From positions 248,001 to 312,000 of the forward strand of contig NZ_MWQK01000001.1 of NCBI RefSeq assembly GCF_002210425.1: 64,000 bases of DNA. Direction: 5' to 3'. Positions 1 through 64,000 of this stretch are shown one piece after another. The notes under the pieces are model-generated. The model saw only the letters and a program-made list of their open reading frames with translations. It did no database searches and was not told the origin of the DNA. Position numbers and translations under genes: made by a program. This stretch comes from Fibrobacter sp. UWB2 (GTDB lineage: Bacteria > Fibrobacterota > Fibrobacteria > Fibrobacterales > Fibrobacteraceae). Each line of letters begins with the position of its first letter. Positions within the stretch are counted from its first letter, which is position 1.

Positions 1-1
1 T

Positions 2-505
2 GGTTTACAGGTGACGGGTAAGACTAGCCTTGCCGATAGACGTCGCGGTAAACCGAATGTTGGTTTCAATTCTGGAAGCATTACGGGAGGTTCTGGTGGA
101 ATTGGCGACATGCTTAACGGCTTGCTCGGCGGTTCTGCTGGTGCTCTCAAGACAACGGCAAAAATGAAAAATATGCCGATTCCCAAGATGAATGAAATCG
201 ATATGGGTTCTGCAGGTGCATCCCGTTCGGCTTCTGAAATCATGAAGGTGGTTAAGCAGCGTACGCCTGGACTCCGTCACATTTACAATACCCATTTAAA
301 GAAAAAGCCGGGGTTCCAGGGTAAGGTCACATTGAAGTTCACGATTGCACCGGGTGGTGAAATCATAAGCATTGCTGTGGCAAATTCGACGACAGGATTC
401 CCTGAATTCGATAGCGCCGTCAAGTCTGCTGTTAGCAAGTGGACTTTCAATAAAATCAAATCGGGTAATACGACGGTGACGATTCCGTTTACCTTTACGG
501 AGTAA
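2..505 (+). CDS. TonB/AgmX-type C-terminal domain protein (5' end outside window)
   Basis: The reading frame is open from the first bases of the window, so this is the C-terminal part of a longer protein; the GTG at 11 is probably an internal Val. Visible residues start with a Gly/Ser-rich linker. A roughly 90-residue domain follows, with the pattern of TonB-family or AgmX/PglI C-terminal domains: a helix containing RTPGLRHIYNTHLKKKPGFQG, then a beta-strand region with TLKFTIAPGGEI, then a segment with FPEFDSAVKSAVSKW and the TVTIPFTF ending. Such domains sit in the periplasm and contact outer-membrane or peptidoglycan partners, usually with ExbB/ExbD-type proteins. The specific partner cannot be read from this fragment. 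A strong hairpin follows the stop. Confidence 0.75.
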   Translation, partial: GLQVTGKTSLADRRRGKPNVGFNSGSITGGSGGIGDMLNGLLGGSAGALKTTAKMKNMPIPKMNEIDMGSAGASRSASEIMKVVKQRTPGLRHIYNTHLKKKPGFQGKVTLKFTIAPGGEIISIAVANSTTGFPEFDSAVKSAVSKWTFNKIKSGNTTVTIPFTFTE

Positions 506-552
506 TGGAATGATAATTGGAGTAGAATAAAGACAAATAGATTTTTAAATTT

Positions 553-578
553 AAGTCGGCGATTTTTGTCGCCGACTT
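553..578 (+). terminator. Stem-loop after the TonB-like gene
   Basis: A perfect 10-bp stem (AAGTCGGCGA with TCGCCGACTT) has a 6-nt loop. The T-run after it is weak, so termination is probable but not certain. It separates the TonB-like gene from the aminopeptidase gene. Confidence 0.5.
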
Positions 579-606
579 TCGGTGATTTTAATTTATGGGG
601 TAAAGA

Positions 607-1722
607 ATGAAGGATCCTCGCATTACGCAACTTGCAGAAAATTTGATTAACAACGCCATTGCACTCAAGGCGGGCGAAAATATTTTAATCGAAACGACCG
701 ACACGCCGGACGAGCTCTCGACAGAACTCATCAAGGCGGTTGCCAAAGTTGGCGGTAACGCATTTGTCCACAATTACAATAGCCGTGTACGTCGTGAAGT
801 TATTCGCAGCGCATCCGAAGAACAGATGAAGCTTTCTGCGGACCTTGCGATGAACGAGATGAAGCAGATGCAGGCTTATCTCTCCATCCGCGCGATGAAC
901 AACGCCATGGAGAACTGCGATATCGATGACAAGAAGATGCTTGCGTACAGGACCATCACGCAGGACGTGCTCAACTACCGCGTAAACAACACACGCTGGT
1001 GCGTGCTCCGCTGGCCGAACCCGTCCATGGCTCAGGGCGCAAAGATGAGCACGGAAGCGTTCGAGGACTTCTACTTCAAGGCTTGCCTTGCCGATTACCC
1101 GAAGATGCAGCGCGCCGCCCAGGCTCTGGTCGACCTCATGAACAGGACGGACAAGGTGCGTCTTGTGGCGCAGGATACGGACATCACGTTCAGCATTAAG
1201 GATATTCCGGCGGTGCCGTGCTGTGGCAACATGAACATTCCCGATGGCGAAGTCTATACGGCGCCGGTGCAGGGGAGTATCGAAGGCGTTATCCATTACA
1301 ACACGCCGACGCTTTACGAAGGCAAGCAGTTCAGCAATATCCGCCTCGTTTTTAAGCAGGGGAAGATTGTCGAAGCGACTTGCGAAACGGGCGACAACAA
1401 GAGCCTGAACGCTATTTTTGATACGGACGAGGGCGCTCGTTATGTGGGCGAATTTGCTATCGGCTTTAACCCGTTTGTGCTTTCTCCGATGTGTGACATC
1501 TTGTTCGACGAAAAGATTGCTGGCTCCATCCACTTTACGCCGGGCATGTGCTACGAAGATGCCCCGAATGGGAACAAGTCTGCAATCCATTGGGACTTGG
1601 TGCTGATTATGCGTCCTGAATACGGTGGCGGCGAAATCTGGTTCGATGACAAGCTCATCCGCAAGGACGGACTTTTTGTGGTCGATGAACTTAAGTGCTT
1701 GAATCCGGAGAACTTAGGATAA
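607..1722 (+). CDS. M29-family aminopeptidase
   Basis: The 371-residue protein has the typical length and motifs of peptidase family M29 (AmpS/PepS type). These are cytoplasmic metal-dependent aminopeptidases that remove N-terminal residues from peptides. Likely metal or catalytic positions are Glu215 in GEVYTAP, Glu282 in GEFAIG, His309 in SIHFTPG, and His328/Asp330 in SAIHWD. No signal peptide is present. The ATG at 607 follows a GGGGTAAAG stretch that can serve as the ribosome site. The gene appears monocistronic, with a hairpin before it and a separate promoter after it. Family assignment is secure; substrate preference is not. Confidence 0.93.
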   Translation: MKDPRITQLAENLINNAIALKAGENILIETTDTPDELSTELIKAVAKVGGNAFVHNYNSRVRREVIRSASEEQMKLSADLAMNEMKQMQAYLSIRAMNNAMENCDIDDKKMLAYRTITQDVLNYRVNNTRWCVLRWPNPSMAQGAKMSTEAFEDFYFKACLADYPKMQRAAQALVDLMNRTDKVRLVAQDTDITFSIKDIPAVPCCGNMNIPDGEVYTAPVQGSIEGVIHYNTPTLYEGKQFSNIRLVFKQGKIVEATCETGDNKSLNAIFDTDEGARYVGEFAIGFNPFVLSPMCDILFDEKIAGSIHFTPGMCYEDAPNGNKSAIHWDLVLIMRPEYGGGEIWFDDKLIRKDGLFVVDELKCLNPENLG

Positions 1723-1749
1723 TAGTTAAAATCATACTTTTGGTAGCTG

Positions 1750-1787
1750 TTGACAAAAACTGATAACTGGAATTAATTATATTTTTG
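1750..1787 (+). promoter_or_regulatory. Promoter of the outer-membrane protein gene
   Basis: TTGACA at 1750-1755 is followed 22 nt later by TATATTTTTG at 1778-1787. The wide spacing and the T-rich, G-ending downstream element look more like the Bacteroidetes TTTG/TAnnTTTG promoter than a classical 17-bp-spaced sigma70 promoter. The gene start lies 38 nt further on. Confidence 0.6.
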
Positions 1788-1824
1788 TCACACAAATCAA
1801 AAAATCTTATTACAAGGAAAGATT

Positions 1825-3054
1825 ATGAATTTAAAAACGATGTTTGGCATTGGCCTCGTTAGCGTCGGTGCAGCTTTTGCACAGGAAGCTTCTGAATCGA
1901 ACGCTCCTTCCATGAGCGAACAGCAGCTCCAGCAGCAGGAAGAACAGGCTGCTGCTTCTGAAAGCCTTACGGCTCCGGTTCCGTTTGTCGCTCCGGAAAT
2001 TCCGAAGGACTCCAAGCGCACTCCGTTCAATGCCATCTTGCATGGCAAGTCCTACAACAGAAACAGCAACATGGCCGCTGCTAACAATACGGACCTCTTG
2101 CTCAAGTATCCGAACTTGTTTGCAAACCGCAAGTTCTTCTACATTGAACCGACCAACAAGCTTGGCATTGTTTCTCTCGGTTCTTTCTTCACGGCTTTTG
2201 ACATTAGCAAGGCTACGCATGACGATAGCCAGCTTGGCCGTCTCACTCTCGGTTACGCCGTTCCGGGCTTCGGCTTCTACGTAAGAGCAGGCCTTGGCCG
2301 TGACCGCGTCAGCAACGATGCTGGCGTTGTTAGCACGACTTACGGTGGCGATGACTGGGCTGCAGCAATCGCCAAGAGTTTCTTGGGCATGAACGTTGCT
2401 GCCGATGTCGACTGGCTCACCACGAAGAAACAGACTCATAATGATCCGGACCACGGTACTGAAACCGAAGACCGTTTTGACAGCCTTACCGTTAACTTGA
2501 GCTTGACCAATGCTCCGACCGCCAAGAACTTCACTTGGACTCTCGGTGCAAGATTCGTCAGCTTCAACAATGAAACCGAAATTGATGGCGATGTTGAAAA
2601 GGCTAACGACCCGGCTTCTTTCTGGGACCTTTCTCCGTACATCCGCGCTGGTCTCTCCGTTCTTGAAAACGAAAATGCTCGCATCCTTATCGGTGGTGCT
2701 GCCATTGTCTCTTACAGAAATTATGACGATCCGGTTGACCAGTATGCCATTACCGCTGTTCTCCAGCCGAGCATGCTTGGTGAAGTCTTCGTCGGCGAAG
2801 AAAAGAACTTCTTGTTCTACGGCGAAGTCGGTTACGACTGGGTGGCTTTCCAGTACTTGAAGAACAACGATTCCGATATGAGCCGTATGATGGACGTGAT
2901 GAACTCTGTGAACGCTTCTATCGGTTTCCGTTACCAGTACAAGGACTTCCTTGCTGTTGAACTCGGCCTCGGCGAAAAGCTCTTCACTGGCCTTGGCAAC
3001 TACTTCCAGGCTGATGGAACGTTCATCGACTTCAGTGCGATGATCCGCTTCTAA
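1825..3054 (+). CDS. Secreted outer-membrane beta-barrel-like protein
   Basis: The 409-residue protein starts with a short signal peptide (MNLKTMFGIGLVSVGAAFA, cleavage likely before QEAS). A Gln/Glu-rich low-complexity stretch follows at residues 20-45. The rest alternates aromatic and polar residues in short strands, as in FYVRAGLG, TWTLGARFV and FLFYGEVGYDW. The protein ends in FSAMIRF, a terminal Phe that suits recognition by the outer-membrane barrel assembly machinery. I do not recognise a named family. It may be a Fibrobacter porin or structural barrel. The strong promoter and the CCG/CTC/AAG-rich codon use resemble highly expressed genes such as pckG, so it is probably abundant. It is converged upon by asd, with a shared terminator between them. 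Confidence 0.8.
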   Translation: MNLKTMFGIGLVSVGAAFAQEASESNAPSMSEQQLQQQEEQAAASESLTAPVPFVAPEIPKDSKRTPFNAILHGKSYNRNSNMAAANNTDLLLKYPNLFANRKFFYIEPTNKLGIVSLGSFFTAFDISKATHDDSQLGRLTLGYAVPGFGFYVRAGLGRDRVSNDAGVVSTTYGGDDWAAAIAKSFLGMNVAADVDWLTTKKQTHNDPDHGTETEDRFDSLTVNLSLTNAPTAKNFTWTLGARFVSFNNETEIDGDVEKANDPASFWDLSPYIRAGLSVLENENARILIGGAAIVSYRNYDDPVDQYAITAVLQPSMLGEVFVGEEKNFLFYGEVGYDWVAFQYLKNNDSDMSRMMDVMNSVNASIGFRYQYKDFLAVELGLGEKLFTGLGNYFQADGTFIDFSAMIRF

Positions 3055-3070
3055 TAGAAGAAATGATGAT

Positions 3071-3105
3071 AAAAAAAGAGTCTAGCGAATGCTAGACTCT
3101 TTTTT
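3071..3105. terminator. Bidirectional terminator between the barrel gene and asd
   Basis: GAGTCTAGC and GCTAGACTC form a stem around GAAT, flanked by A7 on one side and T6 on the other. It can therefore stop transcription from both converging genes. Confidence 0.9.
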
Positions 3106-3122
3106 AAATGCGCGAATCGCGA

Positions 3123-4112
3123 TTAGAGGCGTTCTGCAATCTGGACGGCGTTGAGAGCAGCACCCTTGCGGATCTGGTCACCAACAATCCAGATGTTCAT
3201 GCCGTTTTCGCAAGCGAGGTCCTTACGGATACGGCCGACGTAGACGTCGTCCGTGCCCATGAGGTTGAGCGGCATCGGGTAAACGTTGTTTGCCGGATCG
3301 TCGCAGAGCTGGAGGCCTTCGCCGTTCTTGATGGCGTTGCGGACTTCTTCAACAGAGAGTGCGCGTTCAGTTTCGAAGCTGATGGCTTCGGAGTGGCAGC
3401 GGAGAGCAGAAACGCGGACGCAGGTAGCGGCGCAGCGGACATCGCTGTGCATGATCTTCTGCGTTTCGTTGAACATCTTCATTTCTTCCTTCGTGTAGCC
3501 GTTGTCGGTGAACACGTCGATGTGCGGAATGAGGTTGTATGCGAGCTGGTGTGCGAACTTCTTCACGGTGACCGGCTTGCCTTCAACGATTTCCTGGTAC
3601 TGCTGCTTGAGTTCGGCCATGCCAGTTGCACCGGCACCGCTTGCGCTCTGGTAAGAGGAAACGTGGATGGTCTTGATCTTGCTCAAGTCGTTAATCGGCT
3701 TGAGGGCGACAACCATCATGATGGTCGTGCAGTTCGGGTTAGCGATGATGCCCTTGTGGAGCTTGATGTCTTCCGGATTCACTTCCGGGACAACGAGCGG
3801 AACGTTCGGGTCCATGCGGAAGAAGCTCGTGTTGTCGACGACGACTGCGCCTGCGTCAACAGCAATCGGAGCAAATTCCTTGGAAACGCTTGCGCCTGCA
3901 GAAGAGAGCACGAGGTCAACGTTCTTGAATGCGTCCTTGCAAGTCAGTTCGACTTTGAGCTTTTCGCCCTTGAATTCATATTCACGGCCGACACTGCGTT
4001 CGGAGGCGAGGAGCTTCAAGTTCTGAAGCGGGAAGTTACGTTGTTCAAGAATCTTGAGGAGTTCTTGACCTACTGCGCCAGTGGCGCCCATGATCGCTAC
4101 GTTACGAATCAT
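3123..4112 (-). CDS. asd: Aspartate-semialdehyde dehydrogenase
   Basis: This enzyme reduces aspartyl-4-phosphate to aspartate semialdehyde with NADPH, the branch point to lysine/diaminopimelate, threonine and methionine. The 329-residue length is normal for the bacterial family. The NADP-binding GATGAVG lies at residues 9-15, the catalytic Cys128 in GIIANPNCTT, the substrate loop SYQSASGAG near 153-161, and the proton-relay His240 in LRCHSEAI. It is the last gene of an apparent operon ssb, membrane protein, asd, with 21 nt to the gene before it. Confidence 0.96.
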   Translation of the reverse strand: MIRNVAIMGATGAVGQELLKILEQRNFPLQNLKLLASERSVGREYEFKGEKLKVELTCKDAFKNVDLVLSSAGASVSKEFAPIAVDAGAVVVDNTSFFRMDPNVPLVVPEVNPEDIKLHKGIIANPNCTTIMMVVALKPINDLSKIKTIHVSSYQSASGAGATGMAELKQQYQEIVEGKPVTVKKFAHQLAYNLIPHIDVFTDNGYTKEEMKMFNETQKIMHSDVRCAATCVRVSALRCHSEAISFETERALSVEEVRNAIKNGEGLQLCDDPANNVYPMPLNLMGTDDVYVGRIRKDLACENGMNIWIVGDQIRKGAALNAVQIAERL

Positions 4113-4133
4113 AGATTTAACCTTTGTTTTTTC

Positions 4134-5090
4134 TTATTGTTGAGGTTGATTGTTCGTTTTTAAATTTTGAATAATTTTGTTGAATTTGTCGATATGCCTT
4201 TTGGCAATCTCAACCAGGTCGCGAGCCTGAGAATACTTCTTCATTGCTTCTTCTGGGTCTTCGATTAGGCAGTACGAATACAGCACGTGCGAGGCGCTAC
4301 GGATTGTTTCCGAAGCCTGTACAAGTTCTGAATGGGCTTCGCGAGCTTCCATCGGATGGAAAATCCCGATGGCCTTGCGATTGAGCGATGTCGCCTTGTT
4401 GTTAATGGCGAGAGCCTGCTGGCTACGCTTTTCGCGTTCCATTTCGCCTGCATTCGGTTCCATCGGTTCGAACGAACTTACAGAACGCAAGATGTCGAAC
4501 ATCTTGTCGATGATGGTTTCTGCCTTGTCTGCATAAGTATCAAGGCGATCCATCACTTCAGGAGCGATTTCGAAATCGTCATCAATTGCGCTTGATGGTT
4601 CGAAGCTGTTCTTTGCTTCGGCGTGTGCTGCCGCCTGTTCTCTGTTTTCGTTGTTCGCATTGTCAAAAGACGAAATGTAGTCTTCGTACTTTTTGTTGTA
4701 CGTCACGAGTTCTGTCGGAGAATAAGATGACGTGAGAACCAGGGTTGGACGTTCGAAACACGCCGTTCCGATACAGCCGGTCAGCATGCATAACGAGAAG
4801 AACAGGAACGATGCTCTCGTGGACCATTCTTCGCTTTGCACCATGCAGAAGATACTGAAAAGAAAAAGCAAAAAGAACGACAGCAGAATACCACCTTCGA
4901 CATTTTGGACGATGATGGTATTCTTTACGAAATAGAACAGACAGTCTATTACAATCGTAAGAGTCGATAGAATGGCTCCGACGACTTTCGTATTACGCCC
5001 AGGGCACGATGCCGTAGCAAATAGCGTTACAAACGATATTCCTAGCGGCAACGCATAGATGAGCGCTAATTCTGCAATTCCTTGATTCAT
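4134..5090 (-). CDS. Four-helix membrane protein with helical cytosolic or periplasmic tail
   Basis: I do not recognise a family. The first 115 residues contain about four hydrophobic segments (near 8-27, 37-55, 66-84 and 93-108). The remaining 200 residues are soluble, acidic and helix-rich, with heptad-like stretches such as MDRLDTYADKAETIIDKMFDIL and ARDLVEIAKRHIDKFNKIIQNL that suggest a coiled coil. A tetratricopeptide-like bundle is also possible. It lies 15 nt downstream of ssb and 21 nt upstream of asd, so the three are probably co-transcribed. No functional link to either partner can be inferred from sequence alone. Confidence 0.75.
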   Translation of the reverse strand: MNQGIAELALIYALPLGISFVTLFATASCPGRNTKVVGAILSTLTIVIDCLFYFVKNTIIVQNVEGGILLSFFLLFLFSIFCMVQSEEWSTRASFLFFSLCMLTGCIGTACFERPTLVLTSSYSPTELVTYNKKYEDYISSFDNANNENREQAAAHAEAKNSFEPSSAIDDDFEIAPEVMDRLDTYADKAETIIDKMFDILRSVSSFEPMEPNAGEMEREKRSQQALAINNKATSLNRKAIGIFHPMEAREAHSELVQASETIRSASHVLYSYCLIEDPEEAMKKYSQARDLVEIAKRHIDKFNKIIQNLKTNNQPQQ

Positions 5091-5105
5091 TCACAAAATC
5101 TTGAA

Positions 5106-5585
5106 TTAGAACGGAAGATCGACGTCTTCTTCTGCCATGCCTGCATCATAGGCCGGAGCGCTATTCTGCTGCATGCCGTTAAAGCTGTTGGACTGGTAGC
5201 TGTTGGCCTGGCTGAAACCACCTGCACCCGGTGCGCCACCCTGGCCACGCGGAGTGAGGAGCTGGAACGTATCCATGTTGATTTCAGTGACATAGCGCTT
5301 CTGGCCGCTCGTCTGGTCTGTCCAGCTGCGGTTGGTGAGGGAACCTTCAACATAGAGGCTCATGCCCTTGCGAATGCCAAGCTGTTCAACGATATCTGCG
5401 ATTTTGCCCCAGCCAATGATGTTATGCCAGTCGGTCTGTTCCTTCTGTTCGCCGTTGTTGTCACGATAGCGACGAGAAGTGGCGAGGGAGAAAGAAACGC
5501 GCTTGCGACCACCATTGGGATTAACGCGAACTTCCGGATCCTTACCGATATTACCGATGAGCATAACCTTATTCAAATAAGCCAT
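5106..5585 (-). CDS. ssb: Single-stranded DNA-binding protein
   Basis: The 159-residue protein has the classical SSB layout. An OB fold spans roughly residues 1-108, starting MAYLNKVMLIGNIGKDPEVR and including TDWHNIIGWGKIADI and GMSLYVEGSLTNRSW. A Gly/Gln/Asn-rich flexible linker follows, then the acidic tip EEDVDLPF that recruits replication and repair proteins. It coats ssDNA in replication, recombination and repair. It heads an operon with a membrane protein and asd. Its upstream region carries an inverted repeat resembling one upstream of the SNF2-protease gene. Confidence 0.97.
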   Translation of the reverse strand: MAYLNKVMLIGNIGKDPEVRVNPNGGRKRVSFSLATSRRYRDNNGEQKEQTDWHNIIGWGKIADIVEQLGIRKGMSLYVEGSLTNRSWTDQTSGQKRYVTEINMDTFQLLTPRGQGGAPGAGGFSQANSYQSNSFNGMQQNSAPAYDAGMAEEDVDLPF

Positions 5586-5640
5586 ATAATTATCCTATTT
5601 TAATTTTTAAAAATTTCGAAATCAAAAATACAAAATCTAG

Positions 5641-5660
5641 TTTGACATTTTAGTGTCAAA
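5641..5660 (-). promoter_or_regulatory. Inverted repeat overlapping the ssb promoter
   Basis: TTTGACA and TGTCAAA face each other across six bases. Read on the minus strand, one arm supplies a TTGACA -35-like element, and TATTTTTG follows about 23 nt downstream, in front of ssb. A site of this kind suggests repressor or activator control. A close relative, TGACACTTAGTGTCA, occupies the same position before the helicase gene at 24783. It does not match the F. succinogenes LexA box as I remember it. Confidence 0.5.
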
Positions 5661-5702
5661 ATTCAAAAAAATTGGCGAAATTCCCCCAATTTTAATGGAT
5701 AA

Positions 5703-5736
5703 AACAAAAAACCATATGGTAAATCCATATGGCTTT
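5703..5736 (-). terminator. Terminator of the GH16 gene
   Basis: Two copies of CCATATGG, each itself palindromic, flank ATTTA. On the minus strand the stem is followed by a run of T residues. Confidence 0.75.
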
Positions 5737-5772
5737 TGCGATAAAGAGAATTATAAAGAGAAACGGCCACAA

Positions 5773-6825
5773 TTAGTATTCGAAGTTCACGCGGTAGTGC
5801 TTGTGACCATTCGGGTTCACCTTGGCGCCCTTGGCGTTCACAAGACCGCGACGATCCTTTGCAGCTGCCGGAGTCGTACGCATTCCGTGGATGGCGTTTG
5901 TGGCGCTCGAGGAGCTCGGCGGAATGATTGCGCTGCTCGAAGAGGCCGGGACGCTAGAGGAGCTTGCTGGAACACTGCTCGAAGACGATGCCGGAGCGCT
6001 GCTAGAAGATTGCGGAGCCTGTTCGTCGTCTCTCGGAACCTGGCCGTTGAAGCTTTCCTGGCCTTTGCGGGTGAGGGCGAGGATTAACATGCCGTCTCTG
6101 GAGTAGATATTCTTGTCGGTGAGGTCGACTCGGTTGCCATCGAATGTCCAGTCACCCTTGCCCCAGCGGGAGCCATCGAATGTGTCGAAATTGTCGGTCC
6201 AGTCGAGCGTAAAGTCGCTGCCACCTTCGCCCCGGCCCGGCGTGTACTTATAAACCTTGACCCAGTTGATGAACTGGAAAAGCGGAAGCTTCGATTCATC
6301 GAACTGGCCAACCCAAGCCGCACTCTCAGACGACCAAAGGTTAAAACGGAGTCCCTGTGTACCTGTCAAGTTGGAAACCTGGCCACCTTCCGTCTTGCGG
6401 ACTTCCTGACCGTCTACAGTCCAGCGGACGTAATTCGGAGTCCATTCGAGACCGTATGTGTGGAAAGCCTGATCGGCGGCGGGGCTAACGGCATGGTGTT
6501 TTTCGCTAGTCTTCTGTGCGCCGGCCTTACCAGTAATGATGTTGGACTGGAAACTGCCCGGATTCTTGCCGAGAACTTCGATATCCACTTCTACCCAAGG
6601 CCTTCCATCAGCGATTTCGGAACCATTCTGGTAGAGGAACATGGAACTGACCGTTCCCGATGCGGCTGCCATCTTCATACGGGCTTCAAACTTACCGTAC
6701 TGAACTTCTTCTAACGTGTAGAGTTCGGCACCGCTAAAATCCTTTGCGCTAACATTGGTGGTGAGGGCTGCTGCGGCGGCTGCTACGGCGAGAGCGCTCT
6801 TGACTGCAGTTTTCTTGATGTTCAT
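5773..6825 (-). CDS. Circularly permuted GH16 1,3-1,4-beta-glucanase (lichenase)
   Basis: This secreted endoglucanase cuts beta-1,4 bonds next to beta-1,3 bonds in lichenan and cereal mixed-linkage glucan. A signal peptide ends at about residue 27 (NVSA then KDFSG). The GH16 catalytic motif WVEVDIEVLG is at 77-86, so Glu79 and Glu83 are the expected nucleophile and acid/base, with Asp81 between them. The catalytic half precedes the segment FTLDWTDNFDTFDGSRWGKG, which is N-terminal in ordinary GH16 lichenases. This is the circular permutation known for F. succinogenes. A linker of P-x-SSSS repeats (about 275-310) and a basic C-terminal region follow. The sequence agrees almost throughout with the F. 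succinogenes enzyme as I recall it. Confidence 0.97.
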   Translation of the reverse strand: MNIKKTAVKSALAVAAAAAALTTNVSAKDFSGAELYTLEEVQYGKFEARMKMAAASGTVSSMFLYQNGSEIADGRPWVEVDIEVLGKNPGSFQSNIITGKAGAQKTSEKHHAVSPAADQAFHTYGLEWTPNYVRWTVDGQEVRKTEGGQVSNLTGTQGLRFNLWSSESAAWVGQFDESKLPLFQFINWVKVYKYTPGRGEGGSDFTLDWTDNFDTFDGSRWGKGDWTFDGNRVDLTDKNIYSRDGMLILALTRKGQESFNGQVPRDDEQAPQSSSSAPASSSSSVPASSSSVPASSSSAIIPPSSSSATNAIHGMRTTPAAAKDRRGLVNAKGAKVNPNGHKHYRVNFEY

Positions 6826-7061
6826 ATTTTATCTCCATGAAGTTTCTGTACAAAACAGAATCCCATTTAACCGAAGATAAAGATAAGTTAGCGAAATTAA
6901 ATAACCAATAAAATAGAATGTATTTAAAATATTAACTGTATCGAGTGTGCGAGTATGCTGTGCTGAAAAAGTGCGGATTTGGGTGAAATTTGCCGTAAAT
7001 TCATTTTTTAACGGGAAAGTAATTTAATTTTTATACTAATTTGGTAGGAAAAGAGGCGATA

Positions 7062-7610
7062 ATGAATTACTTGATTGTTCCTGGATTGAATAATTCCGGA
7101 CCGAAACACTGGCAGAGCTTCTGGGAAAAGAGCTTGCCGAATGCAACGCGCGTCATCCAGCACTGTTGGGACCATCCCGAGAAAGCGGACTGGGTCGAGA
7201 CTTTGGACAAGTGCATCCAGCAGTTGAATGCGGATACGATTCTTGTGGCGCATAGCTTGGGTGTTTGCACGACGGTCAACTATCTTTTGAAGGCGAAATC
7301 GCAAGGTGGCGTTCCGCCGTACATCAAAGGGGCTTTCCTTGTTTCGCCAAGTGATGTGGATAACGTAGAACTTATTGGGAACTTTGCTCCGATGCCACTT
7401 GAAAAACTGCCGATTCCGGCATGTGTCGTGGCGAGCGAAAATGACCCGTTTGTCTCGATGGAACGTTCTGAATTTTTTGCCAACGCTTGGGGCGTAAAGC
7501 TGTTTAACGCAGGTGCTCTTGGACATATCAATTCGGATTCCGATCTCGGTGAATGGGAACAGGGGCGTAAATTCCTTGCAGAATTTGAATCAACGGAGGT
7601 TCTAAAATGA
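7062..7610 (+). CDS. RBBP9/YdeN-family alpha/beta hydrolase
   Basis: The 182-residue cytoplasmic protein belongs to the small serine-hydrolase family that includes RBBP9 and YdeN. It starts with the family's IVPGLNNSGPKHWQSFWE pattern. The nucleophile Ser is in LVAHSLG, the acid is probably the Asp of SENDPF, and the base is His in LGHINS, giving a complete triad. The ATG at 62 nt into the 7000 block is preferred over an upstream TTG because AAGAGG stands at a good distance before it. Its stop overlaps the start of the next gene (ATGA), so the two are translationally coupled. The physiological substrate is unknown. Confidence 0.85.
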   Translation: MNYLIVPGLNNSGPKHWQSFWEKSLPNATRVIQHCWDHPEKADWVETLDKCIQQLNADTILVAHSLGVCTTVNYLLKAKSQGGVPPYIKGAFLVSPSDVDNVELIGNFAPMPLEKLPIPACVVASENDPFVSMERSEFFANAWGVKLFNAGALGHINSDSDLGEWEQGRKFLAEFESTEVLK

Positions 7611-8188
7611 AGGTCATCTTGTTTAACGGTAGCCGTCGCGAAAATGGCTGCACTTATACGGCTCTGAACATCGTCGCAAACCAGCTCAAGGCCGCTGGAA
7701 TCGAAACGAAAATCGTGTTTGTCGGTGGGCGAGTGCTCAAGGGCGAGGTGAACGAAGTTGTCCACGAAGCCAAGGAACTCTTGGAAACGGCGGACGGCGT
7801 TGTTTACGGTTCTCCGGTTTATTACGCTTCTCCGAGCGGCGAAATGTTGATGTTCCTCGACCGTCTTTACGGTGTCGCAGAAGCAAATCTGCTGTTCAAG
7901 CCGGCGGCAAACGTGGTTTCTGCACGTCGTGCAGGGACGACCGCAACTCTCGATGTGCTCAACAAGTACCCGACTTATGCGCAGCAGCCGCTCGTGACTT
8001 CACGCTACTGGAACATGGTCCATGGTTCGAATCCAGAAGATGTGCTGAAGGATGAAGAAGGCGTGCAGATTATGAAGGAACTGGGCCGCAATATGGCATG
8101 GCTCCTCAAGAGCATTGATGCGGGCAAGCAGGCGGGCGTGACGCAGCCTGATGCCAAGCAGAAAGTCTACACCAATTTCATTCGATAG
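7607..8188 (+). CDS. Flavodoxin-fold NAD(P)H-dependent FMN reductase
   Basis: The 193-residue protein starts with MKVILFNGSRRENGCTYTAL, the phosphate-binding loop of the flavodoxin-like FMN reductase family. VYGSPVYYASPSGEMLMFLDRL forms the second FMN-contacting loop. It probably reduces flavin, quinones or related electrophiles at the expense of NAD(P)H; the true substrate cannot be deduced. It overlaps the upstream hydrolase gene by four bases and is followed by a GC-rich terminator. Confidence 0.85.
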   Translation: MKVILFNGSRRENGCTYTALNIVANQLKAAGIETKIVFVGGRVLKGEVNEVVHEAKELLETADGVVYGSPVYYASPSGEMLMFLDRLYGVAEANLLFKPAANVVSARRAGTTATLDVLNKYPTYAQQPLVTSRYWNMVHGSNPEDVLKDEEGVQIMKELGRNMAWLLKSIDAGKQAGVTQPDAKQKVYTNFIR

Positions 8189-8263
8189 AAACTTCGCGAG
8201 ACTCCGCGCTGTTTCGAGATGCCGCCGGTGAATGCCGCGCGGCACTTTTAATTACGAGAGGTC

Positions 8264-8289
8264 GCGGGGGACAGCCCGCGCATTTTTCT
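8264..8289 (+). terminator. Terminator after the FMN reductase gene
   Basis: CGCGGG and CCCGCG pair around a 6-nt loop and are followed by CATTTTT. The terminator lies immediately upstream of the bioA promoter element. Confidence 0.75.
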
Positions 8290-8296
8290 ATATTGC
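8289..8296 (+). promoter_or_regulatory. -7 promoter element of bioA
   Basis: TATATTGC resembles the TAnnTTTG element and ends only seven bases before the bioA ATG at 8304. A transcript starting about seven bases downstream would have almost no leader, so bioA may be leaderless. No Shine-Dalgarno sequence is visible before the ATG, which agrees with this. Confidence 0.45.
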
Positions 8297-8303
8297 GCCG
8301 CAA

Positions 8304-9614
8304 ATGAATACGCTATTGAATTTCGACAGCGAGCATTTGTGGCACCCGTATGCTGCGCTGAAAAATACTCCCGCAAGATTCCTTGCAATGTCGGCTCACG
8401 GAACGACGATTGAAACCGCCGACGGATTGAAACTGATTGATGCCGTATCGAGCTGGTGGTGCATGGCTCACGGGCATAACGCTCCTGAAATTGTTGAAGC
8501 GATTCGCAAGCAAAGCGAAAAGATGTGCCACGTGATGTTCGGCGGTTTTACGCATGAGCCCGCAATTGAATTGGGTGAGAAGTTAGTGAACTTTTTGCCC
8601 GAGGGCTTGAACAAGATTTTCTTTGCTGATTCGGGAAGCATCGCCGTGGAATGCGCCGCCAAGATGGCGGTGCAGTACCAGCATTCGCTGGGTCGCCCGG
8701 AGCGCTGTAAGTTGGTCGCCTTGAAGGGCGGCTACCACGGCGATACGGCAGGCGCAATGGCTTTGAGCGATCCTGACGGTATGCATGTGCTTTTCCGCGG
8801 AATCATGCCGCATCATTACTTTGCGGAACGCCCGAATTGCCGTTTTGATAGCGCTTGGGACGATAGCGATTTTGCATCGATGGAACGCGTTGTCGAAGAG
8901 CATAAAAATGAAATTGCGGCCGTCATTTGCGAGCCTGTTTTCCAGGGCGGAAACGGCATGTGGCTTTATAATGCAGGTTACCTCAAGCGACTCCGCGAGC
9001 TTTGCGACCGCTATGGCATCTTGCTTATTTTGGATGAAATTGCTTCGGGATTTTACCGCACAGGCCCGCGATTTGCGATGATTCATGCGGGTATAAAGCC
9101 GGACATTATGTGCATCGGCAAGGCGCTTACAGGCGGTAGCATTACGATGGCCGCTTGTGTTGCATCCGAAAAGGTCGCTGACTCGATTACGAATAGCAAG
9201 ATCCCAGCGTTTATGCATGGCCCGACGTACATGGCAAACCCGCTAGCGTGTGCGGCTGGGATTGCTTCGCTTTCGTTGTTTGAAAGTCGCGATTATGCAT
9301 CAAGCGTGGCTCGGATTGAAAAGCGCTTAAAGGCGAATTTGGAACCGCTCCGTTCGCTTGAAAATGCGGCGGACGTGCGTGTGCTCGGTGCAATTGGCGT
9401 TTTGGAACTCAAGGCAAAGCCAAGTGCAGACGATATTTTGAAAGTCATCAAGGAAACTGGCGTGTGGCTACGTCCGTTCTGCAATTACGTCTATACGATG
9501 CCGCCGTTCATCACGAGCGATGCTGAAGTGGACCGCATTTGCGAAGCGATTAAGATGATTGGAAAATGCGAACCTGCGCCGATTGTGGATGGCGAGGACG
9601 AATTCCACGAGTAA
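8304..9614 (+). CDS. bioA: Adenosylmethionine-8-amino-7-oxononanoate aminotransferase
   Basis: BioA is a PLP enzyme that converts 8-amino-7-oxononanoate to 7,8-diaminononanoate using S-adenosylmethionine as amino donor, the third biotin step. From the ATG at 8304 the protein has 436 residues, normal for the family. Diagnostic segments are LWHPYAAL, IDAVSSWWCMAHGH, FFADSGSIAVECAAKMA and LILDEIASGFYRTG, plus GKALTGGSITMAA with the PLP Lys. An in-frame ATG 72 bases upstream lies before the promoter element and is unlikely to be used. A terminator follows, so bioA is separate from the bioW-bioF-bioD cluster. Confidence 0.95.
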   Translation: MNTLLNFDSEHLWHPYAALKNTPARFLAMSAHGTTIETADGLKLIDAVSSWWCMAHGHNAPEIVEAIRKQSEKMCHVMFGGFTHEPAIELGEKLVNFLPEGLNKIFFADSGSIAVECAAKMAVQYQHSLGRPERCKLVALKGGYHGDTAGAMALSDPDGMHVLFRGIMPHHYFAERPNCRFDSAWDDSDFASMERVVEEHKNEIAAVICEPVFQGGNGMWLYNAGYLKRLRELCDRYGILLILDEIASGFYRTGPRFAMIHAGIKPDIMCIGKALTGGSITMAACVASEKVADSITNSKIPAFMHGPTYMANPLACAAGIASLSLFESRDYASSVARIEKRLKANLEPLRSLENAADVRVLGAIGVLELKAKPSADDILKVIKETGVWLRPFCNYVYTMPPFITSDAEVDRICEAIKMIGKCEPAPIVDGEDEFHE

Positions 9615-9621
9615 ATACAAC

Positions 9622-10935
9622 TTAAATTTTTTCTTCAAACGGAACTAAGGTCACACAGTTCCGTTTTTTCTTTGATACGTAGAGCGCCTTGTCGGCAAAG
9701 GAGAGCATGTCTGAAACAATTCCGTCTCCGAATGTTCCGCCAAAGCTCATTGTTAACTTTACATCAGGGTAATCTTGCAGTTTAATTTTTTCTGCCCGAG
9801 CGCGCATCTGTTCAAGTCTGTTTCTCAGCACTTCATGAGTAATACCCTTGAACGAGATTAAAAATTCGTCGCCACCATAACGTACTACACGGTCCAAATT
9901 ACGAACAGATGAATTCAGTATCGATGCAACGGCAGCAAGGGCGGCATCACCACACTGGTGGCCGTAATTGTCATTAACATCTTTGAAAAAGTCAATATCA
10001 GCCATTACGACGGCTTGACTATTACGCGATGATAGTTTATCATCAAAATACTTGCGGTTCATCACTTGAGTCAACGAATCCCTGTAGATTTTATCGTTTA
10101 TTTCCGTGATTTCGTTATTTTTGTCGGTGAAACCGAACACGGTTGTTTCTTCGCCGGTTCGCACAATTTTCATTTCAACATATTGGCCGACTTCGTTGTG
10201 GAAAATTTTTGACAAACTATTTCCGACTGGCAAGTATTCCTTAATATAGGACTCATCAGCCACTTCTCGGATACTTTTTCGATCCTCTTCGTGTACAACC
10301 GTATTGATAAGTTTTTCAACAAGGATCTTGAACGGAGGCGGTTCTTTCATGAAGCCAAGAGCACTTTTGATTCGATCGCTTGTGCGGAAAAATTCCACCT
10401 TTTCTGTGACAAAATCAACTCCGACTACAGAGGCGTATCCGTTCATGAGCGCATTGATCATATTTTGTTGTTTGCGGTTCTGCTCCAAGAGCTCTTTCTC
10501 TTGTTCCAGCTTTGTCATTTGCGCATTCACGTTTTCGACAACGTACAGGACTCGACGTAGTGGCTTGTCATCACCAACGCGTACAAACATTGCCTTACTC
10601 CAACCGTGAATTTTCCCGTGAAAAATTTCGGAAATAACATTTGCATTCTTCATGCGTTCCGACAATGTTGAAAGGATCGTAAAATTCTTGATGGTTGAAA
10701 CGCTTTCTGGGCATGCAAGGTTCACCATGATATTGGTAATACTTTCTTGCAGGGTATCTGCATTTTTCATAAACTTATCGATGAACTCGTTCGTCTTGAT
10801 AGGGAACGCGGTCATATTCTCAAGATCGAGTACATGCATCGAAATGTACAGTTCAGTTGTGGCGTAAGTTATAGCTGTGAAAAACTCCGCAGAGTCCACA
10901 GGAAAGTCCGCGATAAACTTTTTGCAATCACCCAT
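9622..10935 (-). CDS. GGDEF diguanylate cyclase
   Basis: The protein makes cyclic di-GMP from two GTP. The C-terminal GGDEF domain (last about 165 residues) has the metal and GTP motifs DSLTQVMNRKYFD, ADIDFFKDVNDNYGH and the active-site YGGDEF. The product-inhibition I-site RNLD stands exactly five residues before GGDEF, so the enzyme is predicted to be catalytically competent and feedback-controlled. The N-terminal 270 residues have no transmembrane segment. They contain a coiled-coil region (NAQMTKLEQEKELLEQ) and a probable PAS-like sensor. The ATG at 10935 is preferred over a TTG four codons upstream. It is convergent with bioA and unrelated to biotin synthesis. Confidence 0.92.
   Translation of the reverse strand: MGDCKKFIADFPVDSAEFFTAITYATTELYISMHVLDLENMTAFPIKTNEFIDKFMKNADTLQESITNIMVNLACPESVSTIKNFTILSTLSERMKNANVISEIFHGKIHGWSKAMFVRVGDDKPLRRVLYVVENVNAQMTKLEQEKELLEQNRKQQNMINALMNGYASVVGVDFVTEKVEFFRTSDRIKSALGFMKEPPPFKILVEKLINTVVHEEDRKSIREVADESYIKEYLPVGNSLSKIFHNEVGQYVEMKIVRTGEETTVFGFTDKNNEITEINDKIYRDSLTQVMNRKYFDDKLSSRNSQAVVMADIDFFKDVNDNYGHQCGDAALAAVASILNSSVRNLDRVVRYGGDEFLISFKGITHEVLRNRLEQMRARAEKIKLQDYPDVKLTMSFGGTFGDGIVSDMLSFADKALYVSKKKRNCVTLVPFEEKI
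9639..9670 (+). terminator. bioA terminator inside the 3' end of the convergent gene
   Basis: ACGGAACT and AGTTCCGT form an 8-bp stem around a 10-nt loop followed by TTTTTTC. It lies within the last codons of the converging diguanylate cyclase gene, so one stretch serves as both coding sequence and terminator. Confidence 0.75.
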
Positions 10936-11044
10936 ATCAGTTACCAAGAAAAGTCATTACTCCCGTTACTAGTAAAAATATATTCATTTCAATGAAAACG
11001 ATAAGACCTTTTTTCTAAATTGTGGCGCGTAAAAGAAGGCTCTT

Positions 11045-11815
11045 ATGGATTACTACAGTTTAAAAATGCGAGCCTCGCAGCATGTTGGCGAAGGCGAAAA
11101 CTCCCATGAACAGCATATTTCCGGTGCTGAACGTATTGTTGGTCGTGATTCCGTGGAAGCTGTGTGTGCGGCGATGGTGCGCCGTGCGATGAATCATTCC
11201 AAGGGCGACCCGGATTTTATCAATGTGAAAATTGAAAAGGTTCACGAAAGCGATATTCAGGTCTTGAAATCGCTCCATGTAACGCGAGTGGATGTGGAAA
11301 CGTGGCAGGAAGGGTTGGAGAAGGCTTTTGGCTTGATTACGCCGCTGATGGGCTCCGGTTGTGGACTGCGCGAAAAATTGCAGGATCTTCTGCGGGAGAC
11401 GTTCCCGATGCGCGGGGCGATGCTTTACGACATTGCGACGGGAAACCGCCTGGAACCAGACCACGAACGCGGTGTCCGTGCAACGTATATGGATGCGCTC
11501 CATTCGAGCGAAGTCGATGGATGCAAGAATCATTTCAACGAAGCGATTGTCCTTGCGACCAAGGTGGCGAATGCACCGGGTATGGTGGCGGAATTCTGCG
11601 TAAGCGATGACCCGAATTATGTGACAGGCTATGTCGCGAGCAAGGAACTCGGCTATGTTCGCGTCATGAAAATGAAGGAAATGGGCGACGAAAACGGAGG
11701 CCGCATTTTCTTGTTTGATTCTCGAAAAGCCTCCGCCGAAGAATGCATCGAGTATTTGCAAAAGAAGAAAGTGCTCGTGGATGTCGCCGCGTGTCATCCT
11801 GAGCGAAGGGCGTAG
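11045..11815 (+). CDS. bioW: 6-carboxyhexanoate-CoA ligase (pimeloyl-CoA synthetase)
   Basis: BioW activates pimelate to pimeloyl-CoA with ATP, the entry to the BioW-type biotin pathway. The start YYSLKMRASQ and the HISGAERIV motif (about residues 25-33) are diagnostic, and the 256-residue length fits. The last seven residues (CHPERRA) are encoded by a dispersed hairpin repeat, so the native C-terminus has been replaced or extended by repeat DNA. The gene is followed after 30 nt by bioF, then bioD. A TAAATTGTG element about 28 nt upstream is a probable promoter. Confidence 0.94.
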   Translation: MDYYSLKMRASQHVGEGENSHEQHISGAERIVGRDSVEAVCAAMVRRAMNHSKGDPDFINVKIEKVHESDIQVLKSLHVTRVDVETWQEGLEKAFGLITPLMGSGCGLREKLQDLLRETFPMRGAMLYDIATGNRLEPDHERGVRATYMDALHSSEVDGCKNHFNEAIVLATKVANAPGMVAEFCVSDDPNYVTGYVASKELGYVRVMKMKEMGDENGGRIFLFDSRKASAEECIEYLQKKKVLVDVAACHPERRA

Positions 11816-11833
11816 CCCGAAGTCGAAGGATCC
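11792..11833 (+). repeat. Dispersed hairpin repeat (GTCATCCTGAGC family)
   Basis: The sequence starts TGTCATCCTGAGCGAAG, contains GGGCGTAGCCC as an internal hairpin, and ends GTCGAAGGATCC. Related copies are at 14691-14724, 33772-33816 and 53918-53945. This copy overlaps the bioW 3' end and supplies its stop codon. Confidence 0.85.
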
Positions 11834-11845
11834 AAGGCTTTTTGT

Positions 11846-13051
11846 ATGAACGAACGAATTTTAGACTTTTTCACGAAAGATGCGCTTGAAACGGCGCGTG
11901 CGAACAATACGTACCGCACGTTGCGTCACATCTCGTCGCCAGAAGCATCGCATGTGACGATTGCGGGTAAGGATACTGTTTTGCTCGCTTCGAATTCTTA
12001 CTTGGATTTGGCGAATATTTCCGAACTCAAGCAGGCGATGGCAGATGCGGTCCTTGAATGGGGTACGGGGAGCGGTGGCGCCCGCCTCACGACCGGCAAC
12101 AAGACTCCGCACGATGAACTCGAAGAGTTTATTGCAAAGTTCAAAGGCGAAGAGGCAGCTATCGCGTTCAATACGGGCTACATGGCGAACGTGGGTACGA
12201 TTTCTGCGTTGTGCGGCAAGAACGATTTTATTTTCAGCGACGAACTGAACCACGCAAGCATCATTGATGGCATTCGTCTTTCGCGTGCAAAATGCTTTGT
12301 GTACAAGCACAATGACATGGCGGATTTGGAACGCGCGATTGAAGAGGCTAAGGCTGAGTTCTGCGCACGTGAAAAGTTCGCGGAAAACGCAGTCTTGAAT
12401 TTCCGTGGTCTCATTGTGACCGACGCTGTTTTCAGCATGGATGGCGATTTGGCGAACTTGCCGGAACTCTTGCAGATTGCGAAAGCGCATGGCGTGTTGC
12501 TCATGATTGATGAGGCGCATGCCACGGGCGTCCTTGGGCGCACGGGGCGCGGACTTGCGGAACATTACAATTGTGAACATGCCGATGTGACCGTCGGGAC
12601 TTTGAGCAAGGCCGTGGCCGCCGAAGGCGGCTTTGTCGCCGGTTTCAAGCAGTTGATTGAATTCTTGAAAAACAAGTCTCGCAGTTTCATTTTCACGACA
12701 GCGATGGCCCCTGCGGTAGCGGCGGCTGCACTCCGCAATTTGCAGTTCATTGATGCGCATCCGGAACGTGTTCAGCAATTGCGTGACAACGTGAAATTCT
12801 TTTGCGATGCTTTGCGCTTGCATGGGTTGCAAGTTTCGCAGACGGAATCGGCGATTATCCCGATTATCATTGGGGATGAAGCGAAGGCTTTGCGGATTTC
12901 GGAAACGCTCCAGAATGAGGGCGTCTTGATCCCTGCAATCCGTTATCCGACGGTTGCAAAAGGGCAGGCACGCTTACGCGCTAGCCTCATGGCAACGCAT
13001 ACAAAAGAAGAACTTGAATTTGCTGCAGCAAAAATTGCGGAGGCGATATGA
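11846..13051 (+). CDS. bioF: 8-amino-7-oxononanoate synthase
   Basis: BioF is a PLP enzyme that condenses pimeloyl-CoA with alanine to 8-amino-7-oxononanoate. The 401-residue protein has the alpha-oxoamine synthase motifs LASNSYLDLA, GSGGARLTTGN, FNTGYMANVG, DELNHASIIDGI, IDEAHATGVLG and GTLSKAVAAEGG, the last holding the Schiff-base Lys. It follows bioW with a dispersed repeat in the gap and overlaps bioD by four bases (ATGA), which points to translational coupling. Confidence 0.95.
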   Translation: MNERILDFFTKDALETARANNTYRTLRHISSPEASHVTIAGKDTVLLASNSYLDLANISELKQAMADAVLEWGTGSGGARLTTGNKTPHDELEEFIAKFKGEEAAIAFNTGYMANVGTISALCGKNDFIFSDELNHASIIDGIRLSRAKCFVYKHNDMADLERAIEEAKAEFCAREKFAENAVLNFRGLIVTDAVFSMDGDLANLPELLQIAKAHGVLLMIDEAHATGVLGRTGRGLAEHYNCEHADVTVGTLSKAVAAEGGFVAGFKQLIEFLKNKSRSFIFTTAMAPAVAAAALRNLQFIDAHPERVQQLRDNVKFFCDALRLHGLQVSQTESAIIPIIIGDEAKALRISETLQNEGVLIPAIRYPTVAKGQARLRASLMATHTKEELEFAAAKIAEAI

Positions 13052-13713
13052 GCAAAGGTTATTTCGTTACGGCGACGGGTACGGATGTCGGTAAAACTTT
13101 TATCACGGGTCTTTTGGTGAAAAAATGGCGCGATTCCGGCATTGACGCGGGCTATTACAAGGCGGCTCTTAGTGGTGCTGAACTCCGTGATGGCAAGTGG
13201 ATTGCGGGCGACGCTGATTACGTCAAGCGCATTGCAGGTCTCCCGGACTCGCAAGAACAGCTCGTCAGTTACGTTTACAAAGAGGCGGTTTCTCCGCATC
13301 TGGCCGCACAAAAAGAAGGCAATCCCGTTGAGCTTTCTAAAGTTCAGGCGGACTTTAACGCAGCCTGCTCCCGCCACGAATTCATCTTTGCCGAAGGTAG
13401 CGGGGGAATCATTTGCCCCATCCGCTATGATGACCAGAAAATTTTCCTCGAAGATATCATCAAGACGCTCAAGCTTCCGCTGCTTATCGTAACGACGGCT
13501 GCACTCGGCTCCATCAACGCTTGCGTGCTCACTATAGAATACGCTCGCAGCCGTGGCCTTTCCATCCGTGGAATTATCGTGAACCGTTACGGCTGTAGCG
13601 GCAATTTTGAAATGGAAGATGACAATATCCGCATGATGCAGGACTTGACAGGGCTTGAAATTCTTGCAAAAGTCAAGGAAGGCGACAGCGATTTAGGCGT
13701 CGATACGTTTTAA
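13048..13713 (+). CDS. bioD: Dethiobiotin synthetase
   Basis: BioD uses ATP and CO2 to close the ureido ring of diaminononanoate. The P-loop TGTDVGKTFITG is at residues 9-20, and the substrate region YKAALSGAEL and the acidic motif AEGSGGIICPI follow. The 221-residue length is normal. The final residues (KEGDSDLGVDTF) reappear, slightly diverged, 2.8 kb downstream at 16531-16566. That copy seems to be a displaced older 3' end. No bioB is present in this window. Confidence 0.95.
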   Translation: MSKGYFVTATGTDVGKTFITGLLVKKWRDSGIDAGYYKAALSGAELRDGKWIAGDADYVKRIAGLPDSQEQLVSYVYKEAVSPHLAAQKEGNPVELSKVQADFNAACSRHEFIFAEGSGGIICPIRYDDQKIFLEDIIKTLKLPLLIVTTAALGSINACVLTIEYARSRGLSIRGIIVNRYGCSGNFEMEDDNIRMMQDLTGLEILAKVKEGDSDLGVDTF

Positions 13714-13752
13714 TGTTAGGATATTCCGACACCATGTCGGAATAACGCAAGG

Positions 13753-13783
13753 AAGGCGGATACAATCCGCCTTAATATTTTTA
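13753..13783. terminator. Terminator between bioD and the first FISUMP gene
   Basis: AAGGCGGAT and ATCCGCCTT pair around ACA, followed by AATATTTTTAT. A second perfect hairpin (ATTCCGACA with TGTCGGAAT) stands just upstream at about 13723-13743. Confidence 0.8.
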
Positions 13784-13791
13784 TAAGGAAA

Positions 13792-14904
13792 CTATTCTAG
13801 CTTTACGCAACGAATAGATACGCCTTCCAATTTCGAGCCTGCTGAATTTTTAGCAGGAGATTCTTCACCCAACTTCGAAACAAGTGCTGAATTAACAATT
13901 GTCAATGAGGTGCCGCCATATTCTTGCGGATAATTCCAAATAGCAAAATTTGCTAATGATTCAAATGCTCCTTTTTCAGTTCTATACCCCGCACCAATCA
14001 AAGAAAATCCACTTGTATTAGTTCCATTAAAACATTGAGAACGCAAACCGCTTATTCCCTCATCATATTTATCTTCGTATTGGCGTATAATTACATAATC
14101 ATCCCATGTAAAAAGTCGCCAACCTTCAGGGCATATTCCTCGATGTTTTTCTTGTATTAAATCCGTGCAACTTTCGGTATTGCAACGACTCGGTAGTTGC
14201 ATCATTTCCGCCCATTGGTAAAGCCCACCAAATCGATCACAATAGGTTGTGTCGTTGTTATAGCAATAGCGTTCAATTTTTGCATCATCATTTTGGTCAT
14301 TTTCACCAGAAACCATTTCACCGATATTTAAATTTTCAGCCATAACAGTTACAGATTTTCCAGTTTTTGATGAAACTGCGGTATAGTAGTAATAACTGCG
14401 ACCATTACGCGTATCGGTAAAAGTCTTATAATCATTTTTATGAACGTTCCAGTTTCCTGCAAGGCATGTATCATGAGCATATGGTTTATACTCAATACCA
14501 CTAGATACGTCATTGTTTAGACTCGAAGATGAAGAAATCTTTTGACTAGAGCTAGACTCAACTTTTTTACTTGAGCTTGAGGCCGAGACAGAAGAAGAGG
14601 ATGCAACCTTTGCAGACGATGATGAAGACGTTGCCTTCGCCGACGAAGAGGACACTTTCGAAGAACTGCTACTAGATTGCTTACTGTTACTGGATCCTTC
14701 GCGGCTATCGCCGCTCTGGATGACGGAACTGCTGCTCCGGATGACACTAGACGATGACGACTTCTTAACGCTGGAACTAGATGGCGATCCCGGAACGGAA
14801 TCCGGGATGACTTCAGAAGGGGATGTTCCGCTGTCGCCGCCACAAGCGATGAGGGCTACAGATAGTAAAATGGACGCAATAATGCTGTACTTGAAATTTC
14901 TCAT
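13792..14904 (-). CDS. FISUMP-domain lipoprotein, copy 1
   Basis: A lipoprotein signal (lipobox LIAC, then GGDSG) is followed by a polyserine linker of about 110 residues. The Fibrobacter succinogenes major paralogous domain (TIGR02145 type) then covers the last 210 residues. Domain signatures are VTVMAENLNIG, YCYNNDTTYCDRFGGLYQWAEMMQLP, GICPEGWRLFTWDDY and FSLIGAGYRTEKGAF. The function of the domain is not established; it is a surface-exposed module in many Fibrobacter proteins. The ATG at 14904 is chosen because the signal peptide begins there. The linker contains dispersed-repeat sequence translated in frame. A close paralog lies at 16628-17800, including matching upstream DNA. Confidence 0.88.
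   Translation of the reverse strand: MRNFKYSIIASILLSVALIACGGDSGTSPSEVIPDSVPGSPSSSSVKKSSSSSVIRSSSSVIQSGDSREGSSNSKQSSSSSSKVSSSSAKATSSSSSAKVASSSSVSASSSSKKVESSSSQKISSSSSLNNDVSSGIEYKPYAHDTCLAGNWNVHKNDYKTFTDTRNGRSYYYYTAVSSKTGKSVTVMAENLNIGEMVSGENDQNDDAKIERYCYNNDTTYCDRFGGLYQWAEMMQLPSRCNTESCTDLIQEKHRGICPEGWRLFTWDDYVIIRQYEDKYDEGISGLRSQCFNGTNTSGFSLIGAGYRTEKGAFESLANFAIWNYPQEYGGTSLTIVNSALVSKLGEESPAKNSAGSKLEGVSIRCVKLE
14691..14724 (-). repeat. Dispersed repeat translated within the FISUMP linker
   Basis: On the minus strand this reads GTCATCCAGAGC, then GGCGATAGCC as the hairpin, then GCGAAGGATCCAG. It is a near copy of the intergenic repeat at 11792 and 53918. It encodes VIQSGDSREGSS inside the serine linker. 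Confidence 0.75.
14783..14811 (-). repeat. Hairpin repeat (GTCATnCCGG family) translated within the FISUMP linker
   Basis: GATCCCGG and CCGGGATGAC arms enclose a short loop. The matching element in the paralog is at 17583-17610. It encodes VIPDSVPGSP in an otherwise serine-rich tract. Confidence 0.7.
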
Positions 14905-14994
14905 TCTAAACCTCGTCCATATACCCAATTGCGCTGCAATATAGATAAATACAGATGCTTTATCACCTGTCATGCGTAAAATAGGAATCTTCTC

Positions 14995-15057
14995 TTGCTT
15001 TTTTGCTAAAAATAATGTATAATAACTACCAAATCGTGATTTACTAAATCGTGATTT
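14995..15057 (+). promoter_or_regulatory. Promoter with tandem palindromic operators before the DUF234 ATPase
   Basis: TTGCTT at 14995-15000 and TATAAT at 15018-15023 are spaced by 17 bp, a classical sigma70 layout. Directly downstream, AAATCGTGATTT occurs twice (15031-15042 and 15046-15057). Each copy is a near-perfect palindrome, and the two are 15 bp apart start to start. The position suits repression by steric block, possibly autoregulation by the ATPase protein itself. Confidence 0.65.
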
Positions 15058-15084
15058 GGTAAATTACAAAACGAAGGGTAGAAT

Positions 15085-16530
15085 ATGTTCATTGGCAGAA
15101 AACAGGAATTGCAATTTCTTGAAGACCGATACACAAGCAAAGGCGGACAATTGGTCGTGCTTTACGGCCGCAGGCGCGTAGGTAAAACGGAAACACTTCA
15201 TGAATTTTGCAAAGATAAGCCGCACGTGTTCTACTCATGCCGAGAAGTGTCCGACAAATTGCAGTTACGCAGCTTTTCTTCGAAGATGTTGCAAGAAAAA
15301 ATTCCTGCGGCGAAATATATCTCCGAATTTGACGACTGGGAAGCGGCTTTTGGCGCGGTCTCGGAGTTGCCCTACGGCAAACGTAAAAAACTGCTGATTA
15401 TCGATGAATTCCCTTACATGTGCAAGTTCAACAGCAGCGTTCCATCTGTTTTACAAAACCTTTGGGATGAACGCCTGAAAGACGAGAACATCATGATAGT
15501 CCTGTGCGGCAGCGCAATGAGTTTTATCGAAAAGGAATTGCTAGCCGAGAAAAATCCGCTTTATGGAAGGGCTACGGGAATATTCAAGATGGAACCTATG
15601 GGATTTTACGATGCAACGCAGTTTTTCCCAAAATATTCCGCCCGTGACAAGATTATCGCCTACTCTATTCTTGGCGGAATTCCGCATTATTTGCGACAAT
15701 TCGATTCGGACTTGTCTCTTGAAGAAAACATCAAGCGAAATATTCTTACTAAGGGATGCGCACTTTATAGCGAGGTAGAATTTTTACTTCGACAGGAATT
15801 ACGAGAAACAATTCTCTACAATTCCATCATTGAATCCATTGCGCTTGGGGCAACCAAGTTGAATGACATCAGCAAGAAATCGCTTATAGATGACACCTCA
15901 AAAACAAGCGTTTATCTAAAAAACTTGATAGAACTTTCTATCGTAAAACGTGAATTTTCTGTCGATGACGGCATAAAGGAAGTCGGAAATCGGAATCGCG
16001 GACTTTACCGCTTGACGGACAATTTTTTCCGTTTCTGGTACGCTTTTGTATTTACCAACTATTCTGATTTGGAAAGCGGAGATGTCGACGGCGTTTTTGA
16101 ACATGTCGTTAAGCCATCTCTGCACGAGTTTGCGTCTTTATCTTTTGAAGATGTTTGTCGTGAATTCATCCAAGAAAAGCAGAAATCAGGACTGCTACCG
16201 TTCCGTTATAAGCGGATGGGACGCTGGTGGGGCAAAACTACTGTACGCCGTGGCGATGATACAGAAGTTCAAGAAACGGAAATTGATCTGCTTGCGATAT
16301 CTGCAGATAAGGATAAGTATCTTGTAGGTGAATGCAAGTTCAAGGGCAAGCCGTTTACCTACGGTGATTTTCTCGATACGATGGTAAAGCTTTCTTTGCA
16401 AAAGGAAAAAGCAGAATTTTACTATTACCTTTTTTCAGAATCAGGCTTTGTGGAAAAACTTAGCGACGAGGCTCGCAAGAATCACAATATCCATCTTGTA
16501 AATCTTGATGATATCGTAAAGCTAAAGTAA
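15085..16530 (+). CDS. ATPase of the archaeal ATPase/DUF234 type
   Basis: The 481-residue protein has an N-terminal AAA-like ATPase: Walker A in GRRRVGKTE (near residue 29-37), Walker B LLIIDEFPY, and sensor LCGSAMSF. A winged-helix region and a C-terminal DUF234 domain follow. The C-terminal segment TEIDLLAISADKDKYLVGECKFKGKP has the E-x-D...ECK arrangement of PD-(D/E)XK nuclease folds. Proteins of this family are widespread and scattered in bacteria and archaea, often strain-variable; their function is unknown. Here the gene sits between two FISUMP paralogs and is followed by a bioD remnant, so it was probably inserted or carried by the duplication event. Confidence 0.88.
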   Translation: MFIGRKQELQFLEDRYTSKGGQLVVLYGRRRVGKTETLHEFCKDKPHVFYSCREVSDKLQLRSFSSKMLQEKIPAAKYISEFDDWEAAFGAVSELPYGKRKKLLIIDEFPYMCKFNSSVPSVLQNLWDERLKDENIMIVLCGSAMSFIEKELLAEKNPLYGRATGIFKMEPMGFYDATQFFPKYSARDKIIAYSILGGIPHYLRQFDSDLSLEENIKRNILTKGCALYSEVEFLLRQELRETILYNSIIESIALGATKLNDISKKSLIDDTSKTSVYLKNLIELSIVKREFSVDDGIKEVGNRNRGLYRLTDNFFRFWYAFVFTNYSDLESGDVDGVFEHVVKPSLHEFASLSFEDVCREFIQEKQKSGLLPFRYKRMGRWWGKTTVRRGDDTEVQETEIDLLAISADKDKYLVGECKFKGKPFTYGDFLDTMVKLSLQKEKAEFYYYLFSESGFVEKLSDEARKNHNIHLVNLDDIVKLK

Positions 16531-16566
16531 GGACGGCGACACCGATTTAGGCGTACAGGTATTTTA
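16531..16566 (+). pseudogene. Displaced remnant of a bioD 3' end
   Basis: The bases right after the ATPase stop read, in frame, KDGDTDLGVQVF and a stop. The end of bioD at 13678-13713 reads KEGDSDLGVDTF. The similarity is at codon level and substitutions are partly conservative. A terminator and a FISUMP gene follow in both places. This looks like the older end of bioD left behind when the 13714-16530 segment entered. Confidence 0.7.
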
Positions 16567-16577
16567 GAGTAACGAAA

Positions 16578-16611
16578 ACGAACTCCCACCCATGGGAGTT
16601 CGTTATTTTTA
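16578..16611. terminator. Terminator between the ATPase region and FISUMP copy 2
   Basis: ACGAACTCCCA and TGGGAGTTCGT form a long stem around CCCA, followed by TATTTTTAT. It can act on both strands. Confidence 0.85.
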
Positions 16612-16627
16612 TACTCACTAATGAGTT

Positions 16628-17800
16628 TTATTCAATTTTCGTACAGCGAACGGAAAAACCTTTAACCTTCAGTTCACGGCCATTTTGTTTAACAGGATCA
16701 TCCACAAGACTCGAAATAATCGTATGATGAGCCCTAACTTCTTTATCATCCATATATTCCTCAGGACGGAACCAAGTAGCAAATGTGTTTAGTTCCTCAA
16801 ACACACCATCTTCAGTTCTCAGACCACCTCCGATTAAGGAGAACCCACTAGCATTGCTTCCAAGAAAGCATTGCGAACGCAAGCCTTTTATTCCATCACC
16901 GTATTGGTCATTATAATCTCTAATTATTTCGTAATCATCCCAAGTAAACAAGCGCCAGCCCTCAGGACAAATTCCTCGATGATCGCGTCTAATTTTTTTA
17001 TAGCAACTTTCGGTATTGCAGCTACTCGGTAACTGCATCATTTCAGCCCACTGGTACAACCCACCATACTTATCGCAATTAGTGGTATCATTGTTGTAGC
17101 AATAGCGTTCAATCTTCGTATCATCATTTTGATCATTTTCACCGAGGACCATATCACCTATATTCAAATTTTCGGCCATAACGGTTACTTTTCTTCCTGT
17201 TTTTGAAGAAACGGCTGTATAGTAGTAGTAACTACGACCATTACGTGGGTCGGTAAACTGTTTGTAAACGCTCTTGTGAATATTCCAGTTTCCAGCAAGG
17301 CATGTATCATGAGCATACGGTTTATACTCAACACCACTGGATACATCATTGTTCAGACTCGAAGAAGAAGCAGTCTTTTGACTGGAGCTAGACTCGACCT
17401 TTTTACTAGAAGATGAAGGGAGATTCCCGCTCGAGGCGGGAATGACAGAGGAAGAAGAGGATTGCTTACTGCTACTGGATTCTTCGCTACGCTTCGAGGA
17501 TGACGAGACGATCTTTGCAGATGACGAAGAGGACGTTGCCTTCGCCGATGACGAAGAGGAAACCTTCGAGGAACTGCTACTTGTCATGCCGGACTCCGTT
17601 CCGGCATCGCCTTTTTTACTGCTACTTGAAGGGCGATTCGCGCTTGAAGCGGGAATGATTGAAGAAGAGGAGACCTTTTCAGAAGACGATGATGACTTTT
17701 CCACATCATCATTTGCGGAAGTACCGCTGTCGCCGCCACAAGCGGCAAGAGCTACGGATAGGATTATGGATGCAATAATGCTGTACTTGAACTTTCTCAT
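16628..17800 (-). CDS. FISUMP-domain lipoprotein, copy 2
   Basis: This is a paralog of the protein at 13792-14904 with the same order of parts: lipobox LAAC-GGDSG, a serine-rich linker (about residues 28-165), the conserved bridge EYKPYAHDTCLAGNWN, and the FISUMP domain with VTVMAENLNIG, GGLYQWAEMMQLP and GICPEGWRLFTWDDYE. The last 80 residues diverge most from copy 1. DNA upstream of both starts is nearly identical over about 50 bp. The linker holds at least three hairpin repeats read in frame, coding for IPASSGNLP, GDAGTESGM and IIPASSANRP. The start ATG at 17800 begins the signal peptide. Confidence 0.88.
   Translation of the reverse strand: MRKFKYSIIASIILSVALAACGGDSGTSANDDVEKSSSSSEKVSSSSIIPASSANRPSSSSKKGDAGTESGMTSSSSSKVSSSSSAKATSSSSSAKIVSSSSKRSEESSSSKQSSSSSVIPASSGNLPSSSSKKVESSSSQKTASSSSLNNDVSSGVEYKPYAHDTCLAGNWNIHKSVYKQFTDPRNGRSYYYYTAVSSKTGRKVTVMAENLNIGDMVLGENDQNDDTKIERYCYNNDTTNCDKYGGLYQWAEMMQLPSSCNTESCYKKIRRDHRGICPEGWRLFTWDDYEIIRDYNDQYGDGIKGLRSQCFLGSNASGFSLIGGGLRTEDGVFEELNTFATWFRPEEYMDDKEVRAHHTIISSLVDDPVKQNGRELKVKGFSVRCTKIE
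17418..17446 (-). repeat. Hairpin repeat inside the FISUMP linker
   Basis: On the plus strand ATTCCCGC and GCGGGAAT pair around TCGAG, and GTCAT flanks the element on the minus strand. It encodes VIPASSGNLP in copy 2. Confidence 0.7.
17583..17660 (-). repeat. Two adjacent hairpin repeats inside the FISUMP linker
   Basis: GTCATGCCGGA...TCCGGCATCGC spans 17583-17610, and GCGATTCGCGCTTGAAGCGGGAATGAT spans 17633-17659 (the second is imperfect). Both are in frame in the lipoprotein and belong to the same GTCATnCC family as 14783-14811. Confidence 0.65.
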
Positions 17801-17855
17801 TCTAAACCTCGTCCATATACCCAACTTTTTTATTGAAACAATTTAGCAAAATTTC

Positions 17856-17863
17856 TATCTTTG
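17856..17863 (+). promoter_or_regulatory. TAnnTTTG promoter element of the que operon
   Basis: TATCTTTG is a perfect match to the Bacteroidetes -7 element. A start about seven bases downstream would fall at about 17869-17870, the first base of the riboswitch P1 stem. Confidence 0.65.
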
Positions 17864-17868
17864 ACATT

Positions 17869-17910
17869 AGTCAGTTCGAGACCCATCCTGACTCTAAACA
17901 AAACTAGGAG
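17869..17910 (+). ncRNA. Probable preQ1-I riboswitch
   Basis: A 6-bp P1 stem (AGTCAG at 17869-17874 with CTGACT at 17888-17893) encloses a 13-nt loop, TTCGAGACCCATC. The A-rich tail CTAAACAAAACTAGGAG ends in the queC Shine-Dalgarno. This is the H-type pseudoknot layout of the class I preQ1 aptamer: short stem, TTC...AG...ACCC loop, A-rich strand, then AGG. Binding would be expected to hide the ribosome site and lower preQ0 synthesis. The position in front of queC supports the call. It is recognised by eye, not by covariance search. Confidence 0.8.
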
Positions 17911-17915
17911 ATTTT

Positions 17916-18569
17916 ATGAAAGACGCTTTGCTGGTCTTGTCTGGTGGAATGGACAGTGTGACCTTGCTCTACGACCGCGCCGCGGATATTGCGCTTGCCG
18001 TTTCGTTTGATTACGGCAGCAACCACAACGACAAAGAAATTCCTTTTGCGCGCATGCACTGCGAAAAACTCGGGATTCCGCACATTACGATTCCGCTTAA
18101 GTTCATGCACGATTACTTTACGTCGTCACTCCTTTCGGGGGCAGATGCTATCCCAGAAGGGACTTACGCTGACGAGAACATGAAATCGACGGTGGTGCCG
18201 TTCCGCAATGGCATTATGCTTTCTGTGGCGGCAGGGCTTGCCGAAAGCCGTGACCTCAAGCGCGTGATGATGGCAAACCACTTTGGCGACCATGCGATTT
18301 ATCCGGACTGCCGCGAAGAATTCGTGAAGAACATGTCGGCAGCGATTTCTGCAGGTACATACGCAAACATCACGATTGACGCTCCGTACACGAACATTTC
18401 CAAGGCGGATATCGCTCGTAAAGGCAAATTGCTTGGCTTGGACTACAGCGAAACTTGGTCTTGCTACAAGGGCGGCAAAATCCATTGTGGCAAGTGCGCA
18501 ACCTGCCTGGAACGCAAGGCTGCTCTCGCCGAGGCGGGCATCAACGACACAACGGAATACGAGGCGTAA
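17916..18569 (+). CDS. queC: 7-cyano-7-deazaguanine synthase
   Basis: QueC converts 7-carboxy-7-deazaguanine and ammonia to preQ0 with ATP, a step toward queuosine in tRNA. The 217-residue protein has the PP-loop LVLSGGMDSVTLL (residues 6-18), the substrate region VPFRNGIMLSVAAGLAE, and a C-terminal zinc site with four Cys (WSCYKG...HCGKCATCLERK). It is the first gene of queC-queD-queE and has a strong AGGAG ribosome site that is part of the upstream riboswitch. Confidence 0.97.
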   Translation: MKDALLVLSGGMDSVTLLYDRAADIALAVSFDYGSNHNDKEIPFARMHCEKLGIPHITIPLKFMHDYFTSSLLSGADAIPEGTYADENMKSTVVPFRNGIMLSVAAGLAESRDLKRVMMANHFGDHAIYPDCREEFVKNMSAAISAGTYANITIDAPYTNISKADIARKGKLLGLDYSETWSCYKGGKIHCGKCATCLERKAALAEAGINDTTEYEA

Positions 18570-18570
18570 T

Positions 18571-18900
18571 ATGTACAGAGTTATCAAGCGTATTGAAATT
18601 TCTGGGGCTCACAAGCTCTCGCTCCCGTACGAAAGCAAGTGCCGCGGTCTGCATGGCCATAACTGGATTATCACGGTGTTCTGCCAGTCCGAAACTCTCG
18701 ATGAAAACGGCATGGTGGTCGATTTTTCGCACATCAAGGAAATTGTGAAGGGCAAATTCGATCACAAGTTCTTGAACGATGTGGTGGACTTTAATCCGAC
18801 AGCGGAGAATATGGCTCGCTGGATTTGCGAACAGGTGCCGCATTGCTACAAGGTGCAGGTCCAGGAAAGCGAAGGCAATACCGTCGAGTACGAAGTGTAA
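18571..18900 (+). CDS. queD: 6-carboxy-5,6,7,8-tetrahydropterin synthase
   Basis: QueD converts dihydroneopterin triphosphate to 6-carboxytetrahydropterin, the first committed queuosine step. The 109-residue protein has the zinc ligands His14 (SGAHKL) and the pair in LHGHNW, plus the catalytic Cys in SKCRGLHGH. The segment MVVDFSHIKEIVKGKFDHKFLND is typical. The ATG at 18571 is two bases after the queC stop; an upstream in-frame start would lie inside queC and is not credible. Confidence 0.96.
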   Translation: MYRVIKRIEISGAHKLSLPYESKCRGLHGHNWIITVFCQSETLDENGMVVDFSHIKEIVKGKFDHKFLNDVVDFNPTAENMARWICEQVPHCYKVQVQESEGNTVEYEV

Positions 18901-18914
18901 GGGCGCGGGCTCTT

Positions 18915-19589
18915 ATGAAAGTTTGCGAAATATTTAAGAGTATCGAGGGCGAAGGGATTCGCATGGGGCAGGCGGCGGTGTTTGTGCGTCTGCACGGTTG
19001 CAATTTGCGCTGTAGCTACTGCGATTCAATGTATGCGGTCGAAGGTCCTGACTTTAAGCAGATGAGCGTGGGGGAGATCCTTGCAGCGGTTGAAGCGTAT
19101 CGCAACGAATCCGGTGTCAAGTGCGTCACGCTCACGGGTGGCGAACCGCTGATTCACGAAGGCGTGGGCGAGCTGCTTACCGCATTCTGTGACGGTGGCT
19201 TTGAAGTCAACATCGAAACAAACGGCACAGTCCCTTGCAAATGGCAGTTACCAGGGCTCTTTTACACGATGGACTGGAAATGCAAAAGCAGCGGCATGTC
19301 GGCCCGAATGAAGATGGAAAATATCATTTCACTCGGCAAAAATGACGTGCTCAAGTTCGTTATCGGGAGTGTTGAAGACTTGCAAGAAGCGGAAGGCGTT
19401 GTCGCGCGACTCTCGCTAACATCTCCAGATAATATGCCGCACATCTTTATTTCGCCGGTATGGGGCGAACTCACCAACGAGCAAATTGTCAATTGGATGG
19501 TGGGTAGCAAGGTCATGACGCAAAACAACGCTCGGTTTCAAGTGCAACTGCACAAAATCGTATGGGACCCCGACATGCGCGGGGTGTAA
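18915..19589 (+). CDS. queE: 7-carboxy-7-deazaguanine synthase (radical SAM)
   Basis: QueE rearranges 6-carboxytetrahydropterin to 7-carboxy-7-deazaguanine. The 224-residue protein begins MKVCEIFKSIEGEG and carries the cluster motif CNLRCSYCD (C-x3-C-x2-C) near residue 32-40, then the SAM-binding LTGGEPL. The ATG at 18915, after a GGGCGCGGG stretch, agrees with the family start. It is 14 nt after queD, which completes the preQ0 operon. Confidence 0.95.
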   Translation: MKVCEIFKSIEGEGIRMGQAAVFVRLHGCNLRCSYCDSMYAVEGPDFKQMSVGEILAAVEAYRNESGVKCVTLTGGEPLIHEGVGELLTAFCDGGFEVNIETNGTVPCKWQLPGLFYTMDWKCKSSGMSARMKMENIISLGKNDVLKFVIGSVEDLQEAEGVVARLSLTSPDNMPHIFISPVWGELTNEQIVNWMVGSKVMTQNNARFQVQLHKIVWDPDMRGV

Positions 19590-19615
19590 TGCGGACGCTT
19601 CTTGCAAAGCGATTG

Positions 19616-20674
19616 CTAATCGAGATAAATAACTTCGCCGATAAGCGGCATGAGCAAAGGCTTGCCAGATTCCTTGGCGGCCTTTTTTGCATTTTCGAGA
19701 GGCTCGTAATACGGATGCTTGCTCAGGCAGAACTTGGAATGATGAACCGTCAAATAGCGTTTAGCACCAAGTTCAAGCATTTCACGGCCTAAATATTGCG
19801 GCATCGTATGGACTTGCGCCCAATCCGGATTGTATTGCCCGTTTTCAAGAATCCCTAAATCGATGTTCGGGAAGTTCGCCTTGATTTTCGAGTAGTGCGA
19901 ACCGTAGCCACCATCTCCGCCTATCCAAATTGTACGTTTGGGCGATTCATAGACGAACGAAGCCCAGAACGTCTTGTTCTTGTGCAAATCGCGGCCCGAG
20001 AAATGCCTTGCAGGCGTTGCCGTAACGCGGGTGCTGTCGCCAAGTTGCGCTTTTTCCCACCAGTCAAGCTCAATAAGTTTGTTCACGGGATAGTGCCAGT
20101 ATTCCAGATGCGAGCCTACGCCAAGTGCGGTTATGACCTTCTTGACGCGCGGTTCCAACTCCGTGACAGTCTCGTAATCCAAGTGATCCCAATGGTCGTG
20201 AGTAATAACCAGGTAATCGATATCCGGCATGTCGGCGGGCTTGTAAATGTCCGTACCCTTGAACATCTTATTGGCAAACTTGACGGGGGAGCCCTTGTAA
20301 AATACCGGGTCCACCAAAATTTTCTTACCCGAAAGGTTCACAAGGTACGATGAATGCCCGAACCAAACAATCCAATCCTTGTCGTTGGGGAGTTTTCTCA
20401 AATCTGTCTTGATTGCGTGAATGGCGGTGTCGGGGACGGTGTTCTTCTTTTTGTTGAACATAAATTCGCGCCAGACAGTGAGCGTACTCTTGTTGCCCGT
20501 CATAAATTCCGTTTCTTCGTCGTTCACGAACTGCTTGCCATCGTAATGCGGGGACTTTTTGATGCGCTCCAGACGCTTCCCTTGCGGGAGCTTGCCAAAG
20601 CTATCTTGGCTTAGGAACAGAACGCCCGCATCGCCCAAAAGAAAAAGGACTGTTAAAATAATCGTTGTAATCAT
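19616..20674 (-). CDS. Metallo-beta-lactamase-fold hydrolase (NAPE-PLD/UlaG-like)
   Basis: The 352-residue protein begins with one hydrophobic helix (residues 3-22), an anchor or uncleaved signal. The MBL fold follows, with the zinc motif THDHWDHLD near residue 160, another ligand in TPARHFSGRD and a further one in GGDGGYGSHY and HHSKF. The arrangement WFGHSSYLVNLSGKKILVDPVF is typical of the NAPE-hydrolysing phospholipase D-like branch. It is probably membrane-associated and acts on a phosphodiester or lactone; the substrate is unknown. It converges on queE, with 26 nt between the stops. Confidence 0.85.
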   Translation of the reverse strand: MITTIILTVLFLLGDAGVLFLSQDSFGKLPQGKRLERIKKSPHYDGKQFVNDEETEFMTGNKSTLTVWREFMFNKKKNTVPDTAIHAIKTDLRKLPNDKDWIVWFGHSSYLVNLSGKKILVDPVFYKGSPVKFANKMFKGTDIYKPADMPDIDYLVITHDHWDHLDYETVTELEPRVKKVITALGVGSHLEYWHYPVNKLIELDWWEKAQLGDSTRVTATPARHFSGRDLHKNKTFWASFVYESPKRTIWIGGDGGYGSHYSKIKANFPNIDLGILENGQYNPDWAQVHTMPQYLGREMLELGAKRYLTVHHSKFCLSKHPYYEPLENAKKAAKESGKPLLMPLIGEVIYLD

Positions 20675-20773
20675 AACTAGGCTTTAATATATAATTGTTT
20701 TTTGCTAAAAATTCTATCCAGATGTGCAGGTTTACATTGTGTTAAAAGGTGAAGCCGTTCTTGAAAGGGTGGT

Positions 20774-20821
20774 GCCCGCTTACTTCGACTTCGCTCAGCA
20801 CAGGCTCCGGCGGGCATGACA
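20774..20821. repeat. Dispersed hairpin repeat
   Basis: TGCCCGC and GCGGGCA arms enclose a stretch containing TTCGACTTCGCTCAG, and the element ends in TGACA. It combines features of the two repeat types seen elsewhere in the window. Confidence 0.7.
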
Positions 20822-20898
20822 GGTTTAATGTTTAGGTTGAATCTTTCCATTTTCTTCTTACTGCCTACTTCCTACCGCCTACTAATCGCTAAAATTCA

Positions 20899-20930
20899 TT
20901 GACCAATACCCATTTTTTTTGCTATCTTGT
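20899..20930 (+). promoter_or_regulatory. pckG promoter
   Basis: TTGACC at 20899-20904 and TATCTT at 20923-20928 are spaced by 18 bp, with TTTTTTTTGC just before the second element. The AGGAG ribosome site stands close to the ATG at 20984. Confidence 0.65.
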
Positions 20931-20983
20931 AGCGCGTTCGAAATATCTCGAAATCTAACACGTTAAACCAATAGGAGCTCATA

Positions 20984-22846
20984 ATGAGTCTTACTCTTAA
21001 CGATATCAAGCACCCGAAAATCAGTACTTGGGTGAATGAAATGATTGCCATGTGCGAACCGGACAACGTCGTCGTCGTTGACGGTACCCAGGAAGAATAT
21101 GATGCCCTCATGCAGAAGTGCGTCAAGGCCGGCCTCGCAACGAAGCTTGCCAAGAAGGAAAACTGCTACTTGTTCCGTTCTCTTCCGTCTGACGTGGCTC
21201 GCGTCGAATCCCGTACGTTCATCTCCTCCGTCAAGGAAGAAGATGCAGGTCCGACCAACCACTGGATCGACCCGTCTGAACTCAAGCAGACGATGCGTAA
21301 GCTCTACAAGGGTTGTATGCACGGCCGTACCATGTACGTGATCCCGTTCTGCATGGGCCCGCTCGGCTCCCCGATTTCCAAGAACGGTATCGAAGTCACT
21401 GACTCCGAATACGTCGTTCTCAACATGGACATCATGACTCGCGCTGGCAAGAAGGTTCTCGATATCTTCAATGCTGACCCGAACGCTGACTTCGTTCCGT
21501 GCCTCCACTCCGTTGGTAAGCCGCTCCGCGAATGCGAAAGCGACAACGGCATCTGGCCGTGCGCTGACGTTGAATACAAGTACATCACGCAGTTCCCGGA
21601 AGAACGCCTCATTTGGTCCTACGGTTCCGGTTACGGTGGAAACGCCCTCCTCGGCAAGAAGTGCTTTGCTCTCCGCATTGCTACCGTTCTCGCTCGCGAC
21701 GAAGGCTGGCTCGCTGAACACATGCTCATCCTCAAGCTCACCAACCCGAAGGGCGAAGTCAAGTACGTGACTGGCGCATTCCCGTCTGCTTGCGGTAAGA
21801 CGAACCTCGCCATGCTCATCCCGACTATCCCGGGCTGGAAGGTCGAAACCATCGGTGACGACATTGCATGGATGAAGTTTGGCAAGGATGGCCGTCTCTA
21901 TGCTATCAACCCGGAAGCTGGCTTCTTCGGCGTTGCCCCGGGTACTTCTGCAGAATCCAACAAGAACGCTCTTGTTTCTGCTGAAAAGAACACGATCTAC
22001 ACGAACTGCGCTCTCACTGAAGACGGCGACGTGTGGTGGGAAGGCATCGGCTACCCGGCTAAGGGCAAGCTCGTTGACTGGAAGGGCAAGACCCGTGACG
22101 CTCTCCCGAAGGACAAGGCTCCTAAGGGCGAAGAAATGGCTCACCCGAACGCTCGCTTCACCGCTCCGGCTAAGCAGTGCCCGTGCATTGCTAAGGAATG
22201 GGAAGATCCGGCAGGCGTGCCTATCTCTGCAATCCTCTTCGGTGGCCGTCGTCCGTCCACCATTCCTCTGGTCCACCAGTCCCTCAGCTGGAACCACGGC
22301 GTGTTCCTCGGCTCCATCGTGGGTTCCGAAATCACTGCTGCCTCTACGATTGACGCCTCTCAGGTCGGTAAGATCCGCCGCGACCCGTTCGCAATCCTCC
22401 CGTTCTGCGGCTACAACATGGGTGACTACTTCAAGCACTGGATCGAAATCGGTCAGAAGTCCACTGAAGACAAGCTTCCGAAGATCTTCTACGTGAACTG
22501 GTTCCGCAAGGATGCCAACAACGAAAAGCTTCCGGGTGGCTTCATGTGGCCGGGTTACGGCGACAACAGCCGCGTGCTCGCTTGGATCTTCGACCGCTGC
22601 AACGGTGTTGACAACGCTGTCGAAACTCCGATCGGTTACATGCCGAAGGAAGGCGCCATCAATACTGATGGTCTCGCTGACTACTATAAGGAAACTCTCC
22701 CGCAGATCACGAAGGTTGACGTGGAAGGCTGGAAGAAGGAACTCGCTGACGTTAAGGAAAACCACTATCCGAAGTTCGGCAAGCACCTCCCGAAGGAACT
22801 CTCCGAAATCATCGACATGATCCAGGATCGCCTCAATAAGGCATAA
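20984..22846 (+). CDS. pckG: Phosphoenolpyruvate carboxykinase (GTP)
   Basis: The enzyme interconverts oxaloacetate and PEP with GTP/GDP. In succinate-producing rumen bacteria it usually runs toward carboxylation and feeds the reductive branch to succinate. The 620-residue length and motifs identify the GTP-specific family: [25 protein letters not shown], the kinase P-loop [13 protein letters not shown] with the active-site Cys, and [10 protein letters not shown]. Codon use is extremely biased (CTC, CCG, AAG, GGC), as expected for a very highly expressed gene. An ATP-type enzyme is excluded by length and motif order. Confidence 0.97.
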
Positions 22847-22904
22847 TGTTTGCCGCGGCTTGATGTCGCGACACTCTGTGTCTAGTTCCTAGCGAACTTA
22901 AATG

Positions 22905-22936
22905 CCCTTGCGATGAAAGTCGCAAGGGTGTTTTTG
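22905..22936 (+). terminator. pckG terminator
   Basis: CCCTTGCGA and TCGCAAGGG pair around TGAAAG, followed by TGTTTTTG. A repeated GCCGCGGC...GTCGCGACACT sequence stands on both sides (about 22851-22875 and 22952-22976). Confidence 0.85.
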
Positions 22937-22998
22937 TATATAAAAGAAAGTGCCGCGGCATCTCGTCGCGACACTTTGAGTATGTTATTGGTTACGAT

Positions 22999-24582
22999 TT
23001 ATTCTACATATTTCTTGATGAGGCGGACCATCAAATCGGCGAGTTTTTCCACTTCGTAATCGCCGACAGAAGCTTCGATGTGCTTATTTCCGATGCCACT
23101 ATCGTTTGTGAGGAATACGTACGTGCCACCCGTAGCAAGTTCAAAGAATCTCAGCATAAATTCAGTGTCCTTGTCCACGCCGCTTGCGGCCACCGGGATA
23201 ATCTTGATGCCGTTCTGGGCAAAGAGTGCAATGGATTTTTGCAGGCTTTCGATGACGTTGTCCTTATGGTGCGCAGGAGCGTCAAGAATCAAGAATGCGA
23301 TACGTGCGCGAGCCGATTCGTTCCAGGAAAGCTTTTGCAAGGATGCTTCAAGTGCATAGTCAACAGCTTCGGGATAGTCGCCACCACCGCCAGCTTTCTG
23401 TTTGGCGACAAATTCCTGAGTCGTAGAAACGTTATCTGAAAAATCATCGTATCGGGTGATGTATTCGTCTTGGAGATCGCGGTAGAACAATGCTGCCGTA
23501 CGCAAAGCGATGTTGTTGCCCGAACTTGCGTGGTCGATAATGTAGTTCAGGTCAGAAATAAGGAAACGGATTTCGTCGGTCATGGAGCCTGTAGCATCCA
23601 CGATGAATGCGATATCGGCTTTTGCTGCGGCCTGTTGGGCGTCAGCACTTACGACAACGTTGACATTGACTTGTTCATCGCCCTGCAAGGTGAACTTGAG
23701 CGGTTCGATATAGCTAGCACCATTGACGTTAAGCGAATAATCTTCAGCAACAATTTCGCCATTATCATTAGCAAAGAGGTTCTGCCAGCAGTAAGCGAAC
23801 CCGGCGTTATCCGTCTTTGTGGAGAATAGCACAGAGCCATCCTTAAGGAGTTCCACGGGGACATTTGCAATGGCGGTGTTATTGCCATCGACAACTTGTA
23901 CGGCTACGAGATTCTTAGGGTAGAATTTCCAGTAGCTTGTTTTATCGTAATATTTATTTTCGTTGAGGAGACTACTCCAGAACTTCCAATTGTCGAGGTC
24001 GTTCCATTCTCCTGCCGTGAGTAATCCTGATGTTCTGTTGTTTGTGCCATCAAGGCCTCCCGCGCCGCTCGTTCCACCGACTCCACCTGCGCCGCCTGGC
24101 GATCCGCCTGTTACGCTAACGCCACCGGCACCGCCTGTTAAGCCGCCGGCTCCGCCGCCTTTAGTAGATGTGGTAGCTTCAGAGAAACCGCCTCCGAAAC
24201 CACCGGGAGCGCCAGCGCCACCTTCGTAGCTGTCTGTAATGGCGTATTCATAGTCACCGAAGGGAGTGTCTAAGAAATTTGTTGCGCTGCTTTTGGGCGT
24301 GGCACTTGAAGAACTTTCTGTTCCCGAGCTACTTTCAGCGGAGCTTTCTGTAGAACTTTCTGCAGAGCTTTCAACGCTCGAAGACATTACAGAACTCGAG
24401 GAGAATGCTGAGCTGCTTTCGGCGTCAGGACTGTCGGCGGAGCTTTCTATACCTGAGCTTTCGATTCTTGCGCTTGCGGGGTTTTCGGCACCCACTGCAC
24501 TCGGAAAATTCCCGATGTTGTCATCGCTACAAGCTGCACTCAATAGCGAAAACGCTATAACCGCCAACCATTTCTTTTTCAT
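22999..24582 (-). CDS. vWA-domain lipoprotein with serine-rich and glycine-rich spacers
   Basis: The 527-residue protein begins with a lipoprotein signal (LLSAAC-SDDN). A Ser/Glu tract (about 40-100) follows. Residues 115-180 are Gly-rich with GGAGG-type repeats, resembling a flexible or collagen-like spacer. A beta-rich middle domain covers about 210-315. The C-terminal von Willebrand A domain has a MIDAS start at DIAFIVDATGSMTDEI, then a Thr-like position and DAPAHHKDN. The domain probably binds a metal-dependent protein ligand at the cell surface. Its role, adhesion or envelope assembly, cannot be settled. The gene is monocistronic. Confidence 0.85.
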   Translation of the reverse strand: MKKKWLAVIAFSLLSAACSDDNIGNFPSAVGAENPASARIESSGIESSADSPDAESSSAFSSSSVMSSSVESSAESSTESSAESSSGTESSSSATPKSSATNFLDTPFGDYEYAITDSYEGGAGAPGGFGGGFSEATTSTKGGGAGGLTGGAGGVSVTGGSPGGAGGVGGTSGAGGLDGTNNRTSGLLTAGEWNDLDNWKFWSSLLNENKYYDKTSYWKFYPKNLVAVQVVDGNNTAIANVPVELLKDGSVLFSTKTDNAGFAYCWQNLFANDNGEIVAEDYSLNVNGASYIEPLKFTLQGDEQVNVNVVVSADAQQAAAKADIAFIVDATGSMTDEIRFLISDLNYIIDHASSGNNIALRTAALFYRDLQDEYITRYDDFSDNVSTTQEFVAKQKAGGGGDYPEAVDYALEASLQKLSWNESARARIAFLILDAPAHHKDNVIESLQKSIALFAQNGIKIIPVAASGVDKDTEFMLRFFELATGGTYVFLTNDSGIGNKHIEASVGDYEVEKLADLMVRLIKKYVE

Positions 24583-24741
24583 GTTAAGGTCTCCTTCTTG
24601 TTTCCTATAACATGAAATATAATTTTAGTACACAACAAAGATGTGTAAATTTTTGAAATATCGCTGTTTCTGTTGAGAAAATTGTCAAAACATTTTCTAT
24701 ATGCAACAAAGCGTTTTATATAGAAAACGAAAAATTCCATT

Positions 24742-24776
24742 TTGACACTTAGTGTCATTTTGTTTGGTTATATTTG
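24742..24776 (+). promoter_or_regulatory. Promoter with embedded palindrome before the SNF2-protease gene
   Basis: TTGACA at 24742-24747 is the left part of the perfect palindrome TGACACTTAGTGTCA (24743-24757). TATATTTG follows at 24769-24776. The final G is seven bases before the ATG at 24783, so transcription may begin on the ATG itself (leaderless). Confidence 0.6.
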
Positions 24777-24782
24777 TGGATC

Positions 24783-27368
24783 ATGCAAAAGTTTTCGCTA
24801 AAGAATATCCGCTTTTTGATTGGTGAATTTGAAAAACGATTGGCCGATTTGAGGTCATTTTCGGATTTTACATCTAAAGCGGAAGCGGCTGTAAAGGAAT
24901 GTGCCGATGCGGTTTTGAACGCCCTTATTAAGGAAAAGCTCGAAGGGGTATTTCTTGGTCGGCTGGATCTTGAGCCGGAAACTTTGCTTAGTATGACCGA
25001 AAGAAAGGTCACAAACGCTTCTCATTTGATGGGCGTGTCCGAAAGTGTTCTTGCCAACGCATTTGCGGTCCCTGCGGCCGATGCAAAGAAAATCGTTGAG
25101 TATGTGGGGGAGCATTACGAAAATGCTCGAAAATCTGTCAATGTGAAGTTGAATGTTGACGAGAAAACGCGGGAATCGTCTGACCTAGTCCGGGCTCTTT
25201 ACGTTTATCGTCATGGGCTTCCGTTAGCGCAAAAATGCCAAGAACTTTTGAAAGAAAACGAAGCTCGTGTCATTGAAAATATCAACGCATTGCGCCCCTA
25301 TACGAGTTCGTTCAAGTTTGTGGCATCGCTCCTTTTTAACAGGGAGGCGAAAACCCGATTCAATTCGCTGAATGAACTTTATGAGAGTGATTTTTGGCAT
25401 CGTTCTGCGTCTTTGCTTTCTGAATTGCAAGCGCTAATAACGGCGGATCCGTCGTTTGCGTGGGAGGCGTTTTCTCAATCACCGATTCCGTTCTTTACCG
25501 ACTTGGAAAGGATTTGCCCTTACGCATTGGGCAATGAAGAAATTGTTTCGGCCGAATTGCCGAAGGAAATTCTTGACGAAAGGACAAATTTAGACGGCTT
25601 AAAGACGCAGCTGCGCCAATATCAAGTTCTTGGCGTGAAGTTTATTTTGCATCAGGGGCGAGTTTTGTTAGGGGACGAAATGGGCCTCGGTAAAACGGTC
25701 GAAGCGATAGCGGCGCTTGTGACTTTGAAAAATTTGGGTGAAACCCATTTTATGGTCATTTGCCCGGCGAGCATTTTGGTGAACTGGATTCGCGAAATCC
25801 AGAAGCTTTGTGATATTCCAGCCGTAAAAATCCACGGACCGGACAAGTTTATTTATTTTGATGCGTGGAAAAAGAATGGGGGAGTCGCCGTTACGACTTA
25901 TGAAACTTCGAGACAACTGGAATTATCTGAAAAAGATTCCATTTCGATGGTTGTTGTCGATGAAGCGCATTACATCAAGAATCCGGGGAGCCAACGCACC
26001 GTGAGTGTCCGCCAAATATGCAAACACTCAAATCGGTTGCTGCTCATGACGGGTACTGCTCTTGAAAACCGCACGAAAGAAATGCTCTTCTTGTTGCAAA
26101 TTCTTCGCCCGAAGATTGCGTCAATGGCGATGGGCTTTGCTAAAGAAAGTACTAGCCAAGAATTTATGCAGATGATTGCGCCGATTTACTATCGGCGAAA
26201 GCGCGAAGATGTCTTGAAGGAATTGCCGGAGCTCATCGAAGAAGAATCGTGGATTGAAGGTGGCGATGCCGAGATGGCTGCATACGAAGAAGCGGCTGTT
26301 AAAGAAGAATTCATGACGATGCGCCGGGTTTCTTTTAATGTCGACGATTTTGAACAGTCCGGAAAGCTGAAGCGAATCAAGGAGATTGTTCGTCAGGCAA
26401 AATTTGAAAACCGCAAGGTTCTCGTCTTTTCATTTTTCTTGGAAACGATCAAGAAAGTTTGCGCATATTTGAATGATTCTTGCATGGAGCCTATTACGGG
26501 TGCGGTGCCTGTGAGCCATAGGCAAGAAATTATCGATGCGTTTGAAAAATCCCCTGCTGGGACAGTTCTCCCGTTGCAAATCAACGCGGGCGGGCTTGGT
26601 TTGAACATTCAGGCCGCCAATGTGGTCATCTTGTGCGAACCGCAGCTGAAGCCGAGTGCCGAGATGCAGGCAATTTCGCGCGCATACCGAATGGGTCAGG
26701 TTCGAAATGTGCTTGTGTACAGGCTTTTGATGCTTGATTCGATTGACGAGAAAATCAACACTCTGCTCAAATTCAAAAAGCAAGTCTTTAATACGTTTGC
26801 CGATAAGTCTCTGTCCGGGACGCAGGATTTGGAAATCAGTCCTGATGAAATCAAGAATCTTTTCAAGAAAGAAATTGAGCGAATTCGTGCCGCGCAGGGG
26901 AACATTCCGACTGAGAAGAGTCTGATTGCAGCAAACGAGTGGCTAGGAAAAGAAACGAATGAAGAAATAAATGAATTTGGCTATCGGGAACATGATCCGG
27001 TTTTGATAACGCCGGATTTTATGCGGAAAACCTGCGAACGCTACAATGAGCTCTATTTTGAAGGCATGCTAGATGTAGACCGGTTGAGTTTTGAATTGGA
27101 CTATAGTTCTAGTTATTTGGCCTGTTTTGTCCCTAGCTATTTAAGCATTGTATTTAGTCGCCGTTTCGAATTTGATTACCGGAAATACCGCAATACGATG
27201 GTGCATGAAATGTGCCATTATTACCTGTATTCATTTTCGGGAGAAAATGGATCCGACAACACTTTCAAATATGAGACGGTTCACGGCAAAGCATTCCAGG
27301 ATTTGGTCGACAGATTGAATTCTAAACATGCTGAGCTCAATGTGATGCTTAGAGATTGTGATTGCTAA
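24783..27368 (+). CDS. SNF2-family helicase fused to a SprT-like metalloprotease
   Basis: The 861-residue protein has three parts. The first about 260 residues are helical and of unknown type. An SNF2/DEAH translocase core spans about 270-680: Walker A GDEMGLGKTVEA near 296, DEAH motif VVVDEAHYIKN near 391, motif III MTGTALENR, and motifs V-VI INAGGLGLNIQAA and AISRAYRMGQVR. The last about 120 residues resemble SprT/SPRTN zinc peptidases: FMRKTCERYNELYFEGML, then MVHEMCHYYL with the HExxH site near 806, and VHGKAF about 27 residues later with the likely third ligand. The ATG is chosen over an in-frame TTG nine bases upstream. The protein is cytosolic and plausibly acts in DNA-protein crosslink repair. 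Confidence 0.85.
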   Translation: MQKFSLKNIRFLIGEFEKRLADLRSFSDFTSKAEAAVKECADAVLNALIKEKLEGVFLGRLDLEPETLLSMTERKVTNASHLMGVSESVLANAFAVPAADAKKIVEYVGEHYENARKSVNVKLNVDEKTRESSDLVRALYVYRHGLPLAQKCQELLKENEARVIENINALRPYTSSFKFVASLLFNREAKTRFNSLNELYESDFWHRSASLLSELQALITADPSFAWEAFSQSPIPFFTDLERICPYALGNEEIVSAELPKEILDERTNLDGLKTQLRQYQVLGVKFILHQGRVLLGDEMGLGKTVEAIAALVTLKNLGETHFMVICPASILVNWIREIQKLCDIPAVKIHGPDKFIYFDAWKKNGGVAVTTYETSRQLELSEKDSISMVVVDEAHYIKNPGSQRTVSVRQICKHSNRLLLMTGTALENRTKEMLFLLQILRPKIASMAMGFAKESTSQEFMQMIAPIYYRRKREDVLKELPELIEEESWIEGGDAEMAAYEEAAVKEEFMTMRRVSFNVDDFEQSGKLKRIKEIVRQAKFENRKVLVFSFFLETIKKVCAYLNDSCMEPITGAVPVSHRQEIIDAFEKSPAGTVLPLQINAGGLGLNIQAANVVILCEPQLKPSAEMQAISRAYRMGQVRNVLVYRLLMLDSIDEKINTLLKFKKQVFNTFADKSLSGTQDLEISPDEIKNLFKKEIERIRAAQGNIPTEKSLIAANEWLGKETNEEINEFGYREHDPVLITPDFMRKTCERYNELYFEGMLDVDRLSFELDYSSSYLACFVPSYLSIVFSRRFEFDYRKYRNTMVHEMCHYYLYSFSGENGSDNTFKYETVHGKAFQDLVDRLNSKHAELNVMLRDCDC

Positions 27369-27487
27369 AATTGGGTATAACGCCATAAAGCTGTTGTCAT
27401 TTTATCAAGACAAATTCGTTTTTAGCCTTATATAAAGTGAATTTTTCAACTTAGTTTAAAGAAAGTAAGGGACAAAAAGGAGGCTTT

Positions 27488-28984
27488 ATGACGTATTCAA
27501 TGAAGAGATTTTCTCTTTTTGCGGGTTCCATCGCATTTTTGAGCACTCTTGCCTGTGCCGCAACGATAAACGTTGACATGGGCAAGGAATACCAGCGCAT
27601 CAGCGGCTTTGGTGCTGCATCAGCATGGGCCGGTTCCATCACCGACAAGAACGCCGCCTTTCTTTGGGACTCCACTAGTGGCGCGGGGCTTACCCTGCAC
27701 CGCATCCGTATTGCTCCGGACGGTTCCACCTCCGAAACAAGTATCGCCAAAAAGGCGAGTGAATACGGCGTCAAAGTTTGGGCTGCTCCGTGGACATCCA
27801 AATATACTGTCAATTACGATGGCAATAAAAAACATTTGGATTTCAATCACGCCCAGGACTGGGCAAACACCATCTTAAAGTTTACGCAAGACATGCGTAA
27901 GGCTGGAGTCAACCTATACGCGATTTCGTCGCAAAACGAGCCCGACGGCACCGGCGACAACCACTACGAACCCGATGAATTGGCCCGTTGGGTAGGTGAC
28001 TACCTTGGCCCCACCCTCGATACCACTGGCATCAAAATCATTGGCACTGAAGCCATCAACTGGTACGGATTCCCCAATTACAAAAAAGCATTCTTCAACA
28101 ATCCCGCCGCTCTGAAATATACGGACATTTTTGGAACGCACGAATATGGCGGAGACCCAGCCGCTTATCCCGAAATCCATGAAGCCGGCAAAGAATTCTG
28201 GGAAACCGAAGTCTACGATCTCGGAAGCAACAAGGAAGACGTTGGCATGGGAAGCGCTCTCCGCGTTGCAAACATGATCCACGACGCCCTTACTATTTCG
28301 AACATGAACGCCTGGCATTTTTGGTGGATTTATTCCTGTAGCGAACCCAGCTGCGGTAATGGAGCCCTTTGGCCGCAAGGGCAAGGCAACCCCGACAACG
28401 TAGAACCCACCAAGCGACTCTGGGTCATGGGGAACTTCAGCCGCTTTGCACGGCCCGGCGCGAGGAGAATCGACGCCACCAAGAATCCCGAAAGAGATGT
28501 AAAGGTCACTGCCTACCGCGATTCCCTCAAGACGAAAATCGCAGTCGTCATTCTCAATTCCAAGAACGAGGAATTCAAGGCGGACTTTGACTTCGGAAAC
28601 ACAAAGATTGGAAGCTTTAAGCCCTATGTCACCGACGACAATAACAACCTCAAGGAAGGAAGCGAAGTCAGGGTTGACGGTACAAAGTGCAGTTACAGCG
28701 TCCCGGCCCGCAGCGCAACGACAGTCGAATTCGTTCTGTGGCAAGAGCCCAAGGTGGAACCGCCCAAGGATTCTACAGAATCAATTGCCTTCGGGAGACT
28801 TTCTGTACCGCAAAAACACCAAAGTACATATAAAGTATTTAGCCCAATCGGAGCGTTTATCGGTGAATTCGAAGCTGGAGATGTTGGCGAACTCCGCAAT
28901 GCCTTGACAAACGCGGGCTTAAGCCGCGGCATTTATATGGTCAAACACGGCAATGCCAAAACGAAGCGTATTGTTTTGAGATAG
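27488..28984 (+). CDS. Secreted GH30 (subfamily 8-like) glucuronoarabinoxylan xylanase
   Basis: The 498-residue protein starts with a signal peptide (residues 1-24, ending LACA-ATIN). A GH30 (beta/alpha)8 catalytic domain follows, beginning QRISGFGAASAWAGS. Glu151 in ISSQNEPDG is the likely acid/base and Glu241 in FWETEVYD the likely nucleophile. A side beta-domain ends at about residue 425. The last 60 residues (VFSPIGAFIGEF ... LSRGIYMVKHGNAKTKRIVLR) form a small C-terminal module like those of other secreted Fibrobacter enzymes. The start is set by AGGAGG five bases before the ATG at 27488. It uses more CCC and GCC codons than pckG. Subfamily placement is by general resemblance. Confidence 0.88.
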   Translation: MTYSMKRFSLFAGSIAFLSTLACAATINVDMGKEYQRISGFGAASAWAGSITDKNAAFLWDSTSGAGLTLHRIRIAPDGSTSETSIAKKASEYGVKVWAAPWTSKYTVNYDGNKKHLDFNHAQDWANTILKFTQDMRKAGVNLYAISSQNEPDGTGDNHYEPDELARWVGDYLGPTLDTTGIKIIGTEAINWYGFPNYKKAFFNNPAALKYTDIFGTHEYGGDPAAYPEIHEAGKEFWETEVYDLGSNKEDVGMGSALRVANMIHDALTISNMNAWHFWWIYSCSEPSCGNGALWPQGQGNPDNVEPTKRLWVMGNFSRFARPGARRIDATKNPERDVKVTAYRDSLKTKIAVVILNSKNEEFKADFDFGNTKIGSFKPYVTDDNNNLKEGSEVRVDGTKCSYSVPARSATTVEFVLWQEPKVEPPKDSTESIAFGRLSVPQKHQSTYKVFSPIGAFIGEFEAGDVGELRNALTNAGLSRGIYMVKHGNAKTKRIVLR

Positions 28985-29027
28985 CGCAATTACCATCGGC
29001 TCTCGATAAATTCCTTGAATGGCTCTG

Positions 29028-29201
29028 TTAACGGATTGTTGCGGCTGCTTTTTCAATTTCATCGAAAAAACGTTTGGTGGCGTCTGCATTAGCTTTGCGG
29101 GCGTCTTCGGCTGCTTCCCTCATAATTTGGGCAAGCATTTCATCGGTCGGCTCTTCCATGTCCGTCAATCTGTAAGAATCAATGCTTTTTGTCGTTGTCA
29201 T
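29028..29201 (-). CDS. Small acidic helical protein (57 residues)
   Basis: The ORF begins MTTTKSIDSYRLTDMEEPTD and continues as one amphipathic helix rich in Ala, Glu, Asp and Arg, ending EKAAATIR. An AAGGAG ribosome site stands eight bases before the ATG, which favours a real gene. Small proteins of this look are sometimes the first partner of a toxin-antitoxin pair, but no partner follows. After the stop, another frame reads TEPFKEFIESRW and a stop, which may be the leftover end of a neighbouring or frameshifted gene. The function is unknown. Confidence 0.6.
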   Translation of the reverse strand: MTTTKSIDSYRLTDMEEPTDEMLAQIMREAAEDARKANADATKRFFDEIEKAAATIR

Positions 29202-29268
29202 AGGGGCTCCTTGAAGCCTTATCCCTAATGTGAATATTTGAACGGAACAACTTCTTTTTTTTCAAAAA

Positions 29269-30468
29269 CTATCTATTTCCCTTGGCTCTGTTATGCGATT
29301 TGCAGAGCATTTCGCAATTATTGCGGTCGGTGGCTCCACCTTTACTCCATGCAGTCACATGGTCGGCGTCCATCTCGGTGAGTTTCCAGATTTTATTTTT
29401 GTTTGCGTTTTCTGACATTGCACAGTAAGGGCAATTAGATATTCCTTTCTGCTTGGCAGAAGCTGTTTGCTTGGCATAGACGCTCTTCTTGGTCGCATCA
29501 TCAAATACACGCACATTCAAGAGTTTCTTGTCTTGTTCCCCCCCAAGAATATATTCAAAAATTCCTTTGCGGTCTTTTACATAAGAATCCGCATAGAGTG
29601 ATATAACTCTGTCGTGAATTTCCTTTGGATTGTATGCCTTGTTATGGAATGTTTCGTATAAGCGTCCCCATTCGAGACCACACATTTCACTTTCGGTCAT
29701 ATCAAAAACTCCTGAAACCCAATCAATGACCGTATTAAAATAGGTCTTAAGTTCATTTATATTGTCATCATGTCGGTGTTTTGCCATATAGTATTCTTTT
29801 TTTGTACATCTTAATTTATCGCACTCTTCATCCAATATTTTGAAATTGCTGATCCAGTCAAGAGCTTCGCTCAATACAAGTTGTCGTTTGGCATCCCCAG
29901 AAACATAATGTTTCCATTTCTGCATATTTGAATTTTGTGAGTTGCTGAATTCTGCCTTTGCAGCCGTCACGAACGGACCTGAATAGATGGCATTCAGTAG
30001 TTCCTGGTCATTCAAGGGAATGCCCACGATGTTTATAGTCTTGAACCATTCCTTGATTTCTGTTTCCGTTCCCTCACATTCATAAACAAGTAGCTCGTAA
30101 TTGTCAATCAAACTCCGCTTGTCTTCTGGAAGCGACGAATAGTATTGAGGAATTTTATTTGAATCCATTATGGCAAGTTTTCCCGTAACAAATCGTCCAA
30201 TAGATGTGATTCTTTGCTGACCATCTAAAACCTCGAAATGTTTATCGTCTATTTTATTGAAATAGATTAGCCCAAGCGGGTAGCCTTTGAGCATAGAGTC
30301 GATAACAGCGACATCACGCTTGCCATCAGCGTAAATATAATTTCGTTGGTATTCAGGCTGAATGGTAAGTTTTCCCGAAAGTCCGAACAGCCCCTTAGCT
30401 TCAAGTTCATTATAGACAAATCCTTCGCAGACTTGTTTTACTGTGTATTTTTTTAAAGTTGAAATCAT
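29269..30468 (-). CDS. DUF262 (ParB-like) protein with C-terminal HNH nuclease
   Basis: The 399-residue protein has an N-terminal DUF262 domain with [11 protein letters not shown] (near 36-46) and the [12 protein letters not shown] motif (near 82-93). This is the nucleotide-binding or hydrolysing signature seen in GmrS/GmrD-type modification-dependent enzymes. The C-terminus has an HNH endonuclease: NCPYCAM, then [34 protein letters not shown] with the His, Asn and His of the motif. It overlaps the upstream methyltransferase gene by four bases (ATGA), so the two are made together. It is probably the nuclease of a restriction-like system. DNA around it is AT-rich. Confidence 0.88.
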
Positions 30469-31664
30469 ACTTTATTCTCCTTAAACCGAATAAGAACTCG
30501 TGCGTACACCTGTTGATATATCTTATCATTCACTATATAATAGGTGTCTTCATCGGGAGCCTCCGATAATTCAATTGCAGCGCCATCATTCAACTTTGTT
30601 ACACGGCTTCTCTTTCCATGTTTGTCAACTTGAATTTGTTCTGGGTAAATTTTTGTTGCTCCTCCATACCATGTTTTCGTAATTCCCAAGATTTCAAACT
30701 GCTCAGGACAGTATTTTTCAAAGAAGGTTGGTGGCACTCCCATTGTTCCTTTGTAATCACACGGAATTGTTTCCGTAAACTTAACCTCTATTGCATCATA
30801 ATTATCATATTTTTTGTATCCAACACCTTTAACTTCTTTTCGTTTGCTGAATCGAATATTATCGGATTCTGTCATTAACGATAGAGGTTGGTGACGACGA
30901 CCATGATCAATATTTGTAAACCAATAGGCATTTCCAAGTCTCGTATAATCGCCTATGTATCCTAGTTTCGCTGCTTTTTCTTTATCTTTTTTAGAGACTA
31001 TTGCCCCTTTGGGTACTTCAAACACCATATCGGATCCATTATTTGTTGCTCCTAACCACATCTTATTATCCTTCATTAAAGGAAATATTTCTTTATACGT
31101 GATTGCGTTTGAGGTTCCGATTATTGCAAAACTTTTTTTTGCCTCCATAATCCATGACACAAATTCTCGAAACAAACTAAAAGGAGGATTGGTTATGATA
31201 AAGTCTGCTTCATCTCGCAGTTGCTTGATTTCATTAGAACGGAAGTCTCCGTCTCCTTCTAAATACTCCCACTCAAGGTCATGAATATCTATCCGTCCAT
31301 TTTTATTGGAATCATGGTCAAGCGTAAAAATTTTGCCTCTGATTTTTGACTTATCTTCATCGAACCAAGGTGCCTGCTGTTCAAACAAAGTCGGTTGCCA
31401 ATCTTTGATTTTATACTTTTTAGATTCTATTGCAAAAGATGTTGAAATAAGTTTTTTCAAACCAAGTTTTTCAAAATTTTGAGCAAAGTATAAAGTAAAA
31501 TTACTCCATTCAGGATCATCACAAGGAAGTAAAATTGTTTTATTACGGAATACATCGGGGGCATATTCCAGATAGGCGTTCATTTCCTTCTCAATATATG
31601 CATACTGAGTGTAAAATTCGTCATTCTTATTCTTTTTTGCATTTCCAAGAGCTTTATTCGCCAT
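30465..31664 (-). CDS. EcoRI-type adenine-specific DNA methyltransferase
   Basis: The 399-residue protein matches the EcoRI methylase family in layout: N-terminal [17 protein letters not shown], a region [20 protein letters not shown], and the catalytic [18 protein letters not shown] with the NPPF motif of N6-adenine methyltransferases near residue 157. A segment near [12 protein letters not shown] is also typical. It would methylate adenine in a specific DNA site; the site cannot be predicted. It precedes and overlaps the DUF262-HNH gene, which suggests modification and restriction partners. Codon and base use are AT-richer than in core genes, consistent with transfer. Confidence 0.88.
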
Positions 31665-31908
31665 CGTGTCGCTCCATGTTCAAAGTGAACGAGTTCTCTC
31701 TCGCGGGAGCGGTTCCTGAGGGAAGAGCCGGCTCACTCCTTGCCTAAAAGCACGACGTTTTCAAAAAAAGAATACAATACCCGCAACATGCTTGCCAGAG
31801 ATTGCTTTGTCCATACAGGCTCGCAATGACACGGCACATCGCCCTAAGCATACACAACGCTCAGGGTACACTACGCCCATACATTACATGGGCAGTTGCG
31901 AATTATCG

Positions 31909-31956
31909 TCTTATTCTCGTTGTAGAAATTGTCGAAGTTTCAGATAGAGGACAAGA
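31909..31956. repeat. 48-bp palindromic repeat, copy A
   Basis: Arms TCTTATTCTC and GAGGACAAGA (two mismatches) flank a 28-nt core that includes GTTGTAGAAATTGTCGAAG. The core is identical to that of copy B, 284 bp away in the same orientation. Confidence 0.8.
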
Positions 31957-32192
31957 GTATAACTCAGCGAGTTTACTCTCGTTTTGTATCTATCCATTCT
32001 TTTTTGAAAATAAAAAAAGGCGTGGAGTTGAATGCATTTACCTATCTGAGGCCTTCGACTGCCCACAACGAATAAACGCAAACAACTCACGCCCCCAAAG
32101 GCCGTTTGCGTAAGGCTGACTGCTATAAAAACAATAAACCATATAGCAAAACGATGCGGCAAGTTTACACTAGTCGCAGACGTGAGCGTCCG

Positions 32193-32240
32193 TCTTGTTC
32201 TCGTTGTAGAAATTGTCGAAGTTTCAGATAGAGAACAAGA
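32193..32240. repeat. 48-bp palindromic repeat, copy B
   Basis: Perfect 10-bp arms TCTTGTTCTC and GAGAACAAGA flank the same 28-nt core as copy A. Similarity continues a few bases beyond the arms on both sides. Confidence 0.85.
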
Positions 32241-32538
32241 GAAAACTCTATTTTCATTGCATAATATAGCTTATTAAAATTGCAAAAGATGACTGCAGTT
32301 CCCATCCGACAGAAAAATGCGAACTTTTTGACTTTCATCTCTATTAAGATCACTTTTAGGGGGCAAATAAGTGGTTTTGCAAAAAAAAGTTGTTTTACGT
32401 ATATCTGCAGGGAATGTGTGCGAGGCGGATGATGCAAAATCAAAAATACTTGGTTTTGTTTCTGTGCCATAGCAACAGATGGTGTAAGCGTAAATGGCTC
32501 GAAGGATGAGTACCAGCCTATTTAAGTCGAAATATGTT

Positions 32539-32558
32539 ATATTGCCATTAAGCAATAT
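32539..32558 (+). promoter_or_regulatory. Inverted repeat before the small ORF
   Basis: ATATTGC and GCAATAT pair across six bases and overlap a TTATATTG promoter-like element. This suggests a regulated start of the two-gene unit that follows. Confidence 0.4.
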
Positions 32559-32572
32559 GATGTACACCTCTC

Positions 32573-32776
32573 ATGACATTAGACGACAATGCTGAAATTG
32601 TCCATTCCGAAATGGGCGAGGATGGTCGTGCCGATTCTCAGAAAGGTGGGTCTAGCAATGTCGCTCAAAAGGTTGAAAACGGCATGGATGATCTATGGAA
32701 TTCTGGCAAGTGGGACGATGAAAAGAATGAAGAAATACTAAAAGAGCATCTGCGGACTCCTTATAGGAACAAATAA
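32573..32776 (+). CDS. Small acidic protein, unknown
   Basis: The 67-residue ORF begins with ATG shortly after a promoter-like element and ends 46 bases before a lipoprotein gene. It is polar and acidic; the C-terminal half (DDLWNSGKWDDEKNEEILKE) is probably helical. I recognise no family. Codon pattern and the inverted repeat upstream support translation only moderately. It may be the C-terminal relic of a larger gene. Confidence 0.45.
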   Translation: MTLDDNAEIVHSEMGEDGRADSQKGGSSNVAQKVENGMDDLWNSGKWDDEKNEEILKEHLRTPYRNK

Positions 32777-32822
32777 GAATTATTTTTTATTTGTACATCT
32801 CTTTTATTATGGAATTTCATCG

Positions 32823-33623
32823 ATGAAAAAAAATTTAATAGCTTTATCCTTCTTAATTCTATTAACTAGTTGTGGGGAAGAAGATGCTTTTATGACTTCT
32901 TCAGATATGGTTTCTGTTATTGATGTCAACGCTAAGGAATATTCAATAAACGGTAATGTTATTGGTAAAACCTCTGATGATGTTGTTCAAGCAGATAATT
33001 TATTGATAAAAACAATAGATTTAAGGCTGAAATCATTAATTCGAAAAACGAACGAATACTCACTCCATATCCATTTGGCTGAAACTCTTTCTTATGATGT
33101 GTTTTACAAAATTATTGCAACGGCGGGCTTTTCAGGGATTACTGGTATTCAATATGTTGTAGGTGATAAGTTTAAAACACCTTTTGCAATTTATTTACCG
33201 GAAAGAAATGATAAAGGATGCACCAAATTTAGATCTACGATGAGATTGTTGCAACTGTTAAATGAAACTTATAAATCATCCGATGAGTTCCTAAAAGACA
33301 AACGTCAAGAAATTGAGTGTGCTGAAAAATATATGGAACTTTCTTTGGCTACTTTTTTAGATAATGATACCTTAAATTATTTTATTTCCTTAAATGAGTT
33401 AGGAATTATTGGAGGTGGAAAAAACTATACGTTAAAAAGTGAAAAGGAATTGTGGAATTTATTAGACGAGATTCGGTCAAGAAAGAATCTAGAAAACAAA
33501 CTTGATCGAAATAAAATTGTATTTGTTGCTGATAAAAATATTTTGCTTAAAGATATCGTCTCGATTATAACGAAATTAACTGAATATGGCTATGAAATTT
33601 CTTATGCTGCTTTAGGAAGTTGA
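32823..33623 (+). CDS. Lipoprotein with two ExbD-like segments
   Basis: A lipoprotein signal (ILLTSC-GEED) starts this 266-residue protein. Two segments have the beta-alpha-beta pattern of ExbD/TolR periplasmic domains: residues about 79-115 (YSLHIHLAETLSYDVFYKII, then GFSGITGIQYVV) and the C-terminal end (NKIVFVADKNILLKDIVSII, then YGYEISYAAL). The resemblance is in pattern and is not proof of homology. The gene is very AT-rich compared with core genes here, typical of transferred DNA. The protein would be anchored in a membrane facing the periplasm. The function is unknown. Confidence 0.7.
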   Translation: MKKNLIALSFLILLTSCGEEDAFMTSSDMVSVIDVNAKEYSINGNVIGKTSDDVVQADNLLIKTIDLRLKSLIRKTNEYSLHIHLAETLSYDVFYKIIATAGFSGITGIQYVVGDKFKTPFAIYLPERNDKGCTKFRSTMRLLQLLNETYKSSDEFLKDKRQEIECAEKYMELSLATFLDNDTLNYFISLNELGIIGGGKNYTLKSEKELWNLLDEIRSRKNLENKLDRNKIVFVADKNILLKDIVSIITKLTEYGYEISYAALGS

Positions 33624-33727
33624 TTTCTGGCGTCTAAGCCAGGCGTTGCGGGCTGGCGTCTGAAGCCCGCTAGAAGGGGTAGCGAGCAACAAGGTGCGAG
33701 CGAGGGGAAGGCTTTCCCCTCCATATA

Positions 33728-33763
33728 AAAAAAGAGAACTGCTTTTAAGCAATTCTCTTTTTT
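33728..33763. terminator. Bidirectional terminator left of carB
   Basis: AAAAAAGAGAA and TTCTCTTTTTT flank TGCTT/AGCA with a small mismatch and a TTA loop. A and T runs on the two sides allow termination both ways. Confidence 0.85.
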
Positions 33764-33771
33764 AATTCTTT

Positions 33772-33816
33772 GGATCCTTCGACTTCGCGCCTTACGGCGC
33801 TCCGCTCAGGATGACA
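33772..33816 (-). repeat. Dispersed hairpin repeat (GTCATCCTGAGC family)
   Basis: On the minus strand it reads TGTCATCCTGAGCGGAGCGCC, then GTAAGGCGC, then GAAGTCGAAGGATCC. It has the same ends as the copies at 11792 and 53918, with a different internal hairpin. Confidence 0.85.
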
Positions 33817-33822
33817 TGTAGC

Positions 33823-33849
33823 TTACTTCTTCACGAGTCTGTGGTATTG
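33823..33849 (-). pseudogene. Displaced remnant of a carB 3' end
   Basis: On the minus strand this reads QYHRLVKK and a stop, close to the true carB end EYHRHVKK 110 bases away, but with different synonymous codons. It looks like the original or a diverged carB terminus pushed downstream by an insertion or allele exchange. Confidence 0.6.
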
Positions 33850-33959
33850 ACGCCTACAGCGTCCGCGGCTTCGGCTCAGCCATGCCAGAGAACAAGTTCT
33901 CTGTCGCGGCATTCGCCTTGCACGCTATTCCTGCAGGCTGCAGACAAGTCGCTGTCGCG

Positions 33960-36900
33960 TTATTTTTTTACGTGACGATGGTACTCTTGCAAACTGCACA
34001 CTTCGAATCTTCCGAAGTCGTGCTTGTCCATGAGGCCTTCCACGGTAGAGGTGAGGGCAGCGATGGTCGTGGTGATAGGAATGCCAGAGACGACTGCCTT
34101 GGAGCGCATCTGGATTTCGTCAACCATGGCTTCTGCGCCAGTTTCGGTGGTGTTCACGATCCACTGCACTTCCTTATCGTGGATAAGGTCGAGCAGGTTC
34201 GGGCGGCCACGGGAGATGCGGAACACGGCGCGGGTCTTGATGCCTTCGTTGTAGAGCATCGTGGAGGTGCCGCGGGTGGCGTAAATCTGGTAGCCCATGT
34301 CCACGAGGCGCTTGATGAGCGGAACGGCCTTCTGCTTGTCTTCGTCCTTGAGCGAGACGAAGATGTTGCCCTGGCTCGGGACCTTGTTGCCGGAAGCCAG
34401 CTGGCTCTTGAGGTAGGCAAGGCCGCGGTCGCGATCGAGGCTCATGACTTCGCCGGTTGACTTCATTTCCGGAGAAAGCGTGATGTCGACGCCCGGGAAC
34501 TTGACGAACGGGAACACGGCTTCCTTGACGCTCACGTAAGGCACGCGGACTTCTTCGGTGAAGCCGATCTGTTCGAGAGATTCGCCGGTCATGCAGCGTG
34601 TTGCATAGCTTGCAAGCGGCACGCCGATGGATTTGGACACAAACGGCACCGTACGGGATGCACGCGGGTTCACTTCGATCATGTAGAGTTCGCCATCCTT
34701 GACGGCAAGCTGCATGTTCATGAGACCCACGACGTGGAGTTCCTTTGCAAATTCCTTGGCGAATTCACGGACCTTGTCCTGAATTTCCTTGGAGAGGGTC
34801 ATCGGCGGGATAACGCTAGCGGAGTCACCGGAGTGGATGCCTGCGGGTTCCACGTGTTCCATGATGGCGCCGATAACGGTGTGCTTGCCATCGCTGATGC
34901 AGTCCACATCGAGTTCGGTGGCGTCTTCGAGGAAGCGGTCGATGAGGATCGGCTTGCCTTCGCCAATGGCGGCAGCTTCTTCCACGAACTTGCGGAGGTA
35001 CTTTTCCTTGTAGACAATCACCATGCCGCGGCCACCGAGAACGAAGCTCGGGCGCACGAGAACCGGGTAACCGATCTTATCGACAATGGCGAGGGCTTCT
35101 TCGACGTTGTGGGCGATGCCGCTTTCAGCCTGCTTGATGCCAATCTTGGTGACGAGCTGCTTGAAGAAGTCGCGGTCTTCGGCGAGGTCGATGTCTTCGG
35201 GGCTTGTACCGATGACATTTGCACCAGCCTTCTTGAGACGCATAGCAAGGTTCAGCGGAGTCTGACCACCGAACTGAACAATCACGCCCGCGCACTTTTC
35301 GCGTTCGTAAATGCCCATCACGTCTTCGAGCGTAAGCGGTTCAAAGTAGAGCTTGTCCGAAGTGTCGTAGTCGGTAGAAACCGTTTCGGGGTTGGAGTTC
35401 ACCATGATGACTTCGAAGCCGTGCTTGCGGAGCGTGAATGCAGCGTGGCAGCAGCAGTAGTCAAATTCAATGCCCTGGCCGATTCTGTTCGGACCGCCGC
35501 CGAGCACCATGATGCGTTTTTTGCTCTGGTGACCCGGAATTTCGCGGACCGGTTCAGTATTGTCGGCGTAGCAGCTATAGTAATACGGCGTGATGGCTTC
35601 GAATTCGCCGGCGCAAGTATCGACGGAGTAGTAGCTCGGGACGAGGCCGATCTGCTTACGCACTGCCATGACTTCTTCCGGAGTCTTGTGGAAGAGGTAA
35701 CCAATCTGGATGTCACTGAAGCCGAATTCCTTAGCCTGGCGGAAGAGTGCCTTATCCTTGGCGAGGTTTTCGAGAGAACCTGCAGCCGTGATTTCGTCTT
35801 CGAAGCAGGCGAGTTCTTCGAGGTGACGGAGGAAGTAGCGGTCGATTCTGGTCACGTCGTAAAGCTTTTCGATGTCCCAACCGCGGCGGAATGCTTCATA
35901 GACCACGAAGATGCGTTCTGCACTCGGGCGTGCAACTTCCTTGGCGAGCGTTTCGTCGTCGTATTCCTTGAACTTTTCGCACTTGGCGCAGGCACCGAAA
36001 CCGCCGAATCCCGTTTCGAGAGAGCGGAGAGCCTTCTGCATGGCCTGCTTGAAGTTCGTACCGATTGCCATCGCTTCGCCCACAGACTTCATCTGAGTGC
36101 CGAGCGTGGAATCTGCCTTCGGGAACTTTTCGAACGTGAAGCGCGGAACCTTCACGACAACGTAGTCGAGAGCCGGTTCAAAGCAGCTCGGAGTCGATTG
36201 CGTAATATCGTTGCGGAGTTCGTCGAGCGTATAACCCACGGCGAGAAGTGCTGCAATCTTTGCGATGGGGAAGCCCGTTGCTTTAGAAGCAAGAGCAGAA
36301 GAACGGGACACACGTGGGTTCATTTCGATGATGATGCGACGGCCGGTCTTCGGTTCGATAGCCCACTGCACGTTAGATCCACCGGTTTCCACGCCGATTG
36401 CTTCCATGACCTTCAAGGAGTCATCACGCATGGCCTGGTAGGCGCGGTCATCAAGGCTCTGGATCGGAGCAACCGTGATGGAGTCACCGGTGTGAACACC
36501 CATCGGGTCGAGGTTTTCAATGGAGCAGACGATAACGGCATTGCCCTTCTTATCGCGCATGACTTCCATTTCGAATTCTTTCCAGCCGAGGAGCGATTCT
36601 TCGATAAGCACTTCGTTGTTGAGCGAGGCGTCAAGACCGCGGTTCACGATGGTTTCGAATTCTTCTTCGTTGTGGGCGATACCGCCACCAGTACCACCAA
36701 GCGTAAAGCCCGGACGGATGATCAACGGCCAGCTTCCGATAGTGTGGGCGATAGCGGTTGCTTCGTTCATGGAGTGTGCGGAACCGGAGCGGGGGAGGTC
36801 AAGCCCGATTTTGAGCATGGCTTCCTTGAACAAGTGACGGTCTTCGGCGCGCTGGATGGACTCGGCCTTAGCACCGATGAGTTCCACCTGGTAGCGGTCG

Positions 36901-37223
36901 AGTATGCCGCGTTCGTTGAGTTCCATGGCGAGGTTCAAGGCGGTCTGGCCACCGAGAGTCGGGAGCAATGCATCGGGGCGTTCGCGACGGATAATTTCGT
37001 GGAGAATATCGACGCTCAGCGGTTCGATGTAGGTGCGGTCAGCCATTTCCGGGTCGGTCATGATGGTTGCCGGGTTGGAGTTCACGAGCACCACTTCGTA
37101 ACCTTCACGACGAAGCACCTTGCAAGCCTGCACGCCGGAGTAGTCGAATTCGCAGCCCTGGCCAATCACAATCGGGCCAGAACCGATGAGCATAATCTTC
37201 TTGATGTCGGTACGCTTAGGCAT
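33960..37223 (-). CDS. carB: Carbamoyl-phosphate synthase large subunit
   Basis: CarB joins bicarbonate, ammonia from CarA and two ATP into carbamoyl phosphate for pyrimidines and arginine. The 1087-residue protein has the full duplicated ATP-grasp layout. The first synthetase half starts [23 protein letters not shown], an oligomerisation region follows, the second half starts [23 protein letters not shown], and the C-terminal allosteric domain contains [16 protein letters not shown]. The ATG at 37223, after GGGAGGCAAGA, is preferred over one eight codons upstream and overlaps the carA stop by eight bases. Its last codons have a diverged second copy downstream. Confidence 0.97.
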
Positions 37224-38346
37224 TCTTGCCTCCCTTGAAATCTTCAATCATCTTCTTAAATTCTTCGAACAAGTACATGGAATCGTTCGGACCCGGAGCA
37301 GATTCCGGATGGTACTGCACACTGAATGCCGGGAACTTTTTGTGGCGGATGCCTTCGACCGTGTTGTCGTTCAGGTTGATGTGCGTGACTTCGACATCGG
37401 CGGGGAGAGACGTTTCGTCAATGGCGTAGTTGTGGTTCTGTGACGTGATTTCGACAGCGCCCGTCAAGAGGTTCTTGACCGGATGGTTGCAGCCGTGGTG
37501 GCCGAACTTGAGCTTGGAAACCTTAGCACCGAGAGCAAGGCCCAAAAGCTGGTTACCCAGGCAGATACCCATGAGAGGAATCTTGCCGAGGAGCTGCTTG
37601 ACCATGTTGTAAACCTGCGGGAGGCTGTTCGGGTCGGCAGGGCCGTTGGAGAGGAACACGCCATCCGGCTTCTGTTCCATAATCTTTTCGTAGCTCGTGC
37701 CAATCGGCATGACCGTGACGCGCAAGTCCTGAGCGGCGAGGTTTCTCAAGATGTTCGTCTTGATACCGAAATCGAGAGCGACAATGTGATACTTGCCTTC
37801 GTTATTGAATTCGTAGCCGTTCGGGTCGCTCACCTTGCTCGCATAATCCTGACCGTCGAGGCCTTCCCAAGCCTTAGCCTTTGCGATAGCTTCGGCTTCG
37901 GTCATTTCCGTGTCTTCAACGTGGAGGTAAGCCTTCTGGGCACCGTGCGTGCGGAGGTGGAGCGTGAGGGCGCGAGTATCAACGCCTGCAATGCCTGCCT
38001 TCTTCTGGGCGAGCATGTAATCATGAAGCGATTCTTCGTTCAGTTCCTTGGAAACCCAGTCGAGGGAGTTCACGACAATGCCGTTCAAGAAAACCTGGCG
38101 GGATTCGGACTTTTCGAAGTTCGTGGCGTAAGCGCCGACTTCGGCCGTGGTGAAAACGACGAACTGGCCAGCGTAAGACGGGTCGGTCAAAATCTGCTTG
38201 TAGCCCGCCATACCGGTGTTGAACACGGCTTCGCCTACAGTGTCTTTCTTTTCGCCAAAGGCGTAACCGTGGAACACGGCTCCGTCAGCCAAGGCGATGA
38301 ACGCCTTGCGCTCGCGCTTTGCTTTCCATTGGAATTTTTCGTTCAT
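37216..38346 (-). CDS. carA: Carbamoyl-phosphate synthase small subunit (glutaminase)
   Basis: CarA splits glutamine and passes ammonia to CarB. The 376-residue protein has the N-terminal domain unique to CarA ([36 protein letters not shown]) and a class I glutamine amidotransferase domain with the nucleophile Cys in [15 protein letters not shown] and the His/Glu pair in [11 protein letters not shown]. It overlaps carB, so the subunits are co-translated. A leader ORF ends four bases upstream, and a terminator-like hairpin lies within that leader. Confidence 0.97.
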
Positions 38347-38349
38347 GAT

Positions 38350-38532
38350 TTACCTTACGTCACAATTGTTGGGGTAAAAAGAAAGGCAAAAGCTAAATGC
38401 CTTTGCCTTAAAATTAAAACTCTTAAAAAAATGAATAGTCTTGTCAAAAACTGAAACCCAACCGACCTTTTTGTGGGTCGAGGCTGCTTGCTTGAAGGCG
38501 AGCTCGAAGTCAACAAGTTCCATTCTTTTCAT
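38350..38532 (-). CDS. Leader peptide ORF of the carAB operon
   Basis: The 60-residue ORF begins at the predicted transcription start and ends four bases before carA. Its 3' half is T-rich and encodes many Phe residues (TIHFFKSFNFKAKAFSF), and it runs through the attenuator hairpin. The layout copies the E. coli pyrBI leader. There, tight coupling of ribosome and RNA polymerase when UTP is low prevents termination, and the leader ORF also spans the hairpin to end just before the structural gene. The first 20 codons (MKRMELVDFELAFKQAAS) look like ordinary protein, so an independent small protein is possible. Confidence 0.6.
   Translation of the reverse strand: MKRMELVDFELAFKQAASTHKKVGWVSVFDKTIHFFKSFNFKAKAFSFCLSFYPNNCDVR
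38376..38409 (-). terminator. Attenuator hairpin in the carAB leader
   Basis: On the minus strand AAGGCAAA and TTTGCCTT pair around a GGCATTTAGCT loop and are followed by TCTTTTTA. U-rich stretches lie immediately upstream (runs of 7, 4 and 4 U), where polymerase could pause when UTP is scarce. It is located 30-60 bases before carA. Confidence 0.75.
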
Positions 38533-38540
38533 CGGGGGCA

Positions 38541-38569
38541 ATTATAGTAAAAAGATGGGTTAATGACAA
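38541..38569 (-). promoter_or_regulatory. carAB promoter
   Basis: On the minus strand TTGTCA (38569-38564) and TATAAT (38546-38541) are spaced by exactly 17 bp. The predicted start falls on or next to the ATG of the leader ORF at 38532, so the leader would be translated as a leaderless message. Confidence 0.75.
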
Positions 38570-38792
38570 TCCATATTTCAGAAAAATTTTTACGCTGTTT
38601 TAGACATTTTGTTTAGAAAATCAAGTGTTTTCACTAATTGTAAAAACAGACACGAAAAGGCTAGCAAAACTAAAATCAACAACCATTTTTTTCAAAATTT
38701 TAGAAATAGTTTGCTTTTTTGTGCAGTAAATGTTATATTTAGTGAACAAAAAGGCAAGTAAACAAGTGTGTCGTTAAAAATGATGGGCAAAA

Positions 38793-40091
38793 ATGGATTT
38801 ACGCGATAAACTGAACATTCTAGGCGATGCCGCCAAGTACGATGTTTCGTGCTCGTCGAGCGGTTCCAAGCGCAATTCGCCAAAAGGCGGGATGGGGTGC
38901 GGGCATAGCTCAGGCATTTGCCATACGTGGAGCGCCGATGGACGCTGCATTTCGCTTTTAAAAGTGCTGTTCAGTAACGCCTGCAAGTACGATTGCGCCT
39001 ATTGCGTGAACCGACGCAGTAACGACATCCCGAGAGCAACTTTCACGCCCAAAGAACTCATCAACCTTACGTTGGAATTTTACCGCCGTAATTACATTGA
39101 AGGGCTTTTCTTGAGTTCGGCTGTGATTGGTACGCCTGATTACACAATGGAACTGTTAATTAAGGTGGCTAAGGAATTGCGATTGGTACACCATTTTGGC
39201 GGTTACATCCATTTAAAGGCGATTCCTGGCGCAAGTTCTAGGCTTTTGTTCGAGGCCGGGCTTTATGCCGACCGCAGCAGCGTGAATATCGAAATCCCTT
39301 CGGACAAGCAATTGCAATACCTTGCTCCCGAAAAGAATTTTGCATCCATTTACCGTCCGATGAATTTCTTGGCGGAACGCAAGCTTGAATACAAAACGGA
39401 CAAGTCCAAGTACTCTCCGAAGTTCTTGCCGGCAGGGCAGAGCACACAGATGATTGTCGGAGCATCGGGGGAGACCGACTTCCAAATTTTGACGCTTTCG
39501 GCGGGCTTTTATAAGCAACAGCAAATGAAGCGTGTTTATTTCTCGGGGTATGTACCCATAAACGCGGACAAGCGCTTGCCTGTAATCACCACAAAACCGC
39601 CGCTTTTACGCGAACACCGGCTTTATCAGGCCGACTGGCTCATGCGCTTTTACAAGTTCGAGTACAACGAGATTCTCGACGAGAAGAATCCATTCCTAGA
39701 CCCGGATTTAGATCCGAAAGTGATGTGGGCGCTTCGCCATCCGGAATGCTTCCCGGTCGATTTGCAAACTGCTGATTATGAGATGATTTTGCGCGTGCCA
39801 GGCATTGGCGTGAGGTCAGCACAGCTCATTGTCAGTGGAAGGCGTTATTCTAAAATCAGGCTCGAGCATTTAAAGAAGATGGGGGTGGTGCTTAAGCGCG
39901 CGAAATACTTCATCTACGATAGCGACGTACCGCGAGAACTCCACAAGCTTTATCCCGAGATGATCCGTCCCTTGCTCATTGCAGGCAAGCCCAAGAACGA
40001 TCAACTAGATCTGTTCGACACCATGCCCGCCGCACTGCCACAGCCCAAAGCCGCACCATACACTAACGCTTTGTCAATCGCAAACAACTAA
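38793..40091 (+). CDS. Putative DNA modification/repair radical SAM protein
   Basis: The 432-residue protein matches the TIGR03916-type family. It has an N-terminal LNILGDAAKYDVSCSSSG and the iron-sulfur motif CKYDCAYC (C-x3-C-x2-C, near residues 66-73), then NRRSND. A C-terminal helix-hairpin-helix LRVPGIGVRSAQLIV that should bind DNA lies near 330-345. The reaction is unknown; DNA repair is inferred from the family's constant pairing with the TIGR03915 protein, which is the next gene here. TATATTTAG about 50 bases upstream is a likely promoter element. Confidence 0.9.
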   Translation: MDLRDKLNILGDAAKYDVSCSSSGSKRNSPKGGMGCGHSSGICHTWSADGRCISLLKVLFSNACKYDCAYCVNRRSNDIPRATFTPKELINLTLEFYRRNYIEGLFLSSAVIGTPDYTMELLIKVAKELRLVHHFGGYIHLKAIPGASSRLLFEAGLYADRSSVNIEIPSDKQLQYLAPEKNFASIYRPMNFLAERKLEYKTDKSKYSPKFLPAGQSTQMIVGASGETDFQILTLSAGFYKQQQMKRVYFSGYVPINADKRLPVITTKPPLLREHRLYQADWLMRFYKFEYNEILDEKNPFLDPDLDPKVMWALRHPECFPVDLQTADYEMILRVPGIGVRSAQLIVSGRRYSKIRLEHLKKMGVVLKRAKYFIYDSDVPRELHKLYPEMIRPLLIAGKPKNDQLDLFDTMPAALPQPKAAPYTNALSIANN

Positions 40092-40122
40092 TAACTAATG
40101 ACCATTGACTAACTACAAAACA

Positions 40123-40983
40123 ATGTCCCTCGCGATTCATTACGATTCTACTTTCGACGGCTTCTTGAGTGCCGTTTTCGAGATTTACCGCCAACATCTC
40201 GATGTTTCTTGCTTTGTTGCCGAACGCACATACGAAGCTGAACACGAAGCAGCGACAGACCTTTTCGCACTGCCCTTCCATGTCGAAACGTCCGAAGACT
40301 CCGCCAACCGCCTCAAGCGAGCCATTACCAATGCGGCAAGTAAAGACGTCTTGAATTTGCTCGAAACGTGTTTCCGTTCCGAAGACGCGAACATTGAGAT
40401 GAACATTCTTGCGTACTTGCGCAAGCTTTTTGCGGGGCTAGACCCGAATTACGGTCGCAATCCGTCAAGTCTCGAAATGATTCCGCTCATTACCATTGCG
40501 CGTTCCGTGCGTCGCGAGATGGACAACATGTATGGAATGGTGCGTTTCAACAAAGCTCCCGATGGTATGTACATCGCCGAAATCGAGCCGAAGTATGACA
40601 TTCTCGAAATGATTGTCGGGCATTTCCGATGCCGTTACCCCAACGGCTCATGGGCGATTATCGATGTCAAGCGAGGCTTTGGCGTCTATTACGAGAATTA
40701 CCGAACACATTTTGTAACGGTTCCCGACCCGAGTTACATTTCAGCGCACGCCCCTCCAGATGAATTCACGCGCATGTGGAAGTCTTACTACGACACGATG
40801 GCTATCAAGGAGCGGCTCAACCCGCGCCTCCTTCGACGTTGCCTGCCGGTACGCTATTGGAAACACCTTCCAGAACGCTCGTTGTCTAATTACACGGCAA
40901 AATGCACCGGAAACATAGCGCCGTCACAACTCCCATCTGAAGTCGCGAAGTCAAACGCATCCGCATCCATAAGGCTCAAATAG
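40123..40983 (+). CDS. TIGR03915-type putative DNA metabolism protein (DUF4130)
   Basis: The 286-residue protein starts MSLAIHYDSTFDGFLSAVFEIY, typical of the family, and contains MIVGHFRCRYPNGSWAIIDVKRGFGVYYE. The first ATG at 40123 is used in place of an upstream TTG. It follows the radical SAM gene and is separated by a short AT-rich stretch of TAACTAATAACTAATGAC-like repeats. In other bacteria this protein is often next to, or fused with, a uracil-DNA-glycosylase-like domain; none is fused here. The last 25 residues are low-complexity and may be dispensable. Confidence 0.85.
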   Translation: MSLAIHYDSTFDGFLSAVFEIYRQHLDVSCFVAERTYEAEHEAATDLFALPFHVETSEDSANRLKRAITNAASKDVLNLLETCFRSEDANIEMNILAYLRKLFAGLDPNYGRNPSSLEMIPLITIARSVRREMDNMYGMVRFNKAPDGMYIAEIEPKYDILEMIVGHFRCRYPNGSWAIIDVKRGFGVYYENYRTHFVTVPDPSYISAHAPPDEFTRMWKSYYDTMAIKERLNPRLLRRCLPVRYWKHLPERSLSNYTAKCTGNIAPSQLPSEVAKSNASASIRLK

Positions 40984-41133
40984 CCGAGCTTACGCCTTGT
41001 GGCACATATTTTGCTTGAAAAATCCATGATTGAGCGCTGAATTTTTTATATATGCGAAAAATTTTTGGCTCTAAAAAACATTTAGTTGTATATTTATAAT
41101 GGATTAATTGACCTTATGGAGAAAATTAAAGAC

Positions 41134-42753
41134 ATGAACGGCTCATCTGTGAAACCGGGCTTTTTCGTTCAAGATTCTTTTCTGTATAGCAAGGACAACG
41201 AAAAGGTTGTTCTTCGTGGTGTAAACCACATGTTTATTTGGACGGATCGTGAAGGCAAGACCATTCCCGAAATTGCAAAGACTGGCGCAAATTGTGTAAG
41301 AATTGTTTGGAATACTCGTGGCCGCATCAGCGACCTCGACAATATCATTTCGCTTTGTATTGCCAACGGCATGATTCCTATCCCGGAAATTCATGACACG
41401 ACCGGTAACTGGGACCGCCTGAGCGACGCCCTTGAATTTTGGCTTCGCGAAGAAACACTCCAGATGATTTACAATCATCAGGAATACTTGATTTTGAACA
41501 TCGGTAACGAACCGGGCGACAAAGCCCAAAGTGCCGATGAATTTTTCAATGCATACAACATCATCGTCACAAAGCTCCGCGCCTCTGGCGTGCGTGTGCC
41601 GATCATGATCGACGCCGATGAATGGGGCCAGAACGAAAAGAATTTGTTGAACGTGGGCCCGAAGCTTTTGCAGGCCGACCCTGAACACAACTTGATTTTC
41701 TCGATTCACATGTGGTGGCCGACCGAACGCCACAATCCAGTGGCTACAGGTTACGAAACTGTCAAGGACCGCATCAAGGGGACGCTCGAAGAATCCCTCA
41801 AGCGTAAGATTCCGCTGATTGTTGGCGAATTTGCTCCGGTGGCTGCTGGCGGCGTCCGTGAAATCCCGTACAAGTTTATCATGTCGGAATGCGAACGCTT
41901 GAACATCGGCTGGCTCGCATGGAGCTGGGGCCCGGGTAACTTCGACAGTCCAGAAATGGATATGACGGTTCACGGCTCCTACAACACGCTTATTGGCTGG
42001 GGCAAGGAAGTCGCTGTCGATAGCCCTCTTGGCATCCAGAACACAAGCGTGATTCCGAACTTTATCCAGAACAAGGATTTCACGACCGGTTCTCAGGGAA
42101 CTGGCGCGAACATCATTGAAAACGGTGAATTCAACGCCGAAGATCCGCTTTCTGGCTGGACGACCGACTTCTGGGGTGGAAAGGGCGATGTCACCGTCAA
42201 GGATGGCGTCGTGCATTTCGACATCAAGAAGGGCGGCAAGGATTCCTGGAATCTCCAGTTCAAACAGCACTTTGCGCTCCACAAGGGCGTGACGTACATC
42301 TTCAGCATGCGCGCCAAGGCTGATAAGCCGCGTACGCTCAACGTGAACATCAAGAAGGACTGCGAAAGCTATACGCCGTATGCAAACGGCCGTATTCTTG
42401 ACTTGAGCACGAGCTGGCAGAACTTCAGCTGGAAATTCACGATGAAGGAAGAGACCGACGTCGACGCCGTGCTCATCTTCGACATGGGCGGTGTTCCGAT
42501 TTCCTGGAATCTCGCAGATGTTTCGCTTGTTCACGCCCGCAGCGTTGCCGACCGCTTGAACAGAACGTTCCAGCGCAACGTGCAAAAGAACTCCGGTTAT
42601 TTCAATGCTCCGAACGGCCCGTGGGAATTGCATCTGTACTCCACAGATGGCAAGCTCCTCGAAATTCTCGACAAGGGCAAGGGCGGGGAAGGCATGCGTC
42701 AATACCCGAAGATCGAACGCAGCGGCATCATGGTCATCAAAGACCTCGGCTAA
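41134..42753 (+). CDS. GH5 glycoside hydrolase with C-terminal carbohydrate-binding module, no signal peptide
   Basis: The protein has a GH5 (beta/alpha)8 domain at about residues 10-285: VLRGVNHMFIWTD, acid/base Glu in ILNIGNEPGD, IFSIHMWWP, and nucleophile Glu in PLIVGEFAPVA. A linker and a CBM4_9-like beta-sandwich (from IIENGEFNAEDPLSGWTTDFWG to about 480) follow, then a short C-terminal module ending IERSGIMVIKDLG. The architecture suggests a mannanase or endoglucanase. Neither possible start (ATG 41134, or 41116 giving six more residues) yields a signal peptide. The enzyme would be intracellular or exported by another route, or the true start lies further upstream. TATATTTATAAT at about 41089 is the likely promoter. 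Confidence 0.85.
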   Translation: MNGSSVKPGFFVQDSFLYSKDNEKVVLRGVNHMFIWTDREGKTIPEIAKTGANCVRIVWNTRGRISDLDNIISLCIANGMIPIPEIHDTTGNWDRLSDALEFWLREETLQMIYNHQEYLILNIGNEPGDKAQSADEFFNAYNIIVTKLRASGVRVPIMIDADEWGQNEKNLLNVGPKLLQADPEHNLIFSIHMWWPTERHNPVATGYETVKDRIKGTLEESLKRKIPLIVGEFAPVAAGGVREIPYKFIMSECERLNIGWLAWSWGPGNFDSPEMDMTVHGSYNTLIGWGKEVAVDSPLGIQNTSVIPNFIQNKDFTTGSQGTGANIIENGEFNAEDPLSGWTTDFWGGKGDVTVKDGVVHFDIKKGGKDSWNLQFKQHFALHKGVTYIFSMRAKADKPRTLNVNIKKDCESYTPYANGRILDLSTSWQNFSWKFTMKEETDVDAVLIFDMGGVPISWNLADVSLVHARSVADRLNRTFQRNVQKNSGYFNAPNGPWELHLYSTDGKLLEILDKGKGGEGMRQYPKIERSGIMVIKDLG

Positions 42754-42812
42754 AACGTTACCTTCCGCGGTCCTTTTTGACTTTTCATCCTTAGAATTGT
42801 CATTCTCGACCC

Positions 42813-42843
42813 TGTCATCCTCGGAGCGTAGCGTAGGGGAACC
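42813..42843 (+). repeat. Degenerate dispersed repeat
   Basis: It begins TGTCATCCTCGGAGCG like the GTCATCCTGAGC family but continues TAGCGTAGGGGAACC. Confidence 0.6.
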
Positions 42844-42888
42844 ATCATTTCTCGTATCTACGTTTGGGAGGGAATCCATTATTTCTTG

Positions 42889-42925
42889 AAACAAACGCAA
42901 TCCTTCAAGGACTGCGTTTGTTTAT
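42889..42925. terminator. Bidirectional terminator
   Basis: ACAAACGCA and TGCGTTTGT form the outer stem, TCCTT and AGGA continue it after one mismatch, and A- and T-rich flanks stand on both sides. It separates the GH5 gene from the decayed transporter. Confidence 0.85.
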
Positions 42926-42940
42926 TTGTAGAGTTTTTAC

Positions 42941-43214
42941 TTAAGCTTTCGCGGACTTGGCGTTCAACTTTTGCATGAGCGGGATGAGCCCGCCGCCAAT
43001 GGAATTGCCAATCGTAATCGCGACAAGCGCCTTGAGCATCGTCATTGAGAAATCGCCTGCAAGCGAAAAATAGAACATGTCGGCAATGCAGTGCTCGAAA
43101 CCGCTCAAGATAAAGACCATCACCGGGAGGAACACGATAAGCACTTTCCCGACCTGGTGTTCCGCCGAGCGCAATGCACAAACCGGAGTAAATAGACTTG
43201 ATAAAATTAATCAT
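42941..43214 (-). pseudogene. Decayed formate/nitrite transporter gene
   Basis: On the minus strand an ATG at 43214 starts MINFIKSIYSGLCIALGGT, the usual beginning of FocA/NirC-family channels. The frame then breaks. A second frame resumes with GKVLIVFLPVMVFILSGFEH, MFYFSLAGD and VAITIGNSIGGGLIPLMQKL, the C-terminal part of the same family. About 150 residues between the two are missing. A large internal deletion with a frameshift is the simplest reading, so no functional channel can be made. Confidence 0.8.
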
Positions 43215-43245
43215 GGCGCCAAATTTAGTAAAAAAGCGCCGTTTA

Positions 43246-44232
43246 TTACAGGTCCTCCATGTATATTCCTGTTTCCTCAATTTGGTCGCATATGGTCACT
43301 AAAGTTGCGGTAAAGACGGGGAGGGCATTCATATCCGTTCCTACTGTTACAGTTTCTGTAACAGCGTTGTCGGTGCAGGTGATAATTGCTCCTGTAGGGT
43401 CCTCTTCTTCTTCCTTTTTGGCTTCTTCACAAAGCTCTGTAATTACAGATTTTGGAACACTTTCGTCAAATTGCATAAATTCGGCAATATTTAAAATATC
43501 ATTATGATGGCTTGCCGAAATATGGAGGATTATGGAGTCCGGCTTTACTATGGTAATGGCAAAGTCATTTTCTGTATCGACTTCGATTTTGCACGTCGCA
43601 TCGTTTGGCTTTTGCTTGGTGCTTACAGGAATTTCAAATGATGAACTCGATAGGGGAGAGTAGGAACTAGAAGAGAACCCCATTGAACTCGATGAAGTCT
43701 TGTACAAGTCCATCACCATACAGAGTTTGTTTGCAGACTCAATAACGTCTTCAATAGTTTGGCCATTTGCAGAATCCTTGTACTTCACGGAAATGGAGCG
43801 ACCTTCGCAAACGACACTTGCATTCAAAGTCATTGCGCCTTCCTTGCTTTCTGCACACAACTGGGCCACTTCGGCCTTCGGCACAGAAATATCAAAAGTA
43901 GTCAACAAATCCATTTCGACTTCATCGCCGACAAGAGTCATTTTCATCGTCGTTTTTTCAGAGTTTGCGACGGTAAAATCCATAACGACAACGTTGTCCG
44001 ACAGCTTTTTTACGGAACATTCGTTCTGCGTAAACGACTGAAGCGAACCATTGTCCGAGCTAGACAAAACTACATCTGCAGATGAGGAGCTGATAACAGC
44101 AGATGATGAACTGAATCCCTGAGACGTTACCGAATTGGGGCTAGCTGGCGCAACCGGAGATGTTTCATCTGAAAAGCAGGCTGTAAGGGCGAGGGCGGCA
44201 ACCGCTGAAATCGGCAATAATTTTTTTATCAT
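43246..44232 (-). CDS. Serine-linker lipoprotein, paralog of the divergent neighbour
   Basis: The 328-residue protein has a lipoprotein signal (ALALTAC-FSDE), a short Ser-rich linker (SSSSAVISSSSADVVLSS), and two related domains. Each domain has a Cys in an xLCAExKE or xLCEEAKKEE helix followed by a strand with VxCEGRSI or ITCTDNAV. A second Ser-rich stretch separates the domains. It resembles the protein on the opposite strand at 44405-45316, so the pair arose by duplication. The ATG at 44232 starts the signal peptide. The function is unknown; a cell-envelope location is clear. Confidence 0.8.
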   Translation of the reverse strand: MIKKLLPISAVAALALTACFSDETSPVAPASPNSVTSQGFSSSSAVISSSSADVVLSSSDNGSLQSFTQNECSVKKLSDNVVVMDFTVANSEKTTMKMTLVGDEVEMDLLTTFDISVPKAEVAQLCAESKEGAMTLNASVVCEGRSISVKYKDSANGQTIEDVIESANKLCMVMDLYKTSSSSMGFSSSSYSPLSSSSFEIPVSTKQKPNDATCKIEVDTENDFAITIVKPDSIILHISASHHNDILNIAEFMQFDESVPKSVITELCEEAKKEEEEDPTGAIITCTDNAVTETVTVGTDMNALPVFTATLVTICDQIEETGIYMEDL

Positions 44233-44404
44233 AAAATTCCTTCTTGCGTTGTCTGGACAGACAAATGTTATTATAAAAATACAAATTTTTGTATATCCAT
44301 CAATAAAATAAGTTTTTACGAAGGCCTTTATGCGTAAATTTGTATGGATTCTGTTGTTTTTTGTTGCAATATTATATATTTTGTTATAAACAAGAAGGTC
44401 AAAA

Positions 44405-45316
44405 TTGAAAAAGTTTATTGCTATTCCTGTATCTCTCGCAGCGATTCTCTCTGCTTGTGACCCAGCAACAACAACTCCGGTTCTTGACAATGAATCATAC
44501 GTTCATGGAACGCGACAGTATGAACGACATTTGGAGAAGAAAGTTGGTACCGCTAGATGTGAAGTCTATGCGACGGACCATAGCGTTTCCGTTGATTTGA
44601 AGGTGACTGTTTTGACGGACGATTCCTATATGAATCAGCAAATAGAAGCCGATTTCAACAACCCAACATCTTACAGAGGCAAAGTCGAGTTTTCCGGATT
44701 GTTTAAGGCACAGTCTGAACAACTCTGTGCTGAAATGAAGGAATCCGCGACTGGAATGGAAAATGGGCAATATTCTTGTTCAGGAGATGGCGCTCAAGTT
44801 TCGGCATCTTTCGGAGATCTCGACCCCTCGCGTAAATCGACCATAGTATCCCAAATGACCCTAAAAATGGATCAGTACTGTGACGAAGCCTATGATTATT
44901 TTTCGGAAACCTTGAATCGACTTGCCGAAGAAACTGGAATTGAGGATTCCAAGGTTCCTGGCCAATATGAAAAAGCGCAAGTTTGCGAATCCTTTAAAGT
45001 CGGGACTAGCGTTCAGACGCGAGTCGTCTACGCCGACAAGAATATGACCGAAACTATATCTTACCAAAATGGTAGCTACACTCTCTTTGAAGTGTACGAA
45101 GGCTTTGACGACGCGACTTTGGCAAGAGCATGTGATGGCTATAGAGCGCAGGATAAAGTGACTAATTTGGCTTGCGTTGGCAATACAATTCAATATGAGA
45201 CGAACGTGTTGAACGGCGTTGATTTGGACAGCTATGTAAATGTCGTCAACGAAACAGTTTGCCCGATGCTGCGAGATGGCTCGATTGGATTCGAAGATCT
45301 CTGGTTCAAGAATTAA
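44405..45316 (+). CDS. Lipoprotein of the same family, TTG start
   Basis: The 303-residue protein starts at TTG with AAGAAGG seven bases upstream, and its first residues MKKFIAIPVSLAAILSAC-DPAT form a clean lipoprotein signal. It has two domains with paired Cys residues: QLCAEMKESATGMENGQYSC, then QVCESFKVG, and ARACDGYRAQDKVTNLACVG. The pattern matches the divergent gene at 43246-44232, without its serine linkers. Both face the periplasm or surface. No named family is recognised. Confidence 0.78.
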   Translation: MKKFIAIPVSLAAILSACDPATTTPVLDNESYVHGTRQYERHLEKKVGTARCEVYATDHSVSVDLKVTVLTDDSYMNQQIEADFNNPTSYRGKVEFSGLFKAQSEQLCAEMKESATGMENGQYSCSGDGAQVSASFGDLDPSRKSTIVSQMTLKMDQYCDEAYDYFSETLNRLAEETGIEDSKVPGQYEKAQVCESFKVGTSVQTRVVYADKNMTETISYQNGSYTLFEVYEGFDDATLARACDGYRAQDKVTNLACVGNTIQYETNVLNGVDLDSYVNVVNETVCPMLRDGSIGFEDLWFKN

Positions 45317-45324
45317 AAGAACAG

Positions 45325-45350
45325 GCCGAGCAAAAACTCGGCTTTCCTTT
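45325..45350 (+). terminator. Terminator after the lipoprotein gene
   Basis: GCCGAG and CTCGGC pair around CAAAAA and are followed by TTTCCTTT. Confidence 0.75.
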
Positions 45351-45448
45351 CAAATATTTTAGTTTACATAATCCGCATTATCGGTAATACAAATTTAGAA
45401 AGGGGAGTCTTGTTTGTTTCACATTAAAACAATTTTTGACGCTTTTTG

Positions 45449-45472
45449 TTGGCATGGTATTTGCTATCTTTG
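45449..45472 (+). promoter_or_regulatory. grpE promoter region
   Basis: TATCTTTG at 45465-45472 matches the TAnnTTTG element. The overlapping TTGGCATGGTATTTGCT (45449-45465) also fits the sigma54 GG-N10-GC rule. A very similar TTGGCA-N6-TTTGCT stands before dnaK. No CIRCE element is visible. Confidence 0.5.
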
Positions 45473-45531
45473 TGTCGAAATTGTAAAACAGATGTCCGCA
45501 CAGACAATTTTTAAAGGAATATTGATATATC

Positions 45532-46221
45532 ATGGCTGAAGAAAAGAATCCGGAACAGAATGTTGAACCGAACGATGCCGAACGTGCTCAATTTGAACAG
45601 GATGTGCTGAAAGCCACCCAGGACGCAATGAATCTCGAAGCTGAAGCCAATGCTTCGGCAGGCTCAGCAACCGACAATGCCAACGCCGAAAAGCCCGCTG
45701 ACGTAGAAGGTCAAAATGCAGAAGCACCAAAGGCCGAAGAAAAAGCCGCCGAACAGCCCGCAGCACCTTCCGCCGAAGAAGTTTTGAAACAGCAGCTTGC
45801 CGATGCTAACGACCGTTTTGTGCGTCTGATGGCCGAATTCGAAAACTTCCGCCGCCGTAATGCCAAGGAACAGCTTGAACTCATCGAAACTGCGAACGGC
45901 AAGCTTCTCGAAAAGCTCTCTGAAGTCCAGGACAATTTCGAACGTGCTTTCGCCAGCGAAAACAAAGCCAAGGATCTCGAAGCCTTCGAAAAAGGCATGC
46001 AGATGATTTACAACCAGTTCGCCAAGGTTCTCACGGACGCAGGACTTGAACAGATTGACCCGACCGGCAAGGAATTCGACCCGAACCTCCACGAAGCTCT
46101 GATGCAGCAGCCCTCCGAAACTATCCCGGAAGGTCATGTTGTCACCGTATTCCAGAAGGGTTACAAGCTCAAGAACAAAATCTTGAAGACCGCAAAAGTC
46201 ATCGTATCCTCCGGGAAATAA
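45532..46221 (+). CDS. grpE: Nucleotide exchange factor GrpE
   Basis: GrpE releases ADP from DnaK during protein folding. The 229-residue protein has an acidic, Ala/Glu-rich N-terminal extension of about 75 residues. The long dimerising helix (LKQQLADANDRFVRLMAEFENFRRRNAKE) follows, then the C-terminal beta domain with PNLHEALMQQPSE and GHVVTVFQKGYKLKNKIL. The N-terminal extension is longer than in E. coli. It is transcribed alone, 4.5 kb before dnaK-dnaJ on the same strand. Confidence 0.95.
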   Translation: MAEEKNPEQNVEPNDAERAQFEQDVLKATQDAMNLEAEANASAGSATDNANAEKPADVEGQNAEAPKAEEKAAEQPAAPSAEEVLKQQLADANDRFVRLMAEFENFRRRNAKEQLELIETANGKLLEKLSEVQDNFERAFASENKAKDLEAFEKGMQMIYNQFAKVLTDAGLEQIDPTGKEFDPNLHEALMQQPSETIPEGHVVTVFQKGYKLKNKILKTAKVIVSSGK

Positions 46222-46243
46222 CCCCCATATCCCCCGCCTTTAT

Positions 46244-46273
46244 GCCCGCCACTCCCCCGTGAGCGGGCTTTTC
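46244..46273 (+). terminator. grpE terminator
   Basis: GCCCGCCAC and GTGAGCGGGC pair with one bulge around TCCCCC, followed by TTTTC. Confidence 0.75.
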
Positions 46274-46390
46274 TTATCTCCCCCCTTTTGATAAAATGAC
46301 AATAGAGATTTGCGTGAGCGCTTATCCGCAAACATTTTCAGATATATCTTTATTATTGGGTGTAGGAATTAACAAGGAATGGAGATCAAG

Positions 46391-48487
46391 ATGTTTGGTA
46401 AAAACCTAATTGTTTCTTCCGTATTGGCCTTGGCTTGTACGGGTTTCGCTCAGAAAATTGTAATCACGACGAACTATACGGCGGACCCGGCGCCCTATGT
46501 CCATGGGGATACGGTTTACCTGTACACGACCCACGACGAAGACAATGCCGACGGGTTCATGATGTACGACTGGCTGTTGCACACATCCACGGATATGGTC
46601 AACTGGACCAGTCACGGTGCCGTGGCGAGCCTGGGCGACATCAAGTGGACCTCTAAAACCAACGGGGCCTGGGCAGAACAGGTCATCGAGCGCGACGGCA
46701 AGTGGTTCATGTACGTCCCCATTCACGGCAACGGCATTTCCGTCTTGGTGGCGGACAACCCTTACGGCCCTTTCAAGGAACCTTTGAACAAGGCGCTGGT
46801 CTGGCAGCGCGAGCACTGGAACGATATCGACCCTACCGTCTGGATTGACGACGACGGACAGGCCTACATGTACTGGGGCAACCCCGAATTGTACATGATC
46901 AAGTTGAACAAGGACATGATTAGTACTCAGGGATCCATCGTCACCTACCCCAAGATCAAGGATTACCAGGAAGGCCCCTGGGTTTACAAGCACGGCAACA
47001 ATTACTACATGACTTTCGCATCGACCTGCTGTGCGGAAGGTATCGGGTATGCCATGAGCGACAAGATTACGGGCCCCTGGACCTACAAGGGCGACATTAT
47101 GCCGCATTCTTCGCGCAGTAACGGAAACCACCCGGGTATCATCGATTTCAAGGGAAAATCCTACGTTTTCGGCCTAAATTACGAACTTTGGCGTTACAAG
47201 TCCGAGAAGATGGGCCAGAAATTCCAACACAAGGAGCGCCGTTCTGTCGGCCTTTCCGAAATGAAGTACAACGCCGACGGCACTATTCAAAAGATTGACT
47301 TTTGGCCGGACAATGGCGTGGCCCAGCTGGAAGATTTTGACCCGTACAAGCGCGTGGAAGCGGAAACCATGTCCTGGGGCGAAGACGTGAGGGTTCGCAA
47401 GAGCGGCGCTGCCGGCAATACGGTCATCACCAACCTTTCCGAAGGAAAATACACCAAAATTAGCGGCGTGGAATTCGGCGATGCAGGCGCAGAAAGCTTC
47501 TCGGCGTCCGTTCTGAACGTCAAGAAGGCGTCGAGCATCACCGTCCGTCTGGACAAGGTGAACGGCGAAATTGTTGGCAAGGCGGAATTTAGCGCAGACG
47601 GCCTCGTGACGGTGCCGCTGACCGGTGCGGTCGGCAAGCACGACGTGTTCTTCGTGTTCGCGGGCGATTTCGAGGCGGACTACTGGGAATTCGAGGATAG
47701 CAAGACCGCTATTCCGCAAAGCCCGTTCTGCAAGGAAAAACTCAAAGATGCAGAAGCCAAGTGTGATGTACCAGCCGTAGGTGCAAGCGTTGAAGGCCCC
47801 GCAAACTTCATCGACTTTGAAAACTACGACGTGGGCGGTGCCGGCAAGGCCTACTACGACATGGACACCGAAAACCAAGGCAAGGAATATCGCGAAGACC
47901 GCGTGGACATCGTGAAGAACGGCGACGGATTTGCCGTGGGCTACACGCAGAAGGGTGAATGGCTGGAATACACCGTGAACGTCGAAACTAGCGGAACCCT
48001 CCCCTTCGAACTTTCTTACGCAACAGGCATGGAAAGCGCAAGCGTACGATTCTTCATGGACAATGAACCCATCACCGATACACTCTCGCTTTCTGGAACC
48101 GATGACTTCGATACATACGCTACGTACAAAGGCAAAACAACCAAGGAACTCACCAAAGGCGAACACGTGCTCAAAGTCCTAATAACAAGCGACTACGTAA
48201 ACCTCGACTGGATTGCCTTCGGTAAAGTTGAAGGCGATATTATGGACAAGCGCAATGGCACCACGGGCATCAAATTTGCGAAAAAATCCGCTGGTGCGTT
48301 CGTCAAAACCGCCGGCGAATACAAAGTCTTTGACTTGATGGGCAATATGCTCGGCAAAATCCGCCTTAACGCAGGAGCTTCGCTGACAGATATCAAGACT
48401 GGTCTCAAAACTGCCGGCTTCGGGAGCGGAGTCTACGTGGTCCGCAACCCCGCCGGAAAGACCCTGAAACTGCAAGTCGGGGAATAA
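46391..48487 (+). CDS. Secreted GH43 enzyme with two CBM6-like modules and C-terminal sorting-like module
   Basis: The 698-residue protein has a signal peptide (ending GFAQ), then a GH43 five-bladed propeller with the base Asp in YTADPAPYVHGD, the modulating Asp in DIDPTVWIDDDG and the acid Glu in DYQEGPWVYKHG. Two beta-sandwich modules follow, at about 315-430 (RVEAETMSWGEDV) and about 465-600 (FENYDVGGAGKAYYD, GEWLEYTVNV), both CBM6-like. The last 65 residues (YKVFDLMGNMLGKI ... GFGSGVYVVRNPAGKTLKLQV) match the end module of the GH30 at 27488. It probably removes arabinose or xylose from arabinoxylan. The ATG at 46391 has GGAG six bases upstream. It uses CCC and CTG more than core genes. 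Confidence 0.9.
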   Translation: MFGKNLIVSSVLALACTGFAQKIVITTNYTADPAPYVHGDTVYLYTTHDEDNADGFMMYDWLLHTSTDMVNWTSHGAVASLGDIKWTSKTNGAWAEQVIERDGKWFMYVPIHGNGISVLVADNPYGPFKEPLNKALVWQREHWNDIDPTVWIDDDGQAYMYWGNPELYMIKLNKDMISTQGSIVTYPKIKDYQEGPWVYKHGNNYYMTFASTCCAEGIGYAMSDKITGPWTYKGDIMPHSSRSNGNHPGIIDFKGKSYVFGLNYELWRYKSEKMGQKFQHKERRSVGLSEMKYNADGTIQKIDFWPDNGVAQLEDFDPYKRVEAETMSWGEDVRVRKSGAAGNTVITNLSEGKYTKISGVEFGDAGAESFSASVLNVKKASSITVRLDKVNGEIVGKAEFSADGLVTVPLTGAVGKHDVFFVFAGDFEADYWEFEDSKTAIPQSPFCKEKLKDAEAKCDVPAVGASVEGPANFIDFENYDVGGAGKAYYDMDTENQGKEYREDRVDIVKNGDGFAVGYTQKGEWLEYTVNVETSGTLPFELSYATGMESASVRFFMDNEPITDTLSLSGTDDFDTYATYKGKTTKELTKGEHVLKVLITSDYVNLDWIAFGKVEGDIMDKRNGTTGIKFAKKSAGAFVKTAGEYKVFDLMGNMLGKIRLNAGASLTDIKTGLKTAGFGSGVYVVRNPAGKTLKLQVGE

Positions 48488-48511
48488 GCCCAACCTCCCC
48501 CACATTTAAAG

Positions 48512-48545
48512 TCCCCGACCTCACTCACGAGGCCGGGGATTTTTA
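48512..48545. terminator. Terminator after the GH43 gene
   Basis: TCCCCGACCTC and GAGGCCGGGGA pair with one mismatch around ACTCAC, followed by TTTTTA. Confidence 0.85.
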
Positions 48546-48581
48546 GTGTCAAAGTTTAATGCAATTTCTGTGGCGAATTAA

Positions 48582-48992
48582 CTACATGCACAGAATGTCC
48601 AACATCTGTCGCGGCGTGATGACAATCGGATTTGCAGGAAAATGCTTGACGTTCCCCGTTACAAGATGCGTTTCGGCGGTTTTGCCATGAGAAAGCGCAA
48701 TGGAATAAAAGACAATGTCCTTGGGATCGGGCATGGCTTCTGCAACAGTTTCCAAAGCATTTTCCATAACACCCAAGGATTCTATCTGGGATATGGTTTC
48801 TGAAATCAACTCTGAAGAAAAACCGAATTTCGGCCTATTCAAAACATTGCGATACTCATTCAGAATTTCATCATTGTATACAGGAACAACAAATCCATTG
48901 AAAACTGCCTGCAATACGACTCTAGGAACAGAGTTCCATTTCAGCAAAGCGGAAACAATGACATTCGTGTCAATGACCGCATAAAACTTCAT
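48582..48992 (-). CDS. PIN-domain toxin
   Basis: The 136-residue protein is a PIN-family ribonuclease of the 'putative toxin component' type. The acidic residues are in VIDTNVIVSALL (Asp8), ILNEYRNVL (Glu) and MPDPKDIVFYSIAL, with LVTGNVKHFP near the end. It probably cuts RNA when its antitoxin is lost. The gene overlaps the upstream antitoxin gene by four bases (ATGA). Confidence 0.88.
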   Translation of the reverse strand: MKFYAVIDTNVIVSALLKWNSVPRVVLQAVFNGFVVPVYNDEILNEYRNVLNRPKFGFSSELISETISQIESLGVMENALETVAEAMPDPKDIVFYSIALSHGKTAETHLVTGNVKHFPANPIVITPRQMLDILCM

Positions 48993-49321
48993 CGGCCGCT
49001 CCTGGCAGCATCAATTTCGGCATTGATTTCGTCTAGAGTCATATCGGCGGCCCCAGCTCTTTCTGCCTCGGCAGAAAGCTGGCGCATTACCATCGACATA
49101 CGGCTCGCAACTGGACTTGCATTGTAGAAAACGCGCCTGTCGGCGGCATAGGCGGGAGCCTTTGTGGATGAAACCTCGAAGGGAATCCTCTTCTCGCGCA
49201 CAACGGCACGAGCGAAGACATTTATCGCCGTGGTCATCGACATGCCAAACTCTTCACAAAGCTTGTCAAAGTCTTTTTTCAGGTTGTCATCCATTCTGAT
49301 GCTAAAGGTGGTTTGCGACAT
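48989..49321 (-). CDS. RelB/DinJ-type antitoxin
   Basis: The 110-residue protein has a ribbon-helix-helix N-terminus (TTFSIRMDDNLKKDFDKLCEEFGMSMTTAINVFARAV), typical of RelB/DinJ antitoxins that also repress their own promoter. The C-terminal part (MRQLSAEAERAGAADMTLDEINAEIDAAR) is the toxin-binding tail. Pairing with a PIN toxin in place of RelE/YafQ is a mixed module. The start is the ATG at 49321. Confidence 0.88.
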   Translation of the reverse strand: MSQTTFSIRMDDNLKKDFDKLCEEFGMSMTTAINVFARAVVREKRIPFEVSSTKAPAYAADRRVFYNASPVASRMSMVMRQLSAEAERAGAADMTLDEINAEIDAARSGR

Positions 49322-49392
49322 AAAAGTAACCTCTTTTATCTAAATATATATAAAAATACACCGAAATGCAACCTGAATAATAAGCTCAAAGG

Positions 49393-49415
49393 ATCCTCCC
49401 TCGTGGAGGATTTTT
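49393..49415. terminator. Hairpin left of the Phd/ParE module
   Basis: ATCCTCC and GGAGGAT pair around CTCGT and are followed by TTTTA. Nearly the same hairpin occurs at 50005-50029 on the other side of the module. Confidence 0.75.
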
Positions 49416-49485
49416 AATCAATTTATCTTAATTTTTTACTTGTAATTTTACTTAAAATTATATATTATTAAAATGGAGGTTGTTT

Positions 49486-49731
49486 ATGCCCTGCATTTTA
49501 CCAGTGTCTGATTTACGAAATTACAATGAAGTTCTTCAGAACGTGTCCGAAGAATCTCCCGTGTTCCTGACCAAGAATGGTCGGGGTTGCTATGTTGTCA
49601 TAGACATCAAAGAATACGAACGGATGATAGCGGCTTTGAAGCTCCAGAAGGCTCTTACCGAGGGAGAACGATCTGCCGAACAGGGTGGCTGGCTTTCCGC
49701 TGCGGATGTGCGAAAGAAATACGAGGTGTAG
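49486..49731 (+). CDS. Phd/YefM-type antitoxin
   Basis: The 81-residue protein begins MPCILPVSDLRNYNEVLQNV and continues with PVFLTKNGRGCYVVIDIKEYERM, the Phd/YefM DNA-binding fold. The C-terminal tail (WLSAADVRKKYEV) would bind the toxin. AGGAGG-like GGAGG stands eight bases before the ATG at 49486, so this start is preferred over a TTG six bases earlier. The toxin gene that follows directly is broken. Confidence 0.88.
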   Translation: MPCILPVSDLRNYNEVLQNVSEESPVFLTKNGRGCYVVIDIKEYERMIAALKLQKALTEGERSAEQGGWLSAADVRKKYEV

Positions 49732-50003
49732 ATGCCCGTCATCATTTTTTCGCCAAAGGCCTCCGAGGATTTGGATTCAATCAAAGCGTATATAGAATCT
49801 GAATTGGGCAGTCCTCAAGCGGCATATTTGCCATTTTTCCTGAAATAGGTCCATCCTTAAAAGGCAATGTAGATTCGTTGAGTCGATATCGATGTTTATC
49901 AGTATCGAACTATATTGTTTTTTATCGAATTGAACTTGACAAGGTGCTTATTGTCCGCATTTTGAATAGTCGAATGAACTACTTGAACATTTTGGAATTG
50001 TAG
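49732..50003 (+). pseudogene. ParE/RelE-type toxin gene with internal deletion and frameshift
   Basis: The first frame gives MPVIIFSPKASEDLDSIKAY and IESELGSPQAA, the usual ParE-type N-terminus, then runs into a stop after seven unrelated residues. A second frame resumes with FAIFPEIGPSLKGN, SLSRYRCLSVSNYIVFYRI and DKVLIVRILNSRMNYLNIL, the usual C-terminus. About 20 residues in the middle are missing at the frame change. The toxin is almost certainly inactive, while its antitoxin is intact. Confidence 0.82.
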
Positions 50004-50004
50004 C

Positions 50005-50029
50005 ATCCTCCCCCGCGGAGGATTTTTTA
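50005..50029. terminator. Hairpin right of the Phd/ParE module
   Basis: ATCCTCC and GGAGGAT pair around CCCGC and are followed by TTTTTT. It is a near copy of the hairpin at 49393. Confidence 0.8.
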
Positions 50030-50338
50030 TACTTTCATCAGTTCACGACCGATTCGATGAAATTCTTCATCAATCTTTTTACGACGGGCTGCAGAAGGTT
50101 TCTTTGTTCCGTTCACATAGGCTGCAAATAGAGGTTGCGGAATTCCAAGTCTGCGGGCAAATGCAGCCGCATTTAGTTCAGGAAAGAGCCAGAAAACGCG
50201 ACCAACGGGGTTCATTTTCTTTGGAGCGAAGAATCCGGAGAGAGCCAAACCCTCGTCTAGATCGTCAAACCAAACTCCATCGAGGTCTACAGCACATCTC
50301 TTGCAAATGAGATGGTACGAACACCTTTTTTTATACAT
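50027..50338 (-). CDS. Small helix-turn-helix-like protein
   Basis: The 103-residue protein begins with a Cys-containing segment (CSYHLICKRC). A beta-rich part DGVWFDDLDEGLALSGFFAPKKM follows. The C-terminal half, LNAAAFARRLGIPQPLFAAYVNG and TKKPSAARRKKIDEEFHRI, has the form of an XRE-like helix-turn-helix. Similar combinations occur in antitoxins and small regulators paired with DUF2442-like domains. No partner gene lies beside it. It is in a cluster of small toxin-antitoxin genes, so a defence or addiction role is possible but not shown. Confidence 0.65.
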   Translation of the reverse strand: MYKKRCSYHLICKRCAVDLDGVWFDDLDEGLALSGFFAPKKMNPVGRVFWLFPELNAAAFARRLGIPQPLFAAYVNGTKKPSAARRKKIDEEFHRIGRELMKV

Positions 50339-50369
50339 TTATTCACAATGATTATGTTTCGGTTTTTGA

Positions 50370-50504
50370 ATGAATAATTTCAGATTACCTCTACTAGCTA
50401 TGGTATTTTCCCTTTTGTCGGGATGTAGCATAATCGCAAGGCCTCCATCTGCAGCGGCGTTTATGGGGTCATTCCGAGACAACTTTTCAACCAATACTCT
50501 TTAA
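50370..50504 (+). CDS. Very small putative lipoprotein (44 residues)
   Basis: The ORF begins MNNFRLPLLAMVFSLLSGCS, a good lipoprotein signal with the lipobox LSGC, then only 25 residues. No ribosome site is evident. It may be an entericidin-like small lipoprotein or the 5' relic of a larger lipoprotein gene. Confidence 0.35.
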   Translation: MNNFRLPLLAMVFSLLSGCSIIARPPSAAAFMGSFRDNFSTNTL

Positions 50505-50629
50505 AAAGTAGCCACCTCCTATCTATTTAATATATCACTGGCTCCTTCCTCCCAGCGGTCGTCAGGATGACGTCGTGGGGCGTTCTTTTTTGAAACAACC
50601 CTGTTTTCGCCCGATTTCCGCCTAAAAAA

Positions 50630-50682
50630 CGTTTCAGAACGAAACGAAAAGGGCGCTTTTCGGGGTTGGCACGCCTTTTGCT
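50630..50682 (+). promoter_or_regulatory. dnaK upstream regulatory region
   Basis: TTGGCACGCCTTTTGCT at 50666-50682 fits the sigma54 -24/-12 rule, with GG and GC separated by ten bases. Twenty bases upstream, CGTTTC and GAAACG form an inverted repeat around AGAAC (50630-50646), a possible regulator site. No CIRCE element or good TATAAT is seen. Confidence 0.45.
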
Positions 50683-50697
50683 AATGTATCGGCGTAA

Positions 50698-52659
<1,962 letters not shown>

Positions 52660-52681
52660 TTTCAACCTTCAAAAAACAAAT

Positions 52682-52716
52682 AGGATTCGCCTCTCAAAAG
52701 GGGGCAATCCTTTTGT
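52682..52716 (+). terminator. Terminator between dnaK and dnaJ
   Basis: AGGATT and AATCCT form the outer stem and GCC/GGC the inner part, followed by TTTTGTTG. Partial read-through into dnaJ is possible. Confidence 0.7.
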
Positions 52717-52769
52717 TGTAAAATAACGATTTTTGATTTGTTATATGATGAGTTTGCCCGGAGGGCAAA

Positions 52770-53912
52770 ATGGCTGAAAAACGAGATTATTACGAAGTTT
52801 TGGGCGTCGGCAAGGACGCGAGTGCTGACGAGATCAAGCACGCGTACAAGAAGCTTGCCATCAAGTACCACCCGGACAAGAATCCGGGCGACAAGGAAGC
52901 CGAAGAGAAGTTCAAGGAGGCTGCCGAGGCCTACGACGTGCTCAGCAACCCCGAAAAGCGTAAACAGTACGACCAGTTCGGCTTTAACGCCCCCGGTGGC
53001 GGTTTTGGTGGCGGCGGATTCGGCGGTCAGGGATTCAGTTTCGAGGATATTTTCTCGAACTTTGGCGATATTTTCGGTGGCGGATTCGGTGGTTTTGGCG
53101 GCAGCCGTCGTGGCGGTCGCAAGGCCGGGCCTCCGCGCGGAAACGATTTGCAGATCAAGGTGGCGCTCAGCTACAAGGAAATCTTCGAGGGCTGCACCAA
53201 GAAGGTTCGCCTGAAACGCTACACGCCGTGCACGGAATGTAACGGCAATGGCGGCCAGGACATCAAGGAATGCAGCACCTGCCATGGAACGGGTCGTGTG
53301 CGCCGCTCTACGGGCGGATTTTTCCAGATGATTACCGAGAGCGCCTGCCCCACCTGTAACGGCATGGGTGAAGTTATCGCGAAACCGTGTAGCAACTGCC
53401 ATGGCGAAGGCCGTGTGCAGGAAACGGAAGAGATTTCCATCAAGATTCCGGCGGGCGTTGCCGAGGGCCAGTACCTGAACCTGCGCGGCGAAGGCAACTG
53501 CGGCCCCCGTGGCGGTGCCTGCGGCGACTTGCTGGTGGTGATTGCCGAAAAGCCCGATGACTTCTTCAGCCGCGAAGGCGACGACTTGCACTGCGAAGTC
53601 AAGGTGCCTATCCACAAACTGGTCCTTGGCGGGACTCAGCGCATTCCGACGCTTGACGGTAAAGAGGTGCAGATCAAGATTGCCGCTGGCACTCAGGCTG
53701 GCAGCGTTCTCCGTCTGCGCGATCAGGGCTTGTGGCCTCTCAAGAAACAGGGCGATCGCGGAAGCCTCTACGTGCAAATTGGCGTGGACATTCCGAAGGA
53801 CATCTCCCGCGAAGAGAAAGAGCTTTACCAGAAGCTCGCTGAACTCCGCAAGGACAAGGAAACCGCCCAAGAAGAATCCTTCCTTGAAAAGATGAAGAAT
53901 CTGTTCAAGTAA
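52770..53912 (+). CDS. dnaJ: Chaperone DnaJ (Hsp40)
   Basis: The 380-residue protein is a type I DnaJ. The J-domain at residues 1-70 has the HPD motif in [12 protein letters not shown] Gly/Phe-rich region covers about 72-115. Four zinc repeats follow: [24 protein letters not shown] and CSNCHGEG. The C-terminal substrate domains come last. It stimulates DnaK ATPase and delivers substrates. It follows dnaK on the same strand. Confidence 0.98.
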
Positions 53913-53917
53913 GGGCT

Positions 53918-53945
53918 TGTCATCCTGAGCGAAGTCGAAGGATCC
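53918..53945 (+). repeat. Dispersed repeat (GTCATCCTGAGC family), short form
   Basis: TGTCATCCTGAGCGAAGTCG runs on to AAGGATCC. This is the simplest copy, lacking the internal hairpin of the others. Confidence 0.85.
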
Positions 53946-53952
53946 AGTAATC

Positions 53953-53986
53953 TCCCGAACGTTCAAAAAAGCGTTCGGGATTTTTT
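53953..53986 (+). terminator. dnaJ terminator
   Basis: TCCCGAACG and CGTTCGGGA pair around a 10-nt loop and are followed by six T residues. Confidence 0.9.
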
Positions 53987-54051
53987 ATAGTAACACATTT
54001 CCGCTCCTTAGGTGTTTAATAAGTAAAAGCTTAGAAAGCACATGCAAAATA

Positions 54052-54088
54052 TGTCATTGCGAACGTCGCAGAAGCGCGGCAATCTCGA
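54052..54088 (+). repeat. Dispersed repeat (GTCATTGCGA family)
   Basis: It begins TGTCATTGCGAACG and ends CGGCAATCTCG. A related copy is at about 31798-31838 in the other orientation. Confidence 0.65.
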
Positions 54089-54121
54089 ATAGCTTTTATG
54101 AATTTATTAAGGAGTCCGAAA

Positions 54122-54709
54122 TTGAAGTACGTTATTTTGAATGCAAGCCCTCGCCCGAATAGCAATATCAGCCAAATGCTTGGAATTGTTCGCAATGAAC
54201 TGTTGGCCTGCGGCGACAGAGTCCTTTACATCGATGTTTGCAAATTGCAATTCCGCGCGTGCATCGGCTGTATGAAATGCCGTAGCACACATGACTGTGT
54301 TATGCCTAATGATGATGCCAAGCAAGTGCTACGACTCGTACAAGATTGCGATGCGCTAATTGTAGGTTCTCCGTGCTATTGGGGCAACATGACGGGGCAA
54401 CTCAAAATGCTTTTTGACCGCTGGGTTTATGGCATGATGGACCATAGCGAAAGCGGCTATCCAATTCCGCTTCTCAAAGGCAAAAAGGCTGTCATTATCA
54501 CCACCTGCTCTACCCCATGGCCGTTCAACATTTTATTCAAGCAATCTGCAGGTACTGTTCGTGCACTCAAGGAAGTTCTTTGCTGGAGCGGATTCAAGAT
54601 TGCTGGCGTTCTGCAAAAAGGCGGCACACTCAAGAACAAAGAACTCACCTCACGTGAAATCGCCAAATGCCGTAGCTTTGCAAACAAGCTTCATCATAAG
54701 GAATCGTAA
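54122..54709 (+). CDS. Flavodoxin-fold NAD(P)H-dependent oxidoreductase, TTG start
   Basis: The 195-residue protein begins MKYVILNASPRPNSNISQML, the FMN-binding loop of the family, when read from the TTG at 54122. AAGGAG stands seven bases before it, and an upstream ATG would read through that site. CIGCMKCRSTHDCVMPNDD is a Cys-rich loop shared with iron-sulfur-flavoprotein-like members. The second FMN loop is in VGSPCYWGNMTGQLKMLFDRW. It probably reduces a small electrophile or quinone; the substrate is unknown. It is monocistronic. Confidence 0.85.
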   Translation: MKYVILNASPRPNSNISQMLGIVRNELLACGDRVLYIDVCKLQFRACIGCMKCRSTHDCVMPNDDAKQVLRLVQDCDALIVGSPCYWGNMTGQLKMLFDRWVYGMMDHSESGYPIPLLKGKKAVIITTCSTPWPFNILFKQSAGTVRALKEVLCWSGFKIAGVLQKGGTLKNKELTSREIAKCRSFANKLHHKES

Positions 54710-54724
54710 AGTTTAATGCAAAAA

Positions 54725-54753
54725 ACAAATCCCCGCATTCGCGAGGATTTTTA
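54725..54753. terminator. Bidirectional terminator
   Basis: AATCC and GGATT outer and GC/GC inner pairs enclose ATTC, with A6 to the left and TTTTT to the right. It serves the oxidoreductase and the convergent GH30_5 gene. Confidence 0.75.
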
Positions 54754-54755
54754 AG

Positions 54756-56780
54756 TTAATTGAATTTTTTCTGATAAACGGTCTTCCCAGCGCTCTTGAT
54801 TCGCACAATTAACGGCGTTTTCGCCAAGTGCGCGACAGGCACAACTGCAGAACCATCAATGGAGCGACGCATCAGGAGTACACCTTGCAAGTCGTGTATT
54901 GTGAGCTGTAGCGGCGCATTCACAGACAGCGAGGACATCCCAGACTTCCCGACATTCCACGCTGCATTCCCAGCGTTCACTAGCAGGTCTCCCCCGCTTC
55001 TCGTGACCGAAACTTTCGCAGCACTTTGCGCGACTCTCGAAGCAATTCGCGTTGTGCCAGGATTCGACTTTTCCGGTTCTACATACGGATGCTCCGGATC
55101 ATCGACGATGACCTTGATGTCGACCGTACTTTCGCAGCCATACGGATTCACGTACGTTCCCGTGTAAATACCGCTACTTTGCCATTGCATATTCTTGAAG
55201 CGCACTTCACGACCCAAGTAATAGAAGTCATTCGGACCTTTCCACGTCCAGCGGCCGCCATCGTACGGATGCGGGCCAATCACAAGCGAATCGCCGGGAT
55301 TCACCTTGACTTCGGTTGTCTCATTCCATCCGCCATCGTGAATCTTTGCATACGGAATAATTGAGCTAGCTTCGCATGCGCCGCCAGTTGCATTTTCAAT
55401 GACCATAGTAACAATGGATTGCGCACCTGCAGTGACCGTAATTGCATTGTTCGTAACGTCAATATCAGAATCGGCTTTGAGCGCAGCCGGTAGCGTAAAG
55501 CGATGAACTTTAGCCTTCTTACCAATCGTCGTAAAATTGCTCAAGTCAAACGTGTATTTTGCATCGCTAGAGCCCGTATTCAGCACCACTAGCACAAGCG
55601 AGCTATCTTCGCGAATGGCGGCAAGTGTGTTGCTGTTGTCACTATCGATAAAGCGAGAACCCGGTCGAATTGCACGGCTAAACGCGGCGTGCATATAGAA
55701 TCGCGGCGCATAAGAGAATGTCTGCTTCTTATGGTCAACAGCAATGGTGCGCCAGTTCTCGGCAGGGTCTGAAAGTTGCCAATCGACCCAAGCGCTCGCA
55801 TGCATATCGCGGAGGTCATGCAATATCACATCCGCCATCCAAAGCGTAATATCGAGACTTCCACTGCGGTGGAGCGGTCCCGATTCGGATTGCCAAACGC
55901 GCTTGTCTGCGGCAAACGCTGCATTGTAAAGCTTTGCGCGGGAATCGTAACCGGAATAGCTATGCGTATTCACCTGGAACATGTAAGAACGTGCTTCGGC
56001 ACTATAGCTATTGAAACGCGCCAAAGCGTCGCCAATGTTCGATTCGTCGGCCGCACTCACGGAAGTTGCAGGGAACAGACCTTTCGCTTTGAGAGCCTTG
56101 CCAAGCTCCACAATCATTTCAGATTGCTTGTTCTTGAAGCCGCAGCCTTCCTGATCGCCGTTAGCTTTCCACCAGCCTGCACTTGGCTCGTTGAACGGCT
56201 CAATCGTGCGGAATGTGATGCCCCATTCATCCTTGAAGTGCTTAGCGACTTCGGAGAGGTAATCGGCGAAATCGTCAAAGTAATCGGACTTGAGATTGTC
56301 GGCGCCATTGACACCGCCCGAAACACAACCGCTATTTGTCATCCACCACGGAGGGGAATTCGAGAACGCTTCGAAAATCGGGTCTTTCGCCATTTTTGCA
56401 AGAGCAAATGCGATGTTGCGCTGGTTCGGATCTGCCGTCCAGTCGTAATCGCCTTTTTCCGTTGGCTTGTAGCCGGGAACCGCGGCTCCCCCATCGCCCT
56501 TGGTCAAATGGTTATGACCGGGCTGATCGCCTCCACCGATGTTGTAGCGGAAAATATTGTAGCCAAGACCCGTGTCCGGATCGGCCACGGCACCCAAAAG
56601 TTTTGTGTAGTTCGCCTTGTCCCAACCACCGGCGAGTTCTGCCCACCAACAAAGACTTGTCCCCCAGCCTTCAAAAAGCTGGTATTTTTTGCCCGGATCC
56701 ACAACGACCTTCGTCTGGGCCTGGGCGGCACCGCAAGCGAGTGCAGCAGCTGTTGCAACAAAAATCAATTTACTCTTCAA
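54756..56780 (-). CDS. Secreted GH30 subfamily 5-like endo-beta-1,6-galactanase
   Basis: The 674-residue protein starts with a signal peptide (ending GAAQA). The catalytic domain has YNIFRYNIGGGDQPGHNHL, AFSNSPPWWMTNSGC, the acid/base Glu in TIEPFNEPSAGW and the nucleophile Glu in VWQSESGPLH, the pattern of GH30_5 galactanases. A beta-domain follows to about residue 460. An Ig-like module (VKVNPGDSLVIGPHPYDGG ... SGIYTGTYVNPYGCESTVDIKV) comes next, then a linker and a C-terminal module (LTIHDLQGVLLMRRSI ... KTPLIVRIKSAGKTVYQKKF) resembling a secretion/sorting domain. It would trim beta-1,6-galactan side chains of arabinogalactan in plant cell walls. Confidence 0.88.
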   Translation of the reverse strand: MKSKLIFVATAAALACGAAQAQTKVVVDPGKKYQLFEGWGTSLCWWAELAGGWDKANYTKLLGAVADPDTGLGYNIFRYNIGGGDQPGHNHLTKGDGGAAVPGYKPTEKGDYDWTADPNQRNIAFALAKMAKDPIFEAFSNSPPWWMTNSGCVSGGVNGADNLKSDYFDDFADYLSEVAKHFKDEWGITFRTIEPFNEPSAGWWKANGDQEGCGFKNKQSEMIVELGKALKAKGLFPATSVSAADESNIGDALARFNSYSAEARSYMFQVNTHSYSGYDSRAKLYNAAFAADKRVWQSESGPLHRSGSLDITLWMADVILHDLRDMHASAWVDWQLSDPAENWRTIAVDHKKQTFSYAPRFYMHAAFSRAIRPGSRFIDSDNSNTLAAIREDSSLVLVVLNTGSSDAKYTFDLSNFTTIGKKAKVHRFTLPAALKADSDIDVTNNAITVTAGAQSIVTMVIENATGGACEASSIIPYAKIHDGGWNETTEVKVNPGDSLVIGPHPYDGGRWTWKGPNDFYYLGREVRFKNMQWQSSGIYTGTYVNPYGCESTVDIKVIVDDPEHPYVEPEKSNPGTTRIASRVAQSAAKVSVTRSGGDLLVNAGNAAWNVGKSGMSSLSVNAPLQLTIHDLQGVLLMRRSIDGSAVVPVAHLAKTPLIVRIKSAGKTVYQKKFN

Positions 56781-56911
56781 TTTCTCAACCCCATGTCTCG
56801 GCGCATTTCAAAGTGCGTAGTTCATTACTCTCTAAAAATCCATTATTTTATGGAAAAACGGATACCCCAATACAAAAAATTATTGACTAATTGTCATTTT
56901 CCAGTCCACAC

Positions 56912-56947
56912 GAAAAAAGAACCCGCTTCGCAAGGAGGCGGGCTCTC
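56912..56947 (-). terminator. coaX/thiE terminator
   Basis: On the minus strand GAGCCCGCC and GCGGGTTC pair around a 10-nt loop and are followed by TTTTTTCG. Confidence 0.8.
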
Positions 56948-56978
56948 GATACACCATCTACAATTTTCACTAAAGAGA

Positions 56979-57803
56979 TTATTCTTCTGCATCCTTGTCG
57001 ATGACTTCGGCCGCAGAATCCCCGCGAAGGGCCACCAGGCGAATGCCGTCAAGCGTCAGGTAAGGATCGTAAGTATCGATAATCTTGGTATGGCTTGCAA
57101 TCGTGCGACCCCAACCACCCGTTGCAAAAACAGGGATGTTCTTTTTGCCCATTTCCTGTTTAATTTTGGCAACTAGAGTTTCAAGTTCTGCCATGAAGCC
57201 GAACAAAAGACCTGCTCGGATAGCGTCATCGGTGTTATTGGCGATGAGGTGCTTTGGCCATTCAATGCTCACCGGTAAGAGTCTTGCCGCTTTTTGCGTA
57301 AGGACATCAAGGCTTGCGCTAATGCCCGGAATAATGATGCCGCCCGCAAAACCGCCATCTTTCATTACGTCAAACGTCGTTGCTGTACCCATGTCAATCA
57401 CAATGGCATCTGTGTATCCGCGTTCCTTGAGGGCAATGACATTGCAAAGACGGTCGGCACCAAGCGTGCTCGGGTTCGGGTATGCAATCGGGCAATTGAG
57501 GCAGTTCGAAGAACTCACCACCTGCACCGGGCGCTTCAAAAGCGTCTGCAGGGCTTTGACCCACGGACGTTCAAGCGATGGCACCACAGTCGAAAGCCCA
57601 ACGTGCGTTACGGATTCAAGCTTGATTTTCGAAAGATGAATGAGGCCTCCCACACGGTTCATCACTTCGTCAGAAGTCGTTTCTTTGCGGGTGGTAAGTC
57701 TCCAGTGATCGACAACTTTGTCGCCCTTGTAAATGCCGAGGACGGTGTGCGAGTTGCCTACATCGACTACAAACGACAAGGAGTGCTTTAAATTCTTTTT
57801 CAT
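56979..57803 (-). CDS. coaX: Type III pantothenate kinase
   Basis: CoaX phosphorylates pantothenate, the first step to coenzyme A. The 274-residue protein begins with SFVVDVGNSHTVLGIYKG, the ATP-binding Asp loop of the ASKHA fold. YPNPSTLGADRLCN with the catalytic Asp, IVIDMGTATTFDVM and GGFAGGIIIPGI follow. The length is normal. It is 15 nt downstream of thiE and probably co-transcribed. It uses a monovalent cation and resists feedback in known members. Confidence 0.94.
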   Translation of the reverse strand: MKKNLKHSLSFVVDVGNSHTVLGIYKGDKVVDHWRLTTRKETTSDEVMNRVGGLIHLSKIKLESVTHVGLSTVVPSLERPWVKALQTLLKRPVQVVSSSNCLNCPIAYPNPSTLGADRLCNVIALKERGYTDAIVIDMGTATTFDVMKDGGFAGGIIIPGISASLDVLTQKAARLLPVSIEWPKHLIANNTDDAIRAGLLFGFMAELETLVAKIKQEMGKKNIPVFATGGWGRTIASHTKIIDTYDPYLTLDGIRLVALRGDSAAEVIDKDAEE

Positions 57804-57818
57804 CGGGAATAAAAATAG

Positions 57819-58451
57819 CTATTTATTCAAATTCAAAAATGCGTCTTTCAGTTCACGCGTTGCTTTTTCTGGATCAGGCGCTTTCATAATGGCAGATACT
57901 GCGCAAATGCCCGAGATCCCAGAGTCCTTGAGAACATCGATATTATCCTTGTTGAGCCCGCCAATGGCGTTTACGTTGATTGGCACGGCCTTTACAATGG
58001 CCTTGAGCGTATCGACACTGGTGAGGATTGTTACCACCTTTGTCGTTGTCGGGTAAATTGCACCGACTCCCAAATAATCGGCGCCCTGTTCGTATGCTTC
58101 CAATGCCTGCGGAACAGTCTTTGTCGTCGCTCCAATTATCTTGTCTGCACCCATCAACTTACGTGCGATTTTTACCGGCATATCCGTCTGCCCGACATGC
58201 ACTCCTTCTGCATCAATGGAGAGCGCCACATCGACACGGTCATCGATGATAAGCGGAATGTTGTAACGCTTTGTTACTTCGTGTGTAGCTTGCGCTAGTT
58301 CCATGTATTCGCGTGTGGAACGATTCTTTTCACGAAGCTGGATCAGCGTTGCTCCACCTTTGCAAGCCGCCTCTACAGTAGGCAAAAAACGTTCTGTGGG
58401 CACGCTAGTGCTATCCGTAATGAAATAGAGCGTAGTATCAAGATTTTTCAT
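57819..58451 (-). CDS. thiE: Thiamine-phosphate synthase
   Basis: ThiE joins the thiazole and pyrimidine halves into thiamine monophosphate. The 210-residue TIM barrel has QLREKNRSTREYMELA, LIIDDRVDVALSIDAEGVHVGQTDMP, and VGAIYPTTTK for phosphate binding. The gene lies apart from the thiS-thiF-thiG-thiH operon and lacks a visible TPP riboswitch. It is followed by coaX. Confidence 0.95.
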   Translation of the reverse strand: MKNLDTTLYFITDSTSVPTERFLPTVEAACKGGATLIQLREKNRSTREYMELAQATHEVTKRYNIPLIIDDRVDVALSIDAEGVHVGQTDMPVKIARKLMGADKIIGATTKTVPQALEAYEQGADYLGVGAIYPTTTKVVTILTSVDTLKAIVKAVPINVNAIGGLNKDNIDVLKDSGISGICAVSAIMKAPDPEKATRELKDAFLNLNK

Positions 58452-58629
58452 GTTTTTAAAGGTAGAAAAAAATGCTCTAGTTTGGAATAGAACACCTTAA
58501 AGCTTGAAATCTGTGCGATTTCTCACGTTTATTACATTTTTATCACAGAAATATGTCGCAGGTCGTTTTAGTTATCTATTTTTATAAAAAACCGGGACGA
58601 AAAGTCCTACAGACATATGGAGCGATACT

Positions 58630-59439
58630 ATGAAACCGATGAATTCAAAGAGGGGTATTACCCTCATGGAGCTTATGGTGGTTATCGCAATTATGGGCAT
58701 CCTCTCCACCGTAGCAGTACCTAAGCTCTTCGGGGCAGGCGAAAAGGCTCGCGAAAAAATTGACCTGATGAAGCTTTATGACCTCAGAAACGCTATCAAC
58801 TTAGCGCTTATTGAGGATATTGGAGCTATGGAAACTTACGATCCTGTTTATGGCGTCGATAGAGCCAGTTTGTCAAACCGCCTTAATACGGCGCTTGCTT
58901 CTGATGCGGGTGCAACTTTATTTGTGATGGAATTGCACCAAAATTATTCAATGAACGTACAAGGAAGTCATGGTGAGGCTAATGACAAATACACATACAA
59001 AGATTCAAAAGGAAAAAGCTATACAATCAATCTTAACGTGTGCCAAATGATTGGTGATGCCGGTACATTCTATTCTGCACTTAAGCAGGCGAACTTTGAT
59101 GGTGTTGCCGAAATTATTGCAGCAAGACTATCAAATAACGTTAATAACTACAAGAATGGAGGCGATACGTACACGGCTTATCAGTATAAAAGCTCTAGAG
59201 GTACTTTTTACCGCACGACGCCCAAAAAACAGCTATTCCAAAGTAAAGCTCTTAACATAGGACCGATTGACGACAACACTCGTTATACGTTGAATATTCG
59301 TTGGACGAGTCCTGATGATCCTTATTCTGTTGAAGTCTTTCTTAGTCCAAATAAAGGTACATGGGAAACGGCTTATATGTCAGACAACGGAACGTGTTTC
59401 TCGACCTATGGCAGCAGAGGATGTTCGAAGAAGAATTAA
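58630..59439 (+). CDS. Type IV pilin/pseudopilin-like protein
   Basis: The 269-residue protein has a short basic leader and a prepilin cleavage site, MNSKRG then ITLMELMVVIAIMGILSTVAVPKLF, with Glu at position +5 of the mature N-terminus. The remaining 230 residues form a large globular head, longer than in major pilins, with Cys residues in the last third (DNGTCFSTYGSRGCSK). It is probably a minor pilin or type II secretion pseudopilin, or a Fibrobacter adhesion pilin. It stands alone between thiE and thiH. The leader RNA has a small GGAC/GTCC hairpin near 58590-58605. Confidence 0.85.
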   Translation: MKPMNSKRGITLMELMVVIAIMGILSTVAVPKLFGAGEKAREKIDLMKLYDLRNAINLALIEDIGAMETYDPVYGVDRASLSNRLNTALASDAGATLFVMELHQNYSMNVQGSHGEANDKYTYKDSKGKSYTINLNVCQMIGDAGTFYSALKQANFDGVAEIIAARLSNNVNNYKNGGDTYTAYQYKSSRGTFYRTTPKKQLFQSKALNIGPIDDNTRYTLNIRWTSPDDPYSVEVFLSPNKGTWETAYMSDNGTCFSTYGSRGCSKKN

Positions 59440-59444
59440 TTAAG

Positions 59445-59477
59445 AAATGCCTCGGATAATTCCGAGGCATTTTTCTT
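59445..59477. terminator. Bidirectional terminator after the pilin gene
   Basis: AAATGCCTCGGA and TCCGAGGCATTT pair around TAAT and are followed by TTTTTC. Confidence 0.9.
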
Positions 59478-59512
59478 TTTAATAGTTCGTTAAGAAAAGC
59501 GCCGACGATGCT

Positions 59513-60775
59513 TTACACGTACAAGTAATCGTTCAGCACGGGTTGCATACCTTCGCTGCTCATGTCGGCGTACATCTTGTCGATGCTGCGGCCGTCATTG
59601 ATTTCGAACTGTTCGTCGCCGCCTTTCCCATCATCGTGACCACTGTATTTGCTTTCGTGGTCGCCGATGCCGGTAGAGACGCCTGCGGAAATCTTCGTGG
59701 CGGCAATTTTCACGATGCCATTGCGGAATTCCTTGCTTTCGCGGCTAGATACTGTGATGCCCACGAACGGGAGGAAGATGCGGTAGGCGCAAAGCACCTG
59801 GCAGAGTTCCTTTTCGTGAACGTCAAGCGGGCTGATTTTTTCGTTGTTCACAATCGGACGGAGACGCGGACAGCTGAGGCTCATTTCGGCATGCGGATAC
59901 TTCTTTTGTAAGTAGTAAACGTGCAGGGCACTGGCGAGAGCGTCACGGCGGAAGTCCGAAAGTCCAAGAAGTGCCGAAAATCCGCAGCCGCGCATGCCAC
60001 CCATGAGGGCGCGTTCCTGAGAATCAAAGCGGTACGGGAACACGCGCTTGTGACCAAGCAAGTGAAGTTGTTCGTAACGCTTGCGGTCATACGTTTCCTG
60101 GAATACCGTCACGTAATCGACACCGCATTCATGCAGATACTTGTATTCGTCGACATTTACCGGGTAAACTTCAACGCCTACGAGTTTGAAGTACTTGCGG
60201 GCAAGCTTGCAAGCTTCACCGATGTATTCGACACTGCTTTTGGCGCGGCTTTCGCCTGTGAGCAACAAGACTTCTTCCATGCCACTGTCGGCGATGACCT
60301 TCATCTCGTGCTCAATCTGTTCCATGTTCAACTGCATACGCTTGATGTGATTGTAGCAGTTGAAACCGCAATAGACGCAGTAGTTTTCGCAATAGTTCGC
60401 GATGTAGAGCGGCGTAAAGAGATAAACGTTGTTGCCGAAATGGCGGCCTGTCTCAATCTTAGCCTTGGCAGCCATCTGTTCGAGGAACGGAGCTGCAGCA
60501 GGAGAAAGCAAAGCCTTGAAATCTTCAATAGAGCAAGTGTCGTGCTGCAAGGCGAATTGCACATCGCGTGCGGTGTACTTGGAAGCATCATAGCTTTCAA
60601 ATGCATCAAGAACCTTGTCGCGAATGTCGGAGTGAATCACTTCCATTCCCGGCAAGTATTCCATGATGTCCGTACGGACAGACGGATCCGTTTCAATTCT
60701 GTGCTTGCGTTCTAGAGCCGCCGGCGAGAGATTTCCAGAATCAAAAAAGTAATTGTTGTCTTTGCGTTCAGCCAT
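59513..60775 (-). CDS. thiH: 2-iminoacetate synthase (radical SAM)
   Basis: ThiH cleaves tyrosine to dehydroglycine for the thiazole ring, the anaerobic alternative to ThiO. This agrees with the strict anaerobic life of Fibrobacter. The 420-residue protein has the cluster motif CENYCVYCGFNCYN (C-x3-C-x2-C) near residue 132, LLTGESRAKS for SAM binding, and VTVFQETYDRKRYEQLH. It is the last gene of thiS-thiF-thiG-thiH, one base after the thiG stop. Confidence 0.95.
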   Translation of the reverse strand: MAERKDNNYFFDSGNLSPAALERKHRIETDPSVRTDIMEYLPGMEVIHSDIRDKVLDAFESYDASKYTARDVQFALQHDTCSIEDFKALLSPAAAPFLEQMAAKAKIETGRHFGNNVYLFTPLYIANYCENYCVYCGFNCYNHIKRMQLNMEQIEHEMKVIADSGMEEVLLLTGESRAKSSVEYIGEACKLARKYFKLVGVEVYPVNVDEYKYLHECGVDYVTVFQETYDRKRYEQLHLLGHKRVFPYRFDSQERALMGGMRGCGFSALLGLSDFRRDALASALHVYYLQKKYPHAEMSLSCPRLRPIVNNEKISPLDVHEKELCQVLCAYRIFLPFVGITVSSRESKEFRNGIVKIAATKISAGVSTGIGDHESKYSGHDDGKGGDEQFEINDGRSIDKMYADMSSEGMQPVLNDYLYV

Positions 60776-60776
60776 C

Positions 60777-61547
60777 TTAATCCCTCAAGAATCCTGTAAG
60801 CGGATCGGATGCCGATGCACCACGGGAAAGCACTCGGCCAAGCCCGGCGAGGTAAGCCTTGCGGCCCGCTTCAATGGCGAGCTTGAATGCAGATGCCATC
60901 TGCGTAATGTCGCCCGCTGTTGCAAGAGCGGTATTTGCCATAATGGCGGCTGCGCCCATTTCCATGGCAGCACAAGCTTCGGACGGTTTACCGATGCCAG
61001 CATCCACGATAATCGGGAGTTCAATTTCGTCAATCAAAATTTGGATAAATTCTTTTGTGCAAAGTCCCTTGTTCGAACCAATCGGCGATGCAAGCGGCAT
61101 CACGGCGGCAGCACCGGCATTCACGAGGTCGCGAGCCACGTTCAAATCCGGGTACATGTAAGGCATCACCACAAAGCCTTCCTTTGCAAGCGTTTCGGTG
61201 GCCTTGATCGTTTCGGCATTGTCCGGGAGCAAGTACTTGGTATCGCGCATGATTTCGATTTTCACGAAGTCGCCGCAACCGAGTTCACGGGAGAGTCTTG
61301 CGATGCGGACTGCTTCTTCGGCATTGCGGGCGCCCGATGTGTTCGGCAAAAGCGTGACGTTTTTCGGAATGTAGTCGAGGATGTTTTCGTGTTCCTTCGT
61401 GTTTGCACGGCGAACGGCAAGCGTTACAATTTGAGCGCCCGCATCCTTGACCGCAGCTTCAATGAGCTTGAGGGAATACTTTCCAGAACCGAGAATAAAA
61501 CGAGAATCAAATTCATGACCGCCAATAACAAGTTTGTCAGAATTCAT
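60777..61547 (-). CDS. thiG: Thiazole synthase
   Basis: ThiG builds the thiazole phosphate from deoxyxylulose phosphate, dehydroglycine and ThiS thiocarboxylate. The 256-residue TIM barrel has [52 protein letters not shown], and the phosphate-binding [12 protein letters not shown]. The ATG at 61547 has AAGGA eight bases upstream; an ATG two codons earlier has it too close. The gene sits between thiF and thiH. Confidence 0.95.
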
Positions 61548-61563
61548 TTGCATGTCCTTTATG

Positions 61564-62208
61564 TTAAACTTCTAGACCGGCAATAATCCGGATAATCGTG
61601 AGCGCCTCATGCGCTGCGCAAATCTGCACGCGAGGAGCGAGGAGTGCAAGTCCTTGAGTCACGTCGCTCTTGCCATCGCCACAGAGGTAAAAATGTTTTG
61701 AAATCTTACGCGTCTTGATAGAATTCGCATCATCCGTGCCAGCCATTCCAGAGGCGGCAACGAGATACTTTTGCGGATACTTCTCAAGCACAGCGTTTAC
61801 AAGCATCGACTTTGTTTCGGGATTGTCGAACGCTTCGCATACAACATCGGCATTTGCCACGAACTTGTCGATGTTTTCTTCCGTGATTTTTTCATCGTAC
61901 GCTTCAAGCTTTGTGTAAGGTGCTATTTCTTTCAAATTTTCGACGAGTGCAAACGCTTTAGGCTCTCCGACTTGAGATGCCTTGTACTGCTGGCGTTGCA
62001 AGTTCGTCACGTCAACACGGTCAAAATCCACGAGAATGAGCTTCTTGATGCCTGCGCGAGCGAGATTGATGGCGACGTTTGAGCCGAGTCCACCTACACC
62101 ACAGATGGCAACTGTGGCCTGTTCCAATTTTTGAACAATTTCTTCGCCTTGCTTTTGTACGAGTGCGCGTCGGAACTCTTCCCTGCTCGGGATTCGAACG
62201 CTTTCCAT
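61564..62208 (-). CDS. thiF: ThiS adenylyltransferase
   Basis: ThiF adenylates the C-terminal Gly of ThiS so that sulfur can be loaded. The 214-residue E1-like protein has the nucleotide loop [40 protein letters not shown] and the Arg/Asp residues typical of the family. The final Cys-zinc cluster of longer MoeB/ThiF proteins is not seen, as in the shorter anaerobe form. Its ATG overlaps the thiS stop by one base (TGATG). Confidence 0.92.
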
Positions 62209-62414
62209 CACCCGCCTCCAACAAAGTTCACAACTTCGACGACATCCCCCGCTTCGAGGACGACCTCAGCATACTTTGATTTGGGGACGATTTCCAAATT
62301 GCGCTCAACGGCGATGCGCTTTGTATCGTAATTTGCGGACGCCAAATATTCGGCAATGGTCATGCCTGCCGCTGCGACGTTTTCACCGTTGATTTTGACT
62401 GGATTTGAGTTCAA
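62208..62414 (-). CDS. thiS: Sulfur carrier protein ThiS, TTG start
   Basis: The 68-residue ubiquitin-like protein ends in the required Gly-Gly (VVEVVNFVGGG). The N-terminal KINGENVAAAGMTIAEYLAS is the usual strand-helix of ThiS. Translation begins at TTG; GGGAGG five bases upstream is the last part of the TPP aptamer. It is the first gene of the thiazole operon. Confidence 0.93.
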   Translation of the reverse strand: MNSNPVKINGENVAAAGMTIAEYLASANYDTKRIAVERNLEIVPKSKYAEVVLEAGDVVEVVNFVGGG

Positions 62415-62420
62415 TGGAAC

Positions 62421-62505
62421 CTCCCTACGTTGGCATTATCCAAATCAGGTTCGGTCGAAGTTTTCAACTTCCTCTCAGCCCGTTTTACGAGCTCCCGTAA
62501 GCGTC
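62421..62505 (-). ncRNA. TPP riboswitch
   Basis: On the minus strand the conserved TPP aptamer elements are present in order: ACGGGAGC, GGGCTGAGAGG, GACCGAACCTGA, TTGGATAATGCCAACG and TAGGGAGG. The end of the aptamer contains the GGGAGG ribosome site of thiS, so TPP binding probably blocks translation initiation. Confidence 0.95.
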
Positions 62506-62573
62506 ATAAAATTAACTATTGGAGATGTATTTGGCAACTAACTTGGGGCTTTGCCACGCTTTTTCTAAAAGCA

Positions 62574-62604
62574 AAAATGCTCCGCAAGCGCGGAGCATTT
62601 TCAA
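62574..62604. terminator. Terminator between the Lys-rich protein gene and the thi leader
   Basis: AAATGCTCCGC and GCGGAGCATTT pair around AAGC with flanking A and T runs. Confidence 0.85.
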
Positions 62605-62623
62605 AAGATTTTGAGAAGTAAGA

Positions 62624-62932
62624 TTACTTGTCCTTAGCAAATTTCTTAGAGGCGGCCTTGACCTTCGGATCGTTCTGAGCGTCCTTGATCTTCTGCTTGA
62701 TACCATCTTCGATGGACTTCTTGAGCTTTGCAGCAAGGTTGGGGAAACGATCTTCCAGGGAATCACTAAAGACAGCCGGCTTCTTTGCAGCAGCAGGAGC
62801 ACCACCCTTGCGCTTGCCGTTGAACGGGCGCTTTTTCTTGGACGGAGCCTTCTTTACTTGAGATTTTTCTTGGGATTTTGTTTCCTGAGGCTTAACTTCT
62901 TCTGTGGATTTGACTTCTGCTTCTTCTGCCAT
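62624..62932 (-). CDS. Lys/Ala-rich small basic protein
   Basis: The 102-residue protein starts with an acidic segment (AEEAEVKSTEEVKPQE). A strongly basic, Pro/Lys-rich stretch KKAPSKKKRPFNGKRKGG that could bind nucleic acid follows. The C-terminal helix (FPNLAAKLKKSIEDGIKQKI) is amphipathic. I recognise no named family. A histone-like or ribosome-associated role is only a guess. It has its own start (ATG after AAGAGG) and terminator, and lies just downstream of mnmG. Confidence 0.75.
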   Translation of the reverse strand: MAEEAEVKSTEEVKPQETKSQEKSQVKKAPSKKKRPFNGKRKGGAPAAAKKPAVFSDSLEDRFPNLAAKLKKSIEDGIKQKIKDAQNDPKVKAASKKFAKDK

Positions 62933-63007
62933 ATATATACCTCTTGGAAAATTGTTTAAGTTGACGGGCGCAAAGATAGTAAAAAATCGGGAAAAAGCAA
63001 GTGAGGG

Positions 63008-64000
63008 CTAGTGATTCTCCAGCCAATGCGCGAGGACGGTGATGTCGGCGGGGCGCACTCCGGGCACGCGGCTAGCTTGCCCAAGCGTTAGCGGCTTGTG
63101 GGCGTTGAGGCGCTGGCGGCTTTCAATGCTGATAGCCGTAATGGACATGTAATCGAAGTCCGGCGAGAGCTTGACCTTTTCCATCTTCTTCTGGTCGTCA
63201 ATTTCGCGTTCCTGGCGGTCAAAGAAACCGGCATAGAGCTCTTCGGCATACATGTACCACTGGTCACGGCGCGTGATTTTAGCATCCGGTGCAGCCACCT
63301 TGAAGAAGGTTTCGGGGTCGATTCCCGGACGGCGGAGCACGTTAATCCAGCGGGTGCGTTCGGAGGCAAGAGCCTGACCGCCCGCTTCAAGAATCGTATT
63401 CGCTTCTTCCGGCGTTGCAGATGTTTCCGTAAATTGCGTCTTGAGGCTTGCCATAAGGTCGCGGCGGCGAGTCCAGTCTTCCCAATCGCGGTCGCTGATC
63501 ATGCCAATCTTGCGGGCCTTTTCCTTGAGGCGCATTTCGGCATTGTCACTGCGGAGGAACAGACGGTATTCGGCACGGCTAGTGAACATGCGGTACGGTT
63601 CATCGAGCAGAATATTCACGAGATCATCGACCATCACGCCGAGATAGCTTTCGGAGCGCCCGAGAATGAACGGTTCCTCGCCCTTGACCTTAAGCGCTGC
63701 GTTGATGCCGGCCATAAGGCCCTGCCCCGCAGCTTCTTCGTAACCGCTTGTGCCGCAGACCTGACCTGCAAAATAGAGTCCCGGAACATTTTTGCATTCG
63801 AACGTCGGGTAAAGTTGTGTGGCATCGACGGAATCGTATTCCACAGCGTAACCGATCTGGAGCACTTTCGCGCGGGTAAGGCCTGGAATCGTGTGGATGG
63901 CCGCAAGCTGGATGTCTGCCGGCAAGCTAGAGCTGAAACCGTTGATGTACACACGCCCGATGTCAGCCTGTTCCGGTTCGAGGAACAGCTGGTGCCCGTC
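63008..64000 (-). CDS. mnmG: tRNA uridine-5-carboxymethylaminomethyl modification enzyme MnmG (5' end outside window)
   Basis: MnmG with MnmE adds the carboxymethylaminomethyl group to the wobble uridine of several tRNAs. The visible C-terminal 330 residues include the FAD-related NVPGLYFAGQVCGTSGYEEAAGQGLMAGINAA, the DEPYRMFTSRAEYRLFLRSDNA motif, and the C-terminal MnmE-binding helical domain ending LPSRVPGVRPADITVL-like sequence (here LGQASRVPGVRPADI). The frame stays open to the window edge with typical upstream residues (HQLFLEPE). It ends shortly before the Lys-rich gene. Confidence 0.96.
   Translation of the reverse strand, partial: DGHQLFLEPEQADIGRVYINGFSSSLPADIQLAAIHTIPGLTRAKVLQIGYAVEYDSVDATQLYPTFECKNVPGLYFAGQVCGTSGYEEAAGQGLMAGINAALKVKGEEPFILGRSESYLGVMVDDLVNILLDEPYRMFTSRAEYRLFLRSDNAEMRLKEKARKIGMISDRDWEDWTRRRDLMASLKTQFTETSATPEEANTILEAGGQALASERTRWINVLRRPGIDPETFFKVAAPDAKITRRDQWYMYAEELYAGFFDRQEREIDDQKKMEKVKLSPDFDYMSITAISIESRQRLNAHKPLTLGQASRVPGVRPADITVLAHWLENH

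Follow-up and report, generated by a model that had tools for sequence, protein, structure and literature searches.

A SNF2 Motor and a Spartan-Like SprT Domain in One Polypeptide at a Gene-Turnover Site of Fibrobacter

Spartan-type proteases need other factors to locate protein roadblocks on DNA. A gene in Fibrobacter sp. UWB2, a member of a rumen genus, raises the question of whether a bacterium has joined the locating motor and the protease in one chain, and, if so, which DNA-bound proteins such a chain would attack. It lies in a contig stretch of 64,000 nucleotides, called the window below. A sequence-only reading had proposed that the gene encodes a self-contained machine for the repair of DNA-protein crosslinks.

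Domain Anatomy of the Fusion

The frame at 24783-27368 (+) is open and, by ORF translation, gives 861 aa from the ATG at 24783; an in-frame TTG lies upstream at 24774. The SNF2 motifs and the C-terminal HEMCH and HGKAF segments described in the sequence-only reading were all located in this single frame, within domains that Pfam recognizes above its cut-offs:

24783..27368, + strand: whole gene, SNF2 motor and SprT-like protease fusion, 861 aa (ORF, Pfam, orthologues)
24783..25589, + strand: N-terminal region, residues 1-269, predicted helical (alignment with relatives; low-confidence model)
25620..26333, + strand: SNF2-related domain, residues 280-517 (Pfam, motifs, fold match)
26364..26696, + strand: helicase C-terminal lobe, residues 528-638 (Pfam, motif VI)
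26883..27029, + strand: linker, residues ~701-749 (motor relatives end inside or just before it)
27030..27344, + strand: SprT-like zinc metalloprotease domain, residues 750-854 (Pfam, profile, fold model)
27204..27218, + strand: HEMCH (HExxH) active-site motif, residues 808-812 (sequence motif)
27282..27296, + strand: HGKAF with the third predicted zinc-ligand His, residues 834-838 (sequence motif)

Both lobes of an SNF2-family motor are present, with GDEMGLGKT (Walker A) at residues 297-305, VVVDEAHY at 390-397 (DEAH 393-396) and AISRAYRMGQ (motif VI) at 630-639. In the whole protein, Pfam detects SNF2-rel_dom (3.8e-35), Helicase_C (3.5e-15) and SprT-like PF10263 (1.7e-7), all above the curated cut-offs, and a search with the C terminus alone strengthens the last of these to 7.6e-9 (35.8 bits against a cut-off of 25.6), bearing out the earlier assignment. 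Since these scores exceed the curated cut-offs, the SprT-like call does not reflect chance; since an identical single-frame architecture recurs in four separately assembled genomes, neither does the fusion reflect an assembly error. Near the N terminus, residues ~83-104 align with a helix-hairpin-helix stretch of relatives that is degenerate in the window protein (FAVPAADAKKI), and the chain terminates soon after the SprT domain (...LRDCDC). Thus, an SNF2 motor and a bona fide Spartan-like SprT domain form one polypeptide.

The SprT Domain Resembles Spartan

To characterize the protease part, residues 711-861 were modelled separately with AlphaFold from an alignment of 14 sequences (pLDDT 83, pTM 0.79). 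The predicted model has the SprT fold proposed for it, with human SPRTN (6mdx) as its best match (VIA-align Z 14.0 over 120 aa, rmsd 3.1 Å), followed by archaeal selecase (Z 8.8) and Wss1 (Z 5.9); Foldseek concurs, returning human Spartan at E 2.3e-4. A profile built from the SprT domain and its phage relatives found only SPRTN in the PDB (1.6e-14), in an alignment that pairs HEMCH with HEMIH and HGKAF with HGPEF. The single C-terminal sequence gave no match to the PDB with phmmer, so it is the family profile, Pfam and the fold that carry the SPRTN assignment. None of the four intact copies of the fusion departs from HExxH or from the third His (HGxxF), and the phage SprT relatives keep both as well.

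The likeness to SPRTN (PDB 6MDX and 6MDW) thus comprises the fold, the HExxH...H zinc-site motif and the top structure and profile matches. SPRTN, unlike the Fibrobacter protein, has no SNF2 motor, and the fusion stops right after the SprT core, leaving no room for SPRTN-style C-terminal binding motifs. The gap from HExxH to the third His spans 21 residues in the fusion versus 14 in SPRTN, and this loop, ~7 residues longer, is the poorly predicted part of the model. Bacterial stand-alone SprT (NCBIfam NF003339, PRK04351) shares the Pfam family PF10263 with the fusion, which scores 16.3 bits on NF003339, far under the 113-bit cut-off.

The nearest SprT sequences that we found are short proteins of large phages, on contigs of 280, 412 and 94 kb, with 31-33% identity. 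Those of the 412-kb (L193) and 280-kb (L192) contigs share the HEMCHYY, HGKxF and LNxKY signatures with the fusion but stand alone, without a motor. SprT-like peptidases have been noted in jumbo phages, where cleavage of host proteins was suggested (PMC7824862). The phage-like character of the nearest domains hints at phage-host exchange. When the SprT part alone served as the query, the plasmid and phage collections gave no match. SprT-like protein families occur on several phage contigs (L192-L199), and those of L194, L196, L197 and L199 are ~456-459 aa long; their N-terminal part is helical, and a long insertion separates HExxH from the third His.

Protease-Free Relatives of the Motor

Eight relatives of the motor (L068-L075) are collinear with residues 1-~715 at 31-47% identity, including part of the N-terminal region. 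Six are on plasmids of Aerococcus, Lactobacillus, Rhodococcus (two), Nonomuraea and Arthrobacter; the others come from a provirus (L075, probably actinobacterial) and from a contig of human gut origin that is catalogued under 'Bacteriophage sp.' (L068), whose protein is 47% identical to the fusion motor over 614 residues. A helix-hairpin-helix stretch is detected in L068 (HHH_5) and weakly in L071. All eight stop about where the Fibrobacter linker begins, and none has a SprT domain. Because every motor relative examined lacks SprT, the simplest reading, and the most likely one, is that the motor gained the protease in the Fibrobacter line, rather than that others lost it. In viral contigs, the full fusion protein found no close relative and L068 as a query found nothing; a search with the family alignment returned 80 SNF2 relatives, and no frame of these 80 loci contains an HExxH...HGxxF motif.

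The motor core of the full-length AlphaFold model matches nucleosome-bound ISW1, INO80 and SNF2h. The N terminus of this model is unreliable and, because its alignment held few sequences, it has neither a usable SprT part nor a resolved domain interface.

Within the motor region, and there alone, the fusion resembles the SNF2 proteins DrmD (DISARM) and DpdE (PADLOC PDLC02627, 1e-106, and PDLC02852, 9e-106). PADLOC SNF2 models match broadly, however, with hits in 9 of 14 ordinary control genomes, so that likeness to DrmD is not in itself evidence of defence. Membership in DISARM was rejected: DUF1998/MZB (PF09369) occurs in none of the four carrier genomes versus 8 of 14 control genomes. Inspection of nearby ORFs recognized no dpd cluster and no tRNA-guanine transglycosylase-like DpdA.

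Several of the motor relatives adjoin genes of conflict: L068 (458-7488) holds the protease-free motor together with genes for a DUF2325 protein and for PtuA and PtuB of Septu, and others lie next to HmaA (L071), a DNA methylase (L070) and hsdS genes (L069). We weigh this neighbourhood lightly because plasmid and phage-contig collections favour defence-type genes.

Distribution and Genomic Slot

A profile search covering the Fibrobacterota found the fusion in 4 of 168 genomes, all of them Fibrobacter (4 of 80). In this genus, the fusion gene is rare and patchy. It is present in two public assemblies of F. succinogenes, with protein identities of 97% and 89%, which makes this the most likely species of the window. 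For orthologue pairs reaching down to 89% identity, dN/dS is about 0.03-0.06 for the motor and about 0.15-0.35 for SprT; all parts of the gene are under purifying selection. A fifth genome (G130) retains a decayed remnant, in which the first ~560 codons are gone and a deletion has removed the protease core, equivalent to 27043-27329.

Alignment with seven non-carriers delimits what the carriers have in addition, with approximate limits:

24724..27390, no strand: carrier-specific segment, flanked by genes for a VWA lipoprotein and a GH30-like protein

This segment consists of the fusion gene and its promoter alone, and no partner gene travels within it. One carrier genome (G147) has the fusion gene and GH30 together but a different upstream neighbour. 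In G129, the identical slot holds a 1955-aa DUF4011 helicase (L189 8131-13998), a candidate for defence with matches to PDC-S37 (E 0) and to Hhe (8e-169). Elsewhere, slot occupants include genes for a transporter, for a sulfatase-like protein and for a flavodoxin-like protein. We considered a pure defence island and dropped it, as the survey shows ordinary genes there in most genomes; the slot is a gene-turnover site that sometimes holds defence genes, and the fusion gene is an accessory gene gained there by some Fibrobacter strains.

In the carriers, conflict-type genes lie beyond GH30, on its far side from the fusion gene. In the window, these are a type II restriction-modification pair at 29269-31664, a GmrSD_N-HNH nuclease and an EcoRI-type methylase, with GC of 0.36-0.40 versus 0.48 for the window. 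Carrier G001 has a TOTE-type primase-helicase and a PDC-S27 ATPase beside GH30 (L065 5632-9502), and carrier G102 has an intact zeta toxin gene near the fusion (L064 12202-12870). Window positions 29018-29228 are 97% identical to the G102 region that holds the start of the zeta-toxin gene, of which the window seems to retain only a scrap. At 15085-16530, the window also encodes an ATPase_2/DUF234 protein related to PADLOC PDC-S27.

The Upstream Palindrome

The sequence-only reading had also pointed to a promoter palindrome shared with ssb:

24743..24757, no strand: palindrome TGACACTTAGTGTCA, 25 bp before the fusion ATG

The likeness is real, as the arms of this element recur, around a spacer of 6 instead of 5, in TGACATTTTAGTGTCA at 5643-5658, which precedes ssb (minus strand, ORF 5106-5585) by 58 bp. 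The regulatory link to ssb appears weak, because such sites front unrelated genes and because the palindrome is absent upstream of the 89% identical orthologue (L033); we give it no weight as a sign of co-regulation. TGACA-N5-6-TGTCA occurs seven times in the genome versus twice for the reversed control, and the seven sites precede unrelated genes. The TTGACA within the palindrome resembles a -35 box. A TGACA-N6-TGTCA site (L228 1501-1516) stands 43 bp upstream of a gene for an rsmA-like methyltransferase. An SOS box was considered and rejected, since the palindrome is unlike the LexA site of the host species, which we take to be TGCNCN4GTGCA; the literature searched returned nothing on the LexA box of Fibrobacter.

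Possible Functions

The natural reading of this anatomy, and one that it supports well, is a motor that would carry a protease to DNA-bound proteins, with both translocation and proteolysis predicted from the two families. In the mechanism that we propose, the SNF2 motor would engage duplex DNA and move along it, and the tethered SprT domain would cut proteins held there by tight or covalent binding, the protease having presumably joined a motor that in other settings does its work alone. The likeliest use would be against protein-DNA complexes of an incoming phage or plasmid, with the clearing of stuck proteins from the cell's own DNA as a near rival. We regard motor-delivered proteolysis in an accessory, invader-directed role as the best explanation, a tentative choice to which we give slightly less than an even chance. 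That the gene is distributed patchily and is swappable speaks against a core role in crosslink repair and favours an accessory one, which, perhaps directed at invading DNA, fits somewhat better than housekeeping repair. A more specific proposal, a one-gene defence in which the motor would patrol incoming DNA and the fused protease would destroy attached terminal, packaging, replication or partition proteins, is conceivable, and we consider it rather doubtful. In the literature searched, mostly papers outside subscription, nothing relevant turned up on an SNF2-SprT fusion or on SprT in anti-phage defence.

The dedicated crosslink-repair machine of the sequence-only reading would work much as Spartan does in animals: the motor would meet a crosslinked protein on the chromosome, for example one made by an aldehyde, and SprT would degrade it. 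Its SprT domain is structurally nearest to SPRTN, whose role in crosslink repair is established (PMC7782752, PMC5128727), and the fused motor would take the place of the factors that recruit the protease in eukaryotes; the weak palindrome also found before ssb points the same way. The gene, however, is absent from 76 of the 80 Fibrobacter genomes, sits in a fast-turnover slot and is decaying in one species; the motor's relatives lack the protease and often stand beside restriction or defence genes; no repair operon or repair gene was found adjoining the fusion; and the palindrome is not kept in L033. This proposal did not fare well, and we now judge crosslink repair unlikely, if still a serious contender.

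Known defence systems include several with an SNF2 protein as their driver, and the fusion could instead act as a triggered effector or switch, in which recognition of foreign or abnormal DNA would lead SprT to cleave a host or partner protein, or itself, with abortive infection or regulation as the outcome. The accessory setting and the conflict-type genes nearby are compatible with such a role, as is the capacity of SPRTN to cleave itself (PMC7826251); on the other hand, the carrier-specific segment offers the fusion gene and no partner, and we consider this alternative improbable. Still less probable, to the point of being hard to credit, is a SprT domain that merely binds DNA or protein as a non-proteolytic addition to a remodeller: its evolution is faster than that of the motor (dN/dS up to 0.35) and the poorly predicted loop that joins its two zinc motifs exceeds that of SPRTN in length, but HExxH and the third His are invariant among the intact copies and across the phage relatives.

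Implications

A protein of this kind, in which motor and protease share one chain, would show finding and cutting coupled in one bacterial protein and would lend itself, as a simple system, to measuring how a motor drives the proteolysis of DNA-bound proteins. If motor-delivered proteolysis acts on incoming DNA, it would represent a form of defence that destroys the proteins attached to DNA instead of cutting the DNA itself. The fusion is real and unusual, and it may be directed at damage, phage or another target.
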